Source of the DNA: an uncultured Lachnospiraceae bacterium
Lineage (GTDB): Bacteria > Bacillota > Clostridia > Lachnospirales > Lachnospiraceae
Direction of reading: 5' to 3'
Length of the DNA stretch: 64,000 nt
Assembly: GCA_947246015.1 (NCBI GenBank)
Contig: CAMXQE010000019.1
Location: 1-64,000 of the forward strand
In this document: one piece after another, positions 1 through 64,000 of the stretch
Numbering within the stretch: the first letter of the stretch is position 1
Layout of the letters: each line of letters begins with the position of its first letter
The notes under the pieces: generated by a model
The model's input: the letters and a program-made list of their open reading frames with translations, nothing else
Told to the model about the DNA's origin: nothing
Databases searched by the model: none
Translations under genes and position numbers: made by a program

Positions 1-96
1 TTTTTTCTATTCCATCTTTTTTTCTATTCCATCTTTTTTTCTATTCCATCTTTTTCTATTCCATTCTTTTCTATTCCATTCTTTTATCTATTCTCC
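1..96. repeat. Pyrimidine-rich short tandem repeat
   Basis: About six copies of CTATTCC(AT) separated by T-runs recur with a period of 15 to 17 bases up to just before the AraC gene stop. The period is not a multiple of three, and the reverse strand carries in-frame TAG codons, so it is unlikely to encode protein. Similar T-rich, TTCC-containing repeats occur at 32583-32650. Confidence 0.8.
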
Positions 97-107
97 AACC
101 CTGCCGC

Positions 108-944
108 CTAATCCCTCCTCCGCAGCTCTTTCCGGTACTTATCCGGTGTGATACCGAACCGTGCCGCAAAAGCCTTAGAGAAGCTCCTTCCATCCGGAAA
201 TCCGCAGCTCTCCGCAATCTTATTGATGGACTGCCCCGTATTCAACAGCTCCTTATAAGCATACTCCACCCGCACGTTCAGCACATATGTCTTATAATTC
301 ACATTTGCATATTTTTTAAATATCCGTGACAGGTAAGTAGGGGAAAAGCCGAACATGCCTGCCACCGTTTCCAGTGTCACATCTTCTTTATAATGCTCCT
401 GTATATAAGCCGTAATCTTATGCAGCTTCTTCATCTGACGGTTTTTCTTTACCTGTTCCTCATCTACATCCTTCTCCCGATATTTCGTCACAAGAAAATG
501 CAGCAGCTTATAATAATCACTGAGAACTTCCAGCTCATAACCATACTGTTTCTCTGCATAAGAAGTATACATCTGACGGATCAGCCGCACGAACTCTGCA
601 TCCTGCTCCTTATATCCTTCCGCTGTATGACGGAACAGCATATACTCTTCCTCACGGAACCGCTCAAACTCTTCCGGCGGTATCTGCACCACAATCGTAA
701 AATTCTCCTTCGGTACATCAATGGAATGGACCTCATTGGAATTTACAATGATAAACCGTCCCCTGGACAGACCATAATAGGAAGAGTTAATGTAAAAGTC
801 AATCTCTCCCTCAAACACAACAAATATTTCCACCGTATCATGCCAATGCTTGGTCACACGGTAATTTCCGTTCATTCCTTCAAACACAAACATTTTAAAA
901 GGCAGGTCATCATTCGGAATGACCAGCTCCCGTTTCAAATCCAT
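108..944 (-). CDS. AraC-family transcriptional regulator with N-terminal cupin
   Basis: A 278-residue DNA-binding regulator. Residues about 20-95 look like the AraC-type cupin ligand pocket (KHWHDTVEIFVV, then an SIDVP strand). Residues about 175-275 form the double helix-turn-helix, with GFSPTYLSRIFKKY in the first and SCGFPDGRSFSKAFAARFG plus the closing PDKYRKEL in the second. The family usually controls carbohydrate or stress genes after binding a small molecule. The ATG follows GAGGG at a good distance. It points the same way as the ibr-like pair, 17 bases downstream of it. Its targets cannot be told from the sequence. Confidence 0.93.
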   Translation of the reverse strand: MDLKRELVIPNDDLPFKMFVFEGMNGNYRVTKHWHDTVEIFVVFEGEIDFYINSSYYGLSRGRFIIVNSNEVHSIDVPKENFTIVVQIPPEEFERFREEEYMLFRHTAEGYKEQDAEFVRLIRQMYTSYAEKQYGYELEVLSDYYKLLHFLVTKYREKDVDEEQVKKNRQMKKLHKITAYIQEHYKEDVTLETVAGMFGFSPTYLSRIFKKYANVNYKTYVLNVRVEYAYKELLNTGQSINKIAESCGFPDGRSFSKAFAARFGITPDKYRKELRRRD

Positions 945-961
945 ACGAATCCCTCATACCG

Positions 962-1522
962 TCATCCGTTCCATACATCCGCCTGCGGCACTGCTTCTGC
1001 TTCCTCCTCTTCTACCGGCCTCCACGCCTGTCCGAATTTCACATCCTTAAACAGAGCTGCCAGACCGGTAATCTGCTTCAGCCGCAGTATTTCATCCCTA
1101 TCCATGCCCAGATGTTTGGAAATCCATGCATCCGAACGCCCGATTTCATGCAGTTCTTTTACGATATTGCTCATCAGGTCCACATTGTGGCTGCCCCGCG
1201 CCCGGTTATGCCGTATGGTGCTTGCCATACGCTGGTCGATAGGCTTGTCGATGACAGATACCGGCAGCATCCCCTCCTCACGTTCGAAAATATCCTCATG
1301 CTCCAGCATAATCCGGTACCGGTGAAAGCCGTCCACAATGATATATTCATCCGTCTCCTTTACATAATAACAGACAATCGGCATTGTATAGCCGTCTGCC
1401 TTGATACTCTGGTAAAGCAGCTTCATTTCCGGCGGAGCCACCGCATTCGGGTTGTAGCTGTTGGGTTTGATTTTGCTTACAGGTACCGCAATCACATTGT
1501 AAACCGGACTCTTACGCTTCAT
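962..1522 (-). CDS. IbrB-like ParB/sulfiredoxin-fold protein
   Basis: A 186-residue protein with a ParB-N/sulfiredoxin-like domain. The N-terminus reads VSKIKPNSYNPN, followed by VDGFHRYRIM, the usual GxHR-type motif, and RHNRARGSH. A helical part (WISKHLGMDRDEILRLKQ) resembles a ParB helix-turn-helix. The ATG at 1522 follows GGAGGAAATCGACG. It overlaps the 3' end of the PAPS-reductase-like gene by 11 bases, so the two are translationally coupled. This gene order and pairing match IbrA/IbrB of E. coli, described as activators of immunoglobulin-binding eib genes. The biochemical role is unknown, and transfer of that role here is inference. Confidence 0.8.
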   Translation of the reverse strand: MKRKSPVYNVIAVPVSKIKPNSYNPNAVAPPEMKLLYQSIKADGYTMPIVCYYVKETDEYIIVDGFHRYRIMLEHEDIFEREEGMLPVSVIDKPIDQRMASTIRHNRARGSHNVDLMSNIVKELHEIGRSDAWISKHLGMDRDEILRLKQITGLAALFKDVKFGQAWRPVEEEEAEAVPQADVWNG

Positions 1523-2843
1523 CGTCGATTTCCTCCAGACTTTTGTATTTCTGTTTAATCATATCGATATTCCTCTGCTGCTGTCTGTTCAGCCCGAATC
1601 CCATAAAACGGCAGATATGGTCATTTTTCAAAATGCAGTAGCACATCCGCTTCCAGCTCGGCACATCTTTCGTGGATTTAATATCATCCGTATTGTCAGG
1701 AATCTTTTCGACAAAAATAATACGGGACTTTTTGTTTAATGTATAATTGGACACGCCGTTGCGCTTTATCCGGTATCCGTGTTCCTCCAGTTCCCGTATG
1801 GTTTCTTCCTCCAATCCCCCTCCCTTTTCATGCCAGAACTTAATGGATGCATTGAATTTTTTCACATAATTATTTTTTAACCGGATGGGAAGGGTATCCA
1901 GCAGGAAACGGGTATAGGATTCCCATGTATGCCCCTCCGGAAGCGAAATATTCCGGTAGCCCATCGCTTTCGTCCTCCCGTAAATACAGGCAAAATTAGC
2001 CCCCTGCACCCTCCCTACCAGTTTCGCCCAGATTTCCGGGTCCAGTACCCGGTACAGATTCAGGCTGTCCTTGGAATAATCGTTAAAAGGAGAGGCCACC
2101 CGCATCTGGGACACCTTCAGCCCCGCCATATAATACAAATCATACAGCCGGTTATAATCATAACCGAACAGGTAGTTGGCGTGCCAGACATCCTCCTGCC
2201 CCCAGTCGTACAGGGGCGAAGCACACCATACGTTTTTAAACTGCCTGCTAATCCAGCATTCATCCTTATAACCGTATTTTTTATTGACAAAACCACTGTA
2301 ACGCTGCAGGGATTCATCCGCCCGCATCCCCAGCAGGCATACTGTCTTCTTATTTCCATGGGAAATCCGGTACCACCTGCTGAACTGTTTTGCCAAATCC
2401 TCCTGGTGCATCCGGTAATGGTAGGTCGTAATCGGATTGTGCTCCAGATTTATCACATAATCATGCACAGGCATTTTTCTCACCCATGCTTCTTTCTTCC
2501 TGTCGTCCCACGGATACCAGAACATTTCATAACTGCTGAGCGCAGTCCGCGTCGCCATTGGCAGACATACCCAGTACAATTCCGCTTTCCCTTCCAGCCG
2601 TGCAAAAGTCCGTTCGATATACTCCGTAGTCACGGTGTACTGCGCTTCGAAATCCTGATGGAATATGCCAATCCGTTTTTGCGGATAATATTTCTGCTGG
2701 AAATCCAATGTCATATTCAACAGCAGTCCGCTGTCCTTCCCGCCGGAAAATGATATGTATATGTTATCAAATTCTTCAAATATCAGACGCATCCGTTCCT
2801 GAAATGCTTCGTAAACATCCCGGGTCTCATATTCGCGCTTCAT
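1512..2843 (-). CDS. IbrA-like PAPS-reductase-family protein (DUF3440 type)
   Basis: A 443-residue member of the adenine-nucleotide alpha-hydrolase (PP-loop) superfamily. The PP-loop SFSGGKDSG lies at about residue 29. A middle motif is HQDFEAQYT, and the C-terminal half (MCYCILKNDHICRFMGFG) is typical of DUF3440 proteins and absent from true sulfate-assimilation reductases. ATG 2843 was chosen because CGGAGGACTGACACG precedes it; a frame opening at 2912 lacks a site. It is first in a two-gene operon with the ParB-like partner. No cysH neighbours are present, so a role in assimilatory sulfate reduction is unlikely. Confidence 0.82.
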   Translation of the reverse strand: MKREYETRDVYEAFQERMRLIFEEFDNIYISFSGGKDSGLLLNMTLDFQQKYYPQKRIGIFHQDFEAQYTVTTEYIERTFARLEGKAELYWVCLPMATRTALSSYEMFWYPWDDRKKEAWVRKMPVHDYVINLEHNPITTYHYRMHQEDLAKQFSRWYRISHGNKKTVCLLGMRADESLQRYSGFVNKKYGYKDECWISRQFKNVWCASPLYDWGQEDVWHANYLFGYDYNRLYDLYYMAGLKVSQMRVASPFNDYSKDSLNLYRVLDPEIWAKLVGRVQGANFACIYGRTKAMGYRNISLPEGHTWESYTRFLLDTLPIRLKNNYVKKFNASIKFWHEKGGGLEEETIRELEEHGYRIKRNGVSNYTLNKKSRIIFVEKIPDNTDDIKSTKDVPSWKRMCYCILKNDHICRFMGFGLNRQQQRNIDMIKQKYKSLEEIDDEA

Positions 2844-2975
2844 CGTGTCAGTCCTCCGTGTTGTCAACAATATGAGATAAACTTTACCATATTTTTCCAT
2901 TTTTTTCAACACGCGCGGAGGCTGGGAAATCTTAAACGTAACTGTTCAGCCTCAAACATTGATTCAACCATAGTC

Positions 2976-3005
2976 AAAAAAAGAGAATGGGGCCATCCCA
3001 TTCTC
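2976..3005 (-). terminator. Intrinsic terminator after the ABC exporter operon
   Basis: Perfect 9-bp stem GAGAATGGG / CCCATTCTC with a 5-base loop. On the minus strand it is followed by seven T residues. It lies 53 bases past the stop of the second exporter gene. Confidence 0.9.
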
Positions 3006-3057
3006 CTTCACGATTTTGTAACTTTATAAGTTTAACCCGGACATTTTAGATTTTCCT

Positions 3058-5079
3058 TTAAGAATCCATCAGCTGAAGCTCATACAACTTCTTATACAAC
3101 CCCTCCTGCCGCAGCAGTTCCTGATGCGTTCCGGCCTCCCGTATCTTTCCTTTGTGCATGACGATTATCTTATCCGCATGTTGGATGGTAGACAGCCTGT
3201 GCGCAACCATAATCGTCGTGCGGCCTTCCATCAGCCTTTCCAATGCATGTGTAATCAGGCTCTCCGTCTCTGTATCGATATTGGCTGTCGCCTCGTCCAG
3301 CACCAGAATGGCAGGGTCATAAGCAAGCGTTCTTGCAAAGGAAAGGAGCTGCCTCTGTCCGGCCGAAAGTGTGCTGCCGCGCTCTGTCACCGGCTCATCA
3401 TAGCCGCCCGGCATCTTTTGAATGAAAGAATCTGCGTTTACGGTCCGGGCCGCTTGTTTTACTTCTTCCAAAGAAATGTCCTCGTTGTTGAGGGAAATAT
3501 TGCTCTTAATATCCCCGGTAAAAATGAATACATCCTGCTGCACCTGCCCGATGGCGCCCCTCAGTACATCGATATCAATATCCCTGATATTTACGCCGTC
3601 AATCAGTATTTCTCCCTTCTGTATATCGTAATAACGTCCAATCAGGTTCAGTATCGAAGATTTCCCTGCTCCGGTTGCACCGACAAAAGCAGCTTTCTGT
3701 CCCGGTTCGATGACGAAGCTGACATCCCTTAGTATGTAATCTTCCTTTTCATAAGCGAACCACACATGTTTAAATTCAATCCGTCCCTGTATCCGTACCT
3801 CCACCGGATGAGCCGGCGACACGATTTCCGGCTTTTCATCCAAAATAGAAAAAATCTTTTCCGCAGAAGCCAGCGAGGACTGCAGCGTACCGAACTGTTC
3901 TGCCAGTTCCTGAATCGGCTCGAAGAAAGAGCTTATGTAGCTGACAAAAATAAACAGTGTGCCAAGCGAAAGCGTCCCGTTCAGGACCGAAGCGCTGCCG
4001 TTCCCTATCACGATAATCATGGCGATGATGGAAAGCATATAAATGAGGGGACGGAAAATGGCAAAGGTCATGACCTCCCTCCAGTTGGCAGCGAACAGCT
4101 CACCGGATTTCGTCTCAAATTCTTCATATTTTTCCTTTTCCCTGACAAAAATCTGAATCAGTTTCATGCCGGAAATATGCTCGGACAGAAATGTATTCAA
4201 TTCCGTTATTTTCGTTCTTGTAATCTGATAGGCTTTTCTCGAAAATGAACGGAACAGAAACGTCAGAACCGTGACCAGAGGAAGCAGTAAAAAAGAAAAC
4301 ACAGCCATACGCACATGAATGGAAAGCATGACCACCGCATAGCCGATGATTTTCACCATATTTTTAAACAGCTTTACAAGTATCGAAGAAAACAGTTCGT
4401 TCACCGCTTCTGTATCATTCGAGACACGGGTTACCAGTTTCCCTACCGGAGTCGTATTGAAAAAACCCAGCGACAGGCTGTGGATATGGGCAAACACCTC
4501 CTCCCGCATCCGGTAAATAATGTTCTGCCCCATCTTCTGGAGCATCCATGTATCCACGCAATTCAGGATAAACCCGCAAAGCAGCATCAAAAGATAAAGC
4601 CCGGCCGCAGTGAGAATCCCACGGAAATCATAACGGCGCAGTTCTTTCAGTTCCTCACGTGAAAGCAGCGCGGCTCCCTGCTCCACATATGCCGCCAACA
4701 TCGCATTGCCGGCGCTTTTCAATCGCTCACATTCATCCGCAGTCAGCCGCTCCGCCATATAATAGCGGTCCTCATAAAGCAGAATCTGATAATAGCCGCT
4801 CTCTATCACACCCGGCTCTCCATCCTGCGCCTGTTCAGCGCCGCTCTCCGCCCCGGCGCCTTTTTCCCGCGTCAGGTAAATGCCGCGGTAGGCTACGGCT
4901 CCCGGCCCGGCCGCCGACGTTTCGGTATACGGCTCGTAATAGCCGTTAATATAGTCATCAATCGCATCCCCGATAATAATCGGACGGTAAAGTTCCACCA
5001 CGATAATCAGCAGAACCAGCAAAGTCGCAGCCGCCATGACCAGACGGTGGGGTTTTAAATACGCAGACAGCCTTTTCAT
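3058..5079 (-). CDS. ABC exporter half-transporter, BmrD/YheH-like (catalytic partner)
   Basis: A 673-residue membrane/ATPase fusion. The N-terminal transmembrane domain holds about six helices, and a roughly 120-residue insert between helices 1 and 2 is typical of the BmrD-type partner. The ATPase domain has Walker A GATGAGKSS, signature LSAGQRQL and Walker B ILVLDEATANID with the catalytic Glu present. ATG 5079 is preceded by GGAGGTG and overlaps the upstream partner's stop by 4 bases (ATGA), indicating strict co-translation. Known BmrCD-type heterodimers export drugs and lipids. The substrate here is unknown. Confidence 0.9.
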   Translation of the reverse strand: MKRLSAYLKPHRLVMAAATLLVLLIIVVELYRPIIIGDAIDDYINGYYEPYTETSAAGPGAVAYRGIYLTREKGAGAESGAEQAQDGEPGVIESGYYQILLYEDRYYMAERLTADECERLKSAGNAMLAAYVEQGAALLSREELKELRRYDFRGILTAAGLYLLMLLCGFILNCVDTWMLQKMGQNIIYRMREEVFAHIHSLSLGFFNTTPVGKLVTRVSNDTEAVNELFSSILVKLFKNMVKIIGYAVVMLSIHVRMAVFSFLLLPLVTVLTFLFRSFSRKAYQITRTKITELNTFLSEHISGMKLIQIFVREKEKYEEFETKSGELFAANWREVMTFAIFRPLIYMLSIIAMIIVIGNGSASVLNGTLSLGTLFIFVSYISSFFEPIQELAEQFGTLQSSLASAEKIFSILDEKPEIVSPAHPVEVRIQGRIEFKHVWFAYEKEDYILRDVSFVIEPGQKAAFVGATGAGKSSILNLIGRYYDIQKGEILIDGVNIRDIDIDVLRGAIGQVQQDVFIFTGDIKSNISLNNEDISLEEVKQAARTVNADSFIQKMPGGYDEPVTERGSTLSAGQRQLLSFARTLAYDPAILVLDEATANIDTETESLITHALERLMEGRTTIMVAHRLSTIQHADKIIVMHKGKIREAGTHQELLRQEGLYKKLYELQLMDS

Positions 5080-6884
5080 CCCGGCACACCTCCCTGTAAT
5101 CGGTCTTCCTGTCCATGTTCCGCATCCAGCGCCGCTTTCTGCTCCGAAACGGCCGCTTCTAACTGCTGCTGCTCGAACATGCTCCTGTAAATGCCATCCA
5201 TCCACATCAATTCCTCATGGTTTCCTATTTCCTTCGCTTCCCCATCCTCCAGAACCAGAATCACATCGGCGTTCTGTATCGTGGAAATACGGTGCGCAAT
5301 CAGAATCGTGGTCTTCCCGGCACGGTTAGCCTTTAAGTTGCGCAAAATATGCTCTTCCGTATCCGTATCCACAGCGGAAAGCGCATCATCCAAAATAAGA
5401 ATCGGTGCATCCTTCATCAAAGCCCTTGCTATGGAGCTGCGCTGTTTCTGCCCGCCGGAAAGAGTAACGCCCCGCTCTCCTACAATCGTTTCATAACCGT
5501 CCGGAAAAGCAATGATATTTTCATGGATGCAGGCGGCCTGCGTAGCCCGGACGATAGAATCCATATCCTGAGTGTCGGCGCCGAATGCAATGTTTGACTT
5601 TAAAGTATCGGAAAACAGGAAATTATCCTGCGGAACATATGCAATATTCTCCCGCAGTGTTTTTAGCGGAATCGCATTGATGTCCCTGCCGTCTATCAAA
5701 ATCATCCCCGGCTTTGTATTATATAGATGCAGCAACAGGTTGACCAGGGTGGATTTCCCGTTTCCGGTACGTCCGATGATGGCAAGGGTCGTTCCGGCGG
5801 GAACCGAAAGACTGATATCCTTTAAGGTAGGCTCACTGTGCCCCCTATGGATGAAAGTCAGATGGGAAAGCGTGATATCCCCTCTCATCCGCTCCATATC
5901 CGCCGCATCCTCTCTGTCGGAAATTTCCGGCTCCTCATCAAATATTTCCTGAATACGCCGGATGGAAGCAGCCCCCTGCGAGAACATATTAATCGCATCC
6001 CCACAGGCCAGCATCGGCCAGACCAGCATATTGATATACTGGTTGAACGCTACGAAACGCCCCAGCGTAATATCCCCGACCAACGCCAGATAACCGCCGT
6101 AAATAAGCGTAATCAGAGCAGACAACCCGATTATGACGTCTAAAAGCGGCATGACCACGGACTGGAGACGGATGACGTGCAGATTCTTCTCCATGGTATT
6201 CCTGTTTGCTTTGGCAAAAGCCCTAAGCTCCGCACGTTCGCGGACAAAAGCCTTAATGACCCTTACGCCAGAAAAGCTTTCCTGTACGAAATCCGTAAAA
6301 TCCGAAACAGCCTCCTGACGTTTCTTAAACCGTTTATGTATGATTCTGCCGTAATAAATTTCCCCCACACAGATGAAAACCATCGGTATGATAGCCAAAA
6401 GGGTAAGCTTCATATCGACATAGTACATCATCTGGCAAATGACCATGACTGTCATGACGGAAGCGTCAAAAACACAGATGACAGCCGGACCAATAGCCAT
6501 GCGTACCGCATTCAGGTCGCTGGTAAACCGTGTCATCAAATCTCCCGTCTTGTGCTCATTATAGTATTCCACGCTCATTTTCTCCAAATGGCGAAACATA
6601 TCATTGCGCAGCTCACGCTCAATCGAACGGGATGCGCCGAAGAGAAAATAGCGCCACAAGAAACGGCCCACAGCCAGCGTCAGACCCAGCACGAAAATAG
6701 ATACGAGGCAGGAAACCACCCCATCCCAATCCAGTGTGTGCGCCGCCAGCCCGTCCGTTACTGTTCCCGTCAGTTCCGGAATAAAAAGGTTGGCATAATC
6801 TACGACAAAAAGTGTTATGATTCCGGCCGCATATTGAAACCGGTGTTTTTTTATATATTGCAATATGAAATGGAATGTGTTCAT
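5076..6884 (-). CDS. ABC exporter half-transporter, BmrC/YheI-like (degenerate site partner)
   Basis: A 602-residue half-transporter with six transmembrane helices and one ATPase domain: Walker A GRTGNGKST, signature LSGGQKQR, Walker B ILILDDALSAVD. The residue after the Walker B Asp is Asp instead of the catalytic Glu, as known for the non-catalytic site of heterodimeric exporters. It therefore pairs with the next gene, which keeps the Glu. The chosen ATG at 6884 has AGGGAG seven bases upstream; a TTG two codons earlier is possible. A promoter, a 60-codon ORF and a terminator-like hairpin precede it. Confidence 0.9.
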   Translation of the reverse strand: MNTFHFILQYIKKHRFQYAAGIITLFVVDYANLFIPELTGTVTDGLAAHTLDWDGVVSCLVSIFVLGLTLAVGRFLWRYFLFGASRSIERELRNDMFRHLEKMSVEYYNEHKTGDLMTRFTSDLNAVRMAIGPAVICVFDASVMTVMVICQMMYYVDMKLTLLAIIPMVFICVGEIYYGRIIHKRFKKRQEAVSDFTDFVQESFSGVRVIKAFVRERAELRAFAKANRNTMEKNLHVIRLQSVVMPLLDVIIGLSALITLIYGGYLALVGDITLGRFVAFNQYINMLVWPMLACGDAINMFSQGAASIRRIQEIFDEEPEISDREDAADMERMRGDITLSHLTFIHRGHSEPTLKDISLSVPAGTTLAIIGRTGNGKSTLVNLLLHLYNTKPGMILIDGRDINAIPLKTLRENIAYVPQDNFLFSDTLKSNIAFGADTQDMDSIVRATQAACIHENIIAFPDGYETIVGERGVTLSGGQKQRSSIARALMKDAPILILDDALSAVDTDTEEHILRNLKANRAGKTTILIAHRISTIQNADVILVLEDGEAKEIGNHEELMWMDGIYRSMFEQQQLEAAVSEQKAALDAEHGQEDRLQGGVPG

Positions 6885-6904
6885 ATCCAATCTCCCTGCC
6901 CGTT

Positions 6905-6943
6905 AAAAAGATGCAAAGTTGTATTTTTCGTTCACTTTGCATC
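6905..6943 (-). terminator. Terminator-like hairpin between the small ORF and the exporter genes
   Basis: Perfect 10-bp inverted repeat GATGCAAAGT / ACTTTGCATC (6910-6919 and 6934-6943). On the minus strand it is followed directly by TTTTT. It sits 17 bases after the small ORF's stop and 20 bases before the exporter start, so it would stop transcripts before the exporter unless relieved. Attenuator function is inferred. Confidence 0.75.
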
Positions 6944-6960
6944 TCTTACAAAATCTCTGT

Positions 6961-7143
6961 TTATTTTTCGTGATTGCCTATCGGCGGAGTCTGATAAAGT
7001 TTCCTCTCCACCCATTTTTTTTCTTTTTCAATTGCCGCTATCACATCTTTGCATCCGCTTGCTATGGCAATTTCTTCAATTCTTTCCAATGAAGCTAACT
7101 GGTCTAACAAATATCCATTATACTCCTTTTCATTATTCGGCAT
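6961..7143 (-). CDS. 60-residue protein, possible leader ORF of the exporter operon
   Basis: A short helical, charged protein (MPNNEKEYNGYLLDQLASL start, KKWVERKLYQ near the end) that I do not recognise. AGGTGATGAAAT precedes the ATG and a good promoter lies 44 bases upstream, so translation is likely. It is placed promoter - ORF - terminator hairpin - bmrCD-like genes. In Bacillus subtilis bmrCD is controlled by a short leader ORF, bmrB, through ribosome-dependent attenuation. Similarity here is in arrangement only; no stall motif is visible. It could also be an ordinary small protein. Confidence 0.6.
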   Translation of the reverse strand: MPNNEKEYNGYLLDQLASLERIEEIAIASGCKDVIAAIEKEKKWVERKLYQTPPIGNHEK

Positions 7144-7186
7144 ATTTCATCACCTGCTTTCCATGTGCCTTTTCTATGATGCTTTT

Positions 7187-7215
7187 ATTATAACAGAGAA
7201 AAAAAAACATGTAAA
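7187..7215 (-). promoter_or_regulatory. Sigma-A-type promoter for the small ORF and exporter operon
   Basis: On the minus strand, TTTACA (7210-7215), a 17-base spacer and TATAAT (7187-7192). The start point is expected near 7180, about 37 bases before the small ORF. Confidence 0.75.
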
Positions 7216-7244
7216 GATTGCATTTTCTTATAGGAACAGCAGCC

Positions 7245-7285
7245 ATAACAGTTCAGCTTTCGGCTTCCCTGTTACGGAATCTGCC
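7245..7285. repeat. Interspersed repeat, family C (partial copy)
   Basis: A copy of the GTAACAGTTCAGCC - TTCGGCT - CCCTGTTACGGAATCTGCC unit, with TAACAG and CTGTTA ends able to pair around an AGCTTTCGGCT core. It abuts the gatB stop codon. The full-length form is at 46956-47155 and an inverted core copy at 50646-50676. Confidence 0.75.
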
Positions 7286-7287
7286 GG

Positions 7288-8718
7288 TTACAAAAGCTCC
7301 TTTAACAGCCGGTTCACCATCCCCGGCTCCGCTTTTCCTTTCATCGCTTTCATAGTCTGTCCCACCAGAAAACCTATAGCTTTCTCTTTTCCGTTATGGT
7401 AATCCTCTACCGACTTGGGATTTGCTGCAATCACATCTTCTACTGCCTTGCGCAGCGCTCCCTCGTCACTTACCGTTTTTAGCCCCTTCTCCTCCACATA
7501 TTTCTCCGGGTCGGTGTCATTCTCGAACATCACCTCGAAAACTTCTTTTGCAACGGTACTGTTAATCACCTTTTCATCAGTCAATCGAATCAGTCCGGCA
7601 AGATGTTCCGGCGAAAAACGGATATCCTCCGGCTCCATCTCCTTTTCTTTTAACAGACGCAGCGTCTCCACCATCAGCCAGTTGGATACCTTCTTGGGCT
7701 GTCCGCACAGTTTCACGGTTTCCTCGAATAAATCCGCCATGCGTTTCGTGCCGGTAATGATTTCAATGTCGTAATCGGGAATGTCATATTCTTCTTTGTA
7801 ACGTGCCATTTTCTCCGTGCGGAATTCCGGCTGCGCCGCTTTAATTTCCGCCAGCCATTCATCGCTTACCACCACAGGAACCAAATCAGGGTCGGGAAAA
7901 TAACGGTAATCCTGAGCATCCTCCTTGCTTCTCATGGCATAGGATTCCCCTTTGCCGTCATCCCAGCGCCTTGTCTCCTGCACGACCTTCTGTCCTGACT
8001 CTATCAAATCAATCTGACGCTCCCGCTCTCCCTCAATGGCATTGGCAATGGCACGGAAGGAATTCAGGTTCTTCATTTCCGTCCTCGTTCCAAACTCCGC
8101 GGTTCCTGCTTCCCTGACGGAAAGGTTGACATCTGCCCTCATGGAACCTTCCTGCAGTTTGCAATCGGAAGCTCCCAGATACTGTATCATCATCCGCAGT
8201 TTTTCCAGATAGGCAATCACTTCCTCCGCACTGCGCATATCCGGTTCGGATACAATTTCAATTAACGGCACGCCGGAACGGTTATAATCCACCAGCGAAC
8301 AATCCTCCCATTCGTCATGAATCAGCTTGCCCGCGTCTTCTTCCATATGGATTTCATGGATACCCACCTGCTTCTTTCCCGTCTCCGTCTCGATTTCCAC
8401 GCTGCCGTTTCTGCATATAGGCAGATATAACTGGGAAATCTGGTAATTCTGCGGGTTGTCCGGATAAAAATAATTTTTCCGGTCAAATTTACAAAACTGC
8501 GTAATTGTACAGTTTGTGGCAAGTCCTACCGCCACCGCGTATTCCAGCACTTTTTTATTCAAAACGGGCAGAGAACCCGGCATCCCCGTGCAGACCGGAC
8601 AGGTATGGGTATTGGGTGCTCCGCCGAATGCAGTGGAACAGCCGCAGAAAATTTTCGTTTTTGTCGCCAGCTCTACATGAACTTCCAAGCCAATGACCGT
8701 TTCATATTGTTTTGCCAT
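7288..8718 (-). CDS. gatB: Aspartyl/glutamyl-tRNA(Asn/Gln) amidotransferase subunit B
   Basis: A 476-residue tRNA-binding and kinase subunit of GatCAB. This complex converts Asp-tRNA(Asn) and Glu-tRNA(Gln) to the amidated forms. It has the opening ETVIGLEVHVELATK, the Cys cluster around FCGCSTAF and CPVC, KFDRKNYFYPDNPQNYQISQ and HMEEDAGKL, and a C-terminal YqeY-like tail (KAIGFLVGQTMKAMKG). The start at 8718 gives the standard length; an ATG at 8730 is also possible, since AAAGGAG lies close to both. The start overlaps the end of gatA. Last gene of aspS-gatCAB. Confidence 0.97.
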   Translation of the reverse strand: MAKQYETVIGLEVHVELATKTKIFCGCSTAFGGAPNTHTCPVCTGMPGSLPVLNKKVLEYAVAVGLATNCTITQFCKFDRKNYFYPDNPQNYQISQLYLPICRNGSVEIETETGKKQVGIHEIHMEEDAGKLIHDEWEDCSLVDYNRSGVPLIEIVSEPDMRSAEEVIAYLEKLRMMIQYLGASDCKLQEGSMRADVNLSVREAGTAEFGTRTEMKNLNSFRAIANAIEGERERQIDLIESGQKVVQETRRWDDGKGESYAMRSKEDAQDYRYFPDPDLVPVVVSDEWLAEIKAAQPEFRTEKMARYKEEYDIPDYDIEIITGTKRMADLFEETVKLCGQPKKVSNWLMVETLRLLKEKEMEPEDIRFSPEHLAGLIRLTDEKVINSTVAKEVFEVMFENDTDPEKYVEEKGLKTVSDEGALRKAVEDVIAANPKSVEDYHNGKEKAIGFLVGQTMKAMKGKAEPGMVNRLLKELL

Positions 8719-10168
8719 CTTTATAACCATGCTCCTTTCCTGCCTTTTCATAAGTGTATGCCGCGCGAATCAGCGTTTTCTCCTGAAAACAGTCGCCGAT
8801 GAGCTGCAGTCCTATGGGCATCCCTTTGGTATCTTTTCCGCAGGGCAGACTGATGGCCGGAAGTCCGGCAAGGTTTACCGATATGGTATAAATATCACCT
8901 AGATACATCTTTATCGGGTCTGCCAGACTTTCCCCCAGTTTCGGCGCCGTGGTGGGAGCTACGGGGCCTAACAGGATATCATACTTTGCAAAGGCATCGT
9001 CAAAAGCCTTTTTTATCAACGCTTTGACTTTCAATGCTTTCAGATAATAGGCGTCATAATAGCCCGAACTCAGGACAAAAGAACCCAGCATGATTCTCCG
9101 TTTTACTTCCGCGCCGAAACCCTCGGAACGGGATTTTTTGTACATATTGTGCAGACCCTCATACTCTGCGGTACGGTATCCGTATTTGATGCCGTCAAAA
9201 CGCTCCAGATTGGAGCTTGCCTCCGCCGCCGCAATGGTATAATAAGCCGGAATGGCATATTCCACCAGGCTTAAGTCAAATTCCTCCACCACGGCTCCCT
9301 TTTCTTCCAAAACCCCTGCTGCCCTGCGTACCGCTTCTTTCACTTCCGCATCCAGCCCGTCCCCGAAGTAATCTCTCGGAATGCCGATTTTCATTCCCCT
9401 TACGTCTTCTGTCAGGGCAGAAGTGAAATCCGTATCCTCCCGCCGTACGGAAGTGGAATCTTTTTCATCATGGGAGGCTATTACTTCCAGCAATGCCGCA
9501 CAGTCCGTCACATCTTTCGTAATCGGCCCTATCTGGTCCAGCGAGGAACCATAGGCAATCAGCCCGTAGCGGGATACAGTCCCATAGGTCGGCTTCATTC
9601 CCACCACTCCGCAGAAAGATGCAGGCTGCCGGATGGAGCCGCCCGTATCGGAGCCAAGCGCGGCAAAACATTCTTCCGCCGCTACTGCCGCCGCCGAGCC
9701 GCCGGAAGAACCTCCCGGTACCCGTTCCACATCCCATGGATTGCGTGTCACACCGAAAGCAGAGGTTTCCGTGGTGGAACCCATGGCAAATTCATCCATA
9801 TTTGTTTTTCCGATAACCAGCATTCCCGCCTTTTCCAGATTCCGCACTGCTTCTGCAGAATACGTCGGGACAAAATTCTCCAATATTTTAGAGGAACAGG
9901 TAGTCCGCATTCCTTCCGTACAGAGATTATCCTTAACTGCAACGGGTACGCCCGCCAAAAGCCCGTCCAGCTCCCCGCAGTCAATCTTCTGCTGGATTTC
10001 CTCCGCTTTCTTTAAAACCGCTTCCTTATCTACCGTCACATAACAATGGTACAGACTCTCCTTCTCCTCTATGCAGTCCAGTACCTCCTGCGCCGCCTCT
10101 GCCACGGTCACTTCTTTTGCCTTTATTTTTGCGGCAAGCCCTGCCGCCGTCATATTCCGCAACTCCAT
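8702..10168 (-). CDS. gatA: Aspartyl/glutamyl-tRNA amidotransferase subunit A
   Basis: A 488-residue amidase-signature enzyme that releases ammonia from glutamine for GatB. The Ser-cisSer-Lys triad is visible: Lys in VPVAVKDNLCTEG, and the serines in GGSSGGSAAAVAA and DTGGSIRQPASFCG. Full length, including the C-terminal PAISLPCG and MPIGLQLIG motifs. It lies 15 bases downstream of gatC, and its end overlaps the gatB start, so the three subunits are made together. Confidence 0.97.
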   Translation of the reverse strand: MELRNMTAAGLAAKIKAKEVTVAEAAQEVLDCIEEKESLYHCYVTVDKEAVLKKAEEIQQKIDCGELDGLLAGVPVAVKDNLCTEGMRTTCSSKILENFVPTYSAEAVRNLEKAGMLVIGKTNMDEFAMGSTTETSAFGVTRNPWDVERVPGGSSGGSAAAVAAEECFAALGSDTGGSIRQPASFCGVVGMKPTYGTVSRYGLIAYGSSLDQIGPITKDVTDCAALLEVIASHDEKDSTSVRREDTDFTSALTEDVRGMKIGIPRDYFGDGLDAEVKEAVRRAAGVLEEKGAVVEEFDLSLVEYAIPAYYTIAAAEASSNLERFDGIKYGYRTAEYEGLHNMYKKSRSEGFGAEVKRRIMLGSFVLSSGYYDAYYLKALKVKALIKKAFDDAFAKYDILLGPVAPTTAPKLGESLADPIKMYLGDIYTISVNLAGLPAISLPCGKDTKGMPIGLQLIGDCFQEKTLIRAAYTYEKAGKEHGYKDGKTI

Positions 10169-10183
10169 CTGTTTTCCCTCCCT

Positions 10184-10483
10184 CTACTCAAAGGTACGGG
10201 GAACCATAAACATTCCGTCTTTTTCCCCTGGTGCATTTTTCAGAATCTCCTCCCGCATGTCCCCGTTGGTCACTACATCCTCACGGAACACATTCTGCAC
10301 CGAAAACACATGGGACATCGGCTCCACGCCTTCCGTGTCCAGTTCTCCTAACTGGTCGATATAATCCAACATCCGCCCCATGTCCTTTTTCGCCGCTTCC
10401 TTTTCTTCTCCGGACAGTTCCAGCTTCGCCAGAATCCCAACATACTCTATCGTTTCATCACTGATGATATTTGCCATTCCCAT
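10184..10483 (-). CDS. gatC: Aspartyl/glutamyl-tRNA amidotransferase subunit C
   Basis: A 99-residue linker subunit that holds GatA and GatB together. The typical start [21 protein letters not shown] and the end [17 protein letters not shown] are present. GGAGAGGAAGGT precedes an ATG at 10483 and a second ATG two codons later; either may be used. The frame stays open upstream through an 18-base tandem repeat but holds no further start codon. Confidence 0.95.
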
Positions 10484-10504
10484 ACCTTCCTCTCCTGCTT
10501 TTTC

Positions 10505-10576
10505 TGTTCCAGCATTCCCTTTTGTTCCAGCGTTTTCTTTTATCCCTGCGTTCCCTTTTGTCCCTGCATCTTCTTC
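10505..10576. repeat. Four 18-base tandem units upstream of gatC
   Basis: Four consecutive units of the type TGTTCCAGCGTTTTCTTT (10505-10522, 10523-10540, 10541-10558, 10559-10576). The period is a multiple of three and in frame with gatC on the minus strand, where it would read as alternating K-G-N-A-G-T blocks. No start codon was found in that frame, so it is treated as untranslated spacer. Confidence 0.8.
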
Positions 10577-10716
10577 CCGTCTATCTTCTCTTTTCCTCTG
10601 CCTGACAGGATCTTGAAAGCTGACACTGGTTCACTCCGCAGCCAGCGGCACGTTCCGTAATACATATTTTATGCTGCAGTCTCCGGAATTTCTCTGACAG
10701 ACTTCTCTGACAGACT

Positions 10717-12471
10717 CTAATCCCTGATTTTAATATGCACTTCCCGCAACTGTTTTTCCGTCACGTCACCGGGCGCTCCGCACATCAAATCCTGCGCGGA
10801 ACCGCTCATCGGAAATGCGATTACCTCACGGATATTTTCCTCATTGCGCAGCAGCATGATAATCCGGTCTACCCCCGGCGCCATTCCTGCATGGGGCGGC
10901 GCGCCGAACTGAAACGCCTGATAGAGTGCGCCGAATTTATTCTTTAACGTCTCCTCGTCATATCCTGCAATCTCAAAGGCTTTCACCATAATCTGCATAT
11001 CATGGTTCCGTACCGCACCGGAGGAAAGCTCCACGCCATTGCACACGATATCATACTGATATGCCAGAATGTCCAAAGGATTCTCCTCTTCCAATGCCTT
11101 CAGGCCGCCCTGGGGCATGGAAAACGGGTTATGGGTAAATCCAATCTGCTTCGTCTCTCCGTCCAGTTCAAACATGGGAAAATCATTCACATAACAGAAA
11201 CGGTATGCATTTTTCTCACATAAATCCAGCTTGTTTCCTAATTCTAACCGAATCTGTCCGGCATAATAGTTTGCCCGTTCCTCCCTGTCCGCAATGAAGA
11301 AAATCGTATCCCCCGCGCCAAGCCCTGCCAGTTCCAAAAGTTCTTTCTTCTTTTCTTCCGGAATGAACTTATCAATAGGACCCTTATAAGTCAAATTCTC
11401 TGCCACTTCCAGATAACCAAGCCCGCCCATACCGAGAGAGGTGGCGAACGCCAGCAGTTTTTCATGGAATCCCTTGGACATATCCGCATGTACCTTAATC
11501 GCCCTTACGGTTTTTCCGATAAAGGGTTTGAATGTACAACTTTGGAAAAATTCCGTTACATCGAGAATCCGCAAAGGATTGCGCAAATCCGGTTTATCCG
11601 TGCCAAATTCCAGCATCGCCTGCCGATAGCTGATGACCGGATAAGGCGCTTTTGTCACGCTGAAACCTTCCGGTGCAAATTTTTCAAACGTTGCGGATAA
11701 GACTTCCTCGCCCACGCGGAATACATCCTCCTGTGTGGCAAAACTCATTTCAAAATCCAACTGGTAAAATTCACCGGGCGAACGGTCCGCCCTTGCATCT
11801 TCATCCCGGAAACACGGTGCAATCTGGAAATACTTGTCAAATCCCGATACCATCAGCAGCTGTTTGTACTGCTGGGGCGCCTGGGGCAGAGCGTAAAATT
11901 TCCCCTTATATTTTCTGGACGGCACGATATAATCCCTCGCTCCTTCCGGAGAGGACGCACAGAGAATAGGCGTCTGAATCTCCAAAAATCCAAGTTCCGT
12001 CATTTTTTCCCGCAGATACGCAATCACCTGCGAACGGAAAATCATGGTGTCCTTTACTTTCTTATTCCGCAAATCCAGATAACGGTATTTCAGACGGACT
12101 TCCTCTCTCGTTTCTTTCGAGGTCATCACCTCAAACGGAAGCTGTTTATAAACTTTCCCTAAAATATCAATGGAATGCGCTTCCAGTTCAATGGTTCCCG
12201 TAGGAATCTTCGGGTTATAAGTTTCCTCGTCCCTCTGCTGAATGGGACCCTCCACCGAAACGGAAGCTTCTTTTACAATTCCCTTCAAGAGTTCCGTATT
12301 CCGTATCACCACCTGTAACGTCCCGTACATATCCCGCAAATCCACGAAAGACACGCCGCCGTGGTCACGGATATTCTCCACCCATCCGGCAGCCCGCACT
12401 GTCCTGCCGATATAGGACTCATCCAATTCCTTCACTGTTACATCCCGATAAATATTTTTCATCTCCATCAT
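10717..12471 (-). CDS. aspS: Aspartyl-tRNA synthetase
   Basis: A 584-residue class IIb synthetase. It has an N-terminal anticodon-binding OB fold (GVSFVDLRDMYGTLQVV), class II motif 2 (FRDEDARADRSPGEFYQLD), a bacterial GAD insert and motif 3 (GAPPHAGMAPGVDRIIMLL). It is the first gene of an operon with gatCAB and lies behind a T-box. The link with gatCAB suggests a non-discriminating enzyme that also charges tRNA(Asn), but this is inference. GAGGTAAAGG precedes the ATG. Confidence 0.97.
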   Translation of the reverse strand: MMEMKNIYRDVTVKELDESYIGRTVRAAGWVENIRDHGGVSFVDLRDMYGTLQVVIRNTELLKGIVKEASVSVEGPIQQRDEETYNPKIPTGTIELEAHSIDILGKVYKQLPFEVMTSKETREEVRLKYRYLDLRNKKVKDTMIFRSQVIAYLREKMTELGFLEIQTPILCASSPEGARDYIVPSRKYKGKFYALPQAPQQYKQLLMVSGFDKYFQIAPCFRDEDARADRSPGEFYQLDFEMSFATQEDVFRVGEEVLSATFEKFAPEGFSVTKAPYPVISYRQAMLEFGTDKPDLRNPLRILDVTEFFQSCTFKPFIGKTVRAIKVHADMSKGFHEKLLAFATSLGMGGLGYLEVAENLTYKGPIDKFIPEEKKKELLELAGLGAGDTIFFIADREERANYYAGQIRLELGNKLDLCEKNAYRFCYVNDFPMFELDGETKQIGFTHNPFSMPQGGLKALEEENPLDILAYQYDIVCNGVELSSGAVRNHDMQIMVKAFEIAGYDEETLKNKFGALYQAFQFGAPPHAGMAPGVDRIIMLLRNEENIREVIAFPMSGSAQDLMCGAPGDVTEKQLREVHIKIRD

Positions 12472-12494
12472 CCTTTACCTCATTTCCTATGAAA

Positions 12495-12582
12495 ATCGAG
12501 TAGGGCAGGTTTCTCTCCCTACTCTCCGCGCGGGGCATCCGTCAGCTCTGCTGACACACTTCCTTTGGATGCCCCTGTGCAT
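12495..12582. repeat. Interspersed two-hairpin repeat, family A, copy 1
   Basis: First hairpin GTAGGG / CCCTAC, second hairpin GGGGCATCC / GGATGCCCC with inner stem GTCAGC / GCTGAC, ending in CCCCTGTGCAT. It lies between the T-box terminator and the aspS start, so it is in the aspS 5' untranslated region. Compared with the copies at 19289-19456 and 47167-47262, stem sequences differ but pairing is kept. Confidence 0.8.
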
Positions 12583-12898
12583 AAAAAAGCCCCGGAACAC
12601 AGTCTCCTGCATTCCGGGACGGATAAACATTTCTATATCCGCGGTACCACCCGCATTGACAAGCCGACATCTCCATCAAGATGTGTGAACCGCCTTGCCC
12701 ACTTTTACACTTAACGCGTGCAACGTATCTCCCTAACGTCTGTCTGCTGTTACAGCCTGCCTGACGGTTCGGAAAATCTGCTCCGGAGTGTTCCCTTTAT
12801 TACTTCCCGCGAACAGCGCTCTCAGTCGGTGACGCCGTATTCCTGTCGTTTTTCATAATAAGAGTCTCTTTCAATGCATTTGCTGTTAATTTTTTGAT
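12583..12898 (-). ncRNA. T-box riboswitch leader of aspS-gatCAB
   Basis: The diagnostic T-box sequence GGGTGGTACCGCGG is read on the minus strand at 12639-12652. A terminator hairpin CCCGGAA / TTCCGGG (12591-12618) with a T-run follows it. The roughly 200 bases upstream hold paired segments suited to stems I-III. Uncharged tRNA binding would favour the antiterminator and allow aspS and probably gatCAB expression. The tRNA is taken to be tRNA(Asp) or tRNA(Asn) from the genes controlled; I did not place the specifier codon with confidence. Confidence 0.92.
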
Positions 12899-12904
12899 GT
12901 GAAA

Positions 12905-12933
12905 ATATTAGCATATCTCTTTCGGGATTGCAA
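12905..12933 (-). promoter_or_regulatory. Promoter of the T-box/aspS operon
   Basis: TTGCAA (12928-12933), a 17-base spacer and TAATAT (12905-12910) on the minus strand, just upstream of the T-box leader. Confidence 0.65.
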
Positions 12934-12965
12934 TAGTTTTTTCATTTTTTTGATGAAAATGAAAA

Positions 12966-14159
12966 TCAATGAAACCAATCCTCAATTGAAAACGTAAAAT
13001 CATCTTTTTCAGGATAAACGGTCGCATCAAAATAATTATATGCATCCAGATAAGGCGAATACGTGCTGACATGCAGTTCCATCGCATTTTCATCCACAGA
13101 CAGAAGGCGCATAAATCCATTTCCGCCATTCGGCGTCGCCTGATAATCGGCAAGCAGCTGATATACCATACGGTCCGTTATGCCATCTTCGTTATCATCT
13201 ATCTCTGAAACAATCTTCGCAACATCGTGATTGTGCCCGCATAGCACCAAATGGACATTTGGATTCTTCGAAACAATTTCCTGAAATAGTCTTTGTCCTG
13301 TTTCACTCCGCTCACCGTCCACAATATATTCATGTGTGGTCAAAATAGCAGGTAATCCCTGATGGACTGCCAGAATTTCATTTGCCCACGCCACCATTTC
13401 CTCATCGGGACGGTACCCCAGCGCAAGTATCAGATAGCTGTGGGAACCGGCCGGAAGTATCTGCGCACTTGCTTCACCCTCCTTATACCAAAGAATATCA
13501 TCATTATAGGAAAACCGGCTTTTTCCAAAAACAGGTAAATAGTGGTCATAGAAACTCTCCGTATCCGCCAAATCATGGTTCCCCGCCAAAATGCTGTACG
13601 GAACAACGTTATCGATTTTTTTCATTGCAGCATCCGCATTTACCCATTGTTCCTGATCCTCACTCTGATTCGTAACGTCTCCCGTATGAAATACAAATTT
13701 GATATTTTCCTCCTGTGCATGTTCTGCAATCCATTCTGTCATGGACTGATAAATTTCCGGATACCTTTCGCTGTATACCTGTGTATCCGACATCCACACA
13801 AACATATACTTCGCTTCTTTATTTCCAGAGCTTTCAGAATTTTCAGGCTCTTTATTCTCCGTTTTTTTGTTTCCGGTTTCTGTATTTCCGGTTTCTTTAT
13901 CTATGCCCTCTATGCTATCTATGCTATCTATGCCATCTATACTATCCATGCTGTCCATACCGTCTATGCTATCCATGCTCTGCTCATCCGGCAGATTCAT
14001 ACTGCCAAGAAACGAACATCCCGCCATACTGCATATCATCATGCCAAATATCCAAATCTTCATTGCTTTTATGAATATATCGGTTATATTTCCGTTCCTC
14101 TCCCATATCTTCTCTTTCTTTTTTTCCATTATCTTCTTTTCCATTATCTTTTTTGACAT
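12966..14159 (-). CDS. Lipoprotein calcineurin-like metallophosphoesterase
   Basis: A 397-residue predicted lipoprotein. A hydrophobic stretch MKIWIFGMMICSMAGC ends in a lipobox Cys, after an unusually long Lys/Glu-rich N-region. A repeated M/I-D-S-I-D-G spacer follows at about residues 63-85, made from 9-base tandem units. The phosphoesterase domain then shows WMSDTQ, FHTGDVTNQ, LAGNHD, LTTHEY and LCGHNHD, the metal-binding series of the calcineurin superfamily. ATG 14159 follows GAGGAGGTTAGTA. The substrate is unknown; the enzyme is expected outside the membrane. Confidence 0.88.
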   Translation of the reverse strand: MSKKIMEKKIMEKKKEKIWERNGNITDIFIKAMKIWIFGMMICSMAGCSFLGSMNLPDEQSMDSIDGMDSMDSIDGIDSIDSIEGIDKETGNTETGNKKTENKEPENSESSGNKEAKYMFVWMSDTQVYSERYPEIYQSMTEWIAEHAQEENIKFVFHTGDVTNQSEDQEQWVNADAAMKKIDNVVPYSILAGNHDLADTESFYDHYLPVFGKSRFSYNDDILWYKEGEASAQILPAGSHSYLILALGYRPDEEMVAWANEILAVHQGLPAILTTHEYIVDGERSETGQRLFQEIVSKNPNVHLVLCGHNHDVAKIVSEIDDNEDGITDRMVYQLLADYQATPNGGNGFMRLLSVDENAMELHVSTYSPYLDAYNYFDATVYPEKDDFTFSIEDWFH

Positions 14160-14236
14160 TACTAACCTCCTCGTCTGCTTCTCATGTTCATTTCCCATGC
14201 CGGAAGCGCAGCTTCCCGTCTATAAAATCCTGATTT

Positions 14237-14280
14237 AAAATAAGCTGTTAAGTTTATTTTTCAACTTAACAGCTTATTTT
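14237..14280. promoter_or_regulatory. Perfect 18-bp palindromic hairpin between divergent genes
   Basis: Arms AAAATAAGCTGTTAAGTT (14237-14254) and its exact complement (14263-14280) flank an 8-base loop. The ends are A/T runs on both strands, so it may act as a terminator in either direction. It sits 78 bases upstream of the phosphoesterase gene. In the 357-base gap 14160-14516 I also see the TA promoter and operator, and nothing else. Confidence 0.7.
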
Positions 14281-14460
14281 ACTCAAGCAGGCGATAAATT
14301 TCCAAATTATATAATTTTACCATAAATCCCTTTTATAATTCCGGTCTATCATTCTTTCTGTTCATCTCTATCTCCATCCCAACATTTTGTCAACGCCTGG
14401 CATATGGCAAAGGCATCTTGTTTGTATAATTTTTATGAAAATCTGCACCATTTAGGTTCA

Positions 14461-14499
14461 TATCTATTGCATTTTATGTTTTTGTGAATATAATAGATA
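14461..14499 (+). promoter_or_regulatory. Promoter and operator-like inverted repeat of the DinJ/PIN locus
   Basis: TTGCAT (14467-14472), a 16-base spacer and TATAAT (14489-14494). The promoter is bracketed by the inverted repeat TATCTATT (14461-14468) / AATAGATA (14492-14499), a layout expected for autorepression by the antitoxin or toxin-antitoxin complex. Confidence 0.6.
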
Positions 14500-14516
14500 G
14501 TGAAGGAGGTGTTATA

Positions 14517-14810
14517 ATGGCACAAGCAACTTTCAGTGTCCGTATGGATGAAGCCCTGAAGCAACAATTTGATGCTCTTTGCGCAGACTTTGGAATGAAT
14601 GCCACAACTGCATTCAATATCTTTGCACGGGCTGTTGTTCGGGAAAGAAAAATCCCGTTTGAAATTCGGGCTTCTGAGGAAGTAACCAGAGCTTCCGGCA
14701 TGCAGGCTTTTCTCTCTCTGCGGGCTGAGGCAAAAAAAAATGGTGTTCAGGATTTGACTTTGGATGAAATCAACGAAGAAATCCGACATGCACGGTACGG
14801 AGGTGAATAA
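14517..14810 (+). CDS. RelB/DinJ-family antitoxin
   Basis: A 97-residue antitoxin. The ribbon-helix-helix start ATFSVRMDEALKQQFDALC and the DinJ-type segment GMNATTAFNIFARAVVRERKIPFEI are clear. The C-terminal part (LTLDEINEEIRHARYGGE) should bind and neutralise the toxin. GAAGGAGGTGTTATA precedes the ATG. The stop codon is immediately followed by the toxin start, so the two are coupled. Confidence 0.92.
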   Translation: MAQATFSVRMDEALKQQFDALCADFGMNATTAFNIFARAVVRERKIPFEIRASEEVTRASGMQAFLSLRAEAKKNGVQDLTLDEINEEIRHARYGGE

Positions 14811-15227
14811 ATGACCTGCTATGCAGTAATTGACACAAATGTCCTCGTTTCTGCATTGCTTTCAAGTCATGATGACGCTGCCACTGTTTTGGTCGTCGGA
14901 AAATTATTTTCCGGCGAGGTGATACCACTTTTCAGCGATGAAATTCTGAAAGAATACAACGAAGTGCTACGACGCACGAAATTTCATTTCTCGGAAGAAA
15001 CAGTCAGCATACTTATCCAAACCATTGAAAAATTTGGAGAACGAGTCGTACCTTTACCAACTGGTGAGTTGCTTCCTGATATGAAAGACCTGCCATTTTA
15101 CGAGATTGTTGTTGAAAAGCAAAAAGATGATGCTTACCTGGTTACCGGTAATATGAAGCACTTTCCGGCGAAACCATTCATCGTTACAGCAAAAGAATTT
15201 CTGGACATTTTAAACACGACAAAATAA
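14811..15227 (+). CDS. PIN-domain toxin (COG1569-type putative ribonuclease)
   Basis: A 138-residue PIN-domain protein. Acidic active-site residues appear in VIDTNVLVSALLS, in the Glu of SDEILKEYNEVL, and in KDDAYLVTGNMKHF (the D-x-x-L-V-T-G-N motif). The family cleaves RNA and belongs to type II toxin-antitoxin systems. It starts on the base after the antitoxin stop. A DinJ-type antitoxin is more often paired with a YafQ/RelE toxin, so the pairing is a hybrid. The local A+T content is higher than in the neighbours. Confidence 0.9.
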   Translation: MTCYAVIDTNVLVSALLSSHDDAATVLVVGKLFSGEVIPLFSDEILKEYNEVLRRTKFHFSEETVSILIQTIEKFGERVVPLPTGELLPDMKDLPFYEIVVEKQKDDAYLVTGNMKHFPAKPFIVTAKEFLDILNTTK

Positions 15228-15308
15228 GCCATATGGGCAAGGGAAATTTGGAACACAAACGTCATTTTTCCACCCATCAGAAGCATATGCCGTCGGCCAT
15301 ATAAACCA

Positions 15309-15366
15309 TAAAGCGGTATCAGCATAAGCTGATACCGCTTTACATGTAAAAGGGGAATTTTACATG
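15309..15366 (+). terminator. Two consecutive hairpins after the PIN toxin gene
   Basis: A perfect 15-bp hairpin TAAAGCGGTATCAGC / complement (15309-15323, 15328-15342, four-base loop) is followed at once by CATGTAAAA / TTTTACATG (15343-15351, 15358-15366). The first lacks a clean T-run, so termination is probable but not certain. Confidence 0.55.
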
Positions 15367-15434
15367 TACAAAACATGTTTTATATTTTGTACATTTTTAT
15401 ATTATCATTATTCTATTAATCTGTCAATACTAAA

Positions 15435-15517
15435 ATAATGAAATTTTTCATTATGATTTTTTTCCTTATTCAAACATACATTATGGAGTTTAACATTATG
15501 AATATATACATAATGTT
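15435..15517 (+). promoter_or_regulatory. CATTATG operator array upstream of the XRE gene
   Basis: Two perfect inverted repeats, ATAATGAAA / TTTCATTAT (15435-15454) and AACATTATG / CATAATGTT (15492-15517), with a further CATTATG between them. They lie in the A+T-rich gap 15228-15562 in front of the small regulator, consistent with autoregulation. Confidence 0.6.
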
Positions 15518-15562
15518 GTTTTTCTTGATTTTAGTCCATAATAATTGAAAAGGAGATTGATT

Positions 15563-15757
15563 ATGATTGATTTCAGCCCGCTTTGGTCAACAATGGAACA
15601 AAAACAAATAAGCCAATACCGCCTTATCAAAGGTGGAATTGATTCCAAAACAATTTATGGTTTAAAAAGAAATAACAACATAACGCTTATCACTTTAGAA
15701 AAGCTATGCGCTATATGTGATTGTACCCCTAACGACATCGTTAAATTCACAAAATAA
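15563..15757 (+). CDS. Small XRE-family helix-turn-helix regulator
   Basis: A 64-residue Cro/C1-type DNA-binding protein consisting of the helix-turn-helix only (QISQYRLIKGGIDSKTIYGLK, then LEKLCAICDCTPNDIVKF). AAAGGAGATTGATT precedes the ATG. It probably binds the palindromes just upstream. There is no partner gene, and its low G+C matches the nearby toxin-antitoxin pair, so the two may have arrived together. Confidence 0.88.
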   Translation: MIDFSPLWSTMEQKQISQYRLIKGGIDSKTIYGLKRNNNITLITLEKLCAICDCTPNDIVKFTK

Positions 15758-15923
15758 AAAGACGTTTTAGGGGCGCTTCACATAAGAAGCGTCCCTTGCG
15801 GCGTCCTAAAAAATCTGTAATGACGGCTGGATATGATGAAAATAACTGACAGGCTGTAAGCCAAATGGAACTGACTGAAAAAAGTTTCCTTACATGCTGT
15901 ACCATTAGTAAGATTATGGACAA

Positions 15924-16526
15924 TTAATACGGCCCCTCATTTATCTTTCGGATTACACGGCACGGATTGCCTGCTGCCACTGAATTTTCCGGAATATCTT
16001 TTGTAACAACACTTCCGGCGCCAATTACGGAACCCGCGCCGATTGTCACTCCCGGCAGGACAATGACGCCTCCCCCCAGCCAGCAGCCGCTTCCTATAGT
16101 TATCGGCAATGCATAAGTCCGGCAGAAATACTGCCCTGTTCCGGGTTCCCAGTCCGGTGTAAGCCTTTCATCCAGTTCCACCGGATGCGCCGCCGTATAA
16201 AGCTGTACATTAGATGCAATCAGTACGTTGTCCCCGATTGTAATCTGATTGCAGTCCACAAATGTACAATTCATATTAACGGACACATTATTTCCGATAT
16301 GAATATTCCGTCCGTAATCGCAGATAAACGGTAATCCGACGGATACATTCGTACCGATTTTTCCAAACAATTGTTTCAAGAGTTCCGTTTTTTCTGCTTT
16401 TTGCTCATACACCAGCGCATGATATTCCTTCAGCAGTTTTCTTGCATTGGCTTTAAAATCCAAAAAAACCTTATCATGACAGTCATAATATTCTCCCGCC
16501 ATACATTTTTCCAATTCGCTTTTCAC
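15924..16526 (-). CDS. Maltose/galactoside O-acetyltransferase family (LacA/Maa)
   Basis: A 200-residue left-handed beta-helix acetyltransferase that uses acetyl-CoA to acetylate a sugar. The N-terminal Maa/NodL helix region is CMAGEYYDCHDKVF. Hexapeptide repeats (ITIGDNVLIASNVQLYTAAH with the catalytic His, ITIGSGCWLGGGVIVLPGV, VIGAGSVVTKDIP) and the closing GNPCRVIRKI follow. A GTG at 16526 was chosen because GGAGGT lies six bases upstream and it gives the family's usual start. The true sugar is unknown. Confidence 0.92.
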   Translation of the reverse strand: MKSELEKCMAGEYYDCHDKVFLDFKANARKLLKEYHALVYEQKAEKTELLKQLFGKIGTNVSVGLPFICDYGRNIHIGNNVSVNMNCTFVDCNQITIGDNVLIASNVQLYTAAHPVELDERLTPDWEPGTGQYFCRTYALPITIGSGCWLGGGVIVLPGVTIGAGSVIGAGSVVTKDIPENSVAAGNPCRVIRKINEGPY

Positions 16527-16591
16527 TGTACCACCTCCATACATCCATATTAGAAAACAGCCTGTCACACAATAAGTAACAGGCCGTTCCT

Positions 16592-16729
16592 TTATATTCT
16601 TTTTGCCAGCGCTTCCATAACAAACATAACCGGAACCTGTGTAGTTTTGTTATACGTCTGAATCTCTTCATACGAGAACATGTGATATTCCTCCGCATCA
16701 TCAGCCAGGAAACAAAACCGGCTGAAGTT
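16592..16729 (-). other. Coding-like 45-codon segment continuing in frame past the glycosyltransferase stop
   Basis: After the TGA of the glycosyltransferase (16730-16732) the same frame runs on for 45 sense codons (FLADDAEEYHMFSYEEIQTY, later VPVMFVMEALAKRI) to a TAA. An internal ATG at codon 17 is preceded by GGAGG. It may be the remnant of a gene, a tiny gene of 29 codons, or a C-terminus cut off by a recent nonsense mutation. I do not recognise the peptide. Confidence 0.4.
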
Positions 16730-17752
16730 TCATTCCTGCTGCCCATCCTTCTGCGCTGCCATCCGCTCATACTCCTGCGCCGCTTCCTCCATGCCGCTTC
16801 TGCGGCAACACCCCGCCAGTCCCAGCAGGGCTTTCACGCCGCCGCACCGGATATCCAGTATGCTCTCCGTTTCAAACGCAGCATTATAGAACCAGACCGC
16901 AGCTTCCTTGTCATCTGCCGCAGCCTCATAATAATATGCCAGTTCCAGACATATTTCCGCGCAGCTTCCGCAGGCTGCAGCTTTCATCGCATATTTATAG
17001 AAACCGGAGACATCTCCCCGCAGCCTCGCCGCTTTTGCCGCTACGCAGAACGCCTCCTTCCATTCCTCTTCCGAACGCCCCTCTTCCTCACACATCTTCT
17101 TAAAATATGGCTCTGCACGAAGGAAGTCCTCTTCCTCCCCTGCAATAAACAGTTCCCTTGCATACAAATCCAGGAGCCGTCCGGACAAACGCTCTCCTTT
17201 GGCACACAGCCTTTCAAATGCCGCCAGATCCCTCTTTGCGTGGCTTTCCTCCTGTTCATGTATGATTTCGATATCGCTGTCAAACACCAACGGTTCCGTC
17301 CGGACTGTCTCATGAATCGGGTCAATCCAGTTAAAAGTCCGGACACGCTTAAACAGTTTGGGGCGGTATTCCCGGTCATAATTGTATACCGTACCGAATT
17401 TCAGCTGATTGCAATAATACATCTGCACAATTTCAATCTCAGGCAGTATATTTTCCTTTAACAGACGGAAACGCTCCCTGTTCACTTCATCCAGCACTTC
17501 ATCCGCGTCCGCAGAATAAATATAATCCCCAGCCGCTTTGGAAAATATAAAATTGCGCGCAGCCGAAAAATCATCTATCCACTGGAAGTCGTAGATTTTA
17601 TCCGTATACTTTGCCGCAATTTCCTTCGTCCTGTCCGTAGAGCCGGTATCCGCAATCACGATTTCATCCACCAAATCATACAGACAGGACAAACATCTGT
17701 CCAATATTTTCTCTTCATTTTTCACAATCATACATAATGTTACGGTCGCCAT
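16730..17752 (-). CDS. Family 2 glycosyltransferase with helical-repeat tail
   Basis: A 340-residue protein. The GT-A domain shows TLCMIVKNEEKILDRCLSC, VIADTGSTDRTKEIA and the metal-binding YSADADEVLD (DxD-type). PIHETV is typical of the SPS/WaaE-like group. The C-terminal third is TPR/Sel1-like helical (YYYEAAADDKEAAVWFYNAA). ATG 17752 follows GGAGCAGAACCT. It transfers a sugar to an unknown acceptor, probably in the cytoplasm. A coding-like tail follows its stop. Confidence 0.9.
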   Translation of the reverse strand: MATVTLCMIVKNEEKILDRCLSCLYDLVDEIVIADTGSTDRTKEIAAKYTDKIYDFQWIDDFSAARNFIFSKAAGDYIYSADADEVLDEVNRERFRLLKENILPEIEIVQMYYCNQLKFGTVYNYDREYRPKLFKRVRTFNWIDPIHETVRTEPLVFDSDIEIIHEQEESHAKRDLAAFERLCAKGERLSGRLLDLYARELFIAGEEEDFLRAEPYFKKMCEEEGRSEEEWKEAFCVAAKAARLRGDVSGFYKYAMKAAACGSCAEICLELAYYYEAAADDKEAAVWFYNAAFETESILDIRCGGVKALLGLAGCCRRSGMEEAAQEYERMAAQKDGQQE

Positions 17753-17835
17753 AGGTTCTGCTCCATATCTCTTTTTCTTATTCCAATGCACCGCACTGCA
17801 TCCCGTCAAATCCAATCCCGTTCCATTTTATCACA

Positions 17836-18558
17836 TCACAAAACCTTTGACAAAAATTCCTGCAGCCTCGGACTTTGCGGATTTCCGAAAAACTCCTGCG
17901 GCGTGTTCTCTTCCATAATGATTCCTTCATCCATAAATAACACCTTTGTCCCCACTTCCCTCGCAAATCCCATCTCATGGGTTACGACTACCATGGTCAT
18001 GCCGCTTTCCGCCAGTCCCTTCATAACTTCCAGGACTTCGCCCACCATCTCCGGATCCAGCGCCGACGTCGGTTCGTCAAACAGCATCACTTTAGGATTC
18101 ATAGCGAGCGAACGTACAATTGCCACTCTCTGCTTCTGTCCGCCTGACAACTGGCTTGGGTAAGCATCCGCTTTTTCCTTTAAGCCCACCCTCTCCAAAA
18201 GTTTCAATGCGTTTTCTCCGGCTTCCTCTTTTCCCATAATCTTTAATTTTACCGGAGCCAGCGTAATATTTTCCATAATGGTCAGATTATTAAATAAATT
18301 AAAATTTTGGAATACCATTCCCATATGTTCCCTGATTTTATCGATATCGGTCTTAGGATCCGTTATCCTGGTTCCCTCAAACCAAATATCGCCGCTGGAA
18401 GGTATTTCCAGCAGATTCAGGCAGCGGAGGAAGGTACTTTTTCCTGAACCGGAAGGCCCTACAATTACGATTTTTTCCCCCTGATGCACATGGTAACTCA
18501 CACCCCTGAGCACATGGTTATCCTCAAATGTTTTATGAAGCTTCTCAACGATTATCAC
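17836..18558 (-). CDS. Polar amino-acid ABC transporter ATP-binding protein (GlnQ type)
   Basis: A 240-residue ATPase: Walker [10 protein letters not shown], signature LSGGQKQR, Walker [13 protein letters not shown], switch VVTHE, and the amino-acid-family opening [19 protein letters not shown]. It overlaps the permease gene by 14 bases and energises it. Third gene of binding protein - permease - ATPase. Confidence 0.95.
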
Positions 18559-19246
18559 TCTTACGCAGCCTCCCTTCCAATATTCCCAGCAGAACCGTCA
18601 GTATTTTAATAACCACAAAATAAATCACTGCCGCACCAATCAACGGCATGAATGCGTCGTAAGTCCTGGATGCAATCTGATTTGCCGCCCGAGTCAAATC
18701 CGTAAGGCTCACATAACCTACGATTGCAGTTTCCTTCAGCAATACGATAAACTCATTTCCGATGGGCGGAAGCACATTTTTCACCGCCTGCGGAATAATG
18801 ACATAAATCATCGTCTGAGCCTTGGACAGCCCCAGCGACCGTCCCGCTTCCATCTGCCCCTTATCCACAGCCAGGATTCCCGCCCGGACGATTTCCGCTA
18901 CATATGCGCCGCTGTTGATGCCAAATGAAAGCACCGCCACAACTACACCGTTTTTTGCACTGGAAAATATGATAAACCACATAATCATCAGCTGAAGCAC
19001 GGAAGGCGTTCCCCGTATGATATCTATGTAAATATTGGCTATCACCGCCAGTATGGTTCTCTTTCCGTTTCTTCTCACCGACAGCTTCATAAATGCCAGT
19101 ACGGTACCAATCAGCATACCGAGTATCGCCGCAAATACTGCAATCTGCAGCGTAACGCCCAGCCCTTCCAAATATAGTTTCCACCTGTCTCCGGTGATAA
19201 ATGCAGTTTTAAACATCCTCGCCACCTTTTCAAACCAAGCCTGCAT
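18545..19246 (-). CDS. Polar amino-acid ABC transporter permease (HisM type)
   Basis: A 233-residue inner-membrane permease with about five helices. [19 protein letters not shown] and the EAA loop [22 protein letters not shown] are present, and [10 protein letters not shown] marks the amino-acid (HAAT) subgroup. Only one permease is present, so it probably works as a homodimer. Confidence 0.95.
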
Positions 19247-19288
19247 TTCCTTCCCATCCTTTCCCTTTTCTTCCTGCCGCCCCCTGTG

Positions 19289-19456
19289 CCATCATGCGGG
19301 GAAGCCCTTCTCCCTGCATACTGCGCGGGGCGCGTGCCGCATTGCGGCTGACTTCCTTACGCGCCCCTGTGCAATCGAGCAGGGAAGCCCTTCTCCCTGC
19401 ATACTGCGCGGGGCGCGTGCCGCTAGCGGCTGACTTCCTTACGCGCCCCTGTGCAT
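19289..19456. repeat. Interspersed two-hairpin repeat, family A, two tandem copies
   Basis: Copies at about 19289-19372 and 19373-19456, nearly identical. Each has GCAGGG / CCCTGC, then GGGGCGCGT / ACGCGCCCC with an inner GCCGC / GCGGC stem, ending CCCCTGTGCA. An end fragment precedes the first copy. They fill the gap between the binding-protein and permease genes and may shape processing of that transcript. Confidence 0.85.
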
Positions 19457-19518
19457 CAAAAGGGACGGCGGATAACCGCCATCCCCAAATCACCGATGAA
19501 CAAAGCCATCACTATGTA

Positions 19519-20292
19519 TCATCCTTCATTGCCGCCTTCGATATACTCCTCTACCAAAGCATCGAAAGTTCCATCCGCAATCAATTCCTTCAAAGCCGTA
19601 TTAATCTGATTTGCAAGCACGGTATCCCCTTTCGGCAGTGCAATCGCATAGTTCTCGGCTTCAAACTCAAAATCCGCACCGTCAATTGCCTTTACCTGTC
19701 CCTCGAATTTGGATTGGAATACCAGCGCGGGATTCTTATCGATGATTACACAATCCAGCCTTCCGTTTATCAAATCATTCACTGCATCTACAGCCTTATT
19801 ATACTGGGATACGGTCGCACCCTCGATTTCCTCTGCAATAAAATCACCCGTCGTACCAAGCTGCACTCCGATTGCCTTACCCTTCAGGTCCTCCGCCGAC
19901 GCAATTGCAGAACCCTCCGCTACAATCACGTACTGAACCGCCTCATAATAAGAATCGGAAAAATCAACTGCATTCTGCCTTTCCTCCGTAACAGTCATAC
20001 CCGCGATGGAAACGTCTATCTTCGTCCCGATTGAGGAAACCAAAGACGCGAACTCCATATTATCAACCTGCACTGTTACACCCAGCTTCTCACCGATAGC
20101 CTTAATCAGTGCAACATCAAAACCATCCGGCTCCCCATTATCATTCACATATTCGAAAGGCGGAAATTCCGCATTGGTTCCTACATTCAGGACACCATCC
20201 GCTAAAGCCTCCGATTCTTTTTCACCGCCGCATGCCGTAAGAGCCGTCATACTCAATACGGCAGCTGCCATTACTGCTGCTAATTTTTTCAT
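19519..20292 (-). CDS. Polar amino-acid ABC transporter substrate-binding lipoprotein
   Basis: A 257-residue extracellular binding protein. The signal peptide ends in the lipobox MTALTACGG. The family-3 solute-binding fold shows GTNAEFPPFEYVNDNGEPDG, ISVAGM-like ISIAGMTVTEERQNAVDFS (Arg for the ligand carboxylate) and GVQLGTTGDF. ATG 20292 is preferred because GGAGG sits eight bases upstream; an ATG two codons earlier is too close. The exact amino acid is not predictable by eye. Confidence 0.94.
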   Translation of the reverse strand: MKKLAAVMAAAVLSMTALTACGGEKESEALADGVLNVGTNAEFPPFEYVNDNGEPDGFDVALIKAIGEKLGVTVQVDNMEFASLVSSIGTKIDVSIAGMTVTEERQNAVDFSDSYYEAVQYVIVAEGSAIASAEDLKGKAIGVQLGTTGDFIAEEIEGATVSQYNKAVDAVNDLINGRLDCVIIDKNPALVFQSKFEGQVKAIDGADFEFEAENYAIALPKGDTVLANQINTALKELIADGTFDALVEEYIEGGNEG

Positions 20293-20307
20293 AGTCATTT
20301 CCTCCTT

Positions 20308-20415
20308 AATTCCAGTTCCGTAGCCGCCCTCCCGGCACTACATGGCAGAGAAATTCCGGTCCGCTTTGCAGACAGAAATTCTCCGGGCGCCGTACAGTCG
20401 GTTACTGTTTTTGGT
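20308..20415. repeat. Binding-protein leader repeat, family B, single copy
   Basis: It begins ATTCCAGTTCCG on the plus strand and carries an outer stem CGGCAC / GCGCCG and an inner CAGAGAAATT / AATTCTC stem. On the minus strand it lies just upstream of the amino-acid binding-protein gene. Related tandem copies precede metQ at 62228-62480. The rest of the gap 20293-20745 shows A+T-rich promoter-like DNA but nothing else I can name. Confidence 0.7.
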
Positions 20416-20745
20416 TTTTCATAATCCACTTAACACTGTCACCCTTTAAACTATAAATTCCCACTGCCTGTTCCACAGGCATTTTCTTCCAGTCATTCCA
20501 AAAAACACACGCCTGTGAACAACACATGAACTAGCATAGCATGTTAACTGTATAAAATCAACAATTTATGCATAATTATTTCGCTATATAGTCACATTCA
20601 CAACAATTCCGCCTCCGGCCGGAACGGTTATAAGTTCTGCTCATTTCGGAAAATATCTGAAATTTATATTCCACTGTCTGACATAATGCGGTATAATAAT
20701 CAAATATATAAACATTTATGAAAAAAGCGTAGAAACGAGGTAATC

Positions 20746-22542
20746 ATGATAAAAACATTTCCCGGAAAAATGAACACATCCGTTTGGATTACATGCATAC
20801 AGGCTTTCTTTTCAGTTTGGGCTGCTGTGCTTCTCTGCGGCCTGTCCACACGAAGCATACTGACGCCGGTTCTGTTTGCCGCCCTGCTGTATTTTTTCCG
20901 ATGCGCCTCCGCAAAAAAAGCGGAAGCCCCATCCATATACAACCTGCGGCTCTCCATTATTACGCCTCTTGTTGCCGGACTTTTTACCCTGTTTACCTTA
21001 ATGGCGGAACACAATCATATTACAGCCGGTCTGGAAAACCGGATTTTCCGGGTTCTTGTTCTGTTTGCAGGAGGTTTGGGCATTTTCTTTCTGTTTTATT
21101 ATTTTCTTCTCCTGCTGTTTGCTTCTTTGGCTGACTACACATTGAGGCGGGAATATGCTCCCATCCGTTTCCTGCCGCTCATCGGTTTCTTTGCCTGCCT
21201 GATTTTTTGGCTTCCCTATTTTCTGTACGAATATCCGGGTATCATGACGCCGGACAGCGTCAATCAATTCGAACAGGTGCTTGGCATAATTCCTTACAGC
21301 AATCACCACCCATGGGCACATACGATGGTAATCAAATTCTTTTATTCTCTTGGACGCCTGTTTACCAACGACGTTAATGCTGCCCTTTCCGTTTTTACTA
21401 TATTTCAGATGTGCTTTATGGCATTTTGCGTGGCATGGCTGCTTTCCACTCTGCAGCATCTGCAGGCGGGAAACCTGCCCTGTCTTTTCGTACTCGCTTT
21501 TTATGCTCTGATACCCTACCATGGGGTCTTTGCCGTTACCATATGGAAAGATATCCTGTTTTCGGGCAGTATGCTGCTCTTCACTACCGCATTGTTGCGT
21601 CTGCGGCTGCTTTTTCCGAAAGACAGGCGCAGCATGAACAGGGAAAGGAACCGCACCGCCTCCTGCTTTTTTTCCATAACTGCATATATCCTATCAGGTA
21701 TCATGCTGTGTCTGTTCCGTTCTAACGGCTGGTATGCGTTCCTGTTTTCCCTTCCGTTCCTGTTCTTTACATTCCGTCATTGCTGGAAAACCATGTTTCC
21801 GGTACATCTTGCCATACTGGCCGTTACGCTCATCGTCCGGGTTCCTGTCATGAATGCTTATCATGTAACCCAGCCCGACTTCACGGAATCCATCAGCATT
21901 CCGCTCCAGCAGGTAGCCAGAGTCATCTGTGAAGATAAGGGGCTGACAGGAGGACAATGGGACAGCGTGCACAAGGTCATCGACACTACTTATATCCGTC
22001 AACTGTACGCTCCCGGATTTGCTGACAATATGAAAGAACTGGTACGCGCCGGGCATCCGGAATATCTCGAAGCGCACAAAGACGAATATTTTCAGCTTTG
22101 GCTCTCTCTTGGCCTGCGCTATCCTTCTGTCTACTTTCAGGCATATATCGACCAGACCATCGGTTATTGGTATCCCGGCACGGAATATACGGTAGGCGAT
22201 ATCGACGGCATCATCGCCAACCAGACTGGCGCCTTCAGCCAGCCGGTCATCGGAGGACCCTTTATCGTCAAAGCAAAGGAAATCCTGTTGAAATTAAGTG
22301 ATATGCTCCCTCTTTACGGTCTTTTGACCAGTATGGGGGCCATGTTCTGGGCCTTTCTTTGCTGTTTTGCCATCAGCATCATAAAAGAACAGCCGGAACG
22401 CTATATTCTGTTCCTGCCGGGATTGGCCGTACTGCTCACGCTGCTGATTGCGGTTCCCGTTTCCTCGGAATTTCGTTATGCCTACGCGCTGGCATATACG
22501 CTTCCGCTATATCTGCTGATTCCGTTCTGCGATATGGACTGA
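20746..22542 (+). CDS. Polytopic membrane protein, DUF6020-like, GT-C type
   Basis: A 598-residue protein with about 13 transmembrane helices. The large loop after helix 5 contains EYPGIMTPDSVNQFEQVLG and YSNHHPWAHTMVIK, with an acidic residue near the membrane as in GT-C glycosyltransferases that use lipid-linked sugars. A long extracellular part at about residues 370-480 precedes the last helices. CGAGG precedes the ATG. The family name is from memory of Clostridia proteins, and no activity is known. Confidence 0.78.
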   Translation: MIKTFPGKMNTSVWITCIQAFFSVWAAVLLCGLSTRSILTPVLFAALLYFFRCASAKKAEAPSIYNLRLSIITPLVAGLFTLFTLMAEHNHITAGLENRIFRVLVLFAGGLGIFFLFYYFLLLLFASLADYTLRREYAPIRFLPLIGFFACLIFWLPYFLYEYPGIMTPDSVNQFEQVLGIIPYSNHHPWAHTMVIKFFYSLGRLFTNDVNAALSVFTIFQMCFMAFCVAWLLSTLQHLQAGNLPCLFVLAFYALIPYHGVFAVTIWKDILFSGSMLLFTTALLRLRLLFPKDRRSMNRERNRTASCFFSITAYILSGIMLCLFRSNGWYAFLFSLPFLFFTFRHCWKTMFPVHLAILAVTLIVRVPVMNAYHVTQPDFTESISIPLQQVARVICEDKGLTGGQWDSVHKVIDTTYIRQLYAPGFADNMKELVRAGHPEYLEAHKDEYFQLWLSLGLRYPSVYFQAYIDQTIGYWYPGTEYTVGDIDGIIANQTGAFSQPVIGGPFIVKAKEILLKLSDMLPLYGLLTSMGAMFWAFLCCFAISIIKEQPERYILFLPGLAVLLTLLIAVPVSSEFRYAYALAYTLPLYLLIPFCDMD

Positions 22543-22549
22543 CAGCCTG

Positions 22550-25500
22550 TCACACAAATACTGCCAGCTTAAAAGGAATCTCTTTGTCAATCCATACCGC
22601 TTCTTTCCTTTCTCCTGCCAGAATCAGCAATTCCTCTCCCTTATGACGTGATGCGAATATACCGCCCGGCCGCAGGCTGAACTGTCCGGTAGCCGACTGT
22701 TCCACTATCATATCCGGCAGTTTCACTTCAAATCCGTTTTCCGTCTTCTTCATCATACAGCTTCCGGCATAGTGGGAGGCACCTTCCCCATCCTGATGAT
22801 ATACTCTTATGCTCCTGAACATCATATACAGAAGATATAAAAGAACTGCGGCAAATGCCACGCTACCTACGGTAAAAGTCACCGCTTTTACGACCGGAGC
22901 CGCCACATCATTCTTTTTCATGGTTTCGGTCTGCAGGACGGTGACAGACTCTGCGTTTACCTCCTGCTGTTTTACGGATATCTCCTCCTTTTTCTTTGGC
23001 AGATTGATTTTGTCTTCTGTTTTCCTTTTTTCTGTTTCCTTTTTTTCCGGTTCCTTTTTTTCCGTTTCCTTCTTCTCTTCTTTCACGTCCTTCATCTTTC
23101 CTGCCACTGCAGGTCTGGCTTCCCCTGACTGCTTTTTCTCTCCGGCGGCTTCCTCATTGCCTCCCGTCGTCTTTTTCTGCGGCTTCTCCTCTTCTTTCCG
23201 ATTATTATGATTCGTGTTCTCTGCTTCTCCTCCGGCATCGGAACTATCATCCTCATCTCCGCCCTGCGAATCAGAATTATCTTCCCCGTTTTCTCCGCTT
23301 CCCTGTCCGGAATCGTCCCCGCTGTCTTTTTCACCCTCTGAACCGGAATCACTTTCCCCGTCTTTTTCATTTTCCAAATCGGAGTCATTTCCTTCTCCGC
23401 CCCCGTCCTCCGGTTCTGGTTTATCCCCGCCGTTCTCGTTTCCCGGACCGGGTTTTTCTCCGCCTTCTTCGTTTTCCGGTTCGGGTTTTTCTTCGTCCTT
23501 TTTGTTTTCCGAACCAGGTTCCTTTCCTTCTCCATTCTCATTTTCCAGACCGGACTTATCTCCGCCGTCCGTTCCTTCCTCCCGGATATTGCTGATTTCT
23601 ATGTTTTTTTCGGAAATATTACCGCAGAGGTCGCGTACCATGATAAGAAGTTTTCCATTTTCTTTGACCTCATATACCGCCTTTTCCGTCCATGTTTTCC
23701 CGCCGTCAAAGGAATAAGCCTTCTGCGCCAGTCCGCTTCCGCTGCTTCCATCCGGCTGTATATCCTCCGCAATCACACGGACTTCATTTCCTGCTGCTCC
23801 TTCCTCCGTATCATAAAGAACCTCCCGTATCACCGGAGCCGTATCATCGATATTCCTCACTTCAATGGATAATGCTGGTTCCGCTTCGCTTATATCGTCA
23901 TTCTTTGTCAGTAACCGTACTGTATAAGTCCCATTTTCCTTCACCGTACAGCTGGAAATATAATCAGAAATATATTCCGGAGCATCCGCTCCGCTCCTTC
24001 TGTCTTCTCCCGTTCCTTCTTCTACTCCTCCTTCCACTCCTTCTGCCATGTCCACGTTTCCGCCAGTCCACGAAAAAGGAATCTCTTCCAAATGTAAAAA
24101 TCCGTCTTTATCCTCACATGCCGCCTGTAGGACAATCGGGGAACTGCTCCATCCGGCGTTTGGATTCGAAAGGGAGAATACTGCATAAGCCCTGTTTTCT
24201 TCCCTGCCGCATCCCAGCTCATGGCCATCTATGGTCTCCTCCGTCTTTTGGCAGGAGCGGGCATAGGCGTCCACCACCGTTTCATCTTTCCCACAGTTCC
24301 TGACATAAGAATCAATTGTTTCCTCCGTTTTCCCACAGTCCCGCCTGTAAGACTCCACTGTCTTCTCCGACTTCCCACAGTTTATCTGATACGATTCCAC
24401 ACTCTTTTCATTCTTGCCGCAGTCGCGCTGATATGAATCAATGGACGATGTATTTTTCCCACAGTTGATCTCATATCCCATTATGGATGTCTCATTCTGA
24501 TTACATCCGGTTTTCCACGAATCCACTGTATCTGTCCTCTTTCCGCAGGACAATTCATATCCTTCTACCGTCTTCTCGTCTTTGCCGCATGTAATCTTTT
24601 GGTACTTATGGTCGATATCCATTTTATTGCACGCCCAGCAGATGGTCTTGCTGTCGGTCACTTTCCCAAGCCCGCAATCCTGATGCTTATAGGTTCCTTC
24701 AAATGTCATATGAAGCGTCATACCATGGTGATAGCATTCCGCGTCGTACTCCGCTATCCTTTGGAAACCGCCCTCGTAGGTGGCGATACACTTTTCCGTT
24801 GTATAGCAGTTATCGGTATGCGTATGGTATACGGCCCTGTAACAGTCTCCGCCTGAGGAACTGTCTCCCGCATGGGAATGATAAACCGGCAATTTATAAC
24901 ATCCTCCGCCTGAGGATGCGCTTCCGGTATGGCTGTGATATACGGCTTTCCCATAACAGCCGCCTCCCTTTGCCGCACTTCCGCTATGCGTGTGACTGAC
25001 CGCCGTCCCGTAACAGCCGCCTCCCTTTGCCGCACTTCCGCTATGCGCATGATATACCGCTGTCCCGTAACAGCCGCCTCCTTTTGTCCCGCTTCCCGTG
25101 TGGCTGTGATACACCGCCTGTCTGTAACAGACACCGCCCTCCGCCTCACTTCCTTCATGGACATGATACTTCTTTTCTCCATAACAACCCGCACCGTCCG
25201 ATTCATTCCCCGTATGTTCATGATAAACCGGCTCGCTGTAACAGGCGCCTCCCTCACTTGGATTCCCCTCATGTACATGCAGGATATCCCTCGTATAGCA
25301 GCCGCTTCCCTCTTCCCCTGTTCCGGTGTGCACATGATAAAGTTCCTTCTCTATCCGGTTTCCTTCCGCTGTCTGCACCTCTTTCTGCATAAAGGTTTCC
25401 CTTTCCCCCGGCAGGCTCCCTGCCATCGTTCCTTCCTGCGCCTGAATCTGCGCGGGTACGGCAAGCGCCGCCGCCAGAAACAGTATACCTGCTCTCTGCC

Positions 25501-25555
25501 GGAATCTTTTTCCGCCTGTCTGAACCATCCGCTTCCTGTTTTTTCCGTTTTCCAT
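22550..25555 (-). CDS. Secreted, membrane-anchored HxH/Cys repeat protein
   Basis: 1001 residues. A signal peptide (about 1-40) is followed at about 73-258 by ten units of about 19 residues of the form YHSHTGSxxxGGGCY, each with an HxH pair and one Cys. A second array at about 322-460 has nine or ten 14-residue units CGKxExTVESYxxx, one Cys each. Ig-like segments then occur to about 640, then a Gly/Glu/Lys-rich stalk to about 890, one transmembrane helix (about 905-930) and a short tail of about 70 residues. Metal binding or disulfide cross-linking is inferred. AGGAGG lies 12 bases before the ATG, a long spacing. Confidence 0.85.
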   Translation of the reverse strand: MENGKNRKRMVQTGGKRFRQRAGILFLAAALAVPAQIQAQEGTMAGSLPGERETFMQKEVQTAEGNRIEKELYHVHTGTGEEGSGCYTRDILHVHEGNPSEGGACYSEPVYHEHTGNESDGAGCYGEKKYHVHEGSEAEGGVCYRQAVYHSHTGSGTKGGGCYGTAVYHAHSGSAAKGGGCYGTAVSHTHSGSAAKGGGCYGKAVYHSHTGSASSGGGCYKLPVYHSHAGDSSSGGDCYRAVYHTHTDNCYTTEKCIATYEGGFQRIAEYDAECYHHGMTLHMTFEGTYKHQDCGLGKVTDSKTICWACNKMDIDHKYQKITCGKDEKTVEGYELSCGKRTDTVDSWKTGCNQNETSIMGYEINCGKNTSSIDSYQRDCGKNEKSVESYQINCGKSEKTVESYRRDCGKTEETIDSYVRNCGKDETVVDAYARSCQKTEETIDGHELGCGREENRAYAVFSLSNPNAGWSSSPIVLQAACEDKDGFLHLEEIPFSWTGGNVDMAEGVEGGVEEGTGEDRRSGADAPEYISDYISSCTVKENGTYTVRLLTKNDDISEAEPALSIEVRNIDDTAPVIREVLYDTEEGAAGNEVRVIAEDIQPDGSSGSGLAQKAYSFDGGKTWTEKAVYEVKENGKLLIMVRDLCGNISEKNIEISNIREEGTDGGDKSGLENENGEGKEPGSENKKDEEKPEPENEEGGEKPGPGNENGGDKPEPEDGGGEGNDSDLENEKDGESDSGSEGEKDSGDDSGQGSGENGEDNSDSQGGDEDDSSDAGGEAENTNHNNRKEEEKPQKKTTGGNEEAAGEKKQSGEARPAVAGKMKDVKEEKKETEKKEPEKKETEKRKTEDKINLPKKKEEISVKQQEVNAESVTVLQTETMKKNDVAAPVVKAVTFTVGSVAFAAVLLYLLYMMFRSIRVYHQDGEGASHYAGSCMMKKTENGFEVKLPDMIVEQSATGQFSLRPGGIFASRHKGEELLILAGERKEAVWIDKEIPFKLAVFV

Positions 25556-25633
25556 AAATATTCATGACCTCCTGATACTCTCTACTGATTTTTTACTAAT
25601 TCTTTTCCATTTTTCACTTAAATTTTTACACAC

Positions 25634-25700
25634 AAAAAACCTATCCCATGGATGCATCTCTTTCACACTCCAAAAGACAGGTTTCACGCTATAGGTTATA
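25634..25700 (-). terminator. Long-loop hairpin with T-run between two envelope genes
   Basis: On the minus strand AACCTAT pairs with ATAGGTT across about 45 bases and is followed by TTTTTTG. It is about 150 bases past the stop of the 690-residue gene and about 80 bases before the repeat-protein gene. It could be a terminator or a leader attenuator. No known riboswitch motif was recognised. Nothing else is seen in 25556-25852. Confidence 0.45.
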
Positions 25701-25852
25701 ATTCCATTCACGAATATTATGGTTTATATAGTATCACTTATGATTCATTTTGTCAATCTCTTTCTAACCAAATAACCCGCTGCAAGCAGACACTTGGCTC
25801 GTTGCTCGCGGGAATAAACCTTCAAAACCCACAATTATTATAACTCCCCGTT

Positions 25853-27925
25853 TCAAACCATAAACAAACTCCTCAGATAATAATACAGTTCCGGATTCGA
25901 GCTGCGTACATTCACGCTCAAATCGCCGTTTCCCATTACTACACCCAGACCATACAACGCCTGAAGCACACAGACAGCCGCCAAAAGCATCATCAGTTCG
26001 CTCCTCCGCTCCGTACCATTGCTTACTTCCCAAAGTGCAAACAGCACAAGTACCGAAGCCGCCAATACACCCCATACCATATCCACCATATACCGCTGCA
26101 GAATCCCCGCCCCGGTCACATCCACCACTCCCAAAACAACCGGAACCGCCAGGTTTACCAGTGTAAATGCATAAATCCCCTTATGCTTCAGCACCCGTTT
26201 TTCACGCCTTAAAAGTACGAGCAGCCATGCAAAAGCATTGCAGACCAGTATTCCCCCATAGGTATACTCCGCATTCAGTCTGCCCATGTAAGTTCCCGAT
26301 TCAATCTGCACCCCCTGCAAAAACGGGAATTCACTGCTTACGACCGGAGGTCTTAAGAAATAATGCCACAAGCCCAACAGCGCCTGATGCAGATGAAATC
26401 CCCGTTTCGTCATATCATTGCTGGTCAGGCTGTACGCCGCCCCGAAATCAAAAGGCGAGCCGAACCGGGCCGCATTATAATACATGATTCCCGCCGCTGC
26501 CAGCACATAAGGCAGGCAGATACAAAGAGTATCCAACGGATTCTTTTTTCCGAACAGCTCTCTCTTTTTTATTACTTCTTCCCAAAACAACGGTACCGCG
26601 AGAAACGAAAATAACAGCATCTGTGGACGGCAGCCAGCCACCAGCGCCATACAGAGGGAGCCAAGCAGATAAACCACCCGTTTCCGCTTTGTATGCGTCA
26701 TATATTTTCCCTTTATCCACAGCCATAACCCTGCCGCCGTAAACATATTGGCAGCCATAATCGGCGTATCATACAAATCCGGTCTGGCAATCACGAACAA
26801 ATAATTACCGCTGCACACCGTCAGTATACAAGCCATGAGATACAGGAAAAACGGAGTATTCACAAACCATCTCCTCACAATTTCCCGGTAAAGCGCAAAC
26901 ACCGCCAGTATGAATCCGCAGTAGAATGCAAACACCGCCAGATAATTCGGCAGATGATGCCCTGTCAGCAGATACAGGGGCAGATAGAGCAGAAGTTCCG
27001 GCACCACGCCGAAATATACATAGTATTTCCCTTCAAAATAAGCATAATCCGCCTGATAAGGAATCCCGTTCGCCTGCAGGTAAATCGTATCATACGGATT
27101 TTCCACCTGAAGCAGTTCTTCCGACGGCCGGGCCGCCAGATAAAAGTGCCCGTCCGCCATAGCCTCCGCCAGTTCCTGATACTGCTTATGGTGGGGCCAG
27201 GGTGCCTCGATGCAGACCGGATTCACATGGGCCAGTTTCCATGACATTCCCATTAACAGCAGGATTGCAGCTGCCGTAACCGCCTTCTGCCGCTTCGAAC
27301 CAATCCACTTTCCCGCCTCGATGCTGCCTCTGCCCACGCCCCGCGCAAAATAAAGGAAACACAGCGCTGCCCATGCCAGAACCAGCCTCCCGAAACTGAA
27401 TACAAACGGGACTTTCCCATTGGCCATAATATAGTCCACTGCCACCAGACACCCTGCCGGAACCGCAATCTGTATACTGATTTCCGACACTCTGCCTGCC
27501 GGATGCACATTGACATAATGCGTTCTGACAAGCCCTGGCGCCCATATCTGTTCCGGAAGAGAATAAGCGTAATAATTCCCCTCATCTGACAGACTCACCG
27601 TATATGCTGCCATTGCTTCCGGATCGGAAAACTCCAACCCCAGCGCCAGATTATGTATGTCCCGGCCCACGTCATTTATATGTAAAGTCAATACTCCCTC
27701 CGGTACTTCATAAACCGGCCCTTCACCGAAATCCTCTGTCGCTTCGGCGCCGCCTTCTATACCGATTTCCTCAAACCATACTTCGTTCCCGTAAAACCGG
27801 CTCCTCCATGCGGAAAAATTAAACGGGAAAATCTCCAGCGCCAACGCGGCCGCCAACAGCCAGAGCCATATCTCCCACGGTTTCCTGTCTCTGTTTTTCA
27901 TTTTTTCCCGCAGTTTTCTTAACAT
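25853..27925 (-). CDS. Large polytopic membrane protein, GT-C-like
   Basis: 690 residues. Helix 1 (about 19-38) is followed by an extracellular beta-rich domain to about 165, then about 11 to 12 helices. Motifs such as AYFEGKYYVYFGVVPELLLYLPLY and GCRPQMLLF occur in uncharacterised Firmicutes envelope proteins resembling lipid-linked-sugar glycosyltransferases. It lies 36 bases downstream of the acyltransferase-3 gene, in one operon with it. Specific function unknown. Confidence 0.75.
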   Translation of the reverse strand: MLRKLREKMKNRDRKPWEIWLWLLAAALALEIFPFNFSAWRSRFYGNEVWFEEIGIEGGAEATEDFGEGPVYEVPEGVLTLHINDVGRDIHNLALGLEFSDPEAMAAYTVSLSDEGNYYAYSLPEQIWAPGLVRTHYVNVHPAGRVSEISIQIAVPAGCLVAVDYIMANGKVPFVFSFGRLVLAWAALCFLYFARGVGRGSIEAGKWIGSKRQKAVTAAAILLLMGMSWKLAHVNPVCIEAPWPHHKQYQELAEAMADGHFYLAARPSEELLQVENPYDTIYLQANGIPYQADYAYFEGKYYVYFGVVPELLLYLPLYLLTGHHLPNYLAVFAFYCGFILAVFALYREIVRRWFVNTPFFLYLMACILTVCSGNYLFVIARPDLYDTPIMAANMFTAAGLWLWIKGKYMTHTKRKRVVYLLGSLCMALVAGCRPQMLLFSFLAVPLFWEEVIKKRELFGKKNPLDTLCICLPYVLAAAGIMYYNAARFGSPFDFGAAYSLTSNDMTKRGFHLHQALLGLWHYFLRPPVVSSEFPFLQGVQIESGTYMGRLNAEYTYGGILVCNAFAWLLVLLRREKRVLKHKGIYAFTLVNLAVPVVLGVVDVTGAGILQRYMVDMVWGVLAASVLVLFALWEVSNGTERRSELMMLLAAVCVLQALYGLGVVMGNGDLSVNVRSSNPELYYYLRSLFMV

Positions 27926-27961
27926 ACCAATCCTCCATAATGTCTGCCGTCTCTATATTCC

Positions 27962-29107
27962 CTATATTCCCTTTATTCCTGCCAGATATTCCGAAATCCG
28001 GCGTAACACTCTTCCCGTACCCATCCGGATTAACAGCGGCACGCCGATTCCGGCCGCTATATATACCCACTTGAATGCTTCCACACCGCCCGGCACATAG
28101 ATATAACCGATATCGTTCAGAAACGCCGCTTTATCAAAATCCTGAAACCAGGGGGTTACGGAGCCAATTCCGCACAAAATCCCTTTTACCATAAAAAATC
28201 CCAAAATATGATGCATCATTACCGCATATGTGTTCCCGCCTATCCATTCCAATCCCGGCAGATTCTCCAGGGAAGGTTCCAGCCTTTTCGCTATTCTCAG
28301 CCAAAAAGCAATCCCTGTTGCCGTGGTCAGGTAAGGAACCACCGGCCCGTTGGCAAATCCGGTGCACCATACCGTACTGTATGCCAATCCGCCGCAGGAA
28401 AACACAACCAAAAGCTGCAAAACCAAAAGTCCGGCAAAATAGATTCCGTCCGGCAGCGTATCATATTTTTCCAAATGCTTCTTATAAAAACAACCCATCT
28501 GATAACAGGGCATCATGAAAAGAATCCTGCCCGGAAATTTATAGTTTCCCCACACATGTCCGCCAATGGCAAACCAGACGGTCAGCATCCCCGCACAGAG
28601 GCAGAAAAACAGAATCAGCCATTCCTTTTTCAGATGCAGCCATCCTAAAACCTTACGCATACATATATTCAGGACTTCGATTAGAAATAACGCAGGCACG
28701 AACCACGCCGGAAAATTCCATCCGAACTGATGCCCGCCCAAAAACGGCTCAAGAAACAATGTCCTGAAACCAATTCCCTGCCCAATCGTAAATCCAACGC
28801 CGTGAAGCACAGCCGCAAACAGTCCGTAAAACAGATTCCATATAAAATAAGGCAGTAAAAGCCTGCATACCTTCTTCTTCACATAAGCCCCTATCCTCTG
28901 CTCCGCCGCTTCGTCATAAAAGTATCCGGATATGAACAAAAAGACCGCCACATGAAACGAATAATAGGGAAACAGCCCGCCCATATCAAATATATGAAAA
29001 TCCGCATGTCCCGCCACCACCAGCAGAATGCCTATAGCCGATAAGATGCGGAATGTTCCGTTTACTTTCTTTTCCCGTGATTTTTCCTGTGACTTCCCAC
29101 TCATCAT
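27962..29107 (-). CDS. Acyltransferase family 3 membrane protein
   Basis: About 381 residues and ten transmembrane helices. It opens with FRILSAIGILLVVAGHADFH, where the conserved active-site His of the acyltransferase-3 family appears, and continues FPYYSFHVAVFLFISGYFY. It probably O-acetylates a cell-surface glycan using a cytoplasmic acetyl donor. The start is uncertain: tandem ATGs at 29107 and 29104 have weak ribosome sites, and the frame stays open back into a MITE-like repeat. Confidence 0.85.
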   Translation of the reverse strand: MMSGKSQEKSREKKVNGTFRILSAIGILLVVAGHADFHIFDMGGLFPYYSFHVAVFLFISGYFYDEAAEQRIGAYVKKKVCRLLLPYFIWNLFYGLFAAVLHGVGFTIGQGIGFRTLFLEPFLGGHQFGWNFPAWFVPALFLIEVLNICMRKVLGWLHLKKEWLILFFCLCAGMLTVWFAIGGHVWGNYKFPGRILFMMPCYQMGCFYKKHLEKYDTLPDGIYFAGLLVLQLLVVFSCGGLAYSTVWCTGFANGPVVPYLTTATGIAFWLRIAKRLEPSLENLPGLEWIGGNTYAVMMHHILGFFMVKGILCGIGSVTPWFQDFDKAAFLNDIGYIYVPGGVEAFKWVYIAAGIGVPLLIRMGTGRVLRRISEYLAGIKGI

Positions 29108-29169
29108 GCGCCGCCCATCCGTTTCCAACCGTTCCTCTTCCCATTCCTGCATTCCATGCTGTGTTCCTG

Positions 29170-29271
29170 CAAGGGGCTGTCGCATTAAGAACTTTTTATA
29201 CAAGATATAGTATTGCTCCGGGGCAGGATTTGCCATATCTTGTATACATCATTCTTATTGCGACAGTCCCT
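29170..29271. mobile_element. MITE-like 102-bp hairpin element
   Basis: Terminal inverted repeats of 21 bp (29170-29190 and 29251-29271, 19 matches) start AAGGGGCTGTCGCA. A second perfect inner pair, ATACAAGATAT / ATATCTTGTAT, lies at 29197-29207 and 29234-29244. It has no coding capacity and no clear target duplication. It sits between divergent genes (gap 29108-29397). Ends of this kind resemble insertion-sequence termini, which is inference. Confidence 0.75.
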
Positions 29272-29323
29272 TACCATTTTCGCGATGGAATCATTTCTTA
29301 TTATACAAAATAAATCGGGATTA

Positions 29324-29332
29324 TGCTATAAT
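29324..29332 (+). promoter_or_regulatory. Extended -10 promoter of the GT39-like gene
   Basis: TGCTATAAT, an extended -10 element, 66 bases before the start codon. No good -35 box is visible. Confidence 0.5.
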
Positions 29333-29397
29333 GAAATGATTTATGTCAGAATTTGCACATAAAATTTGTATTTAAAATTAAAAAAGGATGAACAGAC

Positions 29398-30981
29398 ATG
29401 CGTAATATAAAAAACGGACAAACCGCTCTCCCCAACAGACCAACCGGCAGACTCTATCCCGCCGTTCTGCTTATGATTCTGCTTTTTTGCGCCCTTACCA
29501 CCTTCATACAGGGAATCCCTGCCCTCTCCGGACTCCCGCGCATTTCCATCCTGTGCGGCTGTCTCTGCCTTTTTCTCGTCTCCTGCGGGGCTGTGCTGTT
29601 TTTGCATAACAGCCGCAGACTTACCGAAGAGCACATGGCATTCTTCCTTATCTTCTGGGGAATGCTGTTTCACAGCTGTTATGTCCTGCTGTCCGGTCTG
29701 TATGAAAGACAGCACGACGAAGGCGTATACACGGGCATCGCCACTGCGCAGGTAAATCCCGGCCATATCGGTTATATTGAATATATTTATAAATTCCGCA
29801 GGCTGCCGGACATCCATCCCTATCAGCTTTTTTCCTACTACCATCCGCCCCTGCATTACGTACTGTCCGGCATCTGGCTTATATTCTTAACCTCCCTTGG
29901 GATGGCGGAAGATTTGGCATTCGAAAACCTTCAGGTACTGCCCCTGTTTTATTCCGGACTCTTCATGCTGCTCACCTACTGCATCCTGAAAAAGACGGAC
30001 GCAAAAGGAAAGGGACTGTATGCCGGACTGCTGCTGGCCTGCGCCCATCCCGCACTGACTATTATGTCCGGCAGCGTCAACAATGACATGCTTTCTTCCG
30101 TTCTTTTAGCCTGCGCAATCCTTGCATCCCTCTGCTGGCTTCGGGATAAATCACTGCGGAACCTGCTTCTCATAGCCCTCTCCATCGGTTTCGGCATGTT
30201 ATGCAAAATCAATACCGCTGTCATTGCCCTGCCCGTCGGACTGCTATTCCTGCTGGATTTCATCGGGACGATACGCACGAAAGAAAAGCGGAATATTCTC
30301 CGCTCCGTCAGAAACTATCTTCTGTTCGGCTTTACTGCCGGAAGCATCGGCCTGTGCTGGATTGCCCGCAATTTAATCCGCTTTCATGTGAAACCGGGGA
30401 TTTCTTCCTCCACGGAAGACTCTGTCATGTATACGGGCAATTACGGTTTATGGGCAAGACTCGGCCTGCCTTCCCTGTCTGACTGGCATTTCGATTTCCC
30501 TTTCCACCCTTTAAGCGGAGATGCCGTCCACAATACATGGGTCATCCTGTTCCAAACCTCTCTGTTTACGGAAGAATACCCTGCAGCACTTACAGGTTTT
30601 CCCCTCCTTTTATGTCAGATTACCTATATTGCTGCTATTCTGTCCGCCGTATCCTCCGCCCTGCTCTTCTTCATCGTCCAATATAAAAAGTGGAAGAACG
30701 GGACGAAAGAAACCGGCTGCGAGGTCATTTTCCTCTCCACCGGTTATCTTGGATTCCTGTTAAGTTTTGCCTTGTTTGCCATGAAATATCCGTATACATG
30801 CAGCAGCGATTTCCGCTACATCGTCATCTGTCTGATTTATATTGCAATCGGGCTTGCGGACAGTGAACGGATTTATTCCGATACAGGTTTCATGGGAATC
30901 TGCTCCCGCATCATCCGGCTGGGCGTGTGCGTCACACTCATACTCGCAACTGTTGTATATCTGTCATGGGGACAATGGTGA
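29398..30981 (+). CDS. GT39/ArnT-like membrane glycosyltransferase
   Basis: 527 residues with about 12 transmembrane helices. The first extracellular loop has RQHDEGVYTGIA, the acidic pair expected for catalysis in PMT/ArnT-type GT-C enzymes, followed by FSYYHPPLHYVLSGIWL, a typical second motif. It should transfer a sugar from a polyprenyl phosphate carrier to an extracellular acceptor. AGGATGAACAGAC precedes the ATG. The last 18 bases overlap the end of the convergent GH3 gene. Confidence 0.85.
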   Translation: MRNIKNGQTALPNRPTGRLYPAVLLMILLFCALTTFIQGIPALSGLPRISILCGCLCLFLVSCGAVLFLHNSRRLTEEHMAFFLIFWGMLFHSCYVLLSGLYERQHDEGVYTGIATAQVNPGHIGYIEYIYKFRRLPDIHPYQLFSYYHPPLHYVLSGIWLIFLTSLGMAEDLAFENLQVLPLFYSGLFMLLTYCILKKTDAKGKGLYAGLLLACAHPALTIMSGSVNNDMLSSVLLACAILASLCWLRDKSLRNLLLIALSIGFGMLCKINTAVIALPVGLLFLLDFIGTIRTKEKRNILRSVRNYLLFGFTAGSIGLCWIARNLIRFHVKPGISSSTEDSVMYTGNYGLWARLGLPSLSDWHFDFPFHPLSGDAVHNTWVILFQTSLFTEEYPAALTGFPLLLCQITYIAAILSAVSSALLFFIVQYKKWKNGTKETGCEVIFLSTGYLGFLLSFALFAMKYPYTCSSDFRYIVICLIYIAIGLADSERIYSDTGFMGICSRIIRLGVCVTLILATVVYLSWGQW

Positions 30982-32649
30982 AAAATCGTCCCCATAACCG
31001 TCCCTCCACCTCAGTTTCGCTTCCATGATTCTCCTGACGGATTCATCGATGCGCTCCTCCGTAATTTCCCCTGCTTCAACCGCTTCTAAAACCGCCCGGT
31101 AGGATTCCTCAAACCCCCGCGACATCAGCAGCATATCACACCCCGCCTGAACTGCCAGTACCGCCGCTTCGCCGGACGCGTAATGCTTGCTGACCGCCCC
31201 CATATTCATGGAATCCGTTATGATGATTCCCTCATATCCCATTTCCTCCCGCAGTTTTCCCGTCACAACGCTTTTTGATAAAGTCGCCGGAATATCCGTT
31301 CCGTTGAACTTCGGCAGGGATATGTGCGAGACCATGATAAATTCAATTCCCTTTTCACTTCCGGACCGGAACGGAATCAATTCCGTTTCCGCCAGCTCCT
31401 CCCATGTCTTATAAGAATAAGCATACCCCTTATGGGAATCCTCAACGGTATCCCCATGCCCCGGAAAATGCTTATAACAGGCCATAATCCCGTTGTCATG
31501 CAGCCCCTGCGCAAATTCCCATGCCAGCCCGGCCACCACCTGAGGGTCTTTTCCGAATGAACGGTCTCCGATTACACGGTTCTCCTTATTCGTAAGTACA
31601 TCGGCATCCGGTGCAAAATCAACGTTAAATCCCAGTTCCGACAAATATGCTCCAATCGTGTCTCCCGCATCCCTGACTGCAGTCTCCGGTTCCTCTTTCC
31701 CGGCAAGCGTTCCCATCGCTTCTGTTTTTTTCACGCCGAACTCCGCATTACTTCCGATACGCAGTACCCTTCCGCCTTCCTCGTCCACTCCCAGGAAAAT
31801 GGGGAAACCGCACTGTTCCATCATATACTTCTGCACCGTGGAAAGCATCTCTTCCGTCTGCTCCGGATTTTCCAAATTCGCAGCCAGATAAATAAGGCCG
31901 CCCACCGGATACTGAGCCAATGCATCTTTCGTTCTTTCTCCTGCCGCTCTCACGCGGGATACTCCCGTAATTAATTCCGGCGTTACAAAGAACATCTGCG
32001 CCACTTTTTCTTCCAGTTTCATTCCCAAAATGATTGCTTCGACTTCTTCCGCCAGACTTTCCTCTGCGTCCTTTTCCGTCTTCCTTCTCTCCGGTTCGCT
32101 TTTCTCTGTTCCGGTTCTGTCCTGTCCTGATTCTTCCGGTTCTGTTTTCCCCTGCGCTCCTTCTCCCGTTTTTGCTTCCTTCTGCACGCTTTCTTCCGTT
32201 TTTGCGTCTTTCTGCACGCTTTCTTCCGTTTTTGCTTCCTTCTGCACACTTTCTTCCGGTTCTGTGTCTTTCTGCACTCTTCCTTCCGGTTTCGCCTCCG
32301 CTTCTCCGCTTTCCTCTGTCTCCCCTCTGCTCTGTTCCGGTTCTTTTCCCTCATCTCCCGGCGCATCGGTTCTCCCGCCCCTGTCAGTTTCCTCTGCTGC
32401 TGTCAGCCCTGTCATCCCGGAATTCTCCCCTTCCTTTCTTTCCCCGCTTTGTTCTCCTGCGCCGGTGAAACGGAACACAGCAAATCCGGCAGTCAGGATA
32501 AGGACAGCGATACTGACAAGCAGCACCCGTCCCGCTTTCCCCCTAATCCAACTTCCCATTTTGTTTCTTTTTACGCTTCCCGCTTTCATTCTGTCCCTTT
32601 TCATTCCGTTCCTTTTTATTCCATCCTTTTTCATTCCGTCCCTTTTCAT
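30964..32649 (-). CDS. Membrane-anchored GH3 beta-N-acetylhexosaminidase-like enzyme
   Basis: 561 residues. It starts with a repeated MKRDGMKKDGIKRNG stretch, then one transmembrane anchor (about 38-62). A long Glu/Lys linker has about 11-residue repeats (EESVQKEAKT) to about 200. The NagZ-type GH3 barrel follows, with VDEEGGRVLRIG, KHFPGHGDT (Asp-His pair) and GIIITDSMNMGAV (nucleophile Asp). It likely trims GlcNAc from peptidoglycan or other wall glycans outside the membrane. Repeats at its 5' end are also visible in the DNA as 14- to 16-base units. Confidence 0.9.
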   Translation of the reverse strand: MKRDGMKKDGIKRNGMKRDRMKAGSVKRNKMGSWIRGKAGRVLLVSIAVLILTAGFAVFRFTGAGEQSGERKEGENSGMTGLTAAEETDRGGRTDAPGDEGKEPEQSRGETEESGEAEAKPEGRVQKDTEPEESVQKEAKTEESVQKDAKTEESVQKEAKTGEGAQGKTEPEESGQDRTGTEKSEPERRKTEKDAEESLAEEVEAIILGMKLEEKVAQMFFVTPELITGVSRVRAAGERTKDALAQYPVGGLIYLAANLENPEQTEEMLSTVQKYMMEQCGFPIFLGVDEEGGRVLRIGSNAEFGVKKTEAMGTLAGKEEPETAVRDAGDTIGAYLSELGFNVDFAPDADVLTNKENRVIGDRSFGKDPQVVAGLAWEFAQGLHDNGIMACYKHFPGHGDTVEDSHKGYAYSYKTWEELAETELIPFRSGSEKGIEFIMVSHISLPKFNGTDIPATLSKSVVTGKLREEMGYEGIIITDSMNMGAVSKHYASGEAAVLAVQAGCDMLLMSRGFEESYRAVLEAVEAGEITEERIDESVRRIMEAKLRWRDGYGDDFSPLSP

Positions 32650-32650
32650 T
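32583..32650. repeat. T-rich tandem repeat at the GH3 start
   Basis: Five units of TTTTCATTCCGTCC type, 14 to 16 bases each, cover the first codons and the start codon of the GH3 gene on the minus strand. Confidence 0.7.
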
Positions 32651-32839
32651 TCTTTTATCCTTATATCCTCTTATCTTTCTATCCTTACATTCCTTTTTCT
32701 TTCTCCCCCCTATACTTATATTTACATTCTGTCAGATTCATCCGAATCCATGCAAAGCACAACTCCAATTTCTGTCCGGCTGGTGCTCCAAAGCATGTTT
32801 GAAAATTCCATCTCAGGGCAAATACTTTTCAAACACACC

Positions 32840-33691
32840 CTAATTCTTCACCTGTGTACCATCTTCCCTCATATGGTATTTCTCATAATAAATCATTTGG
32901 GAAACGGGAACGATTTCATATCCCTGCTTTTCCAGCCCTTTAATCAGGGAATCCAATGCATCCGCCGTATATTTAGCCCCGCTGTGGCAGCGGATGATAC
33001 TGCCGTTTCCCAGGTTCCCGCTTTCCAGCACATTCTTTAATATAGCATCTACACCATAGTCTTTCCAGTCATAGCTGTCCACATCCCACATAACCGAAAA
33101 ATATCCGCATTCCCGCGCATTGGATATCACTTTATTATCATAATCGCCGTAAGGCGGACGGAACAGCGTCATATCATACCCGGTCAGTTCCTGCACCCGC
33201 GTATGGGTTTTCTGTATATCCTCCAGACACTCGGCGGAACTAAGCTGCGACATGTTCTTTATACTTTCGCTCTGGTTTCCCATGTCATGTCCTGCAGACA
33301 GTATCGCCTTCACATCCTCCGGATAATTCTCCACCCATCCGCCTGTCATAAAAAAAGTAGCATGGATACCATGTTTCTCTAAAATCCCCAATATCCGCTC
33401 CATATCGCTGTTCCCGCCTGCCGCCTCGAACGTCAGCGCCACCTGCTTCTTATCCGTCTTCACGCAATATATTGGTATCTCCTGTCCGTTTACACTGCTG
33501 CTCACCGTAATGGAACCCGGCAGCGCTGCCAGTGCCCCTTTCACGATTGCCAGTGCGGCAAGGGCAAATGCCATAGCCCATATGCCCTTCGCAAGCAGCA
33601 TCCTCCTGTACTCTTCCCCCGACTGTCCTTCCGCCCTCTTCGGCACCACCCCCGCCGCCCTGTTTAAAATATGTTTTACATCATGCTTCAT
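32840..33691 (-). CDS. PdaB-like polysaccharide deacetylase, motif-degenerate
   Basis: 283 residues with one N-terminal transmembrane helix (about 35-58) and a NodB/CE4 domain. Motif 1 reads TFEAAGG instead of TFDDG, and motif 2 reads NQSESI where NH(S/T)xxH is usual, so the metal-binding Asp and both His are missing. RPPYGDYDN, WDVDSYDWKDYG and IIRCHSG (motifs 3 to 5) are kept. PdaB-type sporulation deacetylases also depart from the standard motifs. It may be inactive or use another chemistry. The start has a weak ribosome site. Confidence 0.82.
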   Translation of the reverse strand: MKHDVKHILNRAAGVVPKRAEGQSGEEYRRMLLAKGIWAMAFALAALAIVKGALAALPGSITVSSSVNGQEIPIYCVKTDKKQVALTFEAAGGNSDMERILGILEKHGIHATFFMTGGWVENYPEDVKAILSAGHDMGNQSESIKNMSQLSSAECLEDIQKTHTRVQELTGYDMTLFRPPYGDYDNKVISNARECGYFSVMWDVDSYDWKDYGVDAILKNVLESGNLGNGSIIRCHSGAKYTADALDSLIKGLEKQGYEIVPVSQMIYYEKYHMREDGTQVKN

Positions 33692-33755
33692 ATGAAAAAA
33701 ACACCGCCATATACCGATTGTTATTCCAGTATATGACGGACTGCTTTTCCTATAT

Positions 33756-34988
33756 TCACACCGGACGGGCGCATTTCTGCGCAATCCTTACCAGCAGCTG
33801 CACGGTCATCTCCATATCCTCCGCACAGGCATATTCGAACCTGCCGTGGAAATTTCCGCCTCCCGTACAAAGATTCGGACAGGGCAGACCCATAAAGGAC
33901 AGCTTTGCTCCATCCGTTCCTCCCCTGATGGGCGCAACATCCGGCTCGATTCCCAGTTCCTTCATAGCCTCAACCGCATCCTCTACCAAATGCATATGCT
34001 GCTCGATGACTTCCCGCATATTATAGTAGGAATCCTTCAGTTCGACCTCAAAAGTGCCCTCCCCGTACTTTCCGTTCAGAAATGCAGCTGTCTGCAAAAA
34101 ATACTCCTTCTTTTTTTCAAACTTTTCCCTGTTATGGTCGCGGATGATATATTCCATCTCCGTCCGCTCCACATCCCCCGCAATCGCCTCCAAATGATAA
34201 AAGCCTTCATAACCGCAGGTATACATCGGATTCTCCGCCGCCGGAAACATAGAATGGAACTCCTGTGCCAACAGGATTGCATTCACCATCTTATTCTTTG
34301 CCGCCCCCGGATGGACACTCCGTCCATACACAGTCACTTTCGCACCTGCCGCATTGAAATTCTCATATTCCAGACTGCCCAGCTTATCACCGTCCACCGT
34401 ATAAGCATAATCCGCGCCAAACAGTTTCACATCAAAAAAATCTGCCCCTGCTCCCACTTCCTCGTCCGGTGTAAACCCGATGCGGATTTTTCCATGGGGA
34501 ATCTCCGGATGGCTCAGGAAATATTCCGCCATCTCCATAATCTCCGCCACGCCCGCTTTGTCGTCCGCACCCAGAAGCGTCGTCCCGTCTGTTACAATCA
34601 GGCTCTTTCCCTTATATACTGCAAGTTCCGGAAAATCACTGACCTTCATCACAATCTGTTTCTCCGGATTCAGCAAAATATCCCCGCCGTCATAATTCTT
34701 CACGATTCTGGCTTTAACATCCTTTCCCGTTACGGCCGGGGAAGTATCCATATGTGCGATAAAACCGACCACAGGTCTGTTTTCGCATCCGGCGGAAGCC
34801 GGAACCGACGCATAAAGATAGCAATGCTCCTCATCATACACCACTTCTTCCGCCCCCATTTTCTCCAGCTGTACCAAAAGCGCTTTTGCCAAGTCACGCT
34901 GTTTCTCCGTAGACGGAGTCGTAATGCTCCCGTCCGCAGACTGTGTATCAAACTTCACATACTCTAAAAATTTTTCAACTACGCCCAT
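33756..34988 (-). CDS. pepT: Peptidase T (tripeptide aminopeptidase)
   Basis: A 410-residue M20 zinc peptidase removing the N-terminal residue from tripeptides in the cytoplasm. Metal and catalytic motifs are [34 protein letters not shown] and the closing GGNFHGRFE. The dimerisation domain has [21 protein letters not shown] 34988 gives the family's normal length. An ATG four codons earlier is possible, and neither has a strong ribosome site. Confidence 0.95.
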
Positions 34989-35054
34989 ATCCGCACCCAT
35001 CCTGTCTCTTATTCTTTTACCTCTTCCGTTTTTTCAAAACCGGCGCCGCCAGTT

Positions 35055-36506
35055 CTAGTTTTTCAACGCATCCGCCAGTTCTTTTATATTCCCCAGTATC
35101 CGGACGCATTCCTCCATCCTTCCTACCGCATCGGAAGCCGTCTTCACGCTCTCCTCCGAAGAAGCCGCCACCTCTTCGCTGGTTGCCGACAAATGAGCAA
35201 TACTGTTGGAAATCACCCCTGTCGCCTGAAGGATATCCGCAATCGTCTTATCCGTATGCCGGATACTGTTTGTCAGTTCCGTTACTTCCCTGTCAATGCT
35301 CTCGAACTTCTCTTTTGCCACTTCTATCATTTCCGTCTGACGGTTAATATATTCTACCGAATTATCCAGACTGTCGGAAGCGCTTTTCGCATCTCCAATC
35401 AGTTCTGCAATGATTCCCGTTATCCGGTTCGTAGCTTCCTTGGTCTGCTCCGAAAGCTGCCTGATTTCATCCGCAACTACTGCAAACCCTCTTCCCGCGT
35501 CACCCGCTCTCGCAGCTTCTATGGAAGCATTCAGCGCCAGCAGATTGGTCTGCGAAGAAATACTCAGAATATCGCCTATGATATTTTCCACCTCATCCAC
35601 TCTGGACGTCAGTCTTGCCGTTGCCTCAACGGTCTGCCTGCTCGCTGACTCTACACCTTCCGCCTGTTCCTTCAGATTCCGCACCAGAGAAGCGCCTTCC
35701 GCTACATTCCGTGAAGTGTTCTTTGCCGCTTCCTCCACTCTGGAAGTATCCTTCTCCACCTCATCGGAACTTTCCTGTATCGAAGCGCACATCTGCGCCT
35801 GGTCCTGTATTGCCTGCGCCGTACTTTCCGTACTGTCCGCAATATTGCTCATGGCAAAATTGTTAGCCTCCACACTCTCACGCAGCTTTTCCAGCATTTC
35901 ATTCGCACTCTCGAAATTCCGGCTGATTTCATCGGCTGTCTCCACCATTTTTCTGGAAGCCGCCGCCTGTTCGTCTGCCGCTCTCCGGATACTCGAAATG
36001 CTCTCCTCATTAAACTGCTGTACCGTCATCATTACCACATACGCCGCCACGCATATCAGAATACACATGACCCACCGAATCATGGCATATCCAACATTCA
36101 TGGTTCCCGCAGAGGCATCCCGCACCGTCTTGATGATATTCGCAATCAGGATAACCGAAGACCCGGCCAGCGCAAACCGCTTATTCAGATACAGGATAGA
36201 TGCCATCAGAATAGGAAAAGCATACACATATGTAAGTTCCTCGGAACCAAGGCTCATTAAAACCAGATATGCCAATGCACCCGCTCCGGTCAATATGCTG
36301 CCGCACGGCCTGGTCCCCTTACAGAACGCAAATCCCACTATGCAGATAATAAACAGTACGATATACACCACCATCTGAATATAAGTTCCAACCTCCGCCG
36401 TATGCAGTACAATTGCATACACCATCGACAGAATCATATACAGCACTGTTATCCCCACTAACACCAATACTCTTTTGTCGCTTCTTAAATACTGCTCCCT
36501 GGTCAT
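35055..36506 (-). CDS. Methyl-accepting chemotaxis protein with polytopic membrane sensor
   Basis: 483 residues. Six closely spaced transmembrane helices fill about residues 12-165, with no large extracellular domain, so it probably senses within the membrane. The signalling coiled coil follows, with the conserved hairpin tip [24 protein letters not shown] 36506 is preceded by GGGAGGCGGGATTT. No che genes are nearby; it is a stand-alone receptor. Confidence 0.93.
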
Positions 36507-36612
36507 AAATCCCGCCTCCCATTTATACATATTTACTTAATAAATATACCATATTTTGTCTCAAAGTCCAATACCCATTCGCACGGTCATAACGCAATAT
36601 GGTATTACTGTC

Positions 36613-37947
36613 TTATGAAATTTTCAATTCCCGGCCGATACTGCGGCCATACAGCCAAATGGCAAGCAGTGCCGTAAGCATGTCGGAAACAGCCTGCGAA
36701 CAGATTACGCCCGTATAACCCGCCAAACGGGACGACGTAACTATAACAGCCGCGAAAATCACTCCCTGTCTGCTGACAGACAGTAAAAAAGCTCCCCATG
36801 CTTTCCCGGCTGACTGAAATGTACAGGTCGTTACCAAAACGACTGCCACAAACAGCATCCCTGCCTGCTGCATTCTAAGCATCGGAACCCCTGTCTCCAC
36901 AATCACCGTGTCCTTCATAAACATACGGATTAATGACGGAGCAGCCAAAGACAGCACACATACCAGTATGACCGCCAGACCACATTCAAATCCGTAACAG
37001 AAACGCAGGATTCCTTTTAACCGCCGGTAATTCTCAGCTCCGTAATTATACCCGACCAACGGCTGCGCACCAAACGCAAAACCGACCAAAACCAAAACTG
37101 CTATCATATTGACTTTCATCACAATTCCCATAGCCGCCACCTGTTCATTCCCGTAAGGAAGCAGAAAACGGTTCATCAGGGCAATCCCAAAACTCTGCAT
37201 TAAATTTGTAACAGAAGCCGGAATGCCGATTGCAAGGATTTCCCCAATCTCCGGAAAAGAAATGAAAAAACCTTTGGGAATAATCGACAAACGTTTGCTT
37301 TTTCCCAGCAGAAACCAGACAAAATACAAATCTGTACATATATTCCCGATTACGGTTGCAATTGCCGCCCCCGCCGCACCCAGACCAAGTACGGAAATAA
37401 AAACAGGGTCGAGCACCATATTGACAACCGCACCAAGCACCGTACCTGCCATTGATGCATTTGCAAAGCCTTCCGTCCGCAGAAGATTGGAGGGCGTAAA
37501 TGACAGAATGATAAAGGGCGCACCAAGCGCAAGGAACGTATAGTACTGCGACGCATATACCTCCGTATGTGAATCCGCACCCAGCAGACGCAGCATTGGC
37601 TGGCGGAACAGAAGCAACGCTGCCGTAACGATAATCCCGCACAAAATTGCCGCATAAAAACAGAAAATGCTGAGACGCTTACCCTCCGCCTCCTTCTTCT
37701 GTCCAAACAGTCTGGAAATCACGGAACTCCCTCCCAGCCCGAAGATATCCCCCAGCGCAATCATCAGCGTGAACACAGGCGCACCAAGGGAAACCCCGGC
37801 CACCAAATCCGTATTTCCCGTCCGCGCAATAAAATATGTATCTACCATATTATAAACAAGGGAAACCACCATTCCAAATACGACCGGAAGCGCCAGTTTA
37901 AAATATGCCTTATGAACCGGAGCACTCTCAAATAATTCATTTTCCAT
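36613..37947 (-). CDS. MATE-family efflux transporter (first)
   Basis: A 444-residue, 12-helix cation-coupled multidrug/toxin exporter: LALPVVFGMVVSLVYNMVDTYFIAR, then SVISRLFGQKKEAEGKRLS, and the repeated half LMQSFGIALMNRFLLPYGNE. ATG 37947 follows GGGAGGAAGTGGAACGT; a GTG three codons earlier is too close to that site. It is monocistronic as far as can be seen. Confidence 0.93.
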   Translation of the reverse strand: MENELFESAPVHKAYFKLALPVVFGMVVSLVYNMVDTYFIARTGNTDLVAGVSLGAPVFTLMIALGDIFGLGGSSVISRLFGQKKEAEGKRLSIFCFYAAILCGIIVTAALLLFRQPMLRLLGADSHTEVYASQYYTFLALGAPFIILSFTPSNLLRTEGFANASMAGTVLGAVVNMVLDPVFISVLGLGAAGAAIATVIGNICTDLYFVWFLLGKSKRLSIIPKGFFISFPEIGEILAIGIPASVTNLMQSFGIALMNRFLLPYGNEQVAAMGIVMKVNMIAVLVLVGFAFGAQPLVGYNYGAENYRRLKGILRFCYGFECGLAVILVCVLSLAAPSLIRMFMKDTVIVETGVPMLRMQQAGMLFVAVVLVTTCTFQSAGKAWGAFLLSVSRQGVIFAAVIVTSSRLAGYTGVICSQAVSDMLTALLAIWLYGRSIGRELKIS

Positions 37948-38103
37948 ACGTTCCACTTCCTCCCTGTTCTCTGCCAGATTTTATAAACATTTTATTTTTT
38001 CCTCAGCATTTCCTAAGAAAAATAACCAATCCTTAAGGTATTCCACACACCATGTTCACATTTACCGCATACAATATAGGTAGTTAAAGGAGGTGGACAC
38101 CCA

Positions 38104-38274
38104 ATGCATCAGAAAAAAACACCAAAGAAGGTATCCATGACAGAAATCGCTCCCAAGTATAAAAATACAAACTGGAACAAATACTCCCGCCTGCACGACT
38201 CCTTCCTCGATGAGTTGTCTTACGAGAAACGAAAATTCTGCAATGCCGATATCTGGCAGCTGCATTATATATAG
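38104..38274 (+). CDS. 56-residue uncharacterised small protein
   Basis: An ATG preceded by AAAGGAGGTGGACACCC, a near-ideal ribosome site, opens a 56-codon frame ending in TAG. The protein is basic and polar (start MHQKKTPKKVSMTEIAPKYK, end CNADIWQLHYI), with no transmembrane helix. I do not recognise a family. It stands alone between a leftward exporter gene and a 242-bp palindrome. Confidence 0.6.
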   Translation: MHQKKTPKKVSMTEIAPKYKNTNWNKYSRLHDSFLDELSYEKRKFCNADIWQLHYI

Positions 38275-38288
38275 ATTTCTCTAACACC

Positions 38289-38530
38289 GAAACGCTGGCC
38301 CGGCTTTCAATGTCATTCCGTTTCGTGTCACGGCGCCCGAATGGAATCATAAGTTCCCAATTCGGACCGTCGGAAAACGCCGGTTCTTAGACGCTGTTTT
38401 TTAGCGTCTTAGTACCGCTGCGTTTGATGCCGAGCGAAAGCGGGTCTGAATGGGAATTATGATTCCATTCGGGCGCCGTGACACGAAACGGAATAAATTT
38501 TCAAACACGTTCCAGGCCCGTCAGCGTTTC
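38289..38530. repeat. 242-bp imperfect palindrome (cruciform or MITE-like)
   Basis: Perfect 37-bp arms at 38316-38352 and 38457-38493. Outer arms GAAACGCTG / CAGCGTTTC lie at 38289-38297 and 38522-38530, and an inner near-perfect stem CTTAGACGCT / AGCGTCTTAG surrounds a T-loop. Imperfect pairing continues between these. The right end overlaps the last codons of the kinase-DegV gene. A TTTCAAACACG motif of another repeat family lies in the right half. No reading frame is supported. Confidence 0.85.
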
Positions 38531-41199
38531 TTTTTCATGTACAACAGCCCGAACGAACCGATTCCGCAATTACTGGAAATAGTCGCAGATGCCTTCTGCA
38601 TTTCTATATGGTCGAAAAATACATACTTTTTGATTTCCTTCTTGATTTCCTCCAGCTGCTCCATGGAACAGCCCGCATAAGTAAGGAACAGAAGCCTCGT
38701 ATCGATATTCTTCTTATCCCTCAGCGTATGCCGGATATACCGCTTATTCGCCGCCTGCACACTCCCTGTCTCCACGCCTTTTAACTTGATTTTACTTTGA
38801 GAAAGATGCAGCACCGGATGCAGGCTTAAGCTTTCACAGATATCCCGTACTTTCTTCGATACCTTTCCGCAGCGGTATAGGTTTTCCGGCGACGGCACGA
38901 TGAAACTGGTGCTGATTCGCTCCTTCAGCTGTTCCAGCATTTCACAGATTTCCTCCGCGCTTTTCCCCTCCTGCGCCATCTGCGCCGCATAAAGCACCAT
39001 AATTCCCATTCCGCTGGACAGATGCCCCGAATCCACCACCGATACATTGTCAAACCCTTTCGCTGCCGCAGACGCCGCACGGTATCCGTTTCCTCCTTTG
39101 GAAGCCATGGAAATATGAACAACTTTCTCCGACTTCTCCAGTTCATCCGCGAAGAAGAGCTCATATTCCTCCGGCGGAGGCGCTGCCGAATGCGCCCCAT
39201 TCCCCGGCTGCTGCATGTATTTTAAGAGATTATCCGAAGAAATCTCCGACAAATCGCAGAACCTTCCCTGATTGGTATATACATAATAATACATAGTTCT
39301 GATTTCAAACTGCTCCAGCCACTTCGCAGGCAAATCGCAGACACAGTCAGCCGTAACGCTTACCTTCTTCTTTTTAGCGCTTAAGAAGGTCCGTATATTG
39401 CTATCCTCGTTTTCCTCTTCCTCCTCATAAACACTGTATTCTATCAATTCCGCCGGCAGGTATTTTAACAGCGTTGCTTCGAACAGGACGCCGTTGATTG
39501 GCTTGGCCAGGTAACCGGCAAACCCTTTTTCCTGATACAGTTCTTCCGCCCCTGTCATCACATTCGCTGTCAGCGCAATGACCGGCACATCCTGACAGTG
39601 CCCCTTTTCCTGCTTCTTCAGCTCCCGCATCGTCTCTTCGCCGTCCATCCCCGGCATCATATGATCCATGAAAATCACATGATAGAACTTACTGTTGGTC
39701 TTCTCCAGGCACTCCACCCCGCTTTTTGCAGTATCAACCTGTACCCTGGTAGCACGCAGCAGTTTACAGGCTACCATCAGATTCATTTCATTGTCGTCGA
39801 CAATCAACACTTTCGCCTCAGGCGCTTCAAAACTCTGTTTGTACTTCTCCCTCTCATACAGTTTCCGGCGCACCATGAAATCCATCGTACCTACCGGTCT
39901 CGGATTCACCACCTGCTGTTCCACCGTAACCGTGAATGTGGAACCCTTTGTATAAATACTGTCTACGGTTATCTCTCCGCCCATCATCTCAATCAGCTGT
40001 TTGGAAATGGACAGCCCCAGGCCCGTACCCTCGATTTTGCGGTTTCTTTCCTGGTCCACCCTGCGGAATGAAGAAAATAAATCCTCCAAACTCTCCTTTT
40101 TTATCCCGATACCCGTATCCGCTACCGTAATCTTAAGCAGTATCCGGTTCGCGTCAATCCGCTCACTCTGCGCGGTCAGCGTGACGGAGCCCTGCTCGGT
40201 ATATTTGACCGCATTGGTCAATATGTTGGTCAGAACCTGTTTCAGCCTTACCTCATCCCCATACAGCATAGACGGCAGATGTCTGGAAATATCGACTTTG
40301 AACTCCAGATTCTTTTCATGCATCCGAATCCAGATAATATTCACCAAATCGCTGAACATTGCCCCGGTTTCATATTGTGTCGGCACAATTTCCATCTTCC
40401 CCGACTCGATTTTGGACATATCCAGAATGTCGTTAATCAAAGCCAGCAGCATTTTGCTGGCATTCTGTATATTAATGGCATTCTCCGCAATTTCATCGGA
40501 TATATCCTCCCGCAGCGTCATCTCATTCAGACCGATGATGGTATTGATGGGCGTACGAATTTCATGACTCATATTTGCAAAAAAAGCACTTTTGGATTCG
40601 CTGAAACGCTCTATTTCCGCTTTCTGTTCCTCGCCCTGTTTCCGCTCCTGTTCATACATATATACATAAAATTTAAAGATTATACCAATGGCAATACCCA
40701 CCATCAGCACCGCCAGCAGGGAATCCATATGGATAGATGCCGGACTGTCCATGGGAATCACCCATTCCGGATGCTTCCATGACAGATAATAGGTTGCCTG
40801 AAGTGACACCACGGTCAGAATCAGGGCAAAATACATTGCTTTTCCTGAAAAGAGCAGGAAAACATACACCAGTCCCAGTACGAACCATATAGGCGCACCG
40901 CTTTCCATTCCTCCGCTGACAAAATACATGGCCGGAAACAGACAGCCGTTAATCAAAATTCCCATCAGACAGACAGCCAATCCGACTTTCCTGTATTTGT
41001 ACACCAGCCAAAGCGCCAAAACCGTTACCAGAGTCATAAGTACCAAAGGAAGCAATACAATCACAGATGAACCGATGCATATACCCGCTATTACTGCCGT
41101 TCCTGATACCGCTGCGCTCAGCGTCAGGATAATGCGGAACAGCCTCTCCCTGAAATCAATTTTTCCGCCATACAGCTTATCAAACCATTTCTTAATCAT
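38521..41199 (-). CDS. Hybrid sensor histidine kinase - receiver - DegV fusion
   Basis: 892 residues. Transmembrane helices lie at about 20-185. HisKA follows with FFANMSHEIRTPINTI, then HATPase (NAVKYTEQG, VADTGIGI, GTGLGLSISK). A receiver (about 460-585) has ILIVDDNEMN and VIFMDHMMPGMDG. The last 270 residues are a DegV-type lipid-binding domain: VSVTADCVCDLP, SAAPPPEEYELFF, HISMASKGGNGYRAAS, NVSVVDSGHLSSGMG, RCGKVSKK. DegV proteins (FakB type) bind fatty acids, so the fusion may couple phosphorelay to lipid sensing. AGAGGTAGACGCT precedes the ATG. Last gene of the signalling operon. Confidence 0.9.
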   Translation of the reverse strand: MIKKWFDKLYGGKIDFRERLFRIILTLSAAVSGTAVIAGICIGSSVIVLLPLVLMTLVTVLALWLVYKYRKVGLAVCLMGILINGCLFPAMYFVSGGMESGAPIWFVLGLVYVFLLFSGKAMYFALILTVVSLQATYYLSWKHPEWVIPMDSPASIHMDSLLAVLMVGIAIGIIFKFYVYMYEQERKQGEEQKAEIERFSESKSAFFANMSHEIRTPINTIIGLNEMTLREDISDEIAENAINIQNASKMLLALINDILDMSKIESGKMEIVPTQYETGAMFSDLVNIIWIRMHEKNLEFKVDISRHLPSMLYGDEVRLKQVLTNILTNAVKYTEQGSVTLTAQSERIDANRILLKITVADTGIGIKKESLEDLFSSFRRVDQERNRKIEGTGLGLSISKQLIEMMGGEITVDSIYTKGSTFTVTVEQQVVNPRPVGTMDFMVRRKLYEREKYKQSFEAPEAKVLIVDDNEMNLMVACKLLRATRVQVDTAKSGVECLEKTNSKFYHVIFMDHMMPGMDGEETMRELKKQEKGHCQDVPVIALTANVMTGAEELYQEKGFAGYLAKPINGVLFEATLLKYLPAELIEYSVYEEEEENEDSNIRTFLSAKKKKVSVTADCVCDLPAKWLEQFEIRTMYYYVYTNQGRFCDLSEISSDNLLKYMQQPGNGAHSAAPPPEEYELFFADELEKSEKVVHISMASKGGNGYRAASAAAKGFDNVSVVDSGHLSSGMGIMVLYAAQMAQEGKSAEEICEMLEQLKERISTSFIVPSPENLYRCGKVSKKVRDICESLSLHPVLHLSQSKIKLKGVETGSVQAANKRYIRHTLRDKKNIDTRLLFLTYAGCSMEQLEEIKKEIKKYVFFDHIEMQKASATISSNCGIGSFGLLYMKKKR

Positions 41200-41229
41200 A
41201 GCGTCTACCTCTTTTTCGCAAATGTCCTT

Positions 41230-44133
41230 TTACCGGTCCTTCCATGCTGCCAGTTCCTCCTGCGCTCCCATAAAATCAAATGTCTCTGCTTTCTCACGCA
41301 CGGACGCCAACCGTTCCGACAGCGGCTGCCCTTCGTAACAGTAAAGTTCCAATTCCTTCAAAACGGCCAGCACGCCCTCGCTTTCAAAGGTTTCCAGCTG
41401 TTCCTCCAGTTTTGCCAATGCCTCTTCCAGTTTTTCCAAAGACAGCTCCGGTCTTTCGTCCGCTGCAGCCGCTCCGGACGATGAGCGTCCATCCCCCTTA
41501 TCTTCTTCCGCCGCTTTGGACAACGCACGTCCGTTTTCTCCGCTTCCGTCCTGATTTCCCGCCATCCCCGCACTTTCCGGTCTGTTTCCTGTCCCATCAG
41601 GGAAAATCACCTCGTTTTCTCCGATGGCATGAAGCACTCTTTCATACTCCTCCAAAGTCTCCTCCGTATGGCTCAGGATATATTCCTCATTCTTTGCCTT
41701 ACCCGCTGCCTCCAGCTCCTTTGCCATATCGGACAGTCCTGCCGCACCGATTCCCATGGACATGCTCTTTAAGGAATGGACACCGATTGTATAATTCTTC
41801 CAATCCTTCTTTTCATAATTCCTGCGTATTTCCTCTTTCTTTGCCCGTCCGCTGGTATAATAAATCCGCACGATGTCAATATAGTCCTGCAATACTCCGC
41901 CGCAATAGGAAATCCCCATATTCGTATCGATTCCCTCCATATCCAGTCCGTCTAAACGTTTCCTCTTCTTTCTTGCGGCATCGGCAGGGAACTCCTCCCT
42001 GCCTGCGGTTCCTGCCTCCTGTCCCGCAGTCTCCGCCGTATATCCGTCCTTTTCCCTTTCTTCCTGCGCTTCCTCTATTTTAATAATCTTATTTTCGGGG
42101 ATATGGCGCCGCAGCACCCTTTCCAAAACGGAAAGTTCAATCGGCTTCGCCACGAAATCCGCAAATCCTTCCGCAATGAACATTTCCCGCGCTCCGCCTA
42201 TGGCGTTTGCCGTCAGCGCGATGACCGGCACTTTCTGAAAATACCGGCCCGGTTTCTGACGGATTCGGTGCAGTGTCTCCACACCGTCCATTTCCGGCAT
42301 CATATGATCCATGAATACAAAATCAAAATCCATGGATTCTATTTTATCCAAAGCTTCTTTCCCGCTGCCTGCTGCAAATACCTTTATCTTATAGGGACGC
42401 AGCAGCCCCTCTACCACGCGCAGATTCATGATATTGTCATCTACCACCAGCACGCTGGCCTGCGGTGCAATAAACCGTCCGTCCATACGGCGTCCGCTGT
42501 CCATACTCTGTACTACGTGTTCGCCGTTCAGTACTGCAGCGATGGACAAAGCCGAAAACGGCTTATAAATATAGAACATTCCGCTGCCCGCATTTTCCCC
42601 GCCTTCTCTTTCTTTTACCAGAACCACCTTCAATTCTCCGGTCAGCCGTTCAAAATACTCCCTGTCCTCGCAGTACTCTTCCCAGCTGATGAATACGTGG
42701 CTGAATTTTTCCTTATCCACATACCGCTTCAGTTCCTGAAGATTTTTACACTGTCTGCAGGAAATCTTCAATTGTTCCGCAATATGGCGGATTGTGTCGG
42801 CGTAACCGTCCCGCACTGCGGCAAAATCATATTTCTCCATATTAATATAATAAGCCGCACGTATCTTCTCCGGATTACGGAGAGAAATAATCGGCGCACG
42901 GTCCGCCACTTTCTGAGGCAGGACAACCTGCACCTCGCTTCCTCGTTCCGGTGCACTCCTTACCGTAATGAAACCGCCCATCTTGCTGACCAGCGCCTCG
43001 GTAATTGCCAGTCCCAGCCCTATGCCGCCCTCCTGCCGGTTCCTCTTCGTATCCACCTGATTAAAACTGGAAAAAAGCTTCTCCACATTCTTTGCTTCCA
43101 TGCCGATTCCCGTATCCTTTACCGTAACCGACAGATTCACGCCATACTCCTCTTTTCTCGTTCCGACCGTCAGGATGACGGCACCCTCATTCGTAAACTT
43201 GATGGCATTGTCCACGATATTCATGACCGCGCGCCGTATCTTCTGCTCATCCCCGACCAGACCGCAGGGTATATCCGCCTCACAGTCCACAATCAGCTCC
43301 AGCCTCTTTCCCCCCATCCTCGCCAAAGCCATATTCATAATATCATTGATGGTCGAAGTGATATTATAAGGCTCCTCCACCAGCGTCAGCTTACCTGACT
43401 GAAGTTCGGAAAAGTCCAGAATATCGCTGACGACGGACAGCAGATTACGGCCTGCGGTCTGTATGCCGAATACATCCTCCCTCACATTGGCCGGAAGTTC
43501 TTCCCTCAGTATCATCTCGCTCATACCGCAGACGGTATTGATAGGCGTACGGATTTCGTGGGAAACATTGGCCATGAAATCATCTTTGCTGCGCTCCGTC
43601 TTCCGCAGGTCCGAAATCACCCGCAGCAGTTTTTGATTGCTTTCCACCTGTTCCCTTACCAGATAGTATGAAACATATTCTGCCACGTATACAGACAGAA
43701 TCTGCAGCACCAGCCTGCCGCCCTCGCCGTCCGACGTAATGTGGATGCTTTGCAGGAACAGGCCATGATAAAACAGCAGGAACGTAGACGCCCCCGCTGC
43801 TATGTAAACGATTTTCGGCAGGCAGTAAATACTCAGCAATATAATCATGCATATCATTGTGGAAAGAATACTGAAATAACTTTTAGAGTTCATTCCGTAC
43901 AGAATCAGATTCATCCACGCCATACAAGCCGTAAACATTGCACGGAACTGATAATCCCGGTATTTTCTCACATGAATGAAAATACTGGCCAGCATACCTG
44001 CCAGAATCAGCCGCATCACCCAGCTTCCCCATCCCAGCACATATGACATGACCGCCATCCCGACTGTATAAACGATATAAACCGTCAGGACCACCCGCTC
44101 CACTTTTCGTTCATTTTCCTGATTAAAATCCAC
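41230..44133 (-). CDS. Hybrid sensor histidine kinase with receiver and Hpt domains
   Basis: 967 residues. Six or so transmembrane helices (to about 165), HisKA (FMANVSHEIRTPINTV), HATPase (NAIKFTNEG, VKDTGIGM, GGIGLGLAITE), a degenerate receiver-like stretch (about 430-550), a receiver (LVVDDNIMNLRV, FVFMDHMMPEMDG) and an Hpt domain with HSLKSMSMGIGA. An acidic/helical tail of about 130 residues ends it. It can run a complete His-Asp-His relay toward a separate response regulator. It starts at GTG 44133, preceded by AAGGA and overlapping the HD-GYP gene by 11 bases. Confidence 0.93.
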   Translation of the reverse strand: MDFNQENERKVERVVLTVYIVYTVGMAVMSYVLGWGSWVMRLILAGMLASIFIHVRKYRDYQFRAMFTACMAWMNLILYGMNSKSYFSILSTMICMIILLSIYCLPKIVYIAAGASTFLLFYHGLFLQSIHITSDGEGGRLVLQILSVYVAEYVSYYLVREQVESNQKLLRVISDLRKTERSKDDFMANVSHEIRTPINTVCGMSEMILREELPANVREDVFGIQTAGRNLLSVVSDILDFSELQSGKLTLVEEPYNITSTINDIMNMALARMGGKRLELIVDCEADIPCGLVGDEQKIRRAVMNIVDNAIKFTNEGAVILTVGTRKEEYGVNLSVTVKDTGIGMEAKNVEKLFSSFNQVDTKRNRQEGGIGLGLAITEALVSKMGGFITVRSAPERGSEVQVVLPQKVADRAPIISLRNPEKIRAAYYINMEKYDFAAVRDGYADTIRHIAEQLKISCRQCKNLQELKRYVDKEKFSHVFISWEEYCEDREYFERLTGELKVVLVKEREGGENAGSGMFYIYKPFSALSIAAVLNGEHVVQSMDSGRRMDGRFIAPQASVLVVDDNIMNLRVVEGLLRPYKIKVFAAGSGKEALDKIESMDFDFVFMDHMMPEMDGVETLHRIRQKPGRYFQKVPVIALTANAIGGAREMFIAEGFADFVAKPIELSVLERVLRRHIPENKIIKIEEAQEEREKDGYTAETAGQEAGTAGREEFPADAARKKRKRLDGLDMEGIDTNMGISYCGGVLQDYIDIVRIYYTSGRAKKEEIRRNYEKKDWKNYTIGVHSLKSMSMGIGAAGLSDMAKELEAAGKAKNEEYILSHTEETLEEYERVLHAIGENEVIFPDGTGNRPESAGMAGNQDGSGENGRALSKAAEEDKGDGRSSSGAAAADERPELSLEKLEEALAKLEEQLETFESEGVLAVLKELELYCYEGQPLSERLASVREKAETFDFMGAQEELAAWKDR

Positions 44134-45205
44134 CCAGAAGTTCCTTCAATACCGGTTCCATATCATTGAAAACATCCACAATGGCCGGATCGAACTGCGT
44201 TCCTTTTCCCTCTTCCAGAATATCCAGTACCTTCCGCATCGGGCGTACCGGCTTTTTATAACAACGTTCCTCATACAGCGCATCGAACACATCCGCAACC
44301 GCCATAATCCTTGCACAGAGCGGAATATCCTCTCCCCCCAGCCCTTTCGGATAGCCGCCGCCATCCCAGCGTTCATGGTGATACATGGCAATATCGACAG
44401 CCACCTTTACATAAGCTTCGTCCTCCACATCACTGATAATATCCCTTATGATATCCTCGCTGTAAACCGTATGCTTCTTCATCGTTTCATACTCTTCCTG
44501 CGTCAGCCTGCCCGGTTTCTGCAGGATACTGTCCGGTATCTTAATCTTGCCGATATCATGCAGGGGCGCGGCCTTACAGACATTCTGCATATATTCCTCA
44601 TCCAGAACTTCCATAAACTGCCCTCTCCGGCGCAGTTCCTCCGCAATCATCCTCACATAGCCCTGCGTATTCTTTACATGCTTTCCGGTACTGCCGTCCC
44701 TGCTCTCTATCAGATTCGCCAATCCGACGATTACTTTTTCCTGTATCTCCCCGATGCGCTTGGAACGCTCCATCAGCTGTTCCGCCTGCTCTTTCACCAG
44801 AGTCTCCAGACTATTATGATACTGCTCCAGCTCCAGCGCACGTTTTACCCTGCTCTTTAAAATATCGGGAACAAAAGGCTTGCCCACGAAGTCAAAAGCC
44901 CCTACCTGAAAACATTTCGTCTCCGTCTCGGTGCTCTTATCGGCGGTCAGGAAAATGACCGGTATGGAATCCAGCCCTTCCATGCCCCTCAGCCGCTCCA
45001 TCGTTTCAAAACCATCCATTTCCGGCATATTAATATCCAACAGAATCACATCCGGACGGTTCTTTTCCAGATATCTTAAAGCTGCCGGTCCGGAATTAGC
45101 CGCAGCAATCCGATATTCCCCGCCCAGAATCTTCTGTGCCAGCAACAGGTTCGCACTATCATCGTCTACGACTAAAATAATTCCTTTCATCCGCTTTTCC
45201 TCCAT
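44123..45205 (-). CDS. Response regulator with HD-GYP c-di-GMP phosphodiesterase domain
   Basis: 360 residues. The N-terminal receiver has ILVVDDDSANL, the phospho-acceptor in VILLDINMPEMDG and the Lys in VGKPF. The HD-GYP output domain has HDIGK, KHTVYSEDII, HHERWDGGGYP and VADVFDAL, all residues expected for an active enzyme that degrades cyclic di-GMP. It is the first gene of the operon and the likely output of the two kinases. An ATG five codons in (45190) has an ideal GGAGG site and may be the real start. Confidence 0.95.
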   Translation of the reverse strand: MEEKRMKGIILVVDDDSANLLLAQKILGGEYRIAAANSGPAALRYLEKNRPDVILLDINMPEMDGFETMERLRGMEGLDSIPVIFLTADKSTETETKCFQVGAFDFVGKPFVPDILKSRVKRALELEQYHNSLETLVKEQAEQLMERSKRIGEIQEKVIVGLANLIESRDGSTGKHVKNTQGYVRMIAEELRRRGQFMEVLDEEYMQNVCKAAPLHDIGKIKIPDSILQKPGRLTQEEYETMKKHTVYSEDIIRDIISDVEDEAYVKVAVDIAMYHHERWDGGGYPKGLGGEDIPLCARIMAVADVFDALYEERCYKKPVRPMRKVLDILEEGKGTQFDPAIVDVFNDMEPVLKELLGGF

Positions 45206-45255
45206 TTGTTATCCTTCCTCCGTTTATTATAACACTTGTCCGTGGGGGAAGTCCA

Positions 45256-45293
45256 TAAAAAAACGGCACAGCCGCAGCCATACCGTTTCTTTT
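45256..45293 (-). terminator. Intrinsic terminator after putP
   Basis: Stem AAACGG / CCGTTT with flanking A-run on the left and T-run on the right, so it works on either strand. It lies 29 bases past the putP stop. Confidence 0.75.
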
Positions 45294-45321
45294 TTAAGCA
45301 TCTATATTTACGCACCTATAT

Positions 45322-46866
45322 TTAAACATCTATATTCCGATTGTTTTTCACATCCTCAAATTCCCGAAGCATTTCCTCCGACGGAGCCGGCGTCAGCAGA
45401 CTGACCACCACAATGACCAGAAGGCTGATGGCAAAACCAATGGCAAGGGAGTACAGACCCGTAACCGTTCCCAGCGTGTTTCCTCCCGCAAGAGGAATAT
45501 AATCCCATACAATGACAGTTAAGGCACCCGCCGCAATACCTGCCACCGCTCCCTGAAAATTGGTACGTTTCCAATACAGCGACAGCAGCACCGTAGGCCC
45601 GAAGGCTGCGCCCAAACCTGCCCATGCATTGGATACCAGCCCCATGATAGAGCTGTTCGGATTCAAAGCGATGACATAGGCCAGGATGGCAATTACAAAT
45701 ACCGTAATCCTGCTGACTAACAGCACCGTCTTATCATTCGCGTCCTTTTTCCATATGCCTTTAAAAATATCTTCCGCCACGCTGGAGGCGCTGACCAAAA
45801 GCTGGGAATCCGCCGTGGACATAATGGCCGCCAGAATACCGCACAGGAAGATTCCCCCGATAACCGGCGCTTTAATATCCTCTGTAAACAGTTTAATAAT
45901 CATCTGAATAAATACATTTTCCTCTGCGCCGCCGCTCAACAGCACAGGATACAGATAAGCCCGTCCAATGACACCAATGATAACTGCAAAGGTCAGGGAA
46001 AGTGTTACCCAGATAATCGCAATTCCCTTGGATTTCTTCAATTCCTGTTCGTCCTTCACTGCCATGAACCGGACCAGTACATGCGGCATACCGCAGTACC
46101 CAAGCCCCCACGCAAGCTGGGAAATAATATCTACCGCATGATAAGTCCCCGTACCGTCATTGGTAAGGCTTAAGAACCCTGCGGCTCCGCCCGGAGCACC
46201 GCTCAGTTCCAGTGCCTCGGAAACATGGCCGCTGCCCACTAAAGCCCATGCCAGAATCGGCACTGCCAAAAGACCGACCAGCATCAGGGTTCCCTGAATG
46301 AAATCCGTCACGCATACGGCCAGGAAACCGCCCATGAACGTATAAGTCAGAATCACCAGTGCACCTACCGTAAGGGCTATCCTGTAATCCATACCGAACA
46401 CCGAATGGAACAGCTTACCGCCCGCCGCCAGCGCAGAAGCTGTATACACTAAGAAAAAAATCACGATGGTTACAGACGATATGAGCAGAAGTACACGCTT
46501 TTTATCATGGAAGCGGTTCTCAAAATAAGTCGGCAGCGTCAGCGCATTATTGGCCCGTATCGTATATCTCCGTAGTCTCCCCGAAATAAACAGCCAGTTG
46601 CACACTGTGCCGATTAAAAGCCCGATGGCTATCCATGCCTGACCGGTCCCTAGTGCATAAACACTTCCCGGCAGTCCCATTAACAGCCACCCGCTCATGT
46701 CCGAAGCCTGCGCGGAAAGCGCCGCAACCCAGCCGTTTAACTGCCTCCCGCCGAGGAAATAATCCTCGGAACTGCTATTTTTCTTTGCATAGACTGCACC
46801 TACGATAACCATCATCAACAGATACAATGCAAATGCTACAATAATCCATCCTAATGAGTCACTCAT
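45322..46866 (-). CDS. putP: Sodium/proline symporter
   Basis: A 514-residue member of the sodium:solute symporter family with 13 helices. The start IIVAFALYLLMMVIVGAVYAKK, the DYFLGGRQLNGWVAALSAQASDMSGWLLMGLPG stretch (split here by position: about residues 35-67) and ISSVTIVIFFLVYTASALAAGGKLF match PutP, including the sodium-site residues. It imports proline with sodium. GGGAGGAGAAA precedes the ATG, and a clear promoter lies upstream. Confidence 0.95.
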   Translation of the reverse strand: MSDSLGWIIVAFALYLLMMVIVGAVYAKKNSSSEDYFLGGRQLNGWVAALSAQASDMSGWLLMGLPGSVYALGTGQAWIAIGLLIGTVCNWLFISGRLRRYTIRANNALTLPTYFENRFHDKKRVLLLISSVTIVIFFLVYTASALAAGGKLFHSVFGMDYRIALTVGALVILTYTFMGGFLAVCVTDFIQGTLMLVGLLAVPILAWALVGSGHVSEALELSGAPGGAAGFLSLTNDGTGTYHAVDIISQLAWGLGYCGMPHVLVRFMAVKDEQELKKSKGIAIIWVTLSLTFAVIIGVIGRAYLYPVLLSGGAEENVFIQMIIKLFTEDIKAPVIGGIFLCGILAAIMSTADSQLLVSASSVAEDIFKGIWKKDANDKTVLLVSRITVFVIAILAYVIALNPNSSIMGLVSNAWAGLGAAFGPTVLLSLYWKRTNFQGAVAGIAAGALTVIVWDYIPLAGGNTLGTVTGLYSLAIGFAISLLVIVVVSLLTPAPSEEMLREFEDVKNNRNIDV

Positions 46867-46900
46867 TTTCTCTCCTCCCTGTTTTTAGCATTTGTATACA

Positions 46901-46929
46901 ATAATACTATTACACAGGTGTTTCGTCAA
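46901..46929 (-). promoter_or_regulatory. Promoter of putP
   Basis: TTGACG (46924-46929), a 17-base spacer and TATTAT (46901-46906) on the minus strand, 35 bases before the start codon. Confidence 0.75.
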
Positions 46930-46955
46930 TCATAATTGTATATTTCCATGAAAAA

Positions 46956-47155
46956 TCGTAACAGTTCAGCCTTCGGCTTCCCTGTTACGGAATCTGCCCA
47001 TTCCAAGGTCTACGTTCCACTTCGGTCGGCGCTAAGCAAACGTCCACCGGACGTTTAGCGCCGCCTGCGGCGAGGGGCAGATTCCCTCTCAGCTAAATTT
47101 ACGTATTCTTACGGACTTTGCAGCCAGTGCAAAGTCCTGGGCTGAACTGTTACGA
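46956..47155. mobile_element. 200-bp MITE-like element, family C (full copy)
   Basis: Exact 16-bp terminal inverted repeats TCGTAACAGTTCAGCC (46956-46971) and its complement (47140-47155). Inside are nested hairpins: GGAATCTGCCC / GGGGCAGATTCC, GGCGCTAAGCAAACGTCC / GGACGTTTAGCGCC, and GGACTTTGC / GCAAAGTCC. No frame of note. Partial copies are next to gatB and at 50646-50676. Mobilisation in trans by an insertion sequence is inferred. Confidence 0.8.
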
Positions 47156-47166
47156 AAAATCTCCTT

Positions 47167-47262
47167 GCGCCCCTGTGCAATCAGGCAGGGAAGTTTTTCT
47201 CCCTACTCGCCGCGCGGGGTGCGTGCTGCGTAGCAGCTAATTCCCTTACGCGCCCCTGTGCA
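47167..47262. repeat. Interspersed two-hairpin repeat, family A, copy 4
   Basis: GCAGGG / CCCTaC hairpin, then GGGGTGCGT / ACGCGCCCC (one G-T pair) with inner GCTGC / GCAGC, ending CCCCTGTGCAT. A repeat end (GCGCCCCTGTGCAATC) precedes it, as in the tandem pair near 19.3 kb. It lies between the putP promoter side and the CAP-gene terminator in the gap 46867-47332. Confidence 0.8.
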
Positions 47263-47263
47263 T

Positions 47264-47309
47264 AAAAAAAGCCCTGCGCTCCCTTATTTACAGGGAACGC
47301 AGGACTTTC
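47264..47309 (-). terminator. Intrinsic terminator of the CAP-domain gene
   Basis: On the minus strand CCTGCGTTCCCT pairs with AGGGAGCGCAGG (one wobble) and is followed by seven T residues, 24 bases after the stop. Confidence 0.9.
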
Positions 47310-47332
47310 CGGTCCTTAACTGTATTTCATAT

Positions 47333-49003
47333 CTAATACTTAATAATCGCGTAAACGCCTGCTCCGCCCGTCGTATCAAAAGTAATGGTATCCGAAACGC
47401 TGTCCAGGTCCTTCAGCACTGTGTATGCGCCGCCTGCGCGTACACATACTACCGCGTAGGTCTTACCGGACTGTGCAAAATTCTCAGGAATGCCTAATAC
47501 AATCCGGATTGCAGGGCCGTCGGAAGGCAGAAGGGTATAATTGCCGCCGTTCATTTTCCCAAGTTCGATATTCAGGATAGGTCCTACTACTGCTTTCTGC
47601 TCGGCAGCTGCCGCATCAACGCTCGCTTTTGCAAGAGAACTCTTTTTCGGATCCAGATTGTAGATTTTGTTGTAAGGTTTCTCTTTATTTGTCAGTCCGT
47701 AGCCGTTTGCAATATCTGCCACGGATGTTGTGATAATCGAGCCATTGACACTGTTTGCCAGATAAATTCCTTCCGTTGCCGTCTTCACGCCTCCGACCAT
47801 GCTCGTCGTCGGCATTATCATAACGGCAGGCGCATCCTTGCCTGCGGAGGAACCGGAAGAAGTTTCTTCTTTTCCATCATCCTTGCTGCCGCTGTTATTG
47901 CTATTGCTGCCGCCATTATTATTGCTATTATTGTTGTTATCTCCGTTACCGGTATTGTCATCGCCATTATTATCGTCACCGGTATTATCATCGCCGGTAT
48001 TATCATCACCGGTATTGTTATCGCCGATATTATCATCACCGGTATTGTTATCGCCGGTATTGTCATCACCGGTATTATTGTCGTCACTGCCCTGTCCGTC
48101 TGCAGTCACTTCCAACGTTATCTCCGTGCTCGCTCCACCGGCTGTTGCGGTCAGCGTGGTACTGCCGGCTTTCAGCCCCGTTACTTTCCCGTCGGCTACT
48201 GTTGCAACCGATGTATCGCCCACTACCCAGTCAGGGTTCACGGCTTTGCAGGAAGCTTCACTGGCCCATTCCACGGACGGTGCAAGGGTGACCGTTATCT
48301 CAGGCAGTTCGCTTACGCCGCCAATGGCAACTGCACAGGAAGCTTTCCCTGCGGAAAGCGATGTAATATGGGAATGCTGTACCTCTACCTGAACCGTCTG
48401 CGCTCCGTCCACACCCGTATTGCTTTCCGTACCGCTATTTCCCAGTTCCATTGCCCAGTAATGGATTCCGTTATAAACCACATGTCCCATACCGATTGCC
48501 GTAAAATCTTTGCTCAGCATGTTTCTTCTATGGCCCTGGGTTTCATAAGTATCGTTGGGACCGTCTTCGCACCATGCGGCAAATACCTCTTGCGCACTCC
48601 TCTGTCCGGCAGCAATATTTTCCCCTTTTACCGTACCGGAGTAACCTAACTCATTATATGCCGTAAAACAATCCTTTCCGTTTACACGCGTATGGCTGTA
48701 ATACAGTGCAATCTCCGCCGCCCTCTGCATGGCGATTTCTTCCAGCTTTTCATCATAAACCAGTCCCTGCAGGCCCGTTATGGTCTCTATTGAACCATCT
48801 GACTTATACTGCCATGCATCGTTTCCGGTACGCAGGTCGTTCACCATATCTTTTACGGTCTGCGCTTCCGCCTGTCCAAATTCCACATCCACCTGAACGT
48901 TCACCGTGTTTTCCGCCGCATCAGCCCTCATATTTCCCATCGGAAACATAAGCAGACATCCTAACAGACATGCGCCGACTCTCTTCCATTCTTTTGCTTT
49001 CAC
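47333..49003 (-). CDS. Secreted CAP/SCP-domain protein with Ig-like domain and Asp/Asn repeat linker
   Basis: 556 residues. A signal peptide (VGACLLGCLLMFPMGNMRADA) leads to a CAP domain with GENIAAGQ, FAAWCEDGPND and HRRNMLSKDFTAIGMG. A Big_2-like Ig segment follows (TSVATVADGKVTGLKAGSTT), then a GDDNTGDDN tandem linker of about 60 residues and a C-terminal domain of about 190 residues. CAP proteins occur at bacterial surfaces and in sporulation (YkwD type). GTG 49003 was chosen because GGAGG lies seven bases upstream and the signal peptide then starts properly. Confidence 0.9.
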   Translation of the reverse strand: MKAKEWKRVGACLLGCLLMFPMGNMRADAAENTVNVQVDVEFGQAEAQTVKDMVNDLRTGNDAWQYKSDGSIETITGLQGLVYDEKLEEIAMQRAAEIALYYSHTRVNGKDCFTAYNELGYSGTVKGENIAAGQRSAQEVFAAWCEDGPNDTYETQGHRRNMLSKDFTAIGMGHVVYNGIHYWAMELGNSGTESNTGVDGAQTVQVEVQHSHITSLSAGKASCAVAIGGVSELPEITVTLAPSVEWASEASCKAVNPDWVVGDTSVATVADGKVTGLKAGSTTLTATAGGASTEITLEVTADGQGSDDNNTGDDNTGDNNTGDDNIGDNNTGDDNTGDDNTGDDNNGDDNTGNGDNNNNSNNNGGSNSNNSGSKDDGKEETSSGSSAGKDAPAVMIMPTTSMVGGVKTATEGIYLANSVNGSIITTSVADIANGYGLTNKEKPYNKIYNLDPKKSSLAKASVDAAAAEQKAVVGPILNIELGKMNGGNYTLLPSDGPAIRIVLGIPENFAQSGKTYAVVCVRAGGAYTVLKDLDSVSDTITFDTTGGAGVYAIIKY

Positions 49004-49230
49004 TTTTTTCCCTCCTTCTTTTACTCTGCGGAGCACACCTGACCGGCCTGCTGCCCGCAGAAATCCTGTATGCCTGACTATTCTACCATATTTGCCCATT
49101 CCGTTCAACGCCCTGTTTCACTAAAAATTCACCAAAAATCCAATTCCTGATTCCGCCCGGCCGTATTAACCTGTGGCACCGTGAGGCTTCTCATTCCAAA
49201 GGGATTTCACGGCGGTCATATATCAAATCC

Positions 49231-50037
49231 TCACAGCCACAGCTCCGTCCCGCAGTGGATGGGCACCATCTGCTCTTTCAAAACCGGCCGCATCAGTTCC
49301 ATGGCTTTCGTTCCGGTGCAATGGCCGGTATAGAAAACAGCCCTCGTTTTCTTTAATTCCTCTGCCGTCCGGCATATGATTTCCGTCTCCCGCTCCGAAT
49401 AGTCCGTTTTTTTCATCATATGAAAACCGCTGATAACCGCATCGGGACAACCGCCGTACTTATCCCGGTACCGGTCCAGAATATTTAAGATTCCATTATG
49501 CGCACAGCCCGAAACGAGCAGATTCTTCTCCCCCTGCACTACCAGACATTGCTCATGGCCAAACTCATCCTGCAGGCGCTGTCCTTCCAACTGCACGGAC
49601 AGGCTTAAATTGCTCTCCGGCCAGAATCTTCTTCCTGTAATTCCCGTAAAAACAGAAAGTTCTCCGTCTATCCGGAAATCCCCGTCCAACAGTCTGATGT
49701 TCGGCAGCTGTCCAATCCTCTTATCTATCCCTATGTACCGCTCCCCATGGTAATAATCCCCAAGCGCTGTCTTCTGCATGTAAATAACGGCGTCCGGATT
49801 GATGCTCCGGAACGCGGGCAGCCCGCCGGAGTGGTCGTAATGCCCGTGGCTCAGCACTGCCGTATCCACCAGGGATAAATCAATTCCCAGCCGCCTTGCA
49901 TTCGCCAGCGTTTTTTCGCCTGCCCCGGTGTCCACCAGAATCTTATGCTTCTCCGTTTCCACATAAACGCTCAGCCCATGCTCGTATTCACACAGAGGAT
50001 TCCCGCATGTATCCTCCATTAAAACAACTATCTTCAT
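49231..50037 (-). CDS. Metallo-beta-lactamase-fold hydrolase
   Basis: 268 residues. The metal motif is VLSHGHYDHSGG (HxHxDH), with the second-ligand strand VSGCAHNGI and DTGAGEKTL near the start. It resembles the dihydropterin-linked (Tflp-like) subgroup of stand-alone MBL proteins, not beta-lactamases. AAAGGACGGGACG precedes the ATG. It lies 58 bases downstream of the NifX-like gene, in the same operon. Substrate unknown. Confidence 0.88.
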   Translation of the reverse strand: MKIVVLMEDTCGNPLCEYEHGLSVYVETEKHKILVDTGAGEKTLANARRLGIDLSLVDTAVLSHGHYDHSGGLPAFRSINPDAVIYMQKTALGDYYHGERYIGIDKRIGQLPNIRLLDGDFRIDGELSVFTGITGRRFWPESNLSLSVQLEGQRLQDEFGHEQCLVVQGEKNLLVSGCAHNGILNILDRYRDKYGGCPDAVISGFHMMKKTDYSERETEIICRTAEELKKTRAVFYTGHCTGTKAMELMRPVLKEQMVPIHCGTELWL

Positions 50038-50095
50038 CGTCCCGTCCTTTTTCCGCCTCTTTTTCCAAATTGCTTTCTATATTTTCCAATTCCGG

Positions 50096-50497
50096 TTAAT
50101 GGCTCCCGCAGGAATGTCCGCCGCATCCATGGTCATGATTCCCGCAGTCATGTCCGCCTTCCTGATGGTGATGGGCGCACACCGTATCCGGATTATAAGC
50201 TAAGTTTCCCTTAAGCAATGCCTCTACCGCATCATCCGCTTTTCCGGAGACACCGGGATAAAGTTCGATTCCCATTTCGGCCAGTGCGTTCCTTGCGCCG
50301 CCTCCGATGCCGCCGCAAATCAGCGCATCCACGGAATATTCATGCAGGAAATCTGCCAATGCTCCGTGCCCCTGCCCGTTTGTACTATAAACCTCCTCTT
50401 TCACAATCCTTCCGTCTTCCGCCTCATAAATCTTAAAATACTCGCTGTGCCCGAAATGCTGGAACACCTGTCCGTCTTCATAAGTTACTGCAATTAT
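50096..50497 (-). CDS. NifX/NafY-like dinitrogenase cofactor-binding family protein with His/Cys tail
   Basis: 133 residues. The fold matches the iron-molybdenum cofactor accessory family (IAVTYEDGQVFQHFGHSEYFKIYE, GGIGGGARNALAEMGIELYPG). No nitrogenase genes are nearby, as is usual for these stand-alone proteins. The last 25 residues are extremely His/Cys/Gly-rich (HHHQEGGHDCGNHDHGCG), a probable metal-binding tail. ATG 50497 has AGGAGG at a spacing of eight. Confidence 0.9.
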   Translation of the reverse strand: MIAVTYEDGQVFQHFGHSEYFKIYEAEDGRIVKEEVYSTNGQGHGALADFLHEYSVDALICGGIGGGARNALAEMGIELYPGVSGKADDAVEALLKGNLAYNPDTVCAHHHQEGGHDCGNHDHGCGGHSCGSH

Positions 50498-50645
50498 CAT
50501 CTCTGCATCCTCCTGTTTCATACTTTCATAACTAACATTATACTATACCAAATAAAAATTTCCAGCCATAAGTTACCGGACAGAGTGTTGTAAGGCTTAC
50601 GTGAATAACATTGACCATTGAACAGTAACAGCCACGGAATTATAA

Positions 50646-50676
50646 GTAACAGGGAAGCCGAAGGCTGAACTGTTAC
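50646..50676. repeat. Interspersed repeat, family C (inverted core copy)
   Basis: GTAACAG ... CTGTTAC ends around AGCCGAAGGCT, the complement of the first 31 bases of the full element at 46956. The 312-base gap 50498-50809 holds this, the promoter below, and nothing else recognised. Confidence 0.75.
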
Positions 50677-50705
50677 AATTATAACGCAGAAATCCATTTC
50701 ACCGG

Positions 50706-50734
50706 TTGAATACAAAAACATTGTAGATTATAAT
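50706..50734 (+). promoter_or_regulatory. Promoter of the methyltransferase gene
   Basis: TTGAAT (50706-50711), a 17-base spacer and TATAAT (50729-50734). Confidence 0.7.
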
Positions 50735-50809
50735 GTAGACATGCCTGAATCCGTTATGATATGATGAACGGACTTAAGCATACAAAACCACAATCAAAGG
50801 AGACTCAGC

Positions 50810-51679
50810 ATGTGGATAGCAGACAACTGGAACGATTATGAAGTCCTCGACACCTCTGCCGGCGAAAAACTGGAACGCTGGGGCAGCTACCTGCTTGTAC
50901 GCCCGGACCCGCAGGTCATATGGAACACCCCCAGAAACAATCCCGGATGGAAGAAAAAAAACGGCCATTATCACCGCAGTTCCAAAGGCGGCGGAGAATG
51001 GGAGTTTTTCCATCTGCCGGACGAGTGGGACATCCATTATAAAGAACTTACTTTTCATCTGAAACCTTTCAGTTTCAAACATACCGGACTTTTTCCGGAA
51101 CAGGCAGTCAACTGGGACTGGTTCTCCGGGCTCATCCGCAGTGCCGGACGGCCTGTGAAGGTCCTGAATCTTTTTGCCTATACAGGCGGCGCCACCTTAG
51201 CCGCAGCCAAAGCAGGCGCCCAGGTTACGCATGTAGACGCCTCCAAAGGCATGGTTACATGGGCAAAGGAAAACGCCGCCGCCTCCGGCCTGGGCAATGC
51301 TCCTATCCGCTGGCTGGTAGATGACTGCGTCAAATTCGTGGAACGTGAAATCCGCCGCGGAAATACGTATGATGCCATTATCATGGACCCGCCCTCTTAT
51401 GGCCGCGGTCCCAAAGGCGAGATATGGAAAATCGAAGAAAATATTTTTCCGTTTATGGAACTGACCGCCCGGATTCTGTCCAAAGACGCCGTTTTTTATT
51501 TAGTCAATTCCTATACTACCGGCCTGCAGCCGGCCGTATTGTCTTATATGATTCATACTGCCATTGTCCGCCGTTTCGGAGGGGCTGTAACCGCAGACGA
51601 AATCGGCCTGCCGGTTACGGACAGCGGTCTGGTTCTTCCATGCGGCGCATCGGGACGATGGCAGAACACGAATCTCTGA
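50810..51679 (+). CDS. SAM-dependent methyltransferase, RlmI/RlmK-like
   Basis: 289 residues. The Rossmann domain has VLNLFAYTGGATLAAAKAGA (motif I), VDASKGMVTWAKENA (motif II) and the base-methylating motif IIMDPPSYGRGPKGE (DPPSY). The N-terminal half is a beta-rich region. Relatives methylate cytosine or guanine in 23S rRNA; no PUA domain is present, so the exact substrate is open. AAAGGAGACTCAGC precedes the ATG. Confidence 0.9.
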   Translation: MWIADNWNDYEVLDTSAGEKLERWGSYLLVRPDPQVIWNTPRNNPGWKKKNGHYHRSSKGGGEWEFFHLPDEWDIHYKELTFHLKPFSFKHTGLFPEQAVNWDWFSGLIRSAGRPVKVLNLFAYTGGATLAAAKAGAQVTHVDASKGMVTWAKENAAASGLGNAPIRWLVDDCVKFVEREIRRGNTYDAIIMDPPSYGRGPKGEIWKIEENIFPFMELTARILSKDAVFYLVNSYTTGLQPAVLSYMIHTAIVRRFGGAVTADEIGLPVTDSGLVLPCGASGRWQNTNL

Positions 51680-51790
51680 TACGTTCCAAAATAATCTGAA
51701 TGGCATCGGGCAAAGGCGATTTGCCCCCTGCCCGCGCCGCTGATGCGCTGCCTCTGTGACATATTCCCCTGCACCGGCTTATGCTGTTCA

Positions 51791-52522
51791 CTATAACATC
51801 AGTATCGTCATAAAGCCATAAAATATAAACCATACAAAAATGAGTCCTATCTCAATACCGCAAAATATCAGTCTTGCCTTAAAGTAGTTGGATTTGCTTC
51901 TCTTCTCTTTATCACTGAATCCCCATACCAGCATCAGGATTATATTCACACAGGGTATCAGCATCAACAGCATGGAAATCAGCCAGTCTCCAATACTGAC
52001 CGGAACCTCCATCTCGCGTTCGTAACCTCCCTGCTCCGGATACTGGTAAAATCCCTCTCCATAAGTATATCCCTGGCTTCCATATCCATAATCGGGTGAC
52101 ATGTTCGGATTGGGAGCAGGGCCTGTTGGTCCGTAGTTTGGCGCTGCATTCGGATTGGGAGCAGAACCCGCTGGTCCGTAATTCCGGGTTGGATACGGAT
52201 TGGGGACAGGGCCTGCGGATCCATAGTCTGGCACTGGATACGGAATGGGAGCAGAACCCGACTGCATTTCCCGCCCTGCGTCTGTATTCGCTTCCGAAAC
52301 CGTGTTGCCTGGAGCTGGCGTCATGTTTTCCTGAGCCGGGACTGTGTTATCCTGAACTTGCGTCATATCTTCGGCCAGAACCGCGTTGTCCGGTGTTGGT
52401 GCCACACTGTCCTGTGGTTGGACTGTGTTGCTCCCGGTCATGGTCTCATTCGGCTGGCTGGTAAAAACGCCGCCTTTGTTTAAATCTACTTTGTCTGAAA
52501 AAACTTCGTTCCTGTTATCCAT
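51791..52522 (-). CDS. Pro/Asn-rich protein with C-terminal two-helix membrane domain
   Basis: 243 residues. The first 170 are disordered and rich in Pro, Asn and Gln, with 15-residue repeats (NYGPTGPAPNPN type). The last 70 hold two transmembrane helices (ISMLLMLIPCVNIILMLVWGF and LIFCGIEIGLIFVWFIFYGF) joined by a basic loop SDKEKRSKSNYFKA. This dispanin-like layout is common in Clostridia and uncharacterised. ATG 52522 follows AGGAGGAAACGA. It is probably part of the J-domain/DUF2752 cluster. Confidence 0.8.
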   Translation of the reverse strand: MDNRNEVFSDKVDLNKGGVFTSQPNETMTGSNTVQPQDSVAPTPDNAVLAEDMTQVQDNTVPAQENMTPAPGNTVSEANTDAGREMQSGSAPIPYPVPDYGSAGPVPNPYPTRNYGPAGSAPNPNAAPNYGPTGPAPNPNMSPDYGYGSQGYTYGEGFYQYPEQGGYEREMEVPVSIGDWLISMLLMLIPCVNIILMLVWGFSDKEKRSKSNYFKARLIFCGIEIGLIFVWFIFYGFMTILML

Positions 52523-52720
52523 TCGTTTCCTCCTGTTACACATCTTGCCTGATATTTCTGCTGGCTGTTCCTGCTATTCTCATCTTTGTTCTCCAAAGCA
52601 CGTTTGAAAAATGCTTTCAACCAGCTGTTCGTCACAATTTGTATGCAATTATTGTTTCATGTTTCCGTAAACTGCAGGCAGAGTTCAAAAAAATCTGCGT
52701 TTTTTCCAGATACTTCTTTC

Positions 52721-52782
52721 GTCAAACGGGTGAAAGGACATCTGCGCGAGCAAGCTCGGCATATGTCCTTTCACCCGATTGA
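52721..52782. repeat. Strong intergenic hairpin
   Basis: Exact 15-bp arms CGGGTGAAAGGACAT (52727-52741) and its complement (52763-52777), extended to GTCAAA / ATTGAC with one mismatch. A GCGAGC / GCTCG inner stem is present. It lies after the DUF2752 gene with no T-run. A TTTGAAAAATGC repeat-family D motif is at 52595-52611. Confidence 0.75.
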
Positions 52783-52805
52783 CTCTGCCCTTGGCGAACA
52801 GTATA

Positions 52806-53249
52806 TCATATTCCCAGCAGTTTACGCAATATTTCTCTGTAAACGGGAAAGTATTTTTCCAAAAAGTTTCCGGCTGTGTATACGTATGGCGGGCGGTTGG
52901 GAAATATTGTACACATGCGGTATATATACACTGCAAACAGGCACAGGCAGAGTATAACGGCCAGTGTTCTGACTCCTTTTATCTTTTTCCCCAAAAAATA
53001 CCGCATCACCACACAATATGCCAAAAATAAAAGCACCGGCAGCGCCATGGGGTTCAGTCTCCATGACCGTTCAAACTGTCCGGTTAAAAGGAAAAACACC
53101 GCTCTTGTCATCCCGCAGCCCGCACAGGGCAGCCCGGCAAACATCACCAGCGGGCAAAAAGCATGGAACCATATATGTGTCGCCGCATAATATACGGCAA
53201 ATAACAGTATCCCTGTCTTATAATTCAGAAAATCTTTCCATAGCCGCAT
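52806..53249 (-). CDS. DUF2752 membrane protein
   Basis: About 147 residues and three to four transmembrane helices. The DUF2752 signature is clear: HAFCPLVMFAGLPCAGCGMTRA, then WRLNPMALPVLLF. The paired Cys residues may bind metal, and no function is established. The start is uncertain. ATG 53249 has a weak site, a GTG at 53273 follows AGGTGG closely, and a frame to 53318 runs into an interspersed repeat and was not used. Confidence 0.85.
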   Translation of the reverse strand: MRLWKDFLNYKTGILLFAVYYAATHIWFHAFCPLVMFAGLPCAGCGMTRAVFFLLTGQFERSWRLNPMALPVLLFLAYCVVMRYFLGKKIKGVRTLAVILCLCLFAVYIYRMCTIFPNRPPYVYTAGNFLEKYFPVYREILRKLLGI

Positions 53250-53384
53250 TCCGGCGTTTTTTATCCAACGCACCTTACCACCTGATTTCTTAATGCCAGA
53301 GCATGTTTGAACATTCATTCCCCTGATTTGTACACCCTGGTAAAGTCAATAACCCCGTCGCGAGGGTCAATTCCCAAACATGCG

Positions 53385-54137
53385 CTAATATCTGGGAACC
53401 CCGCCGCAGCATAAGCCGCCTCCGCCACAGCACAGATTACATATCATATTTATAACACAAAGCCTTAAACACATGTTTCCCCCGCCGGCATAAGGATTCC
53501 CATAGGCATACTGCCGCTGCCGGTACTGCATTCCCCCGTTTTCAAAACGGTATACCAGATTCCGGTAATCCGCATTCTGCGGCTCTAAAGCAGATGCACG
53601 CCGCGCATGTTCCAGGGCCGCTACGGCATTCCCCAGACCTGCATGGGACAGTGCACTGTAATAATACCATCTTGCACCCTTTTCTTCCATGCTGTCAAGT
53701 ACCGTCCTCGCTTCCTTGTAATATCCGTTCCTCACATAATTGCCGGCCGCGCGCAGATGCCCGTCCTCCTCGTAACCTGTATCAGAACTGCCGAAATCAC
53801 CGAAACCGCCAAAGCCGCCAAAACTGCCGAAGCCTCCAAAACCGCCGAAACCACCGGTACCGTAACCGCCTCCGTTTCCGCTTCCTCCATAGCTGCCCGC
53901 CCCTGCGTAGCTTCCCCGGTTCCCATATCCCTGACCGCCGTATCCTTCCGTACGTTCTTTCATAATCTGGCGGTATGCCTCCTGTATCTGCTTAAACTTT
54001 TCCTCCGCCTGCGCCTTATTCGGATTGTTGATATTGGCATCGGGATGATATTTTCTGCTAAGCGCCCTGTATGCTTTTTTAATCTCTTCCTCAGAAGCAT
54101 CCGCAGATACTCCGAGCACCTGATATGGATTCGTCAT
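53385..54137 (-). CDS. J-domain (DnaJ-like) protein with Gly/Phe linker and Cys-rich tail
   Basis: 250 residues. The J domain occupies residues 1-68 ([23 protein letters not shown] in KYHPDAN). A Gly/Phe-rich linker of GGFGGFG repeats and two TPR-like helices ([20 protein letters not shown]) follow, then a tail with Cys clusters ([14 protein letters not shown]). The zinc-finger domain of DnaJ is absent. It should recruit DnaK to a specific client. Its ATG overlaps the DUF5685 stop by four bases, suggesting that protein is its partner. Confidence 0.92.
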
Positions 54138-55030
54138 CGCTTCATCCCTGCCTTTTCTTCCGATTCTTTGATTCCCGCTTCCTTTGCTTCCCCCAATTCC
54201 TTTTCCCTTGCTTCCCGCTCTTCCCTCACCTTTTCATACCGGTACCAGACACCGGAATATAGGATATTGCGAAGTATTTCGATATGGTCAAGAATAGGCA
54301 GTTTTTCAAATTCCCTGGAACACTCCGACATCATCAGAACCAGGATTTCCCTGCACTGTCCTTCAAAATCGGGATTCCCGTACATCTTCCGGAACGGATT
54401 ATAACTGCCGCTCTTTATATCTCTTTCCACATCTTCGTATGCATCGCACAGATAAATGAATTTCCCCAGATACAATCCCATGCGGGACAGATTATCCTTC
54501 CACTCATCTTCCTTATAAACCAGTATTTCCGCCATGATTTCACCGAAAAGGCGGGACATTCCGTCAATATCCACACACCCTTCCTTCTCCTTCTGTGTCA
54601 GCCGGCGCATTGCATTCTCGATACGCCGTACTTTATCTCCGTATTTCTTTCCTACGGTATGATATCCCTTTTCTAGCAGACCGGCATACAGACGTTTCAT
54701 ATACTTCCTGTCATCCATCCAATCGTCCATGCATTTATAATAAGATAAAAGGATATTCATATCCGCCGCATATTCCGTAAACTCATTTATTTTCGTCATA
54801 TGCCGCTCAAACGGATGAGCCGCGCACTTACACCGGGCCGTTGCCGTATCCGGCTCATACAGCCCCGATAAAAGCATAATCACAAAAGTCATATCATAAG
54901 ACAGGGAAAGCTGTCCCGTCAGCCCGTACTTTTCCTTCAGCAAACGGCACAGCCCGCAATAATAGGCATGGTATATATCAAATTCCCTGAATTTCATATC
55001 TCCTTTGTTGATAATCACATAACCAAACAT
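54134..55030 (-). CDS. DUF5685 all-helical protein
   Basis: 298 residues. It begins [19 protein letters not shown] and has [13 protein letters not shown] (paired Cys). Two acidic motifs, [11 protein letters not shown] and [19 protein letters not shown], resemble the Asp-rich motifs of squalene/phytoene synthases, but the likeness is only to the eye. ATG 55030 follows GGGAGGAGCGGCT. It is translationally coupled to the J-domain gene. The family has no assigned function. Confidence 0.82.
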
Positions 55031-55123
55031 AGCCGCTCCTCCCAGCAATCGGTTTTCCTTGTTATATCCTAACCCCTTACCGGAAAGATGACAATAAACG
55101 GCTTATAAACAATTTATAAAAAA

Positions 55124-56476
55124 TTAAGAGTGCATTTCCTTCACCGCGCTTAAAAACAAATCCTTCTGGCTGAGCAGGAACAGGCGGCGGCTCTCAGGAA
55201 TGTTCAGAATCCGGAATGCATCTTCCGGCGAAGAGACGATACGCCCCTCACAGTCCACATAACAGGTTGCCAGCCCCAGATTCCCTGCCTCCAGACGGAA
55301 TACATCCTCTGTCATCGTGAAAGTAACGGGCCGTACTTCCGGTTCCATGTCCGTCTCCTCCAATAACGGTTCCTTATACCCGTATCTTTTATCCAAAGCA
55401 TGTCCCGGCAGTACCTCCACCGCTAAATTCATACCTTCCTCCTTCGCTGCTTTCCGTACCCGCTCCGCAAAGGACTCAGCCTGCCCTTCCCTCCTGTTTT
55501 CGTATATCAGGATGCGTTTCTGTCCTTTTAAAAGCTCCTTTAATTTTCTCTCCGAATGGACGACCGGATGTATCTTATAATCCTCCGCCCTGCCAAGTCT
55601 CCCGTGAATGGCGTCATCATACGCATGCATAACCGTTTTGGTTCTGTTTTCCTCACCCAGATAAAGGTCGTTGCAGACCACCTCAAATATCCCTTCCAAA
55701 AAGGCAGTGCACATTCCTTCCCAATTTTCCTTCGGCGTGTATTTCATGAAAAACCGTATCCAGTTCCTCCATGAGTAATACAGCGGGAAGGTATTGACCG
55801 TTTCCTTCTTCGCCCCCATACAGTGCAGTACTTTCGAACGCCCGATGGACGCCACCTTATAACCTGCCCGGTTGCAGAGAAGTCCCCACTCGGTATCATC
55901 CCAATAGAGGAAATTTTCCTCCGGCAGAGGGCCTATCTCCCGTATCAGGGAAGTCCGCACCAATACGGAGCAGGCGGCTACCGCATCTGAATAGACCACT
56001 TCCGGCATGGAACCGTCTTCCAGCCGGTTATAATATTTCGCCTCACAGCAGTATTCCTCCCACACAATGTCAATACCGAACTGCTGCACATAATCCGGCG
56101 CCTCCATATGATACACCTTCGAACCGCACATTCCCGTCTCCGGATGCTGTTCCATAAAGTCATGCAGTTCCCCTATGGCATTCTCATCCACCAGCACATC
56201 GTTATCCAGGCACCAGACATACTCATACCCTTTTCCCAGGGCATACTGGATTCCCGTATTGAATCCTCCGCTTCCGCCCAGGTTCTCCCTGTTTACGAAC
56301 AGCTGCACCTGCTCCCCGTATTTCCCGCGTATCTGCTCCACCGAATCATCCGTAGAAGCATTATCCACTACGATGATGTCAAAATCCCGAAAGGCGGACT
56401 CCAGCACACTCTGTATACACTCCGTTACATAGGCGCTTTTGTTATAATTGCATATGACTGCCGCTATCTTCTTCAT
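55124..56476 (-). CDS. Family 2 glycosyltransferase, rhamnosyltransferase-like
   Basis: 450 residues. The GT-A domain has AVICNYNKSAYVTECIQSVL, IIVVDNASTDDSVEQI, NLGGSGGFNTGI and the metal motif WCLDNDVLVDE, and the WGLLCNRAGYKVA segment is typical of GlfT2/WbbL-type enzymes. A C-terminal region of about 150 residues has no family I can name. ATG 56476 follows AAAGGAG at a long spacing of about 13. It likely adds a sugar to a surface polysaccharide in the cytoplasm. Confidence 0.9.
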   Translation of the reverse strand: MKKIAAVICNYNKSAYVTECIQSVLESAFRDFDIIVVDNASTDDSVEQIRGKYGEQVQLFVNRENLGGSGGFNTGIQYALGKGYEYVWCLDNDVLVDENAIGELHDFMEQHPETGMCGSKVYHMEAPDYVQQFGIDIVWEEYCCEAKYYNRLEDGSMPEVVYSDAVAACSVLVRTSLIREIGPLPEENFLYWDDTEWGLLCNRAGYKVASIGRSKVLHCMGAKKETVNTFPLYYSWRNWIRFFMKYTPKENWEGMCTAFLEGIFEVVCNDLYLGEENRTKTVMHAYDDAIHGRLGRAEDYKIHPVVHSERKLKELLKGQKRILIYENRREGQAESFAERVRKAAKEEGMNLAVEVLPGHALDKRYGYKEPLLEETDMEPEVRPVTFTMTEDVFRLEAGNLGLATCYVDCEGRIVSSPEDAFRILNIPESRRLFLLSQKDLFLSAVKEMHS

Positions 56477-56710
56477 TCTGATAACCGTTCTCCTTTCCAA
56501 TCTGCTGATATGTACCCGGAAAGCGGAACCCCGGAGCATTTTTCAAACACGCTCCGGCGCTGGAAATGCCGCCCTTCCGCCCTGTCCACATTCTCTTGTT
56601 TTCCCTTTCAAAACACATTCCTTATTTGTTTGTATTCTCTTCAAACACTTATTTGTTGTCATTTTCATCTATTATACTATGAAATCATCGAAAAAACAAT
56701 GTTTTATTCT

Positions 56711-56770
56711 CTGATTAACACGGAAATCGTCTGATTAAAAATTGACATTGCTCCCGATACTTTCTATAAT
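56711..56770 (+). promoter_or_regulatory. Consensus promoter with upstream direct repeats for the GH2 gene
   Basis: Exact TTGACA (56742-56747), 17-base spacer and exact TATAAT (56765-56770). Two direct repeats CTGATTAA (56711-56718, 56731-56738), spaced by two helical turns, lie just upstream and could bind a regulator. The rest of the gap 56477-56838 holds a CGGAGC / GCTCCG hairpin around a TTTTTCAAACACG repeat (56535-56556). Confidence 0.8.
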
Positions 56771-56838
56771 ATAACCATAACTAAACTATAAACCGAAGGG
56801 AATACTCCCTCCTCTCATCCGCACGAGGTAAATAGTCT

Positions 56839-58758
56839 ATGGATATCCTGGATGCAGCCCTTAATATTAACAAAACACACGAAGACGATGTACTCGCCCG
56901 CCTCACTACTGTTTGGGGAGAAGCGCTTGACCCGGAACATGTTCTGGAAGAGTATCCGCGGCCTCAGCTAAAACGCGGCAGCTATACCAATTTAAACGGT
57001 TATTGGAATTATGCCATCACCGATTCCCCCGCCGCCCCATCCGCCTATGACGGACGGATTCTCGTGCCTTTCTCTCCGGAAAGTATCTTATCCGGCGTGG
57101 AACGGCAGCTGAAACCGGATGAATATCTTTGGTATGAACGGACGATTTTCCTTACTTCCGATACATACCGTTCTCTCTGCCCGGCCGCCTCCGTTCCGGC
57201 CCCGCACATCGCTCATTCCGAACAGGAAAACGTTTCCGCCGGCAGCCGCTTCCCGCAAAAACTCCTCCTTCACTTCGGAGCAGTAGACCAGACCGCTATC
57301 GTCTATCTCAACGGACGGAAAGTCTGCTCCCATACAGGCGGTTATCTGCCCTTTGAAGCGGATATCACAGAATTTGTCAAAGAGGGTGAAAACATCCTGA
57401 CCCTGCGGGTACAGGATTCCAGCGATACTTCTTTTCACAGCCGTGGAAAACAGACCTTAAAGCGCGGCGGCATGTTCTATACCGCCCAGAGCGGCATATG
57501 GCAGACCGTATGGATGGAAATGGTTCCGGAAAACCATATACGGAAACTCTATTTGACGCCCGATTACGACCACGGGGAAATCCACCTCCGCCTGCTCGCT
57601 TCCGAACAGACATCCGCTTTTGTTAAAATCAGCATCTATGCCAAAGAAAGATGCATTTATCAGGGTTCCTGCCAGACCCCCGAAGGAAACAGCCGTTTCG
57701 AAGCCCGCATAAAACTTTCCGAACTGCACCCGTGGACGCCGGAAACTCCCTTTTTATACGGGCTGTCGCTGCAATACGGAGAGGACCGGATAGAAAGCTA
57801 TTTTGCACTGCGCAGCTTTACTGTAGAGCCGGATGAAACAGGAACGATGCGTTTCTGCCTGAACCGCAAACCCTGCTTCCTTCACGGCGTACTGGACCAG
57901 GGTTACTGGCCCGACGGATTGTATACGGCCCCCTCGGACGAAGCGCTCATTTATGATATCGCCGCCATGCAGAAATTAGGCTTCAACATGATGCGGAAGC
58001 ATATTAAAATCGAAGCCGCACGCTGGTACTACCACTGCGACCGGATGGGTATGATTGTATGGCAGGATATGGTCAGCGGCGGCGACCATTATTCCCTGCC
58101 GCTGGTCTGCTACTTCCCCACCCTGTTTCCTGCCCTTTCCAATTGGATGAAAGATGACCGTTATAAACGATTCGGACGCGCTTCCAAAGCCGGACGCAGG
58201 GAATGGACAAAGGAATGTCTGGACACAGTGGATTATCTCTGCAATGTTCCTTCCATTGCCGTATGGGTTCCTTTCAACGAAGGATGGGGGCAGTTTGACG
58301 CCAAAAAAACAGCGGAAAAAATCAAAGAAAAAGACCCCACCCGTCCGGTAGACCATGCCAGCGGCTGGTTTGACCAGAAAGGCGGGGACTTTAAAAGCAT
58401 CCATAACTACTTCCGGAAATTAAAGGTTATCCGCGAGCCAAAGGCATCTGCAAGAGCTTTTGCCATTTCCGAATACGGCGGCTATGCCTGCCATATCGAA
58501 GACCATTCCAGTGTGGAACGTATTTTTGGCTACCGTAAATTCAACACCTGCGAAGAACTTACCTCTGCATTCCGCCGTTTAATCAGCAGAGACGTACTTC
58601 CCCTTGTCAAAAAAGGACTGAGCGCCGCAGTATACACACAGGTTTCCGACGTGGAAGAAGAAGTAAACGGCCTGCTCACTTACGACCGTAAAGTCTGCAA
58701 AGTATCGGCCCCCGAAGGTTCAAACAACCGCTCCAGTTTTCTTTTTACATGCAGATAA
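56839..58758 (+). CDS. Glycoside hydrolase family 2 (beta-galactosidase/glucuronidase-like)
   Basis: 639 residues, apparently cytoplasmic with no signal peptide. A sugar-binding jelly roll (YLNGRKVCSHTGGYLPFEADIT) is followed by an Ig-like domain and a TIM barrel. The acid/base Glu is in WVPFNEGWGQF and the nucleophile Glu probably in AISEYGGY. It hydrolyses a beta-linked glycoside; the sugar cannot be told. GAGGTAAATAGTCT precedes the ATG. The 3' end overlaps the convergent MATE gene by 79 bases. Confidence 0.93.
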   Translation: MDILDAALNINKTHEDDVLARLTTVWGEALDPEHVLEEYPRPQLKRGSYTNLNGYWNYAITDSPAAPSAYDGRILVPFSPESILSGVERQLKPDEYLWYERTIFLTSDTYRSLCPAASVPAPHIAHSEQENVSAGSRFPQKLLLHFGAVDQTAIVYLNGRKVCSHTGGYLPFEADITEFVKEGENILTLRVQDSSDTSFHSRGKQTLKRGGMFYTAQSGIWQTVWMEMVPENHIRKLYLTPDYDHGEIHLRLLASEQTSAFVKISIYAKERCIYQGSCQTPEGNSRFEARIKLSELHPWTPETPFLYGLSLQYGEDRIESYFALRSFTVEPDETGTMRFCLNRKPCFLHGVLDQGYWPDGLYTAPSDEALIYDIAAMQKLGFNMMRKHIKIEAARWYYHCDRMGMIVWQDMVSGGDHYSLPLVCYFPTLFPALSNWMKDDRYKRFGRASKAGRREWTKECLDTVDYLCNVPSIAVWVPFNEGWGQFDAKKTAEKIKEKDPTRPVDHASGWFDQKGGDFKSIHNYFRKLKVIREPKASARAFAISEYGGYACHIEDHSSVERIFGYRKFNTCEELTSAFRRLISRDVLPLVKKGLSAAVYTQVSDVEEEVNGLLTYDRKVCKVSAPEGSNNRSSFLFTCR

Positions 58759-60065
58759 GCCGGAATCAGGAAAGCATCCGCAAAAATCCATGCCAGCGGA
58801 CTGGCAAAACATACTCCGATAAACCCGAAGGACGGCACCAAAAACAAACCGGCCAGACTCCTTGCCACCATTTCACATACGCCGGCCAGAATCGCAAATG
58901 TACCGAATCCCATACCCTGTATGAGGAAACGCACGATATTCACCAATGCAAGCGGTATGTAGAAAGCACTGTTAATCATAAGCATCTGCTTAGCATTTGC
59001 CAGAAGCTCCGGATTCTCAGCATCGATGAACAATGCCGCCAGCCTGTCGCCAAACAGCGACAGCACTGCAAAGGCAATCAGGGAGTATACCACGCCCAGC
59101 AATATGCAGGCTTTCATTCCCTGTCCCAGCCGTTCCAGCTTCTTAGCCCCTACGTTCTGCCCGCCGTAAGTCGCCATCGTGGAACCCATGGCATCATAAG
59201 GACAGCAGAAAAACATCCCGACCTTGCCTGCAGCCGTTACAGACGCCACTGCCACGGAACCGAGCGTATTCACCGACGTCTGCAAAATCACACTGCCGAT
59301 TGCCGTAATGGAATACTGCAGCCCCATCGGAATTCCCATTCCGCACAGAGTTGCCATATGGGAAGGGTTCGGCCGCCACTCCTCCTTCTGTATATGTAAG
59401 AGGGGAAACTTCTTTATCATATACAAAAGGCACAATACGCCGGATACCCCCTGTGAAACCACCGTTGCAACCGCAGCCCCGGCAACTCCCATATCAAAAG
59501 TCAGGATGCAGATTAAATCCAGCGCAATATTCAACAGGGAAGACAGGGTAAGAAACACCAGCGGTGTCTTACTGTCGCCCATCGCGCGGATGATTCCCGA
59601 CAGCATATTATAAAGAAAAGTCGCCGGAATCCCGACAAAAATAATAAAAATATAACTATACGCATGTGCAAAAATATCTTCCGGCGTTTTCATAAGTTCC
59701 AGTATCTTCCCGCACAGCAGTGATGTAACCAGCGTCAATACCACTGCAAACGCAATGGAAAGCCACATGCAGTTCGCCGTAAACTGCCGCAGCCCCGAAT
59801 AATCCTTTGCTCCGAACTTGTGTGCCAAAGGTATGGCAAACCCATTGCAGATTCCCATGCAGAAACCGATAATAAGGAAGTTCACCGAACCGGTGCTTCC
59901 CACCCCCGCCAGCGCATTAACTCCCAGAAAACGCCCTACGATTACCGTATCCACCACACTGTAGAACTGCTGGAACAAAAAGCCGAATAAAAGCGGGATG
60001 GAAAATCCCAAAATCAGCTTCATCGGCGAACCCTGCGTCATATCTCTCGTTGAATCTTTCGCCAT
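58680..60065 (-). CDS. MATE-family efflux transporter (second)
   Basis: 461 residues and 12 helices: ILGFSIPLLFGFLFQQFYSVVDTVIVGRFLG, then AIPLAHKFGAKDYSGLRQF and the second half MGLQYSITAIGSVILQTSVN. ATG 60065 follows AGGTGG at five bases; a GTG three codons earlier is the alternative. Its end overlaps the GH2 gene on the other strand, so the two mRNAs would be complementary over 79 bases. Confidence 0.93.
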   Translation of the reverse strand: MAKDSTRDMTQGSPMKLILGFSIPLLFGFLFQQFYSVVDTVIVGRFLGVNALAGVGSTGSVNFLIIGFCMGICNGFAIPLAHKFGAKDYSGLRQFTANCMWLSIAFAVVLTLVTSLLCGKILELMKTPEDIFAHAYSYIFIIFVGIPATFLYNMLSGIIRAMGDSKTPLVFLTLSSLLNIALDLICILTFDMGVAGAAVATVVSQGVSGVLCLLYMIKKFPLLHIQKEEWRPNPSHMATLCGMGIPMGLQYSITAIGSVILQTSVNTLGSVAVASVTAAGKVGMFFCCPYDAMGSTMATYGGQNVGAKKLERLGQGMKACILLGVVYSLIAFAVLSLFGDRLAALFIDAENPELLANAKQMLMINSAFYIPLALVNIVRFLIQGMGFGTFAILAGVCEMVARSLAGLFLVPSFGFIGVCFASPLAWIFADAFLIPAYLHVKRKLERLFEPSGADTLQTLRS

Positions 60066-60233
60066 TTTTTCCACCTGACCTTTCCTTTTTCATAATCTCC
60101 TCAACCTTTTTGGTGAAAACCGTACACTATTATCCATCTTCCTATTGTGTCTGTCAATAGAAAAAATAAGGTATTTGACAGAAGGAGTGAAAAGGTCCCG
60201 AAAATTTCCACTTTAGTATATCATATGTTTTTA

Positions 60234-60262
60234 TTGGTTCCGATACATAATTATGCTATAAT
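60234..60262 (+). promoter_or_regulatory. Promoter of the Phd/ParE-type locus
   Basis: TTGGTT (60234-60239), a 17-base spacer and TATAAT (60257-60262), with a TGC before it that makes an extended -10. Confidence 0.65.
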
Positions 60263-60288
60263 TGTGTCAAAGAAAGGAGTGAAGCATT

Positions 60289-60552
60289 ATGCCACTTATT
60301 ATGCCTATCAAGGATTTACGTAATACAACCGAAATTTCCAATATTGCACACAAGGCGCAGGAGCCTATTTTTATTACCAAAAATGGATATAGCGACCTGG
60401 TTGTAATGAGCAGTGAATTGTATGATAAATTCGCAAGGATTAACCGCATTGACCAAGCTATCTACGAATCCGAACAGGAAATTGCAAACGGAGCAGAAGC
60501 AGCCGATGCAGAGATAGTTTTTGCAGAATTGGAGAGAAAGCATTTTGGATAA
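60289..60552 (+). CDS. Phd/YefM-family antitoxin
   Basis: 87 residues. The Phd/YefM fold is seen in IMPIKDLRNTTEISNIAHKA, IFITKNGYSDLVVMSSELYD; the C-terminal helix (EIVFAELERKHFG) should bind the toxin. AAAGGAGTGAAGCATT precedes the ATG. Its last eight bases overlap the toxin start. Confidence 0.93.
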   Translation: MPLIMPIKDLRNTTEISNIAHKAQEPIFITKNGYSDLVVMSSELYDKFARINRIDQAIYESEQEIANGAEAADAEIVFAELERKHFG

Positions 60553-60847
60553 ATACAAGGTAATGATTAATCCCAGAGCAATACGCGAATTAGACAACAT
60601 TTACGAATATATTGCAAATGAGAAATTGGCTCTTGAAAATGCAAAAGGACAGGTTGACAGAATTAAGAAAGCTGTTTTAAGTTTAGACACTTTTCCACAG
60701 TCTCATCAAGAGCAAAACGAGGGCAGATATGCCGGAAAGAGTTATAGACAGTTGATGATTGATAACTATATTGCTATCTTCCGCATTAACGAACCGCACA
60801 AAACGGTTTATGTGGTAACGATACAGTATCAAGGAAGAAATCTATAA
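60545..60847 (+). CDS. RelE/ParE-family toxin
   Basis: 100 residues: DKYKVMINPRAIRELDNIYEYI, then YAGKSYRQLMIDNYIAIFRI and TVYVVTIQYQGRNL. The fold is that of mRNA interferases or gyrase poisons; the Arg/Tyr pattern does not decide between them. A TTG start at 60545 is chosen because GGAG lies nine bases before it and homologues begin at DKYKV; the first ATG is six codons later. The locus is richer in A+T than its surroundings. Confidence 0.92.
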   Translation: MDKYKVMINPRAIRELDNIYEYIANEKLALENAKGQVDRIKKAVLSLDTFPQSHQEQNEGRYAGKSYRQLMIDNYIAIFRINEPHKTVYVVTIQYQGRNL

Positions 60848-60881
60848 GATATGCGCCAAAGGCTGTGCGTTCCATTCGGCA

Positions 60882-61322
60882 TCATATAGAATAATCCGCA
60901 AAACCCTCCCGTTTCTGCTGGCGTTCCATTAAGTCTCCTATGGTCACGCCGTCCACGACCCGGTTTATGGCCTCGTTTAACTCTTTCCAGACTCCGAGTG
61001 TCTCACAGGTATCACAGCGTTCGCATTCGTTTACCTTGTCGTCTAAACAGGCCACCGGACAAAGCGAACCTTCTGTCAGTCTGAGAATCATTCCCACTGT
61101 ATAGGAATGGGGGTCGTCCGCTATCCGGTATCCGCCCTGCGCGCCTCTGGTGCTCTTCACATATCCGGCTTTATTCAGGATGGAAATAATCTGTTCCAGA
61201 TATTTCTCCGATATACCCTGACGTTCCGCTATCTGCTTTACCTTAATATGCCCGCCTGTATTATGCAATGCCAAATCCAGCATGACTCTTACCGCATAGC
61301 GTCCTTTTGTGGATATTTTCAT
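60882..61322 (-). CDS. Rrf2-family regulator with cysteine cluster
   Basis: 146 residues. A winged helix (MKISTKGRYAVRVMLDLALH, QGISEKYLEQIISILNKAGY, STRGAQGGYRIA) is followed by a cluster CPVACLDDKVNECERCDTCE that could hold an iron-sulfur centre as in IscR. CymR, of the same family but without a cluster, controls sulfur amino-acid uptake. It lies 62 bases downstream of metQ on the same strand. GGAGAATCTGGG precedes ATG 61322. Confidence 0.92.
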   Translation of the reverse strand: MKISTKGRYAVRVMLDLALHNTGGHIKVKQIAERQGISEKYLEQIISILNKAGYVKSTRGAQGGYRIADDPHSYTVGMILRLTEGSLCPVACLDDKVNECERCDTCETLGVWKELNEAINRVVDGVTIGDLMERQQKREGFADYSI

Positions 61323-61384
61323 CCCAGATTCTCCTTCCATTCCCGTTCCGCAACTACCCTGTTATTCCTATACAGTTACTTCTG

Positions 61385-62215
61385 TTAATTAAAAGGCACG
61401 ACCGACCCCTGATATTTGTCGTTGATGAACTTCTCGATATCATCGGACTTTAACACATCCACCAGGGCTTTTACGCCTGCATTGTTTTCATTTCCCTCTT
61501 TTACTACGATGACATTTACATATGTCTTTGCCGCTTCGGAATCCGAAGTCTCATATGCCAGGGCGTCTGTCTGCGCATTTAATCCGGCCTGCAATGCATA
61601 ATTGCCGTTAAGTACCACGAAGGAAGTTTCTCCGATAACCCTCGCTACCTGTGCAGCCTCCAGCTCCACGATTTCTATGTTATGCGGATTGTCCGCAATG
61701 TCGTTTTTGGTTGCTTCTATTCCTGCACCCTCTTTTAATGTCAGGATGCCGTTGTCCTGAAGCAGCAGCAAAGCCCTCGCCTCATTGGTCGTATCATTGG
61801 GAATCGCAATGGTTGCCCCGTCCGAAATATTGGCAAGGTCGGATTCCGTCCCGCCATAGATTCCCAGCGGTTCATAATGGATTTCTCCTACATTGACAAG
61901 ATGGGTGCCTCTTTCTTCATTAAAACTGTCCAGATACGGCGTATGCTGGAAATAATTGCAATCAAAGTCACCCGCCTCTACCACTTCATTGGGCTGTACA
62001 TAATCGTTAAACACCGTCACCTGTAAATCCCATCCCTGCTCCGCCAGAATCGGTTTAGCCGCTTCCAGTATTTCCGCATGGGGAACTTCTGTTGCCGCCA
62101 CGGTAATCGTCCCCCCGTCTTTTCCCGACGCTCCACATGCCGTCAGTGTGCCTGCTGCCAAAACAACTGCAAGGACAACTGCCAAAACTTTCTTCTCCAC
62201 TACTTTCTTTTTCAT
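61385..62215 (-). CDS. metQ: Methionine ABC transporter binding lipoprotein (NlpA/MetQ)
   Basis: 276 residues. The signal peptide with lipobox AGTLTACGASG precedes the NlpA fold (VAATEVPHAEILEAAKPIL, VEAGDFDCNYFQHTPYLDSF, IAIPNDTTNEARALLLLQ). It delivers D- or L-methionine to MetNI. ATG 62215 has GGAGG at seven bases. Frames reaching further upstream run into the tandem repeats and were not used. Placement after metN-metI is standard. Confidence 0.95.
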   Translation of the reverse strand: MKKKVVEKKVLAVVLAVVLAAGTLTACGASGKDGGTITVAATEVPHAEILEAAKPILAEQGWDLQVTVFNDYVQPNEVVEAGDFDCNYFQHTPYLDSFNEERGTHLVNVGEIHYEPLGIYGGTESDLANISDGATIAIPNDTTNEARALLLLQDNGILTLKEGAGIEATKNDIADNPHNIEIVELEAAQVARVIGETSFVVLNGNYALQAGLNAQTDALAYETSDSEAAKTYVNVIVVKEGNENNAGVKALVDVLKSDDIEKFINDKYQGSVVPFN

Positions 62216-62227
62216 AACTTTTCCTCC

Positions 62228-62480
62228 TATTCCAGTTCCGCCGCCTTCCTTCCGGCACCTTTTCCGCAGAGCAATTTCTGCCTGCTTCACACTCATAAAT
62301 TGCTCTGGGTACCGTCCGGACAACGGCTGTTCTTTTATTCCAGTTCCGCCGCCGCCCTTCCAGTACCTTTTTCCGCAGAGAAATTTCTGTCTGCTTTGCA
62401 GCCATAATTTTCTCTGGGCACTGTACGGCGCGGCGGCTGTTTTTTTATTCCAGTTCCGCCGCCTTCCTTCCGGCGGCGAA
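62228..62480. repeat. Binding-protein leader repeats, family B, two and a half tandem copies
   Basis: Units at 62228-62335 and 62336-62445 (108 and 110 bases) and a partial third to about 62480, each starting TATTCCAGTTCCGCCG. The inner stem is CAGAGCAATTT / AAATTGCTCTG in the first and CAGAGAAA / TTTTCTCTG in the second, so both sides changed together. They lie between metI and metQ, covering most of the gap. Confidence 0.85.
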
Positions 62481-62487
62481 TGTTTTA

Positions 62488-63153
62488 TTATCCGGTAATC
62501 CGCTTATCCAGCTTCTTTGAAAGCTTCGTACCTATTACCTGTAATATCTGTACCAATATGACCAGCAGCACTACGGTCACTATCATGATATCCGCCTGAT
62601 AACGGTAGTATCCGTAGCGGATAGCCACGTCTCCCAGACCGCCGCCGCCTACTACTCCGGCCATTGCCGAATAGCCCAGAATCGTTCCCAATGCAATCGT
62701 AGCCCCTACAATCAAAGAGGTCCGCGCCTCTGCCAGCAGCACTTTCCATACGATGGTTCCCGTTCCGGCTCCCATGCTCTGCGCCGCCTCGATGACACCT
62801 TTGTCTACTTCTAAAAGGGAAGACTCTACCAGCCTTGCAATAAACGGCGCTGCCGCTATGGTAAGCGGTACGATGGTTGCCGCTGCGCCGTAACTCTTTC
62901 CCACCACAAAGCGGGTAAACGGAATCAGCAGCATCAGCAAAATCAAAAACGGCACACTCCGCACCACATTCACCACTACATCCAGAATCTTATAAACAAT
63001 CGCATTGGGACGCAGTCCGTCTTTTGCCGTAATCACCAGCAGAATCCCCAAAGGAAGTCCCAGCACATAGGCGAATACGGTGGAGGTCAGCGTAATAAAT
63101 AAGGTCGTCCCTGTCTCTCTCACCAGCATCATAATCGTCGCATTATCCCACAT
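62488..63153 (-). CDS. metI: Methionine ABC transporter permease
   Basis: 221 residues with five helices. Motifs: TLFITLTSTVFAYVLGLPLG, VVRSVPFLILLMLLIPFTR and the EAA loop EAAQSMGAGTGTIVWKVLL. It forms the membrane dimer with MetN below it. It overlaps metN by 11 bases. Confidence 0.96.
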   Translation of the reverse strand: MWDNATIMMLVRETGTTLFITLTSTVFAYVLGLPLGILLVITAKDGLRPNAIVYKILDVVVNVVRSVPFLILLMLLIPFTRFVVGKSYGAAATIVPLTIAAAPFIARLVESSLLEVDKGVIEAAQSMGAGTGTIVWKVLLAEARTSLIVGATIALGTILGYSAMAGVVGGGGLGDVAIRYGYYRYQADIMIVTVVLLVILVQILQVIGTKLSKKLDKRITG

Positions 63154-64000
63154 AGTTATCCAGCTCCTCCACTTCCAGCCTCCGCTCTTTCAGGTAGGCT
63201 ATCATCTTCCCTGCAACCGCTTCATCCTCCGGCAGCTGCAGAATCATCTGTCCATGCGCCACGCCGCCGATGTCCTTCGTATCGGCCAGCAGGATATTTG
63301 CCGGTGCCTTACATGCCAGCACCATATTTCCAATGACCGGTTCGAATGAAGAATTTTCCCGGAATACGATACGGATGCACCGTTTTCCCGTAGCCAGGTT
63401 ACGGTTCATTTCCTCCGAACCCGTATCCCCCTGGAATACCAGTTTTTTCGCCGCGCGCGTACGGGGTCTTGCAAATACTTCTTCCACCCTTCCCGTCTCG
63501 GCCAGGCTGCCGCCGTCAATAATCGCCACGTGGGAACAGATTTCCCGCACTACCGCCATCTCATGCGTAATAATCACAATCGTAATGCCGTATTTGTTAT
63601 TGATATCTTTTAAAAGCGCCAAAATGGATTTCGTCGTCGTAGGGTCCAGTGCACTGGTGGCTTCGTCGCACAGCAGGATTTTGGGATTCGTGGCAAGCGC
63701 CCTCGCTATGGCTACCCGCTGCTTCTGCCCCCCGGAAAGCTGTGCCGGATAGGCCTTTGCCTTTTCCGAAAGCCCGACAATCTCCAACAGTTCCTTTGCC
63801 CTGCGTCTCGCTTCCTTTTTCTTCTGTCCTGCAATTTCCAAAGGGAAACAGATATTATCCAGTACCGTGCGCTGCATCAGCAGATTAAAATGCTGAAAAA
63901 TCATCGCTATCTGCATCCGGACTGCCCGCAGTTCCTTCTCGGACAGCGCCGACAAATCCTTTCCCTCTATCTCTACGGTTCCCGTAGTGGGTCTTTCCAA
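63143..64000 (-). CDS. metN: Methionine ABC transporter ATP-binding protein, 5' end beyond the window
   Basis: 285 residues visible. The Walker A region lies past the window edge. Present are the Q-loop (IAMIFQHFNLL), signature LSGGQKQR, Walker B ILLCDEATSALD and switch IITHE. A C-terminal NIL (methionine-binding regulatory) domain spans about the last 90 residues. MetN is inhibited by intracellular methionine through this domain. First visible gene of metNIQ. Confidence 0.95.
   Translation of the reverse strand: MERPTTGTVEIEGKDLSALSEKELRAVRMQIAMIFQHFNLLMQRTVLDNICFPLEIAGQKKKEARRRAKELLEIVGLSEKAKAYPAQLSGGQKQRVAIARALATNPKILLCDEATSALDPTTTKSILALLKDINNKYGITIVIITHEMAVVREICSHVAIIDGGSLAETGRVEEVFARPRTRAAKKLVFQGDTGSEEMNRNLATGKRCIRIVFRENSSFEPVIGNMVLACKAPANILLADTKDIGGVAHGQMILQLPEDEAVAGKMIAYLKERRLEVEELDNYVG

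Follow-up and report, generated by a model that had tools for sequence, protein, structure and literature searches.

We propose, at a probability of roughly 0.6, that a membrane histidine kinase carrying a DegV domain (HK2) is encoded by the third of three genes whose products form a phosphorelay controlling c-di-GMP, and that its DegV domain is a recruited FakB-like regulatory part which probably binds lipid. The kinase is encoded in a 64,000-nt stretch of DNA, the whole of which is called the window here, together with a hybrid kinase upstream (HK1) and a REC-HD-GYP response regulator. The features of the gene set are as follows:

38521..41199, minus strand: HK2, with membrane sensor, HisKA, HATPase_c, receiver and DegV domain, 892 aa in a single open frame (Pfam)
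40615..41199, minus strand: HK2 N-terminal membrane region (hydropathy and model)
40399..40593, minus strand: HK2 HisKA domain with His212 (Pfam, residues 203-267, 3.5e-17)
39916..40260, minus strand: HK2 HATPase_c domain (Pfam, residues 314-428, 4.2e-28)
39493..39810, minus strand: HK2 receiver (Response_reg) with phospho-acceptor Asp512 (Pfam, residues 464-569, 8e-20)
38533..39366, minus strand: HK2 DegV domain, residues 612-889 (Pfam, model, PDB matches)
41230..44133, minus strand: HK1, with membrane sensor, HisKA (His192), HATPase_c, a putative degenerate receiver-like region, receiver (Asp609) and Hpt (His786) (Pfam, own profiles)
41650..41874, minus strand: HK1 Hpt domain (Pfam 24.8 bits against a cut-off of 24.6; 119 bits with our own profile, whose training set included the window HK1 sequence itself)
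44123..45205, minus strand: REC-HD-GYP response regulator (Pfam HD_5 4.4e-34, Response_reg 3.1e-28; HDIGK, HHE and DGGGYP motifs present)
45226..45255, minus strand: promoter-like site just 5' of the HD-GYP gene (consensus scan, 10/12 matches, TG before the second hexamer)

The HK2 frame opens with an ATG and runs over 892 aa with 0 internal stops, and the ORF and Pfam analyses bear out the first-pass annotation, which had read one 892-codon frame as membrane sensor, HisKA, HATPase, receiver and DegV; the three DegV motifs quoted there are all present in the translation. HisKA, HATPase_c, Response_reg and DegV of HK2 (4/4) exceed the Pfam gathering scores, and the DegV domain, which had been described as complete and is found to be so, covers model positions 1-279 of the 280 in PF02645 (146.3 bits, cut-off 27, 1.5e-42) and scores 146.1 bits against TIGR00762 (cut-off 99.7). 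Modelled by itself, this domain is predicted to form a complete two-domain fold (pLDDT 93.2), that of the lipid-bound family members, with a clear PDB match to lipid-binding DegV structures. The membrane region has five hydropathy peaks and is predicted to consist of several long helices, the last of which (153-229) would extend into the kinase. The full-length model has a pLDDT of 75.6 and a pTM of 0.49, and the inter-domain geometry, including the DegV-kinase contact, is not readable from it. Phospho-sites are intact in both kinases: among the aligned rows with frames over 840 aa, the HisKA His and the receiver Asp of HK2 are each found in 79/79, and in HK1 the HisKA His is found in 75/75, the receiver Asp in 74/75 (one row has an X) and the Hpt His in 75/75.

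When an alignment of ten fused domains was used to search a genome collection, at least 555 relatives were found, 80 of which were retained; the same collection gave no match when a single DegV domain was used as the query. DegV and kinase are in one frame in 77 of the 80 retained relatives, the frame being broken or split in L091, L132 and L137. A frameshift had been named in advance as the finding that could undo the fusion, and an assembly or sequencing artefact uniting two genes might indeed draw on the broken frames at the fetched loci L091, L132, L137, L185 and L196 (L091 and L185, on contigs of equal length, look like one genome). Such an artefact is nevertheless scarcely credible, and we reject it. 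Beyond the single frame in most relatives, there are six DegV matches in the same genome, two of them in frames over 900 aa, namely the HK2 gene of the window and a paralogue on contig C57, which likewise comes after a REC-HD-GYP gene and an Hpt-bearing hybrid kinase. The DegV domain of the window is 49-86 % identical to those of 50 aligned relatives, so these are not copies of one assembly.

The hybrid kinase and the HD-GYP gene that had been placed beside HK2 are both present (Pfam), at 41230-44133 and 44123-45205. The three genes share the minus strand. HK1 opens at 44133, within the HD-GYP frame, which runs to 44123, so these two frames overlap; HK1 itself runs to 41230, and HK2 begins at 41199. 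Judged from this arrangement, they apparently form one operon and would be co-transcribed. The promoter-like site in front of the HD-GYP gene is weak evidence, since 16 such sites were found in the scanned region versus 10.7 expected. An Rfam search of positions 30000-52000 of the window gave no match. Between the ATPase and the receiver of HK1, residues about 430-550 (42484-42846, minus strand) have no Pfam match and are conserved in relatives according to our own profile; at the presumed phospho-site stretch most rows carry small or hydrophobic residues and then Trp and Glu, and we read this region as a putative degenerate receiver.

The link of HK2 with a second kinase and an HD-GYP gene holds in the relatives as well, in which the gene set recurs. 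At 73 of the 77 fused loci a separate frame with a kinase motif lies upstream; in two others, L089 and L114, the sequence begins at a contig end, and in L115 and L165 the upstream frame is the receiver-Hpt part only. The gene directly upstream of HK1 has HD-GYP motifs in 71/80 loci, with no room for it in 3/80 and another gene in 6/80 (in L115 only because the contig end cuts HK1). In a control clustering, the genes upstream of HK1 fell into one cluster in 66/74 loci, and the largest cluster of first downstream genes comprised 9/73; the three genes thus stay together while their surroundings vary. On other branches a REC-GGDEF protein is encoded within or beside the gene set (L045, L173, L188, L190, L193), and with HD-GYP or REC-GGDEF neighbours the output is likely to be c-di-GMP, in either direction. 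Several loci count against the relay reading: L041 has a receiver-only protein in place of the HD-GYP gene, L189 and L218 have no adjacent c-di-GMP gene, and in L187 the nearest GGDEF gene is without a receiver and not adjacent, with opposite-strand frames in between. A shorter form, in which an HK1-like kinase is fused to DegV, was seen in L202 and L204, followed in L204 by two GGDEF genes.

In the HK1/HK2 pair of the window only one Hpt was found, on HK1 (Pfam and own profiles). When 123 DegV rows, which are not independent of one another, were sorted with profiles built from these proteins, in 81 the upstream kinase carried the Hpt and the DegV kinase had none (among them L044, in which the upstream-kinase Hpt is weak, 19 bits, and a strong Hpt is in a separate downstream gene), and in 19 the arrangement was reversed, with the Hpt on the DegV kinase and none on the upstream one. 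A free-standing DegV behind a kinase with Hpt accounts for 4/123 rows and a DegV-Hpt protein behind a kinase without Hpt for 1/123. In 4/123 rows (L091, L132, L137, L185) neither side has an Hpt; these are the broken frames, and what looks like an "upstream kinase" there is HK2's own front part. An upstream kinase was not visible in 14/123 rows, made up of contig ends, rearranged forms, ordinary DegVs and the broken module of L196. These rows count against the relay, as does the absence of any Hpt, by our own profiles, from the whole fetched stretch of one of them, L204. On the DegV tree the location of the Hpt changes at least three times, counted over 55 rows. The natural reading of a single Hpt per intact pair, on one kinase or the other, is that both receivers feed one Hpt.

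In the relay that we propose from these sequence features, the two membrane kinases HK1 and HK2 would autophosphorylate and each would pass the phosphate to its own receiver; both receivers would pass it on to one shared Hpt, carried in the window by HK1, and the Hpt would phosphorylate the REC-HD-GYP regulator, which would then degrade c-di-GMP. The REC-GGDEF relatives of this regulator would bring about c-di-GMP synthesis instead. Binding of a ligand to DegV would alter the kinase, phosphatase or REC-to-Hpt transfer activity and thereby change c-di-GMP.

In FakB2 numbering, reportedly that of Broussard in 2016, the residues of interest are T61, S93, R170, R202 and H266, and Thr61, Ser93 and His266 are said to form a carboxylate network. 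In FakB1, phosphorylation requires Arg173, and binding to FakA and to the membrane requires Arg205 (PMC9136124; PMC10146087); these residues are the equivalents of Arg170 and Arg202 in FakB2. By residue mapping, the window DegV has Ser671 for T61, Gly703 for S93, Lys779 for R170, Thr811 for R202 and Asn877 for H266, and it therefore lacks the phosphorylation arginine, the docking arginine and the Thr-Ser-His network as such. Among 109 DegV domains in frames over 700 aa, the H266 position is Asn in 108 (86/87 after thinning to under 90 % identity), the hydroxyl at T61 is kept as Ser or Thr in 107, the S93 position is Ser/Thr in 90 and Gly in 16, window included, and the R170 position is Arg in 19 and Lys in 68. 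Arg202 was counted with a two-residue tolerance because the profile alignment shifts that loop (FakB2, L002, L025, L037), FakB2 itself being two residues off; Arg stands at the column in 1/109 kinase-linked DegVs, within one residue in 4/109 and within two in 11/109, the corresponding figures for ordinary short-frame DegVs being 28/33, 30/33 and 31/33.

DegV is C-terminal in most rows and lies between receiver and Hpt in the long forms; L197 and L203 have it at the N-terminus, L202 and L204 have it fused to an HK1-like kinase, and in L193 its only fusion partner is an Hpt. In L187-L190 a free-standing DegV directly adjoins an HK1-type kinase, with no HK2 and no match to the HK1 membrane profile. 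These free-standing kinase-linked domains (L187-L190, L193) have Asn at the H266 position and no Arg at or next to the R202 column, so the Asn tracks the kinase link and not the fusion itself. Free-standing DegVs away from kinases (L191, L192, L200, L201, L207-L211) have T, S, R, R and H. No kinase was found in the wide flanks of ordinary free-standing DegVs, either at the nine loci L047-L055 by a strict motif, which unusual kinases could escape, or at L191, L192, L200 and L201 by profile search.

In a tree of 90 domains from which the five signature columns had been removed, all 62 kinase-linked domains fall on one side of a branch (100/100, with bootstrap not fully settled), and the four of them that are free-standing group together (97/84) next to the remaining 58 (97/96). 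A quick tree of 94 rows, long-branched rows included, gives the same split. The 90-domain tree requires one H/N change, counted over rows with H or N, and six changes of the docking-arginine state, so that loss or return of this arginine was not one event. The high divergence of the DegV clade and some long branches in it (L198, L203, and L196 at 1.21) would suit a domain that was fused by chance and is drifting without a signalling role; we consider this very improbable, since DegV is tied to the same kinase type in C-terminal, N-terminal, free-standing and DegV-Hpt forms and forms one clade with one nearly fixed residue signature.

The first-pass annotation had stated that DegV/FakB proteins present fatty acids to FakA. 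It is improbable that the domain here acts as a FakB, with the relay controlling how it takes up fatty acid or hands it to FakA: the two essential arginines are Lys779 and Thr811 in the window, and Arg170 and an arginine near the Arg202 column are kept only by the minorities counted above. The genome does have a FakA-type gene (566 aa frame), the DegV domain is full-length, and the relatives that keep Arg170 would agree with such a role, but the FakA gene is found on contig C8, 2.4 kb from another DegV and not at the HK2 locus. With the FakB histidine lost almost without exception and the docking arginine lost in most kinase-linked DegVs, we disfavour presentation to FakA.

We favour a regulatory DegV that has most likely lost FakA docking and acyl phosphate formation and retained the two-domain lipid-binding fold, and that most likely binds an acyl lipid (a free fatty acid or a relative, as candidate ligand) in the cytoplasm. 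A fatty acid is suggested by family membership and by the fold. Two of the three carboxylate-binding residues are changed in the window (Gly703, Asn877), which favours an altered ligand or binding mode, and a free fatty acid may therefore not be the ligand of this particular DegV. The same changes, His to Asn almost throughout and Ser93 to Gly in some domains including that of the window, would also suit a regulatory or interaction module of the relay that binds no fatty acid, holding another small molecule or nothing and acting as a protein-protein interface, for example in joining HK1 and HK2. The free-standing DegV beside HK1 without HK2 is what one expects of an interaction partner, and the PDB matches of the HK2 domain place the EDD fold also in dihydroxyacetone-kinase and PTS proteins. 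We rate this alternative as rather unlikely, because the entire two-domain DegV fold is predicted at high model confidence, the hydroxyl at T61 and in most cases Ser/Thr at S93 are kept, and a near-invariant Asn at the histidine position implies a site still in use.

Going further, and with slightly less than even confidence, we suggest that the kinase-linked DegVs constitute a new class of domain for sensing lipids inside the cell: carriers related to FakB that lost FakA docking, now serve as the sensor of a two-kinase, one-Hpt relay and connect the fatty-acid status of the cytoplasm with c-di-GMP in Lachnospiraceae of the gut. This would be a Gram-positive counterpart of DSF/Rpf with other sensor parts. 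Unlike the FakB/DegV proteins of PF02645, the kinase-linked DegVs are fused to or beside a hybrid kinase, have Asn for His, have mostly lost the docking arginine and form their own clade. DhaQ is a DhaK-like co-activator of the dha operon and a relative of a kinase's substrate-binding subunit. Like the DegV proposed here, it is an EDD-fold relative turned regulator (entry title of 2iu4, a PDB match). Another natural DegV fusion is the DAK2-DegV protein of L199 (603 aa), which has FakA-like domains and neither histidine kinase nor receiver; DAK2, the FakA middle domain and DegV are in one frame at 5603-7411 (minus strand), and the genome belongs to a different family within the order.

In RpfC/RpfG, the DSF system of xanthomonads, the signal is a fatty acid acting on the hybrid kinase, which carries an Hpt and is partnered by an HD-GYP phosphodiesterase (PMC4504480; PMC5391125). 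The window has a comparable HK-REC-Hpt kinase with multi-helix membrane input beside a REC-HD-GYP regulator; it differs in that one Hpt is common to two kinases and in that the candidate lipid-binding part is the DegV behind the receiver of HK2, whereas in RpfC a 22-residue N-terminal region binds DSF. The likeness is used as a working analogy only, and no common descent is claimed.

In the open-licence PMC literature we found nothing on DegV with c-di-GMP or with HD-GYP and nothing on c-di-GMP-linked hybrid histidine kinases in Lachnospiraceae, and a DegV kinase is absent from the titles and abstract starts of the papers there on DegV, two-component systems and fatty acids. The sections seen of PMC12688256 and PMC3146951 are unrelated to this architecture, and those of PMC10138225 and PMC12594616 contain nothing on the FakB2-equivalent residues. 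Histidine kinases, DegV and HD-GYP regulators are each known, and the combination was not found described in that literature; the HK plus DegV architecture may well be listed already in domain-architecture databases. The novelty would lie in a phosphorelay whose candidate sensor domain is newly recognised and which is widespread in one major family of gut bacteria, and the recurrence of the gene set across this family suggests an undescribed route from a lipid-like signal to c-di-GMP. If true, the DegV family, known as fatty-acid carriers, would join the signal-sensing domains, and the signature (Asn for His, docking arginine mostly gone) would help to distinguish, in other genomes, the sensors from the carriers. 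For studying how one output takes the input of two kinases, the shared Hpt would offer a clean system.

Lachnospiraceae are common gut bacteria that live amid host and dietary fatty acids; if DegV reports acyl lipids, lipid exposure would be tied to c-di-GMP, and so to whatever c-di-GMP controls in them, by a route that is direct and testable. The records of 70 of the 80 retained loci name Lachnospiraceae or Roseburia, Blautia, Lachnoclostridium or Acetatifactor, genera which we take to belong to this family, and 10 are unspecific or other. In 397 genomes of the window's family there are at least 94 DegV matches in frames of 700 aa or more, in at least 68 genomes, these being lower bounds with at most six candidates scored per genome; in the window's genus such a match is found in 2/16 genomes. 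Frames of at least 700 aa in a phylum sample (398 genomes, E <= 1e-40) were confined to the window's own family; a 580 aa frame (G503), considered as a fusion outside the order, was rejected as an open stretch 5' of an ordinary DegV. An order sample of 392 genomes (E <= 1e-60) adds one other family, with G1027 (924 aa frame) and G1075 (651 aa frame); both kinases are present in G1027, and no HD-GYP or GGDEF motif was seen in its fetched stretch. Two loci that carry the gene set, L101 and L108, are titled Gastranaerophilales and Alistipes, and their assemblies are possibly mislabelled. Elsewhere on the minus strand of the window, large frames at 22550-25555 (1001 aa) and 25853-27925 (690 aa) have no Pfam match at 1e-8, and a methyl-accepting chemotaxis protein is encoded at 35055-36530, downstream of the gene set and past a MatE transporter.
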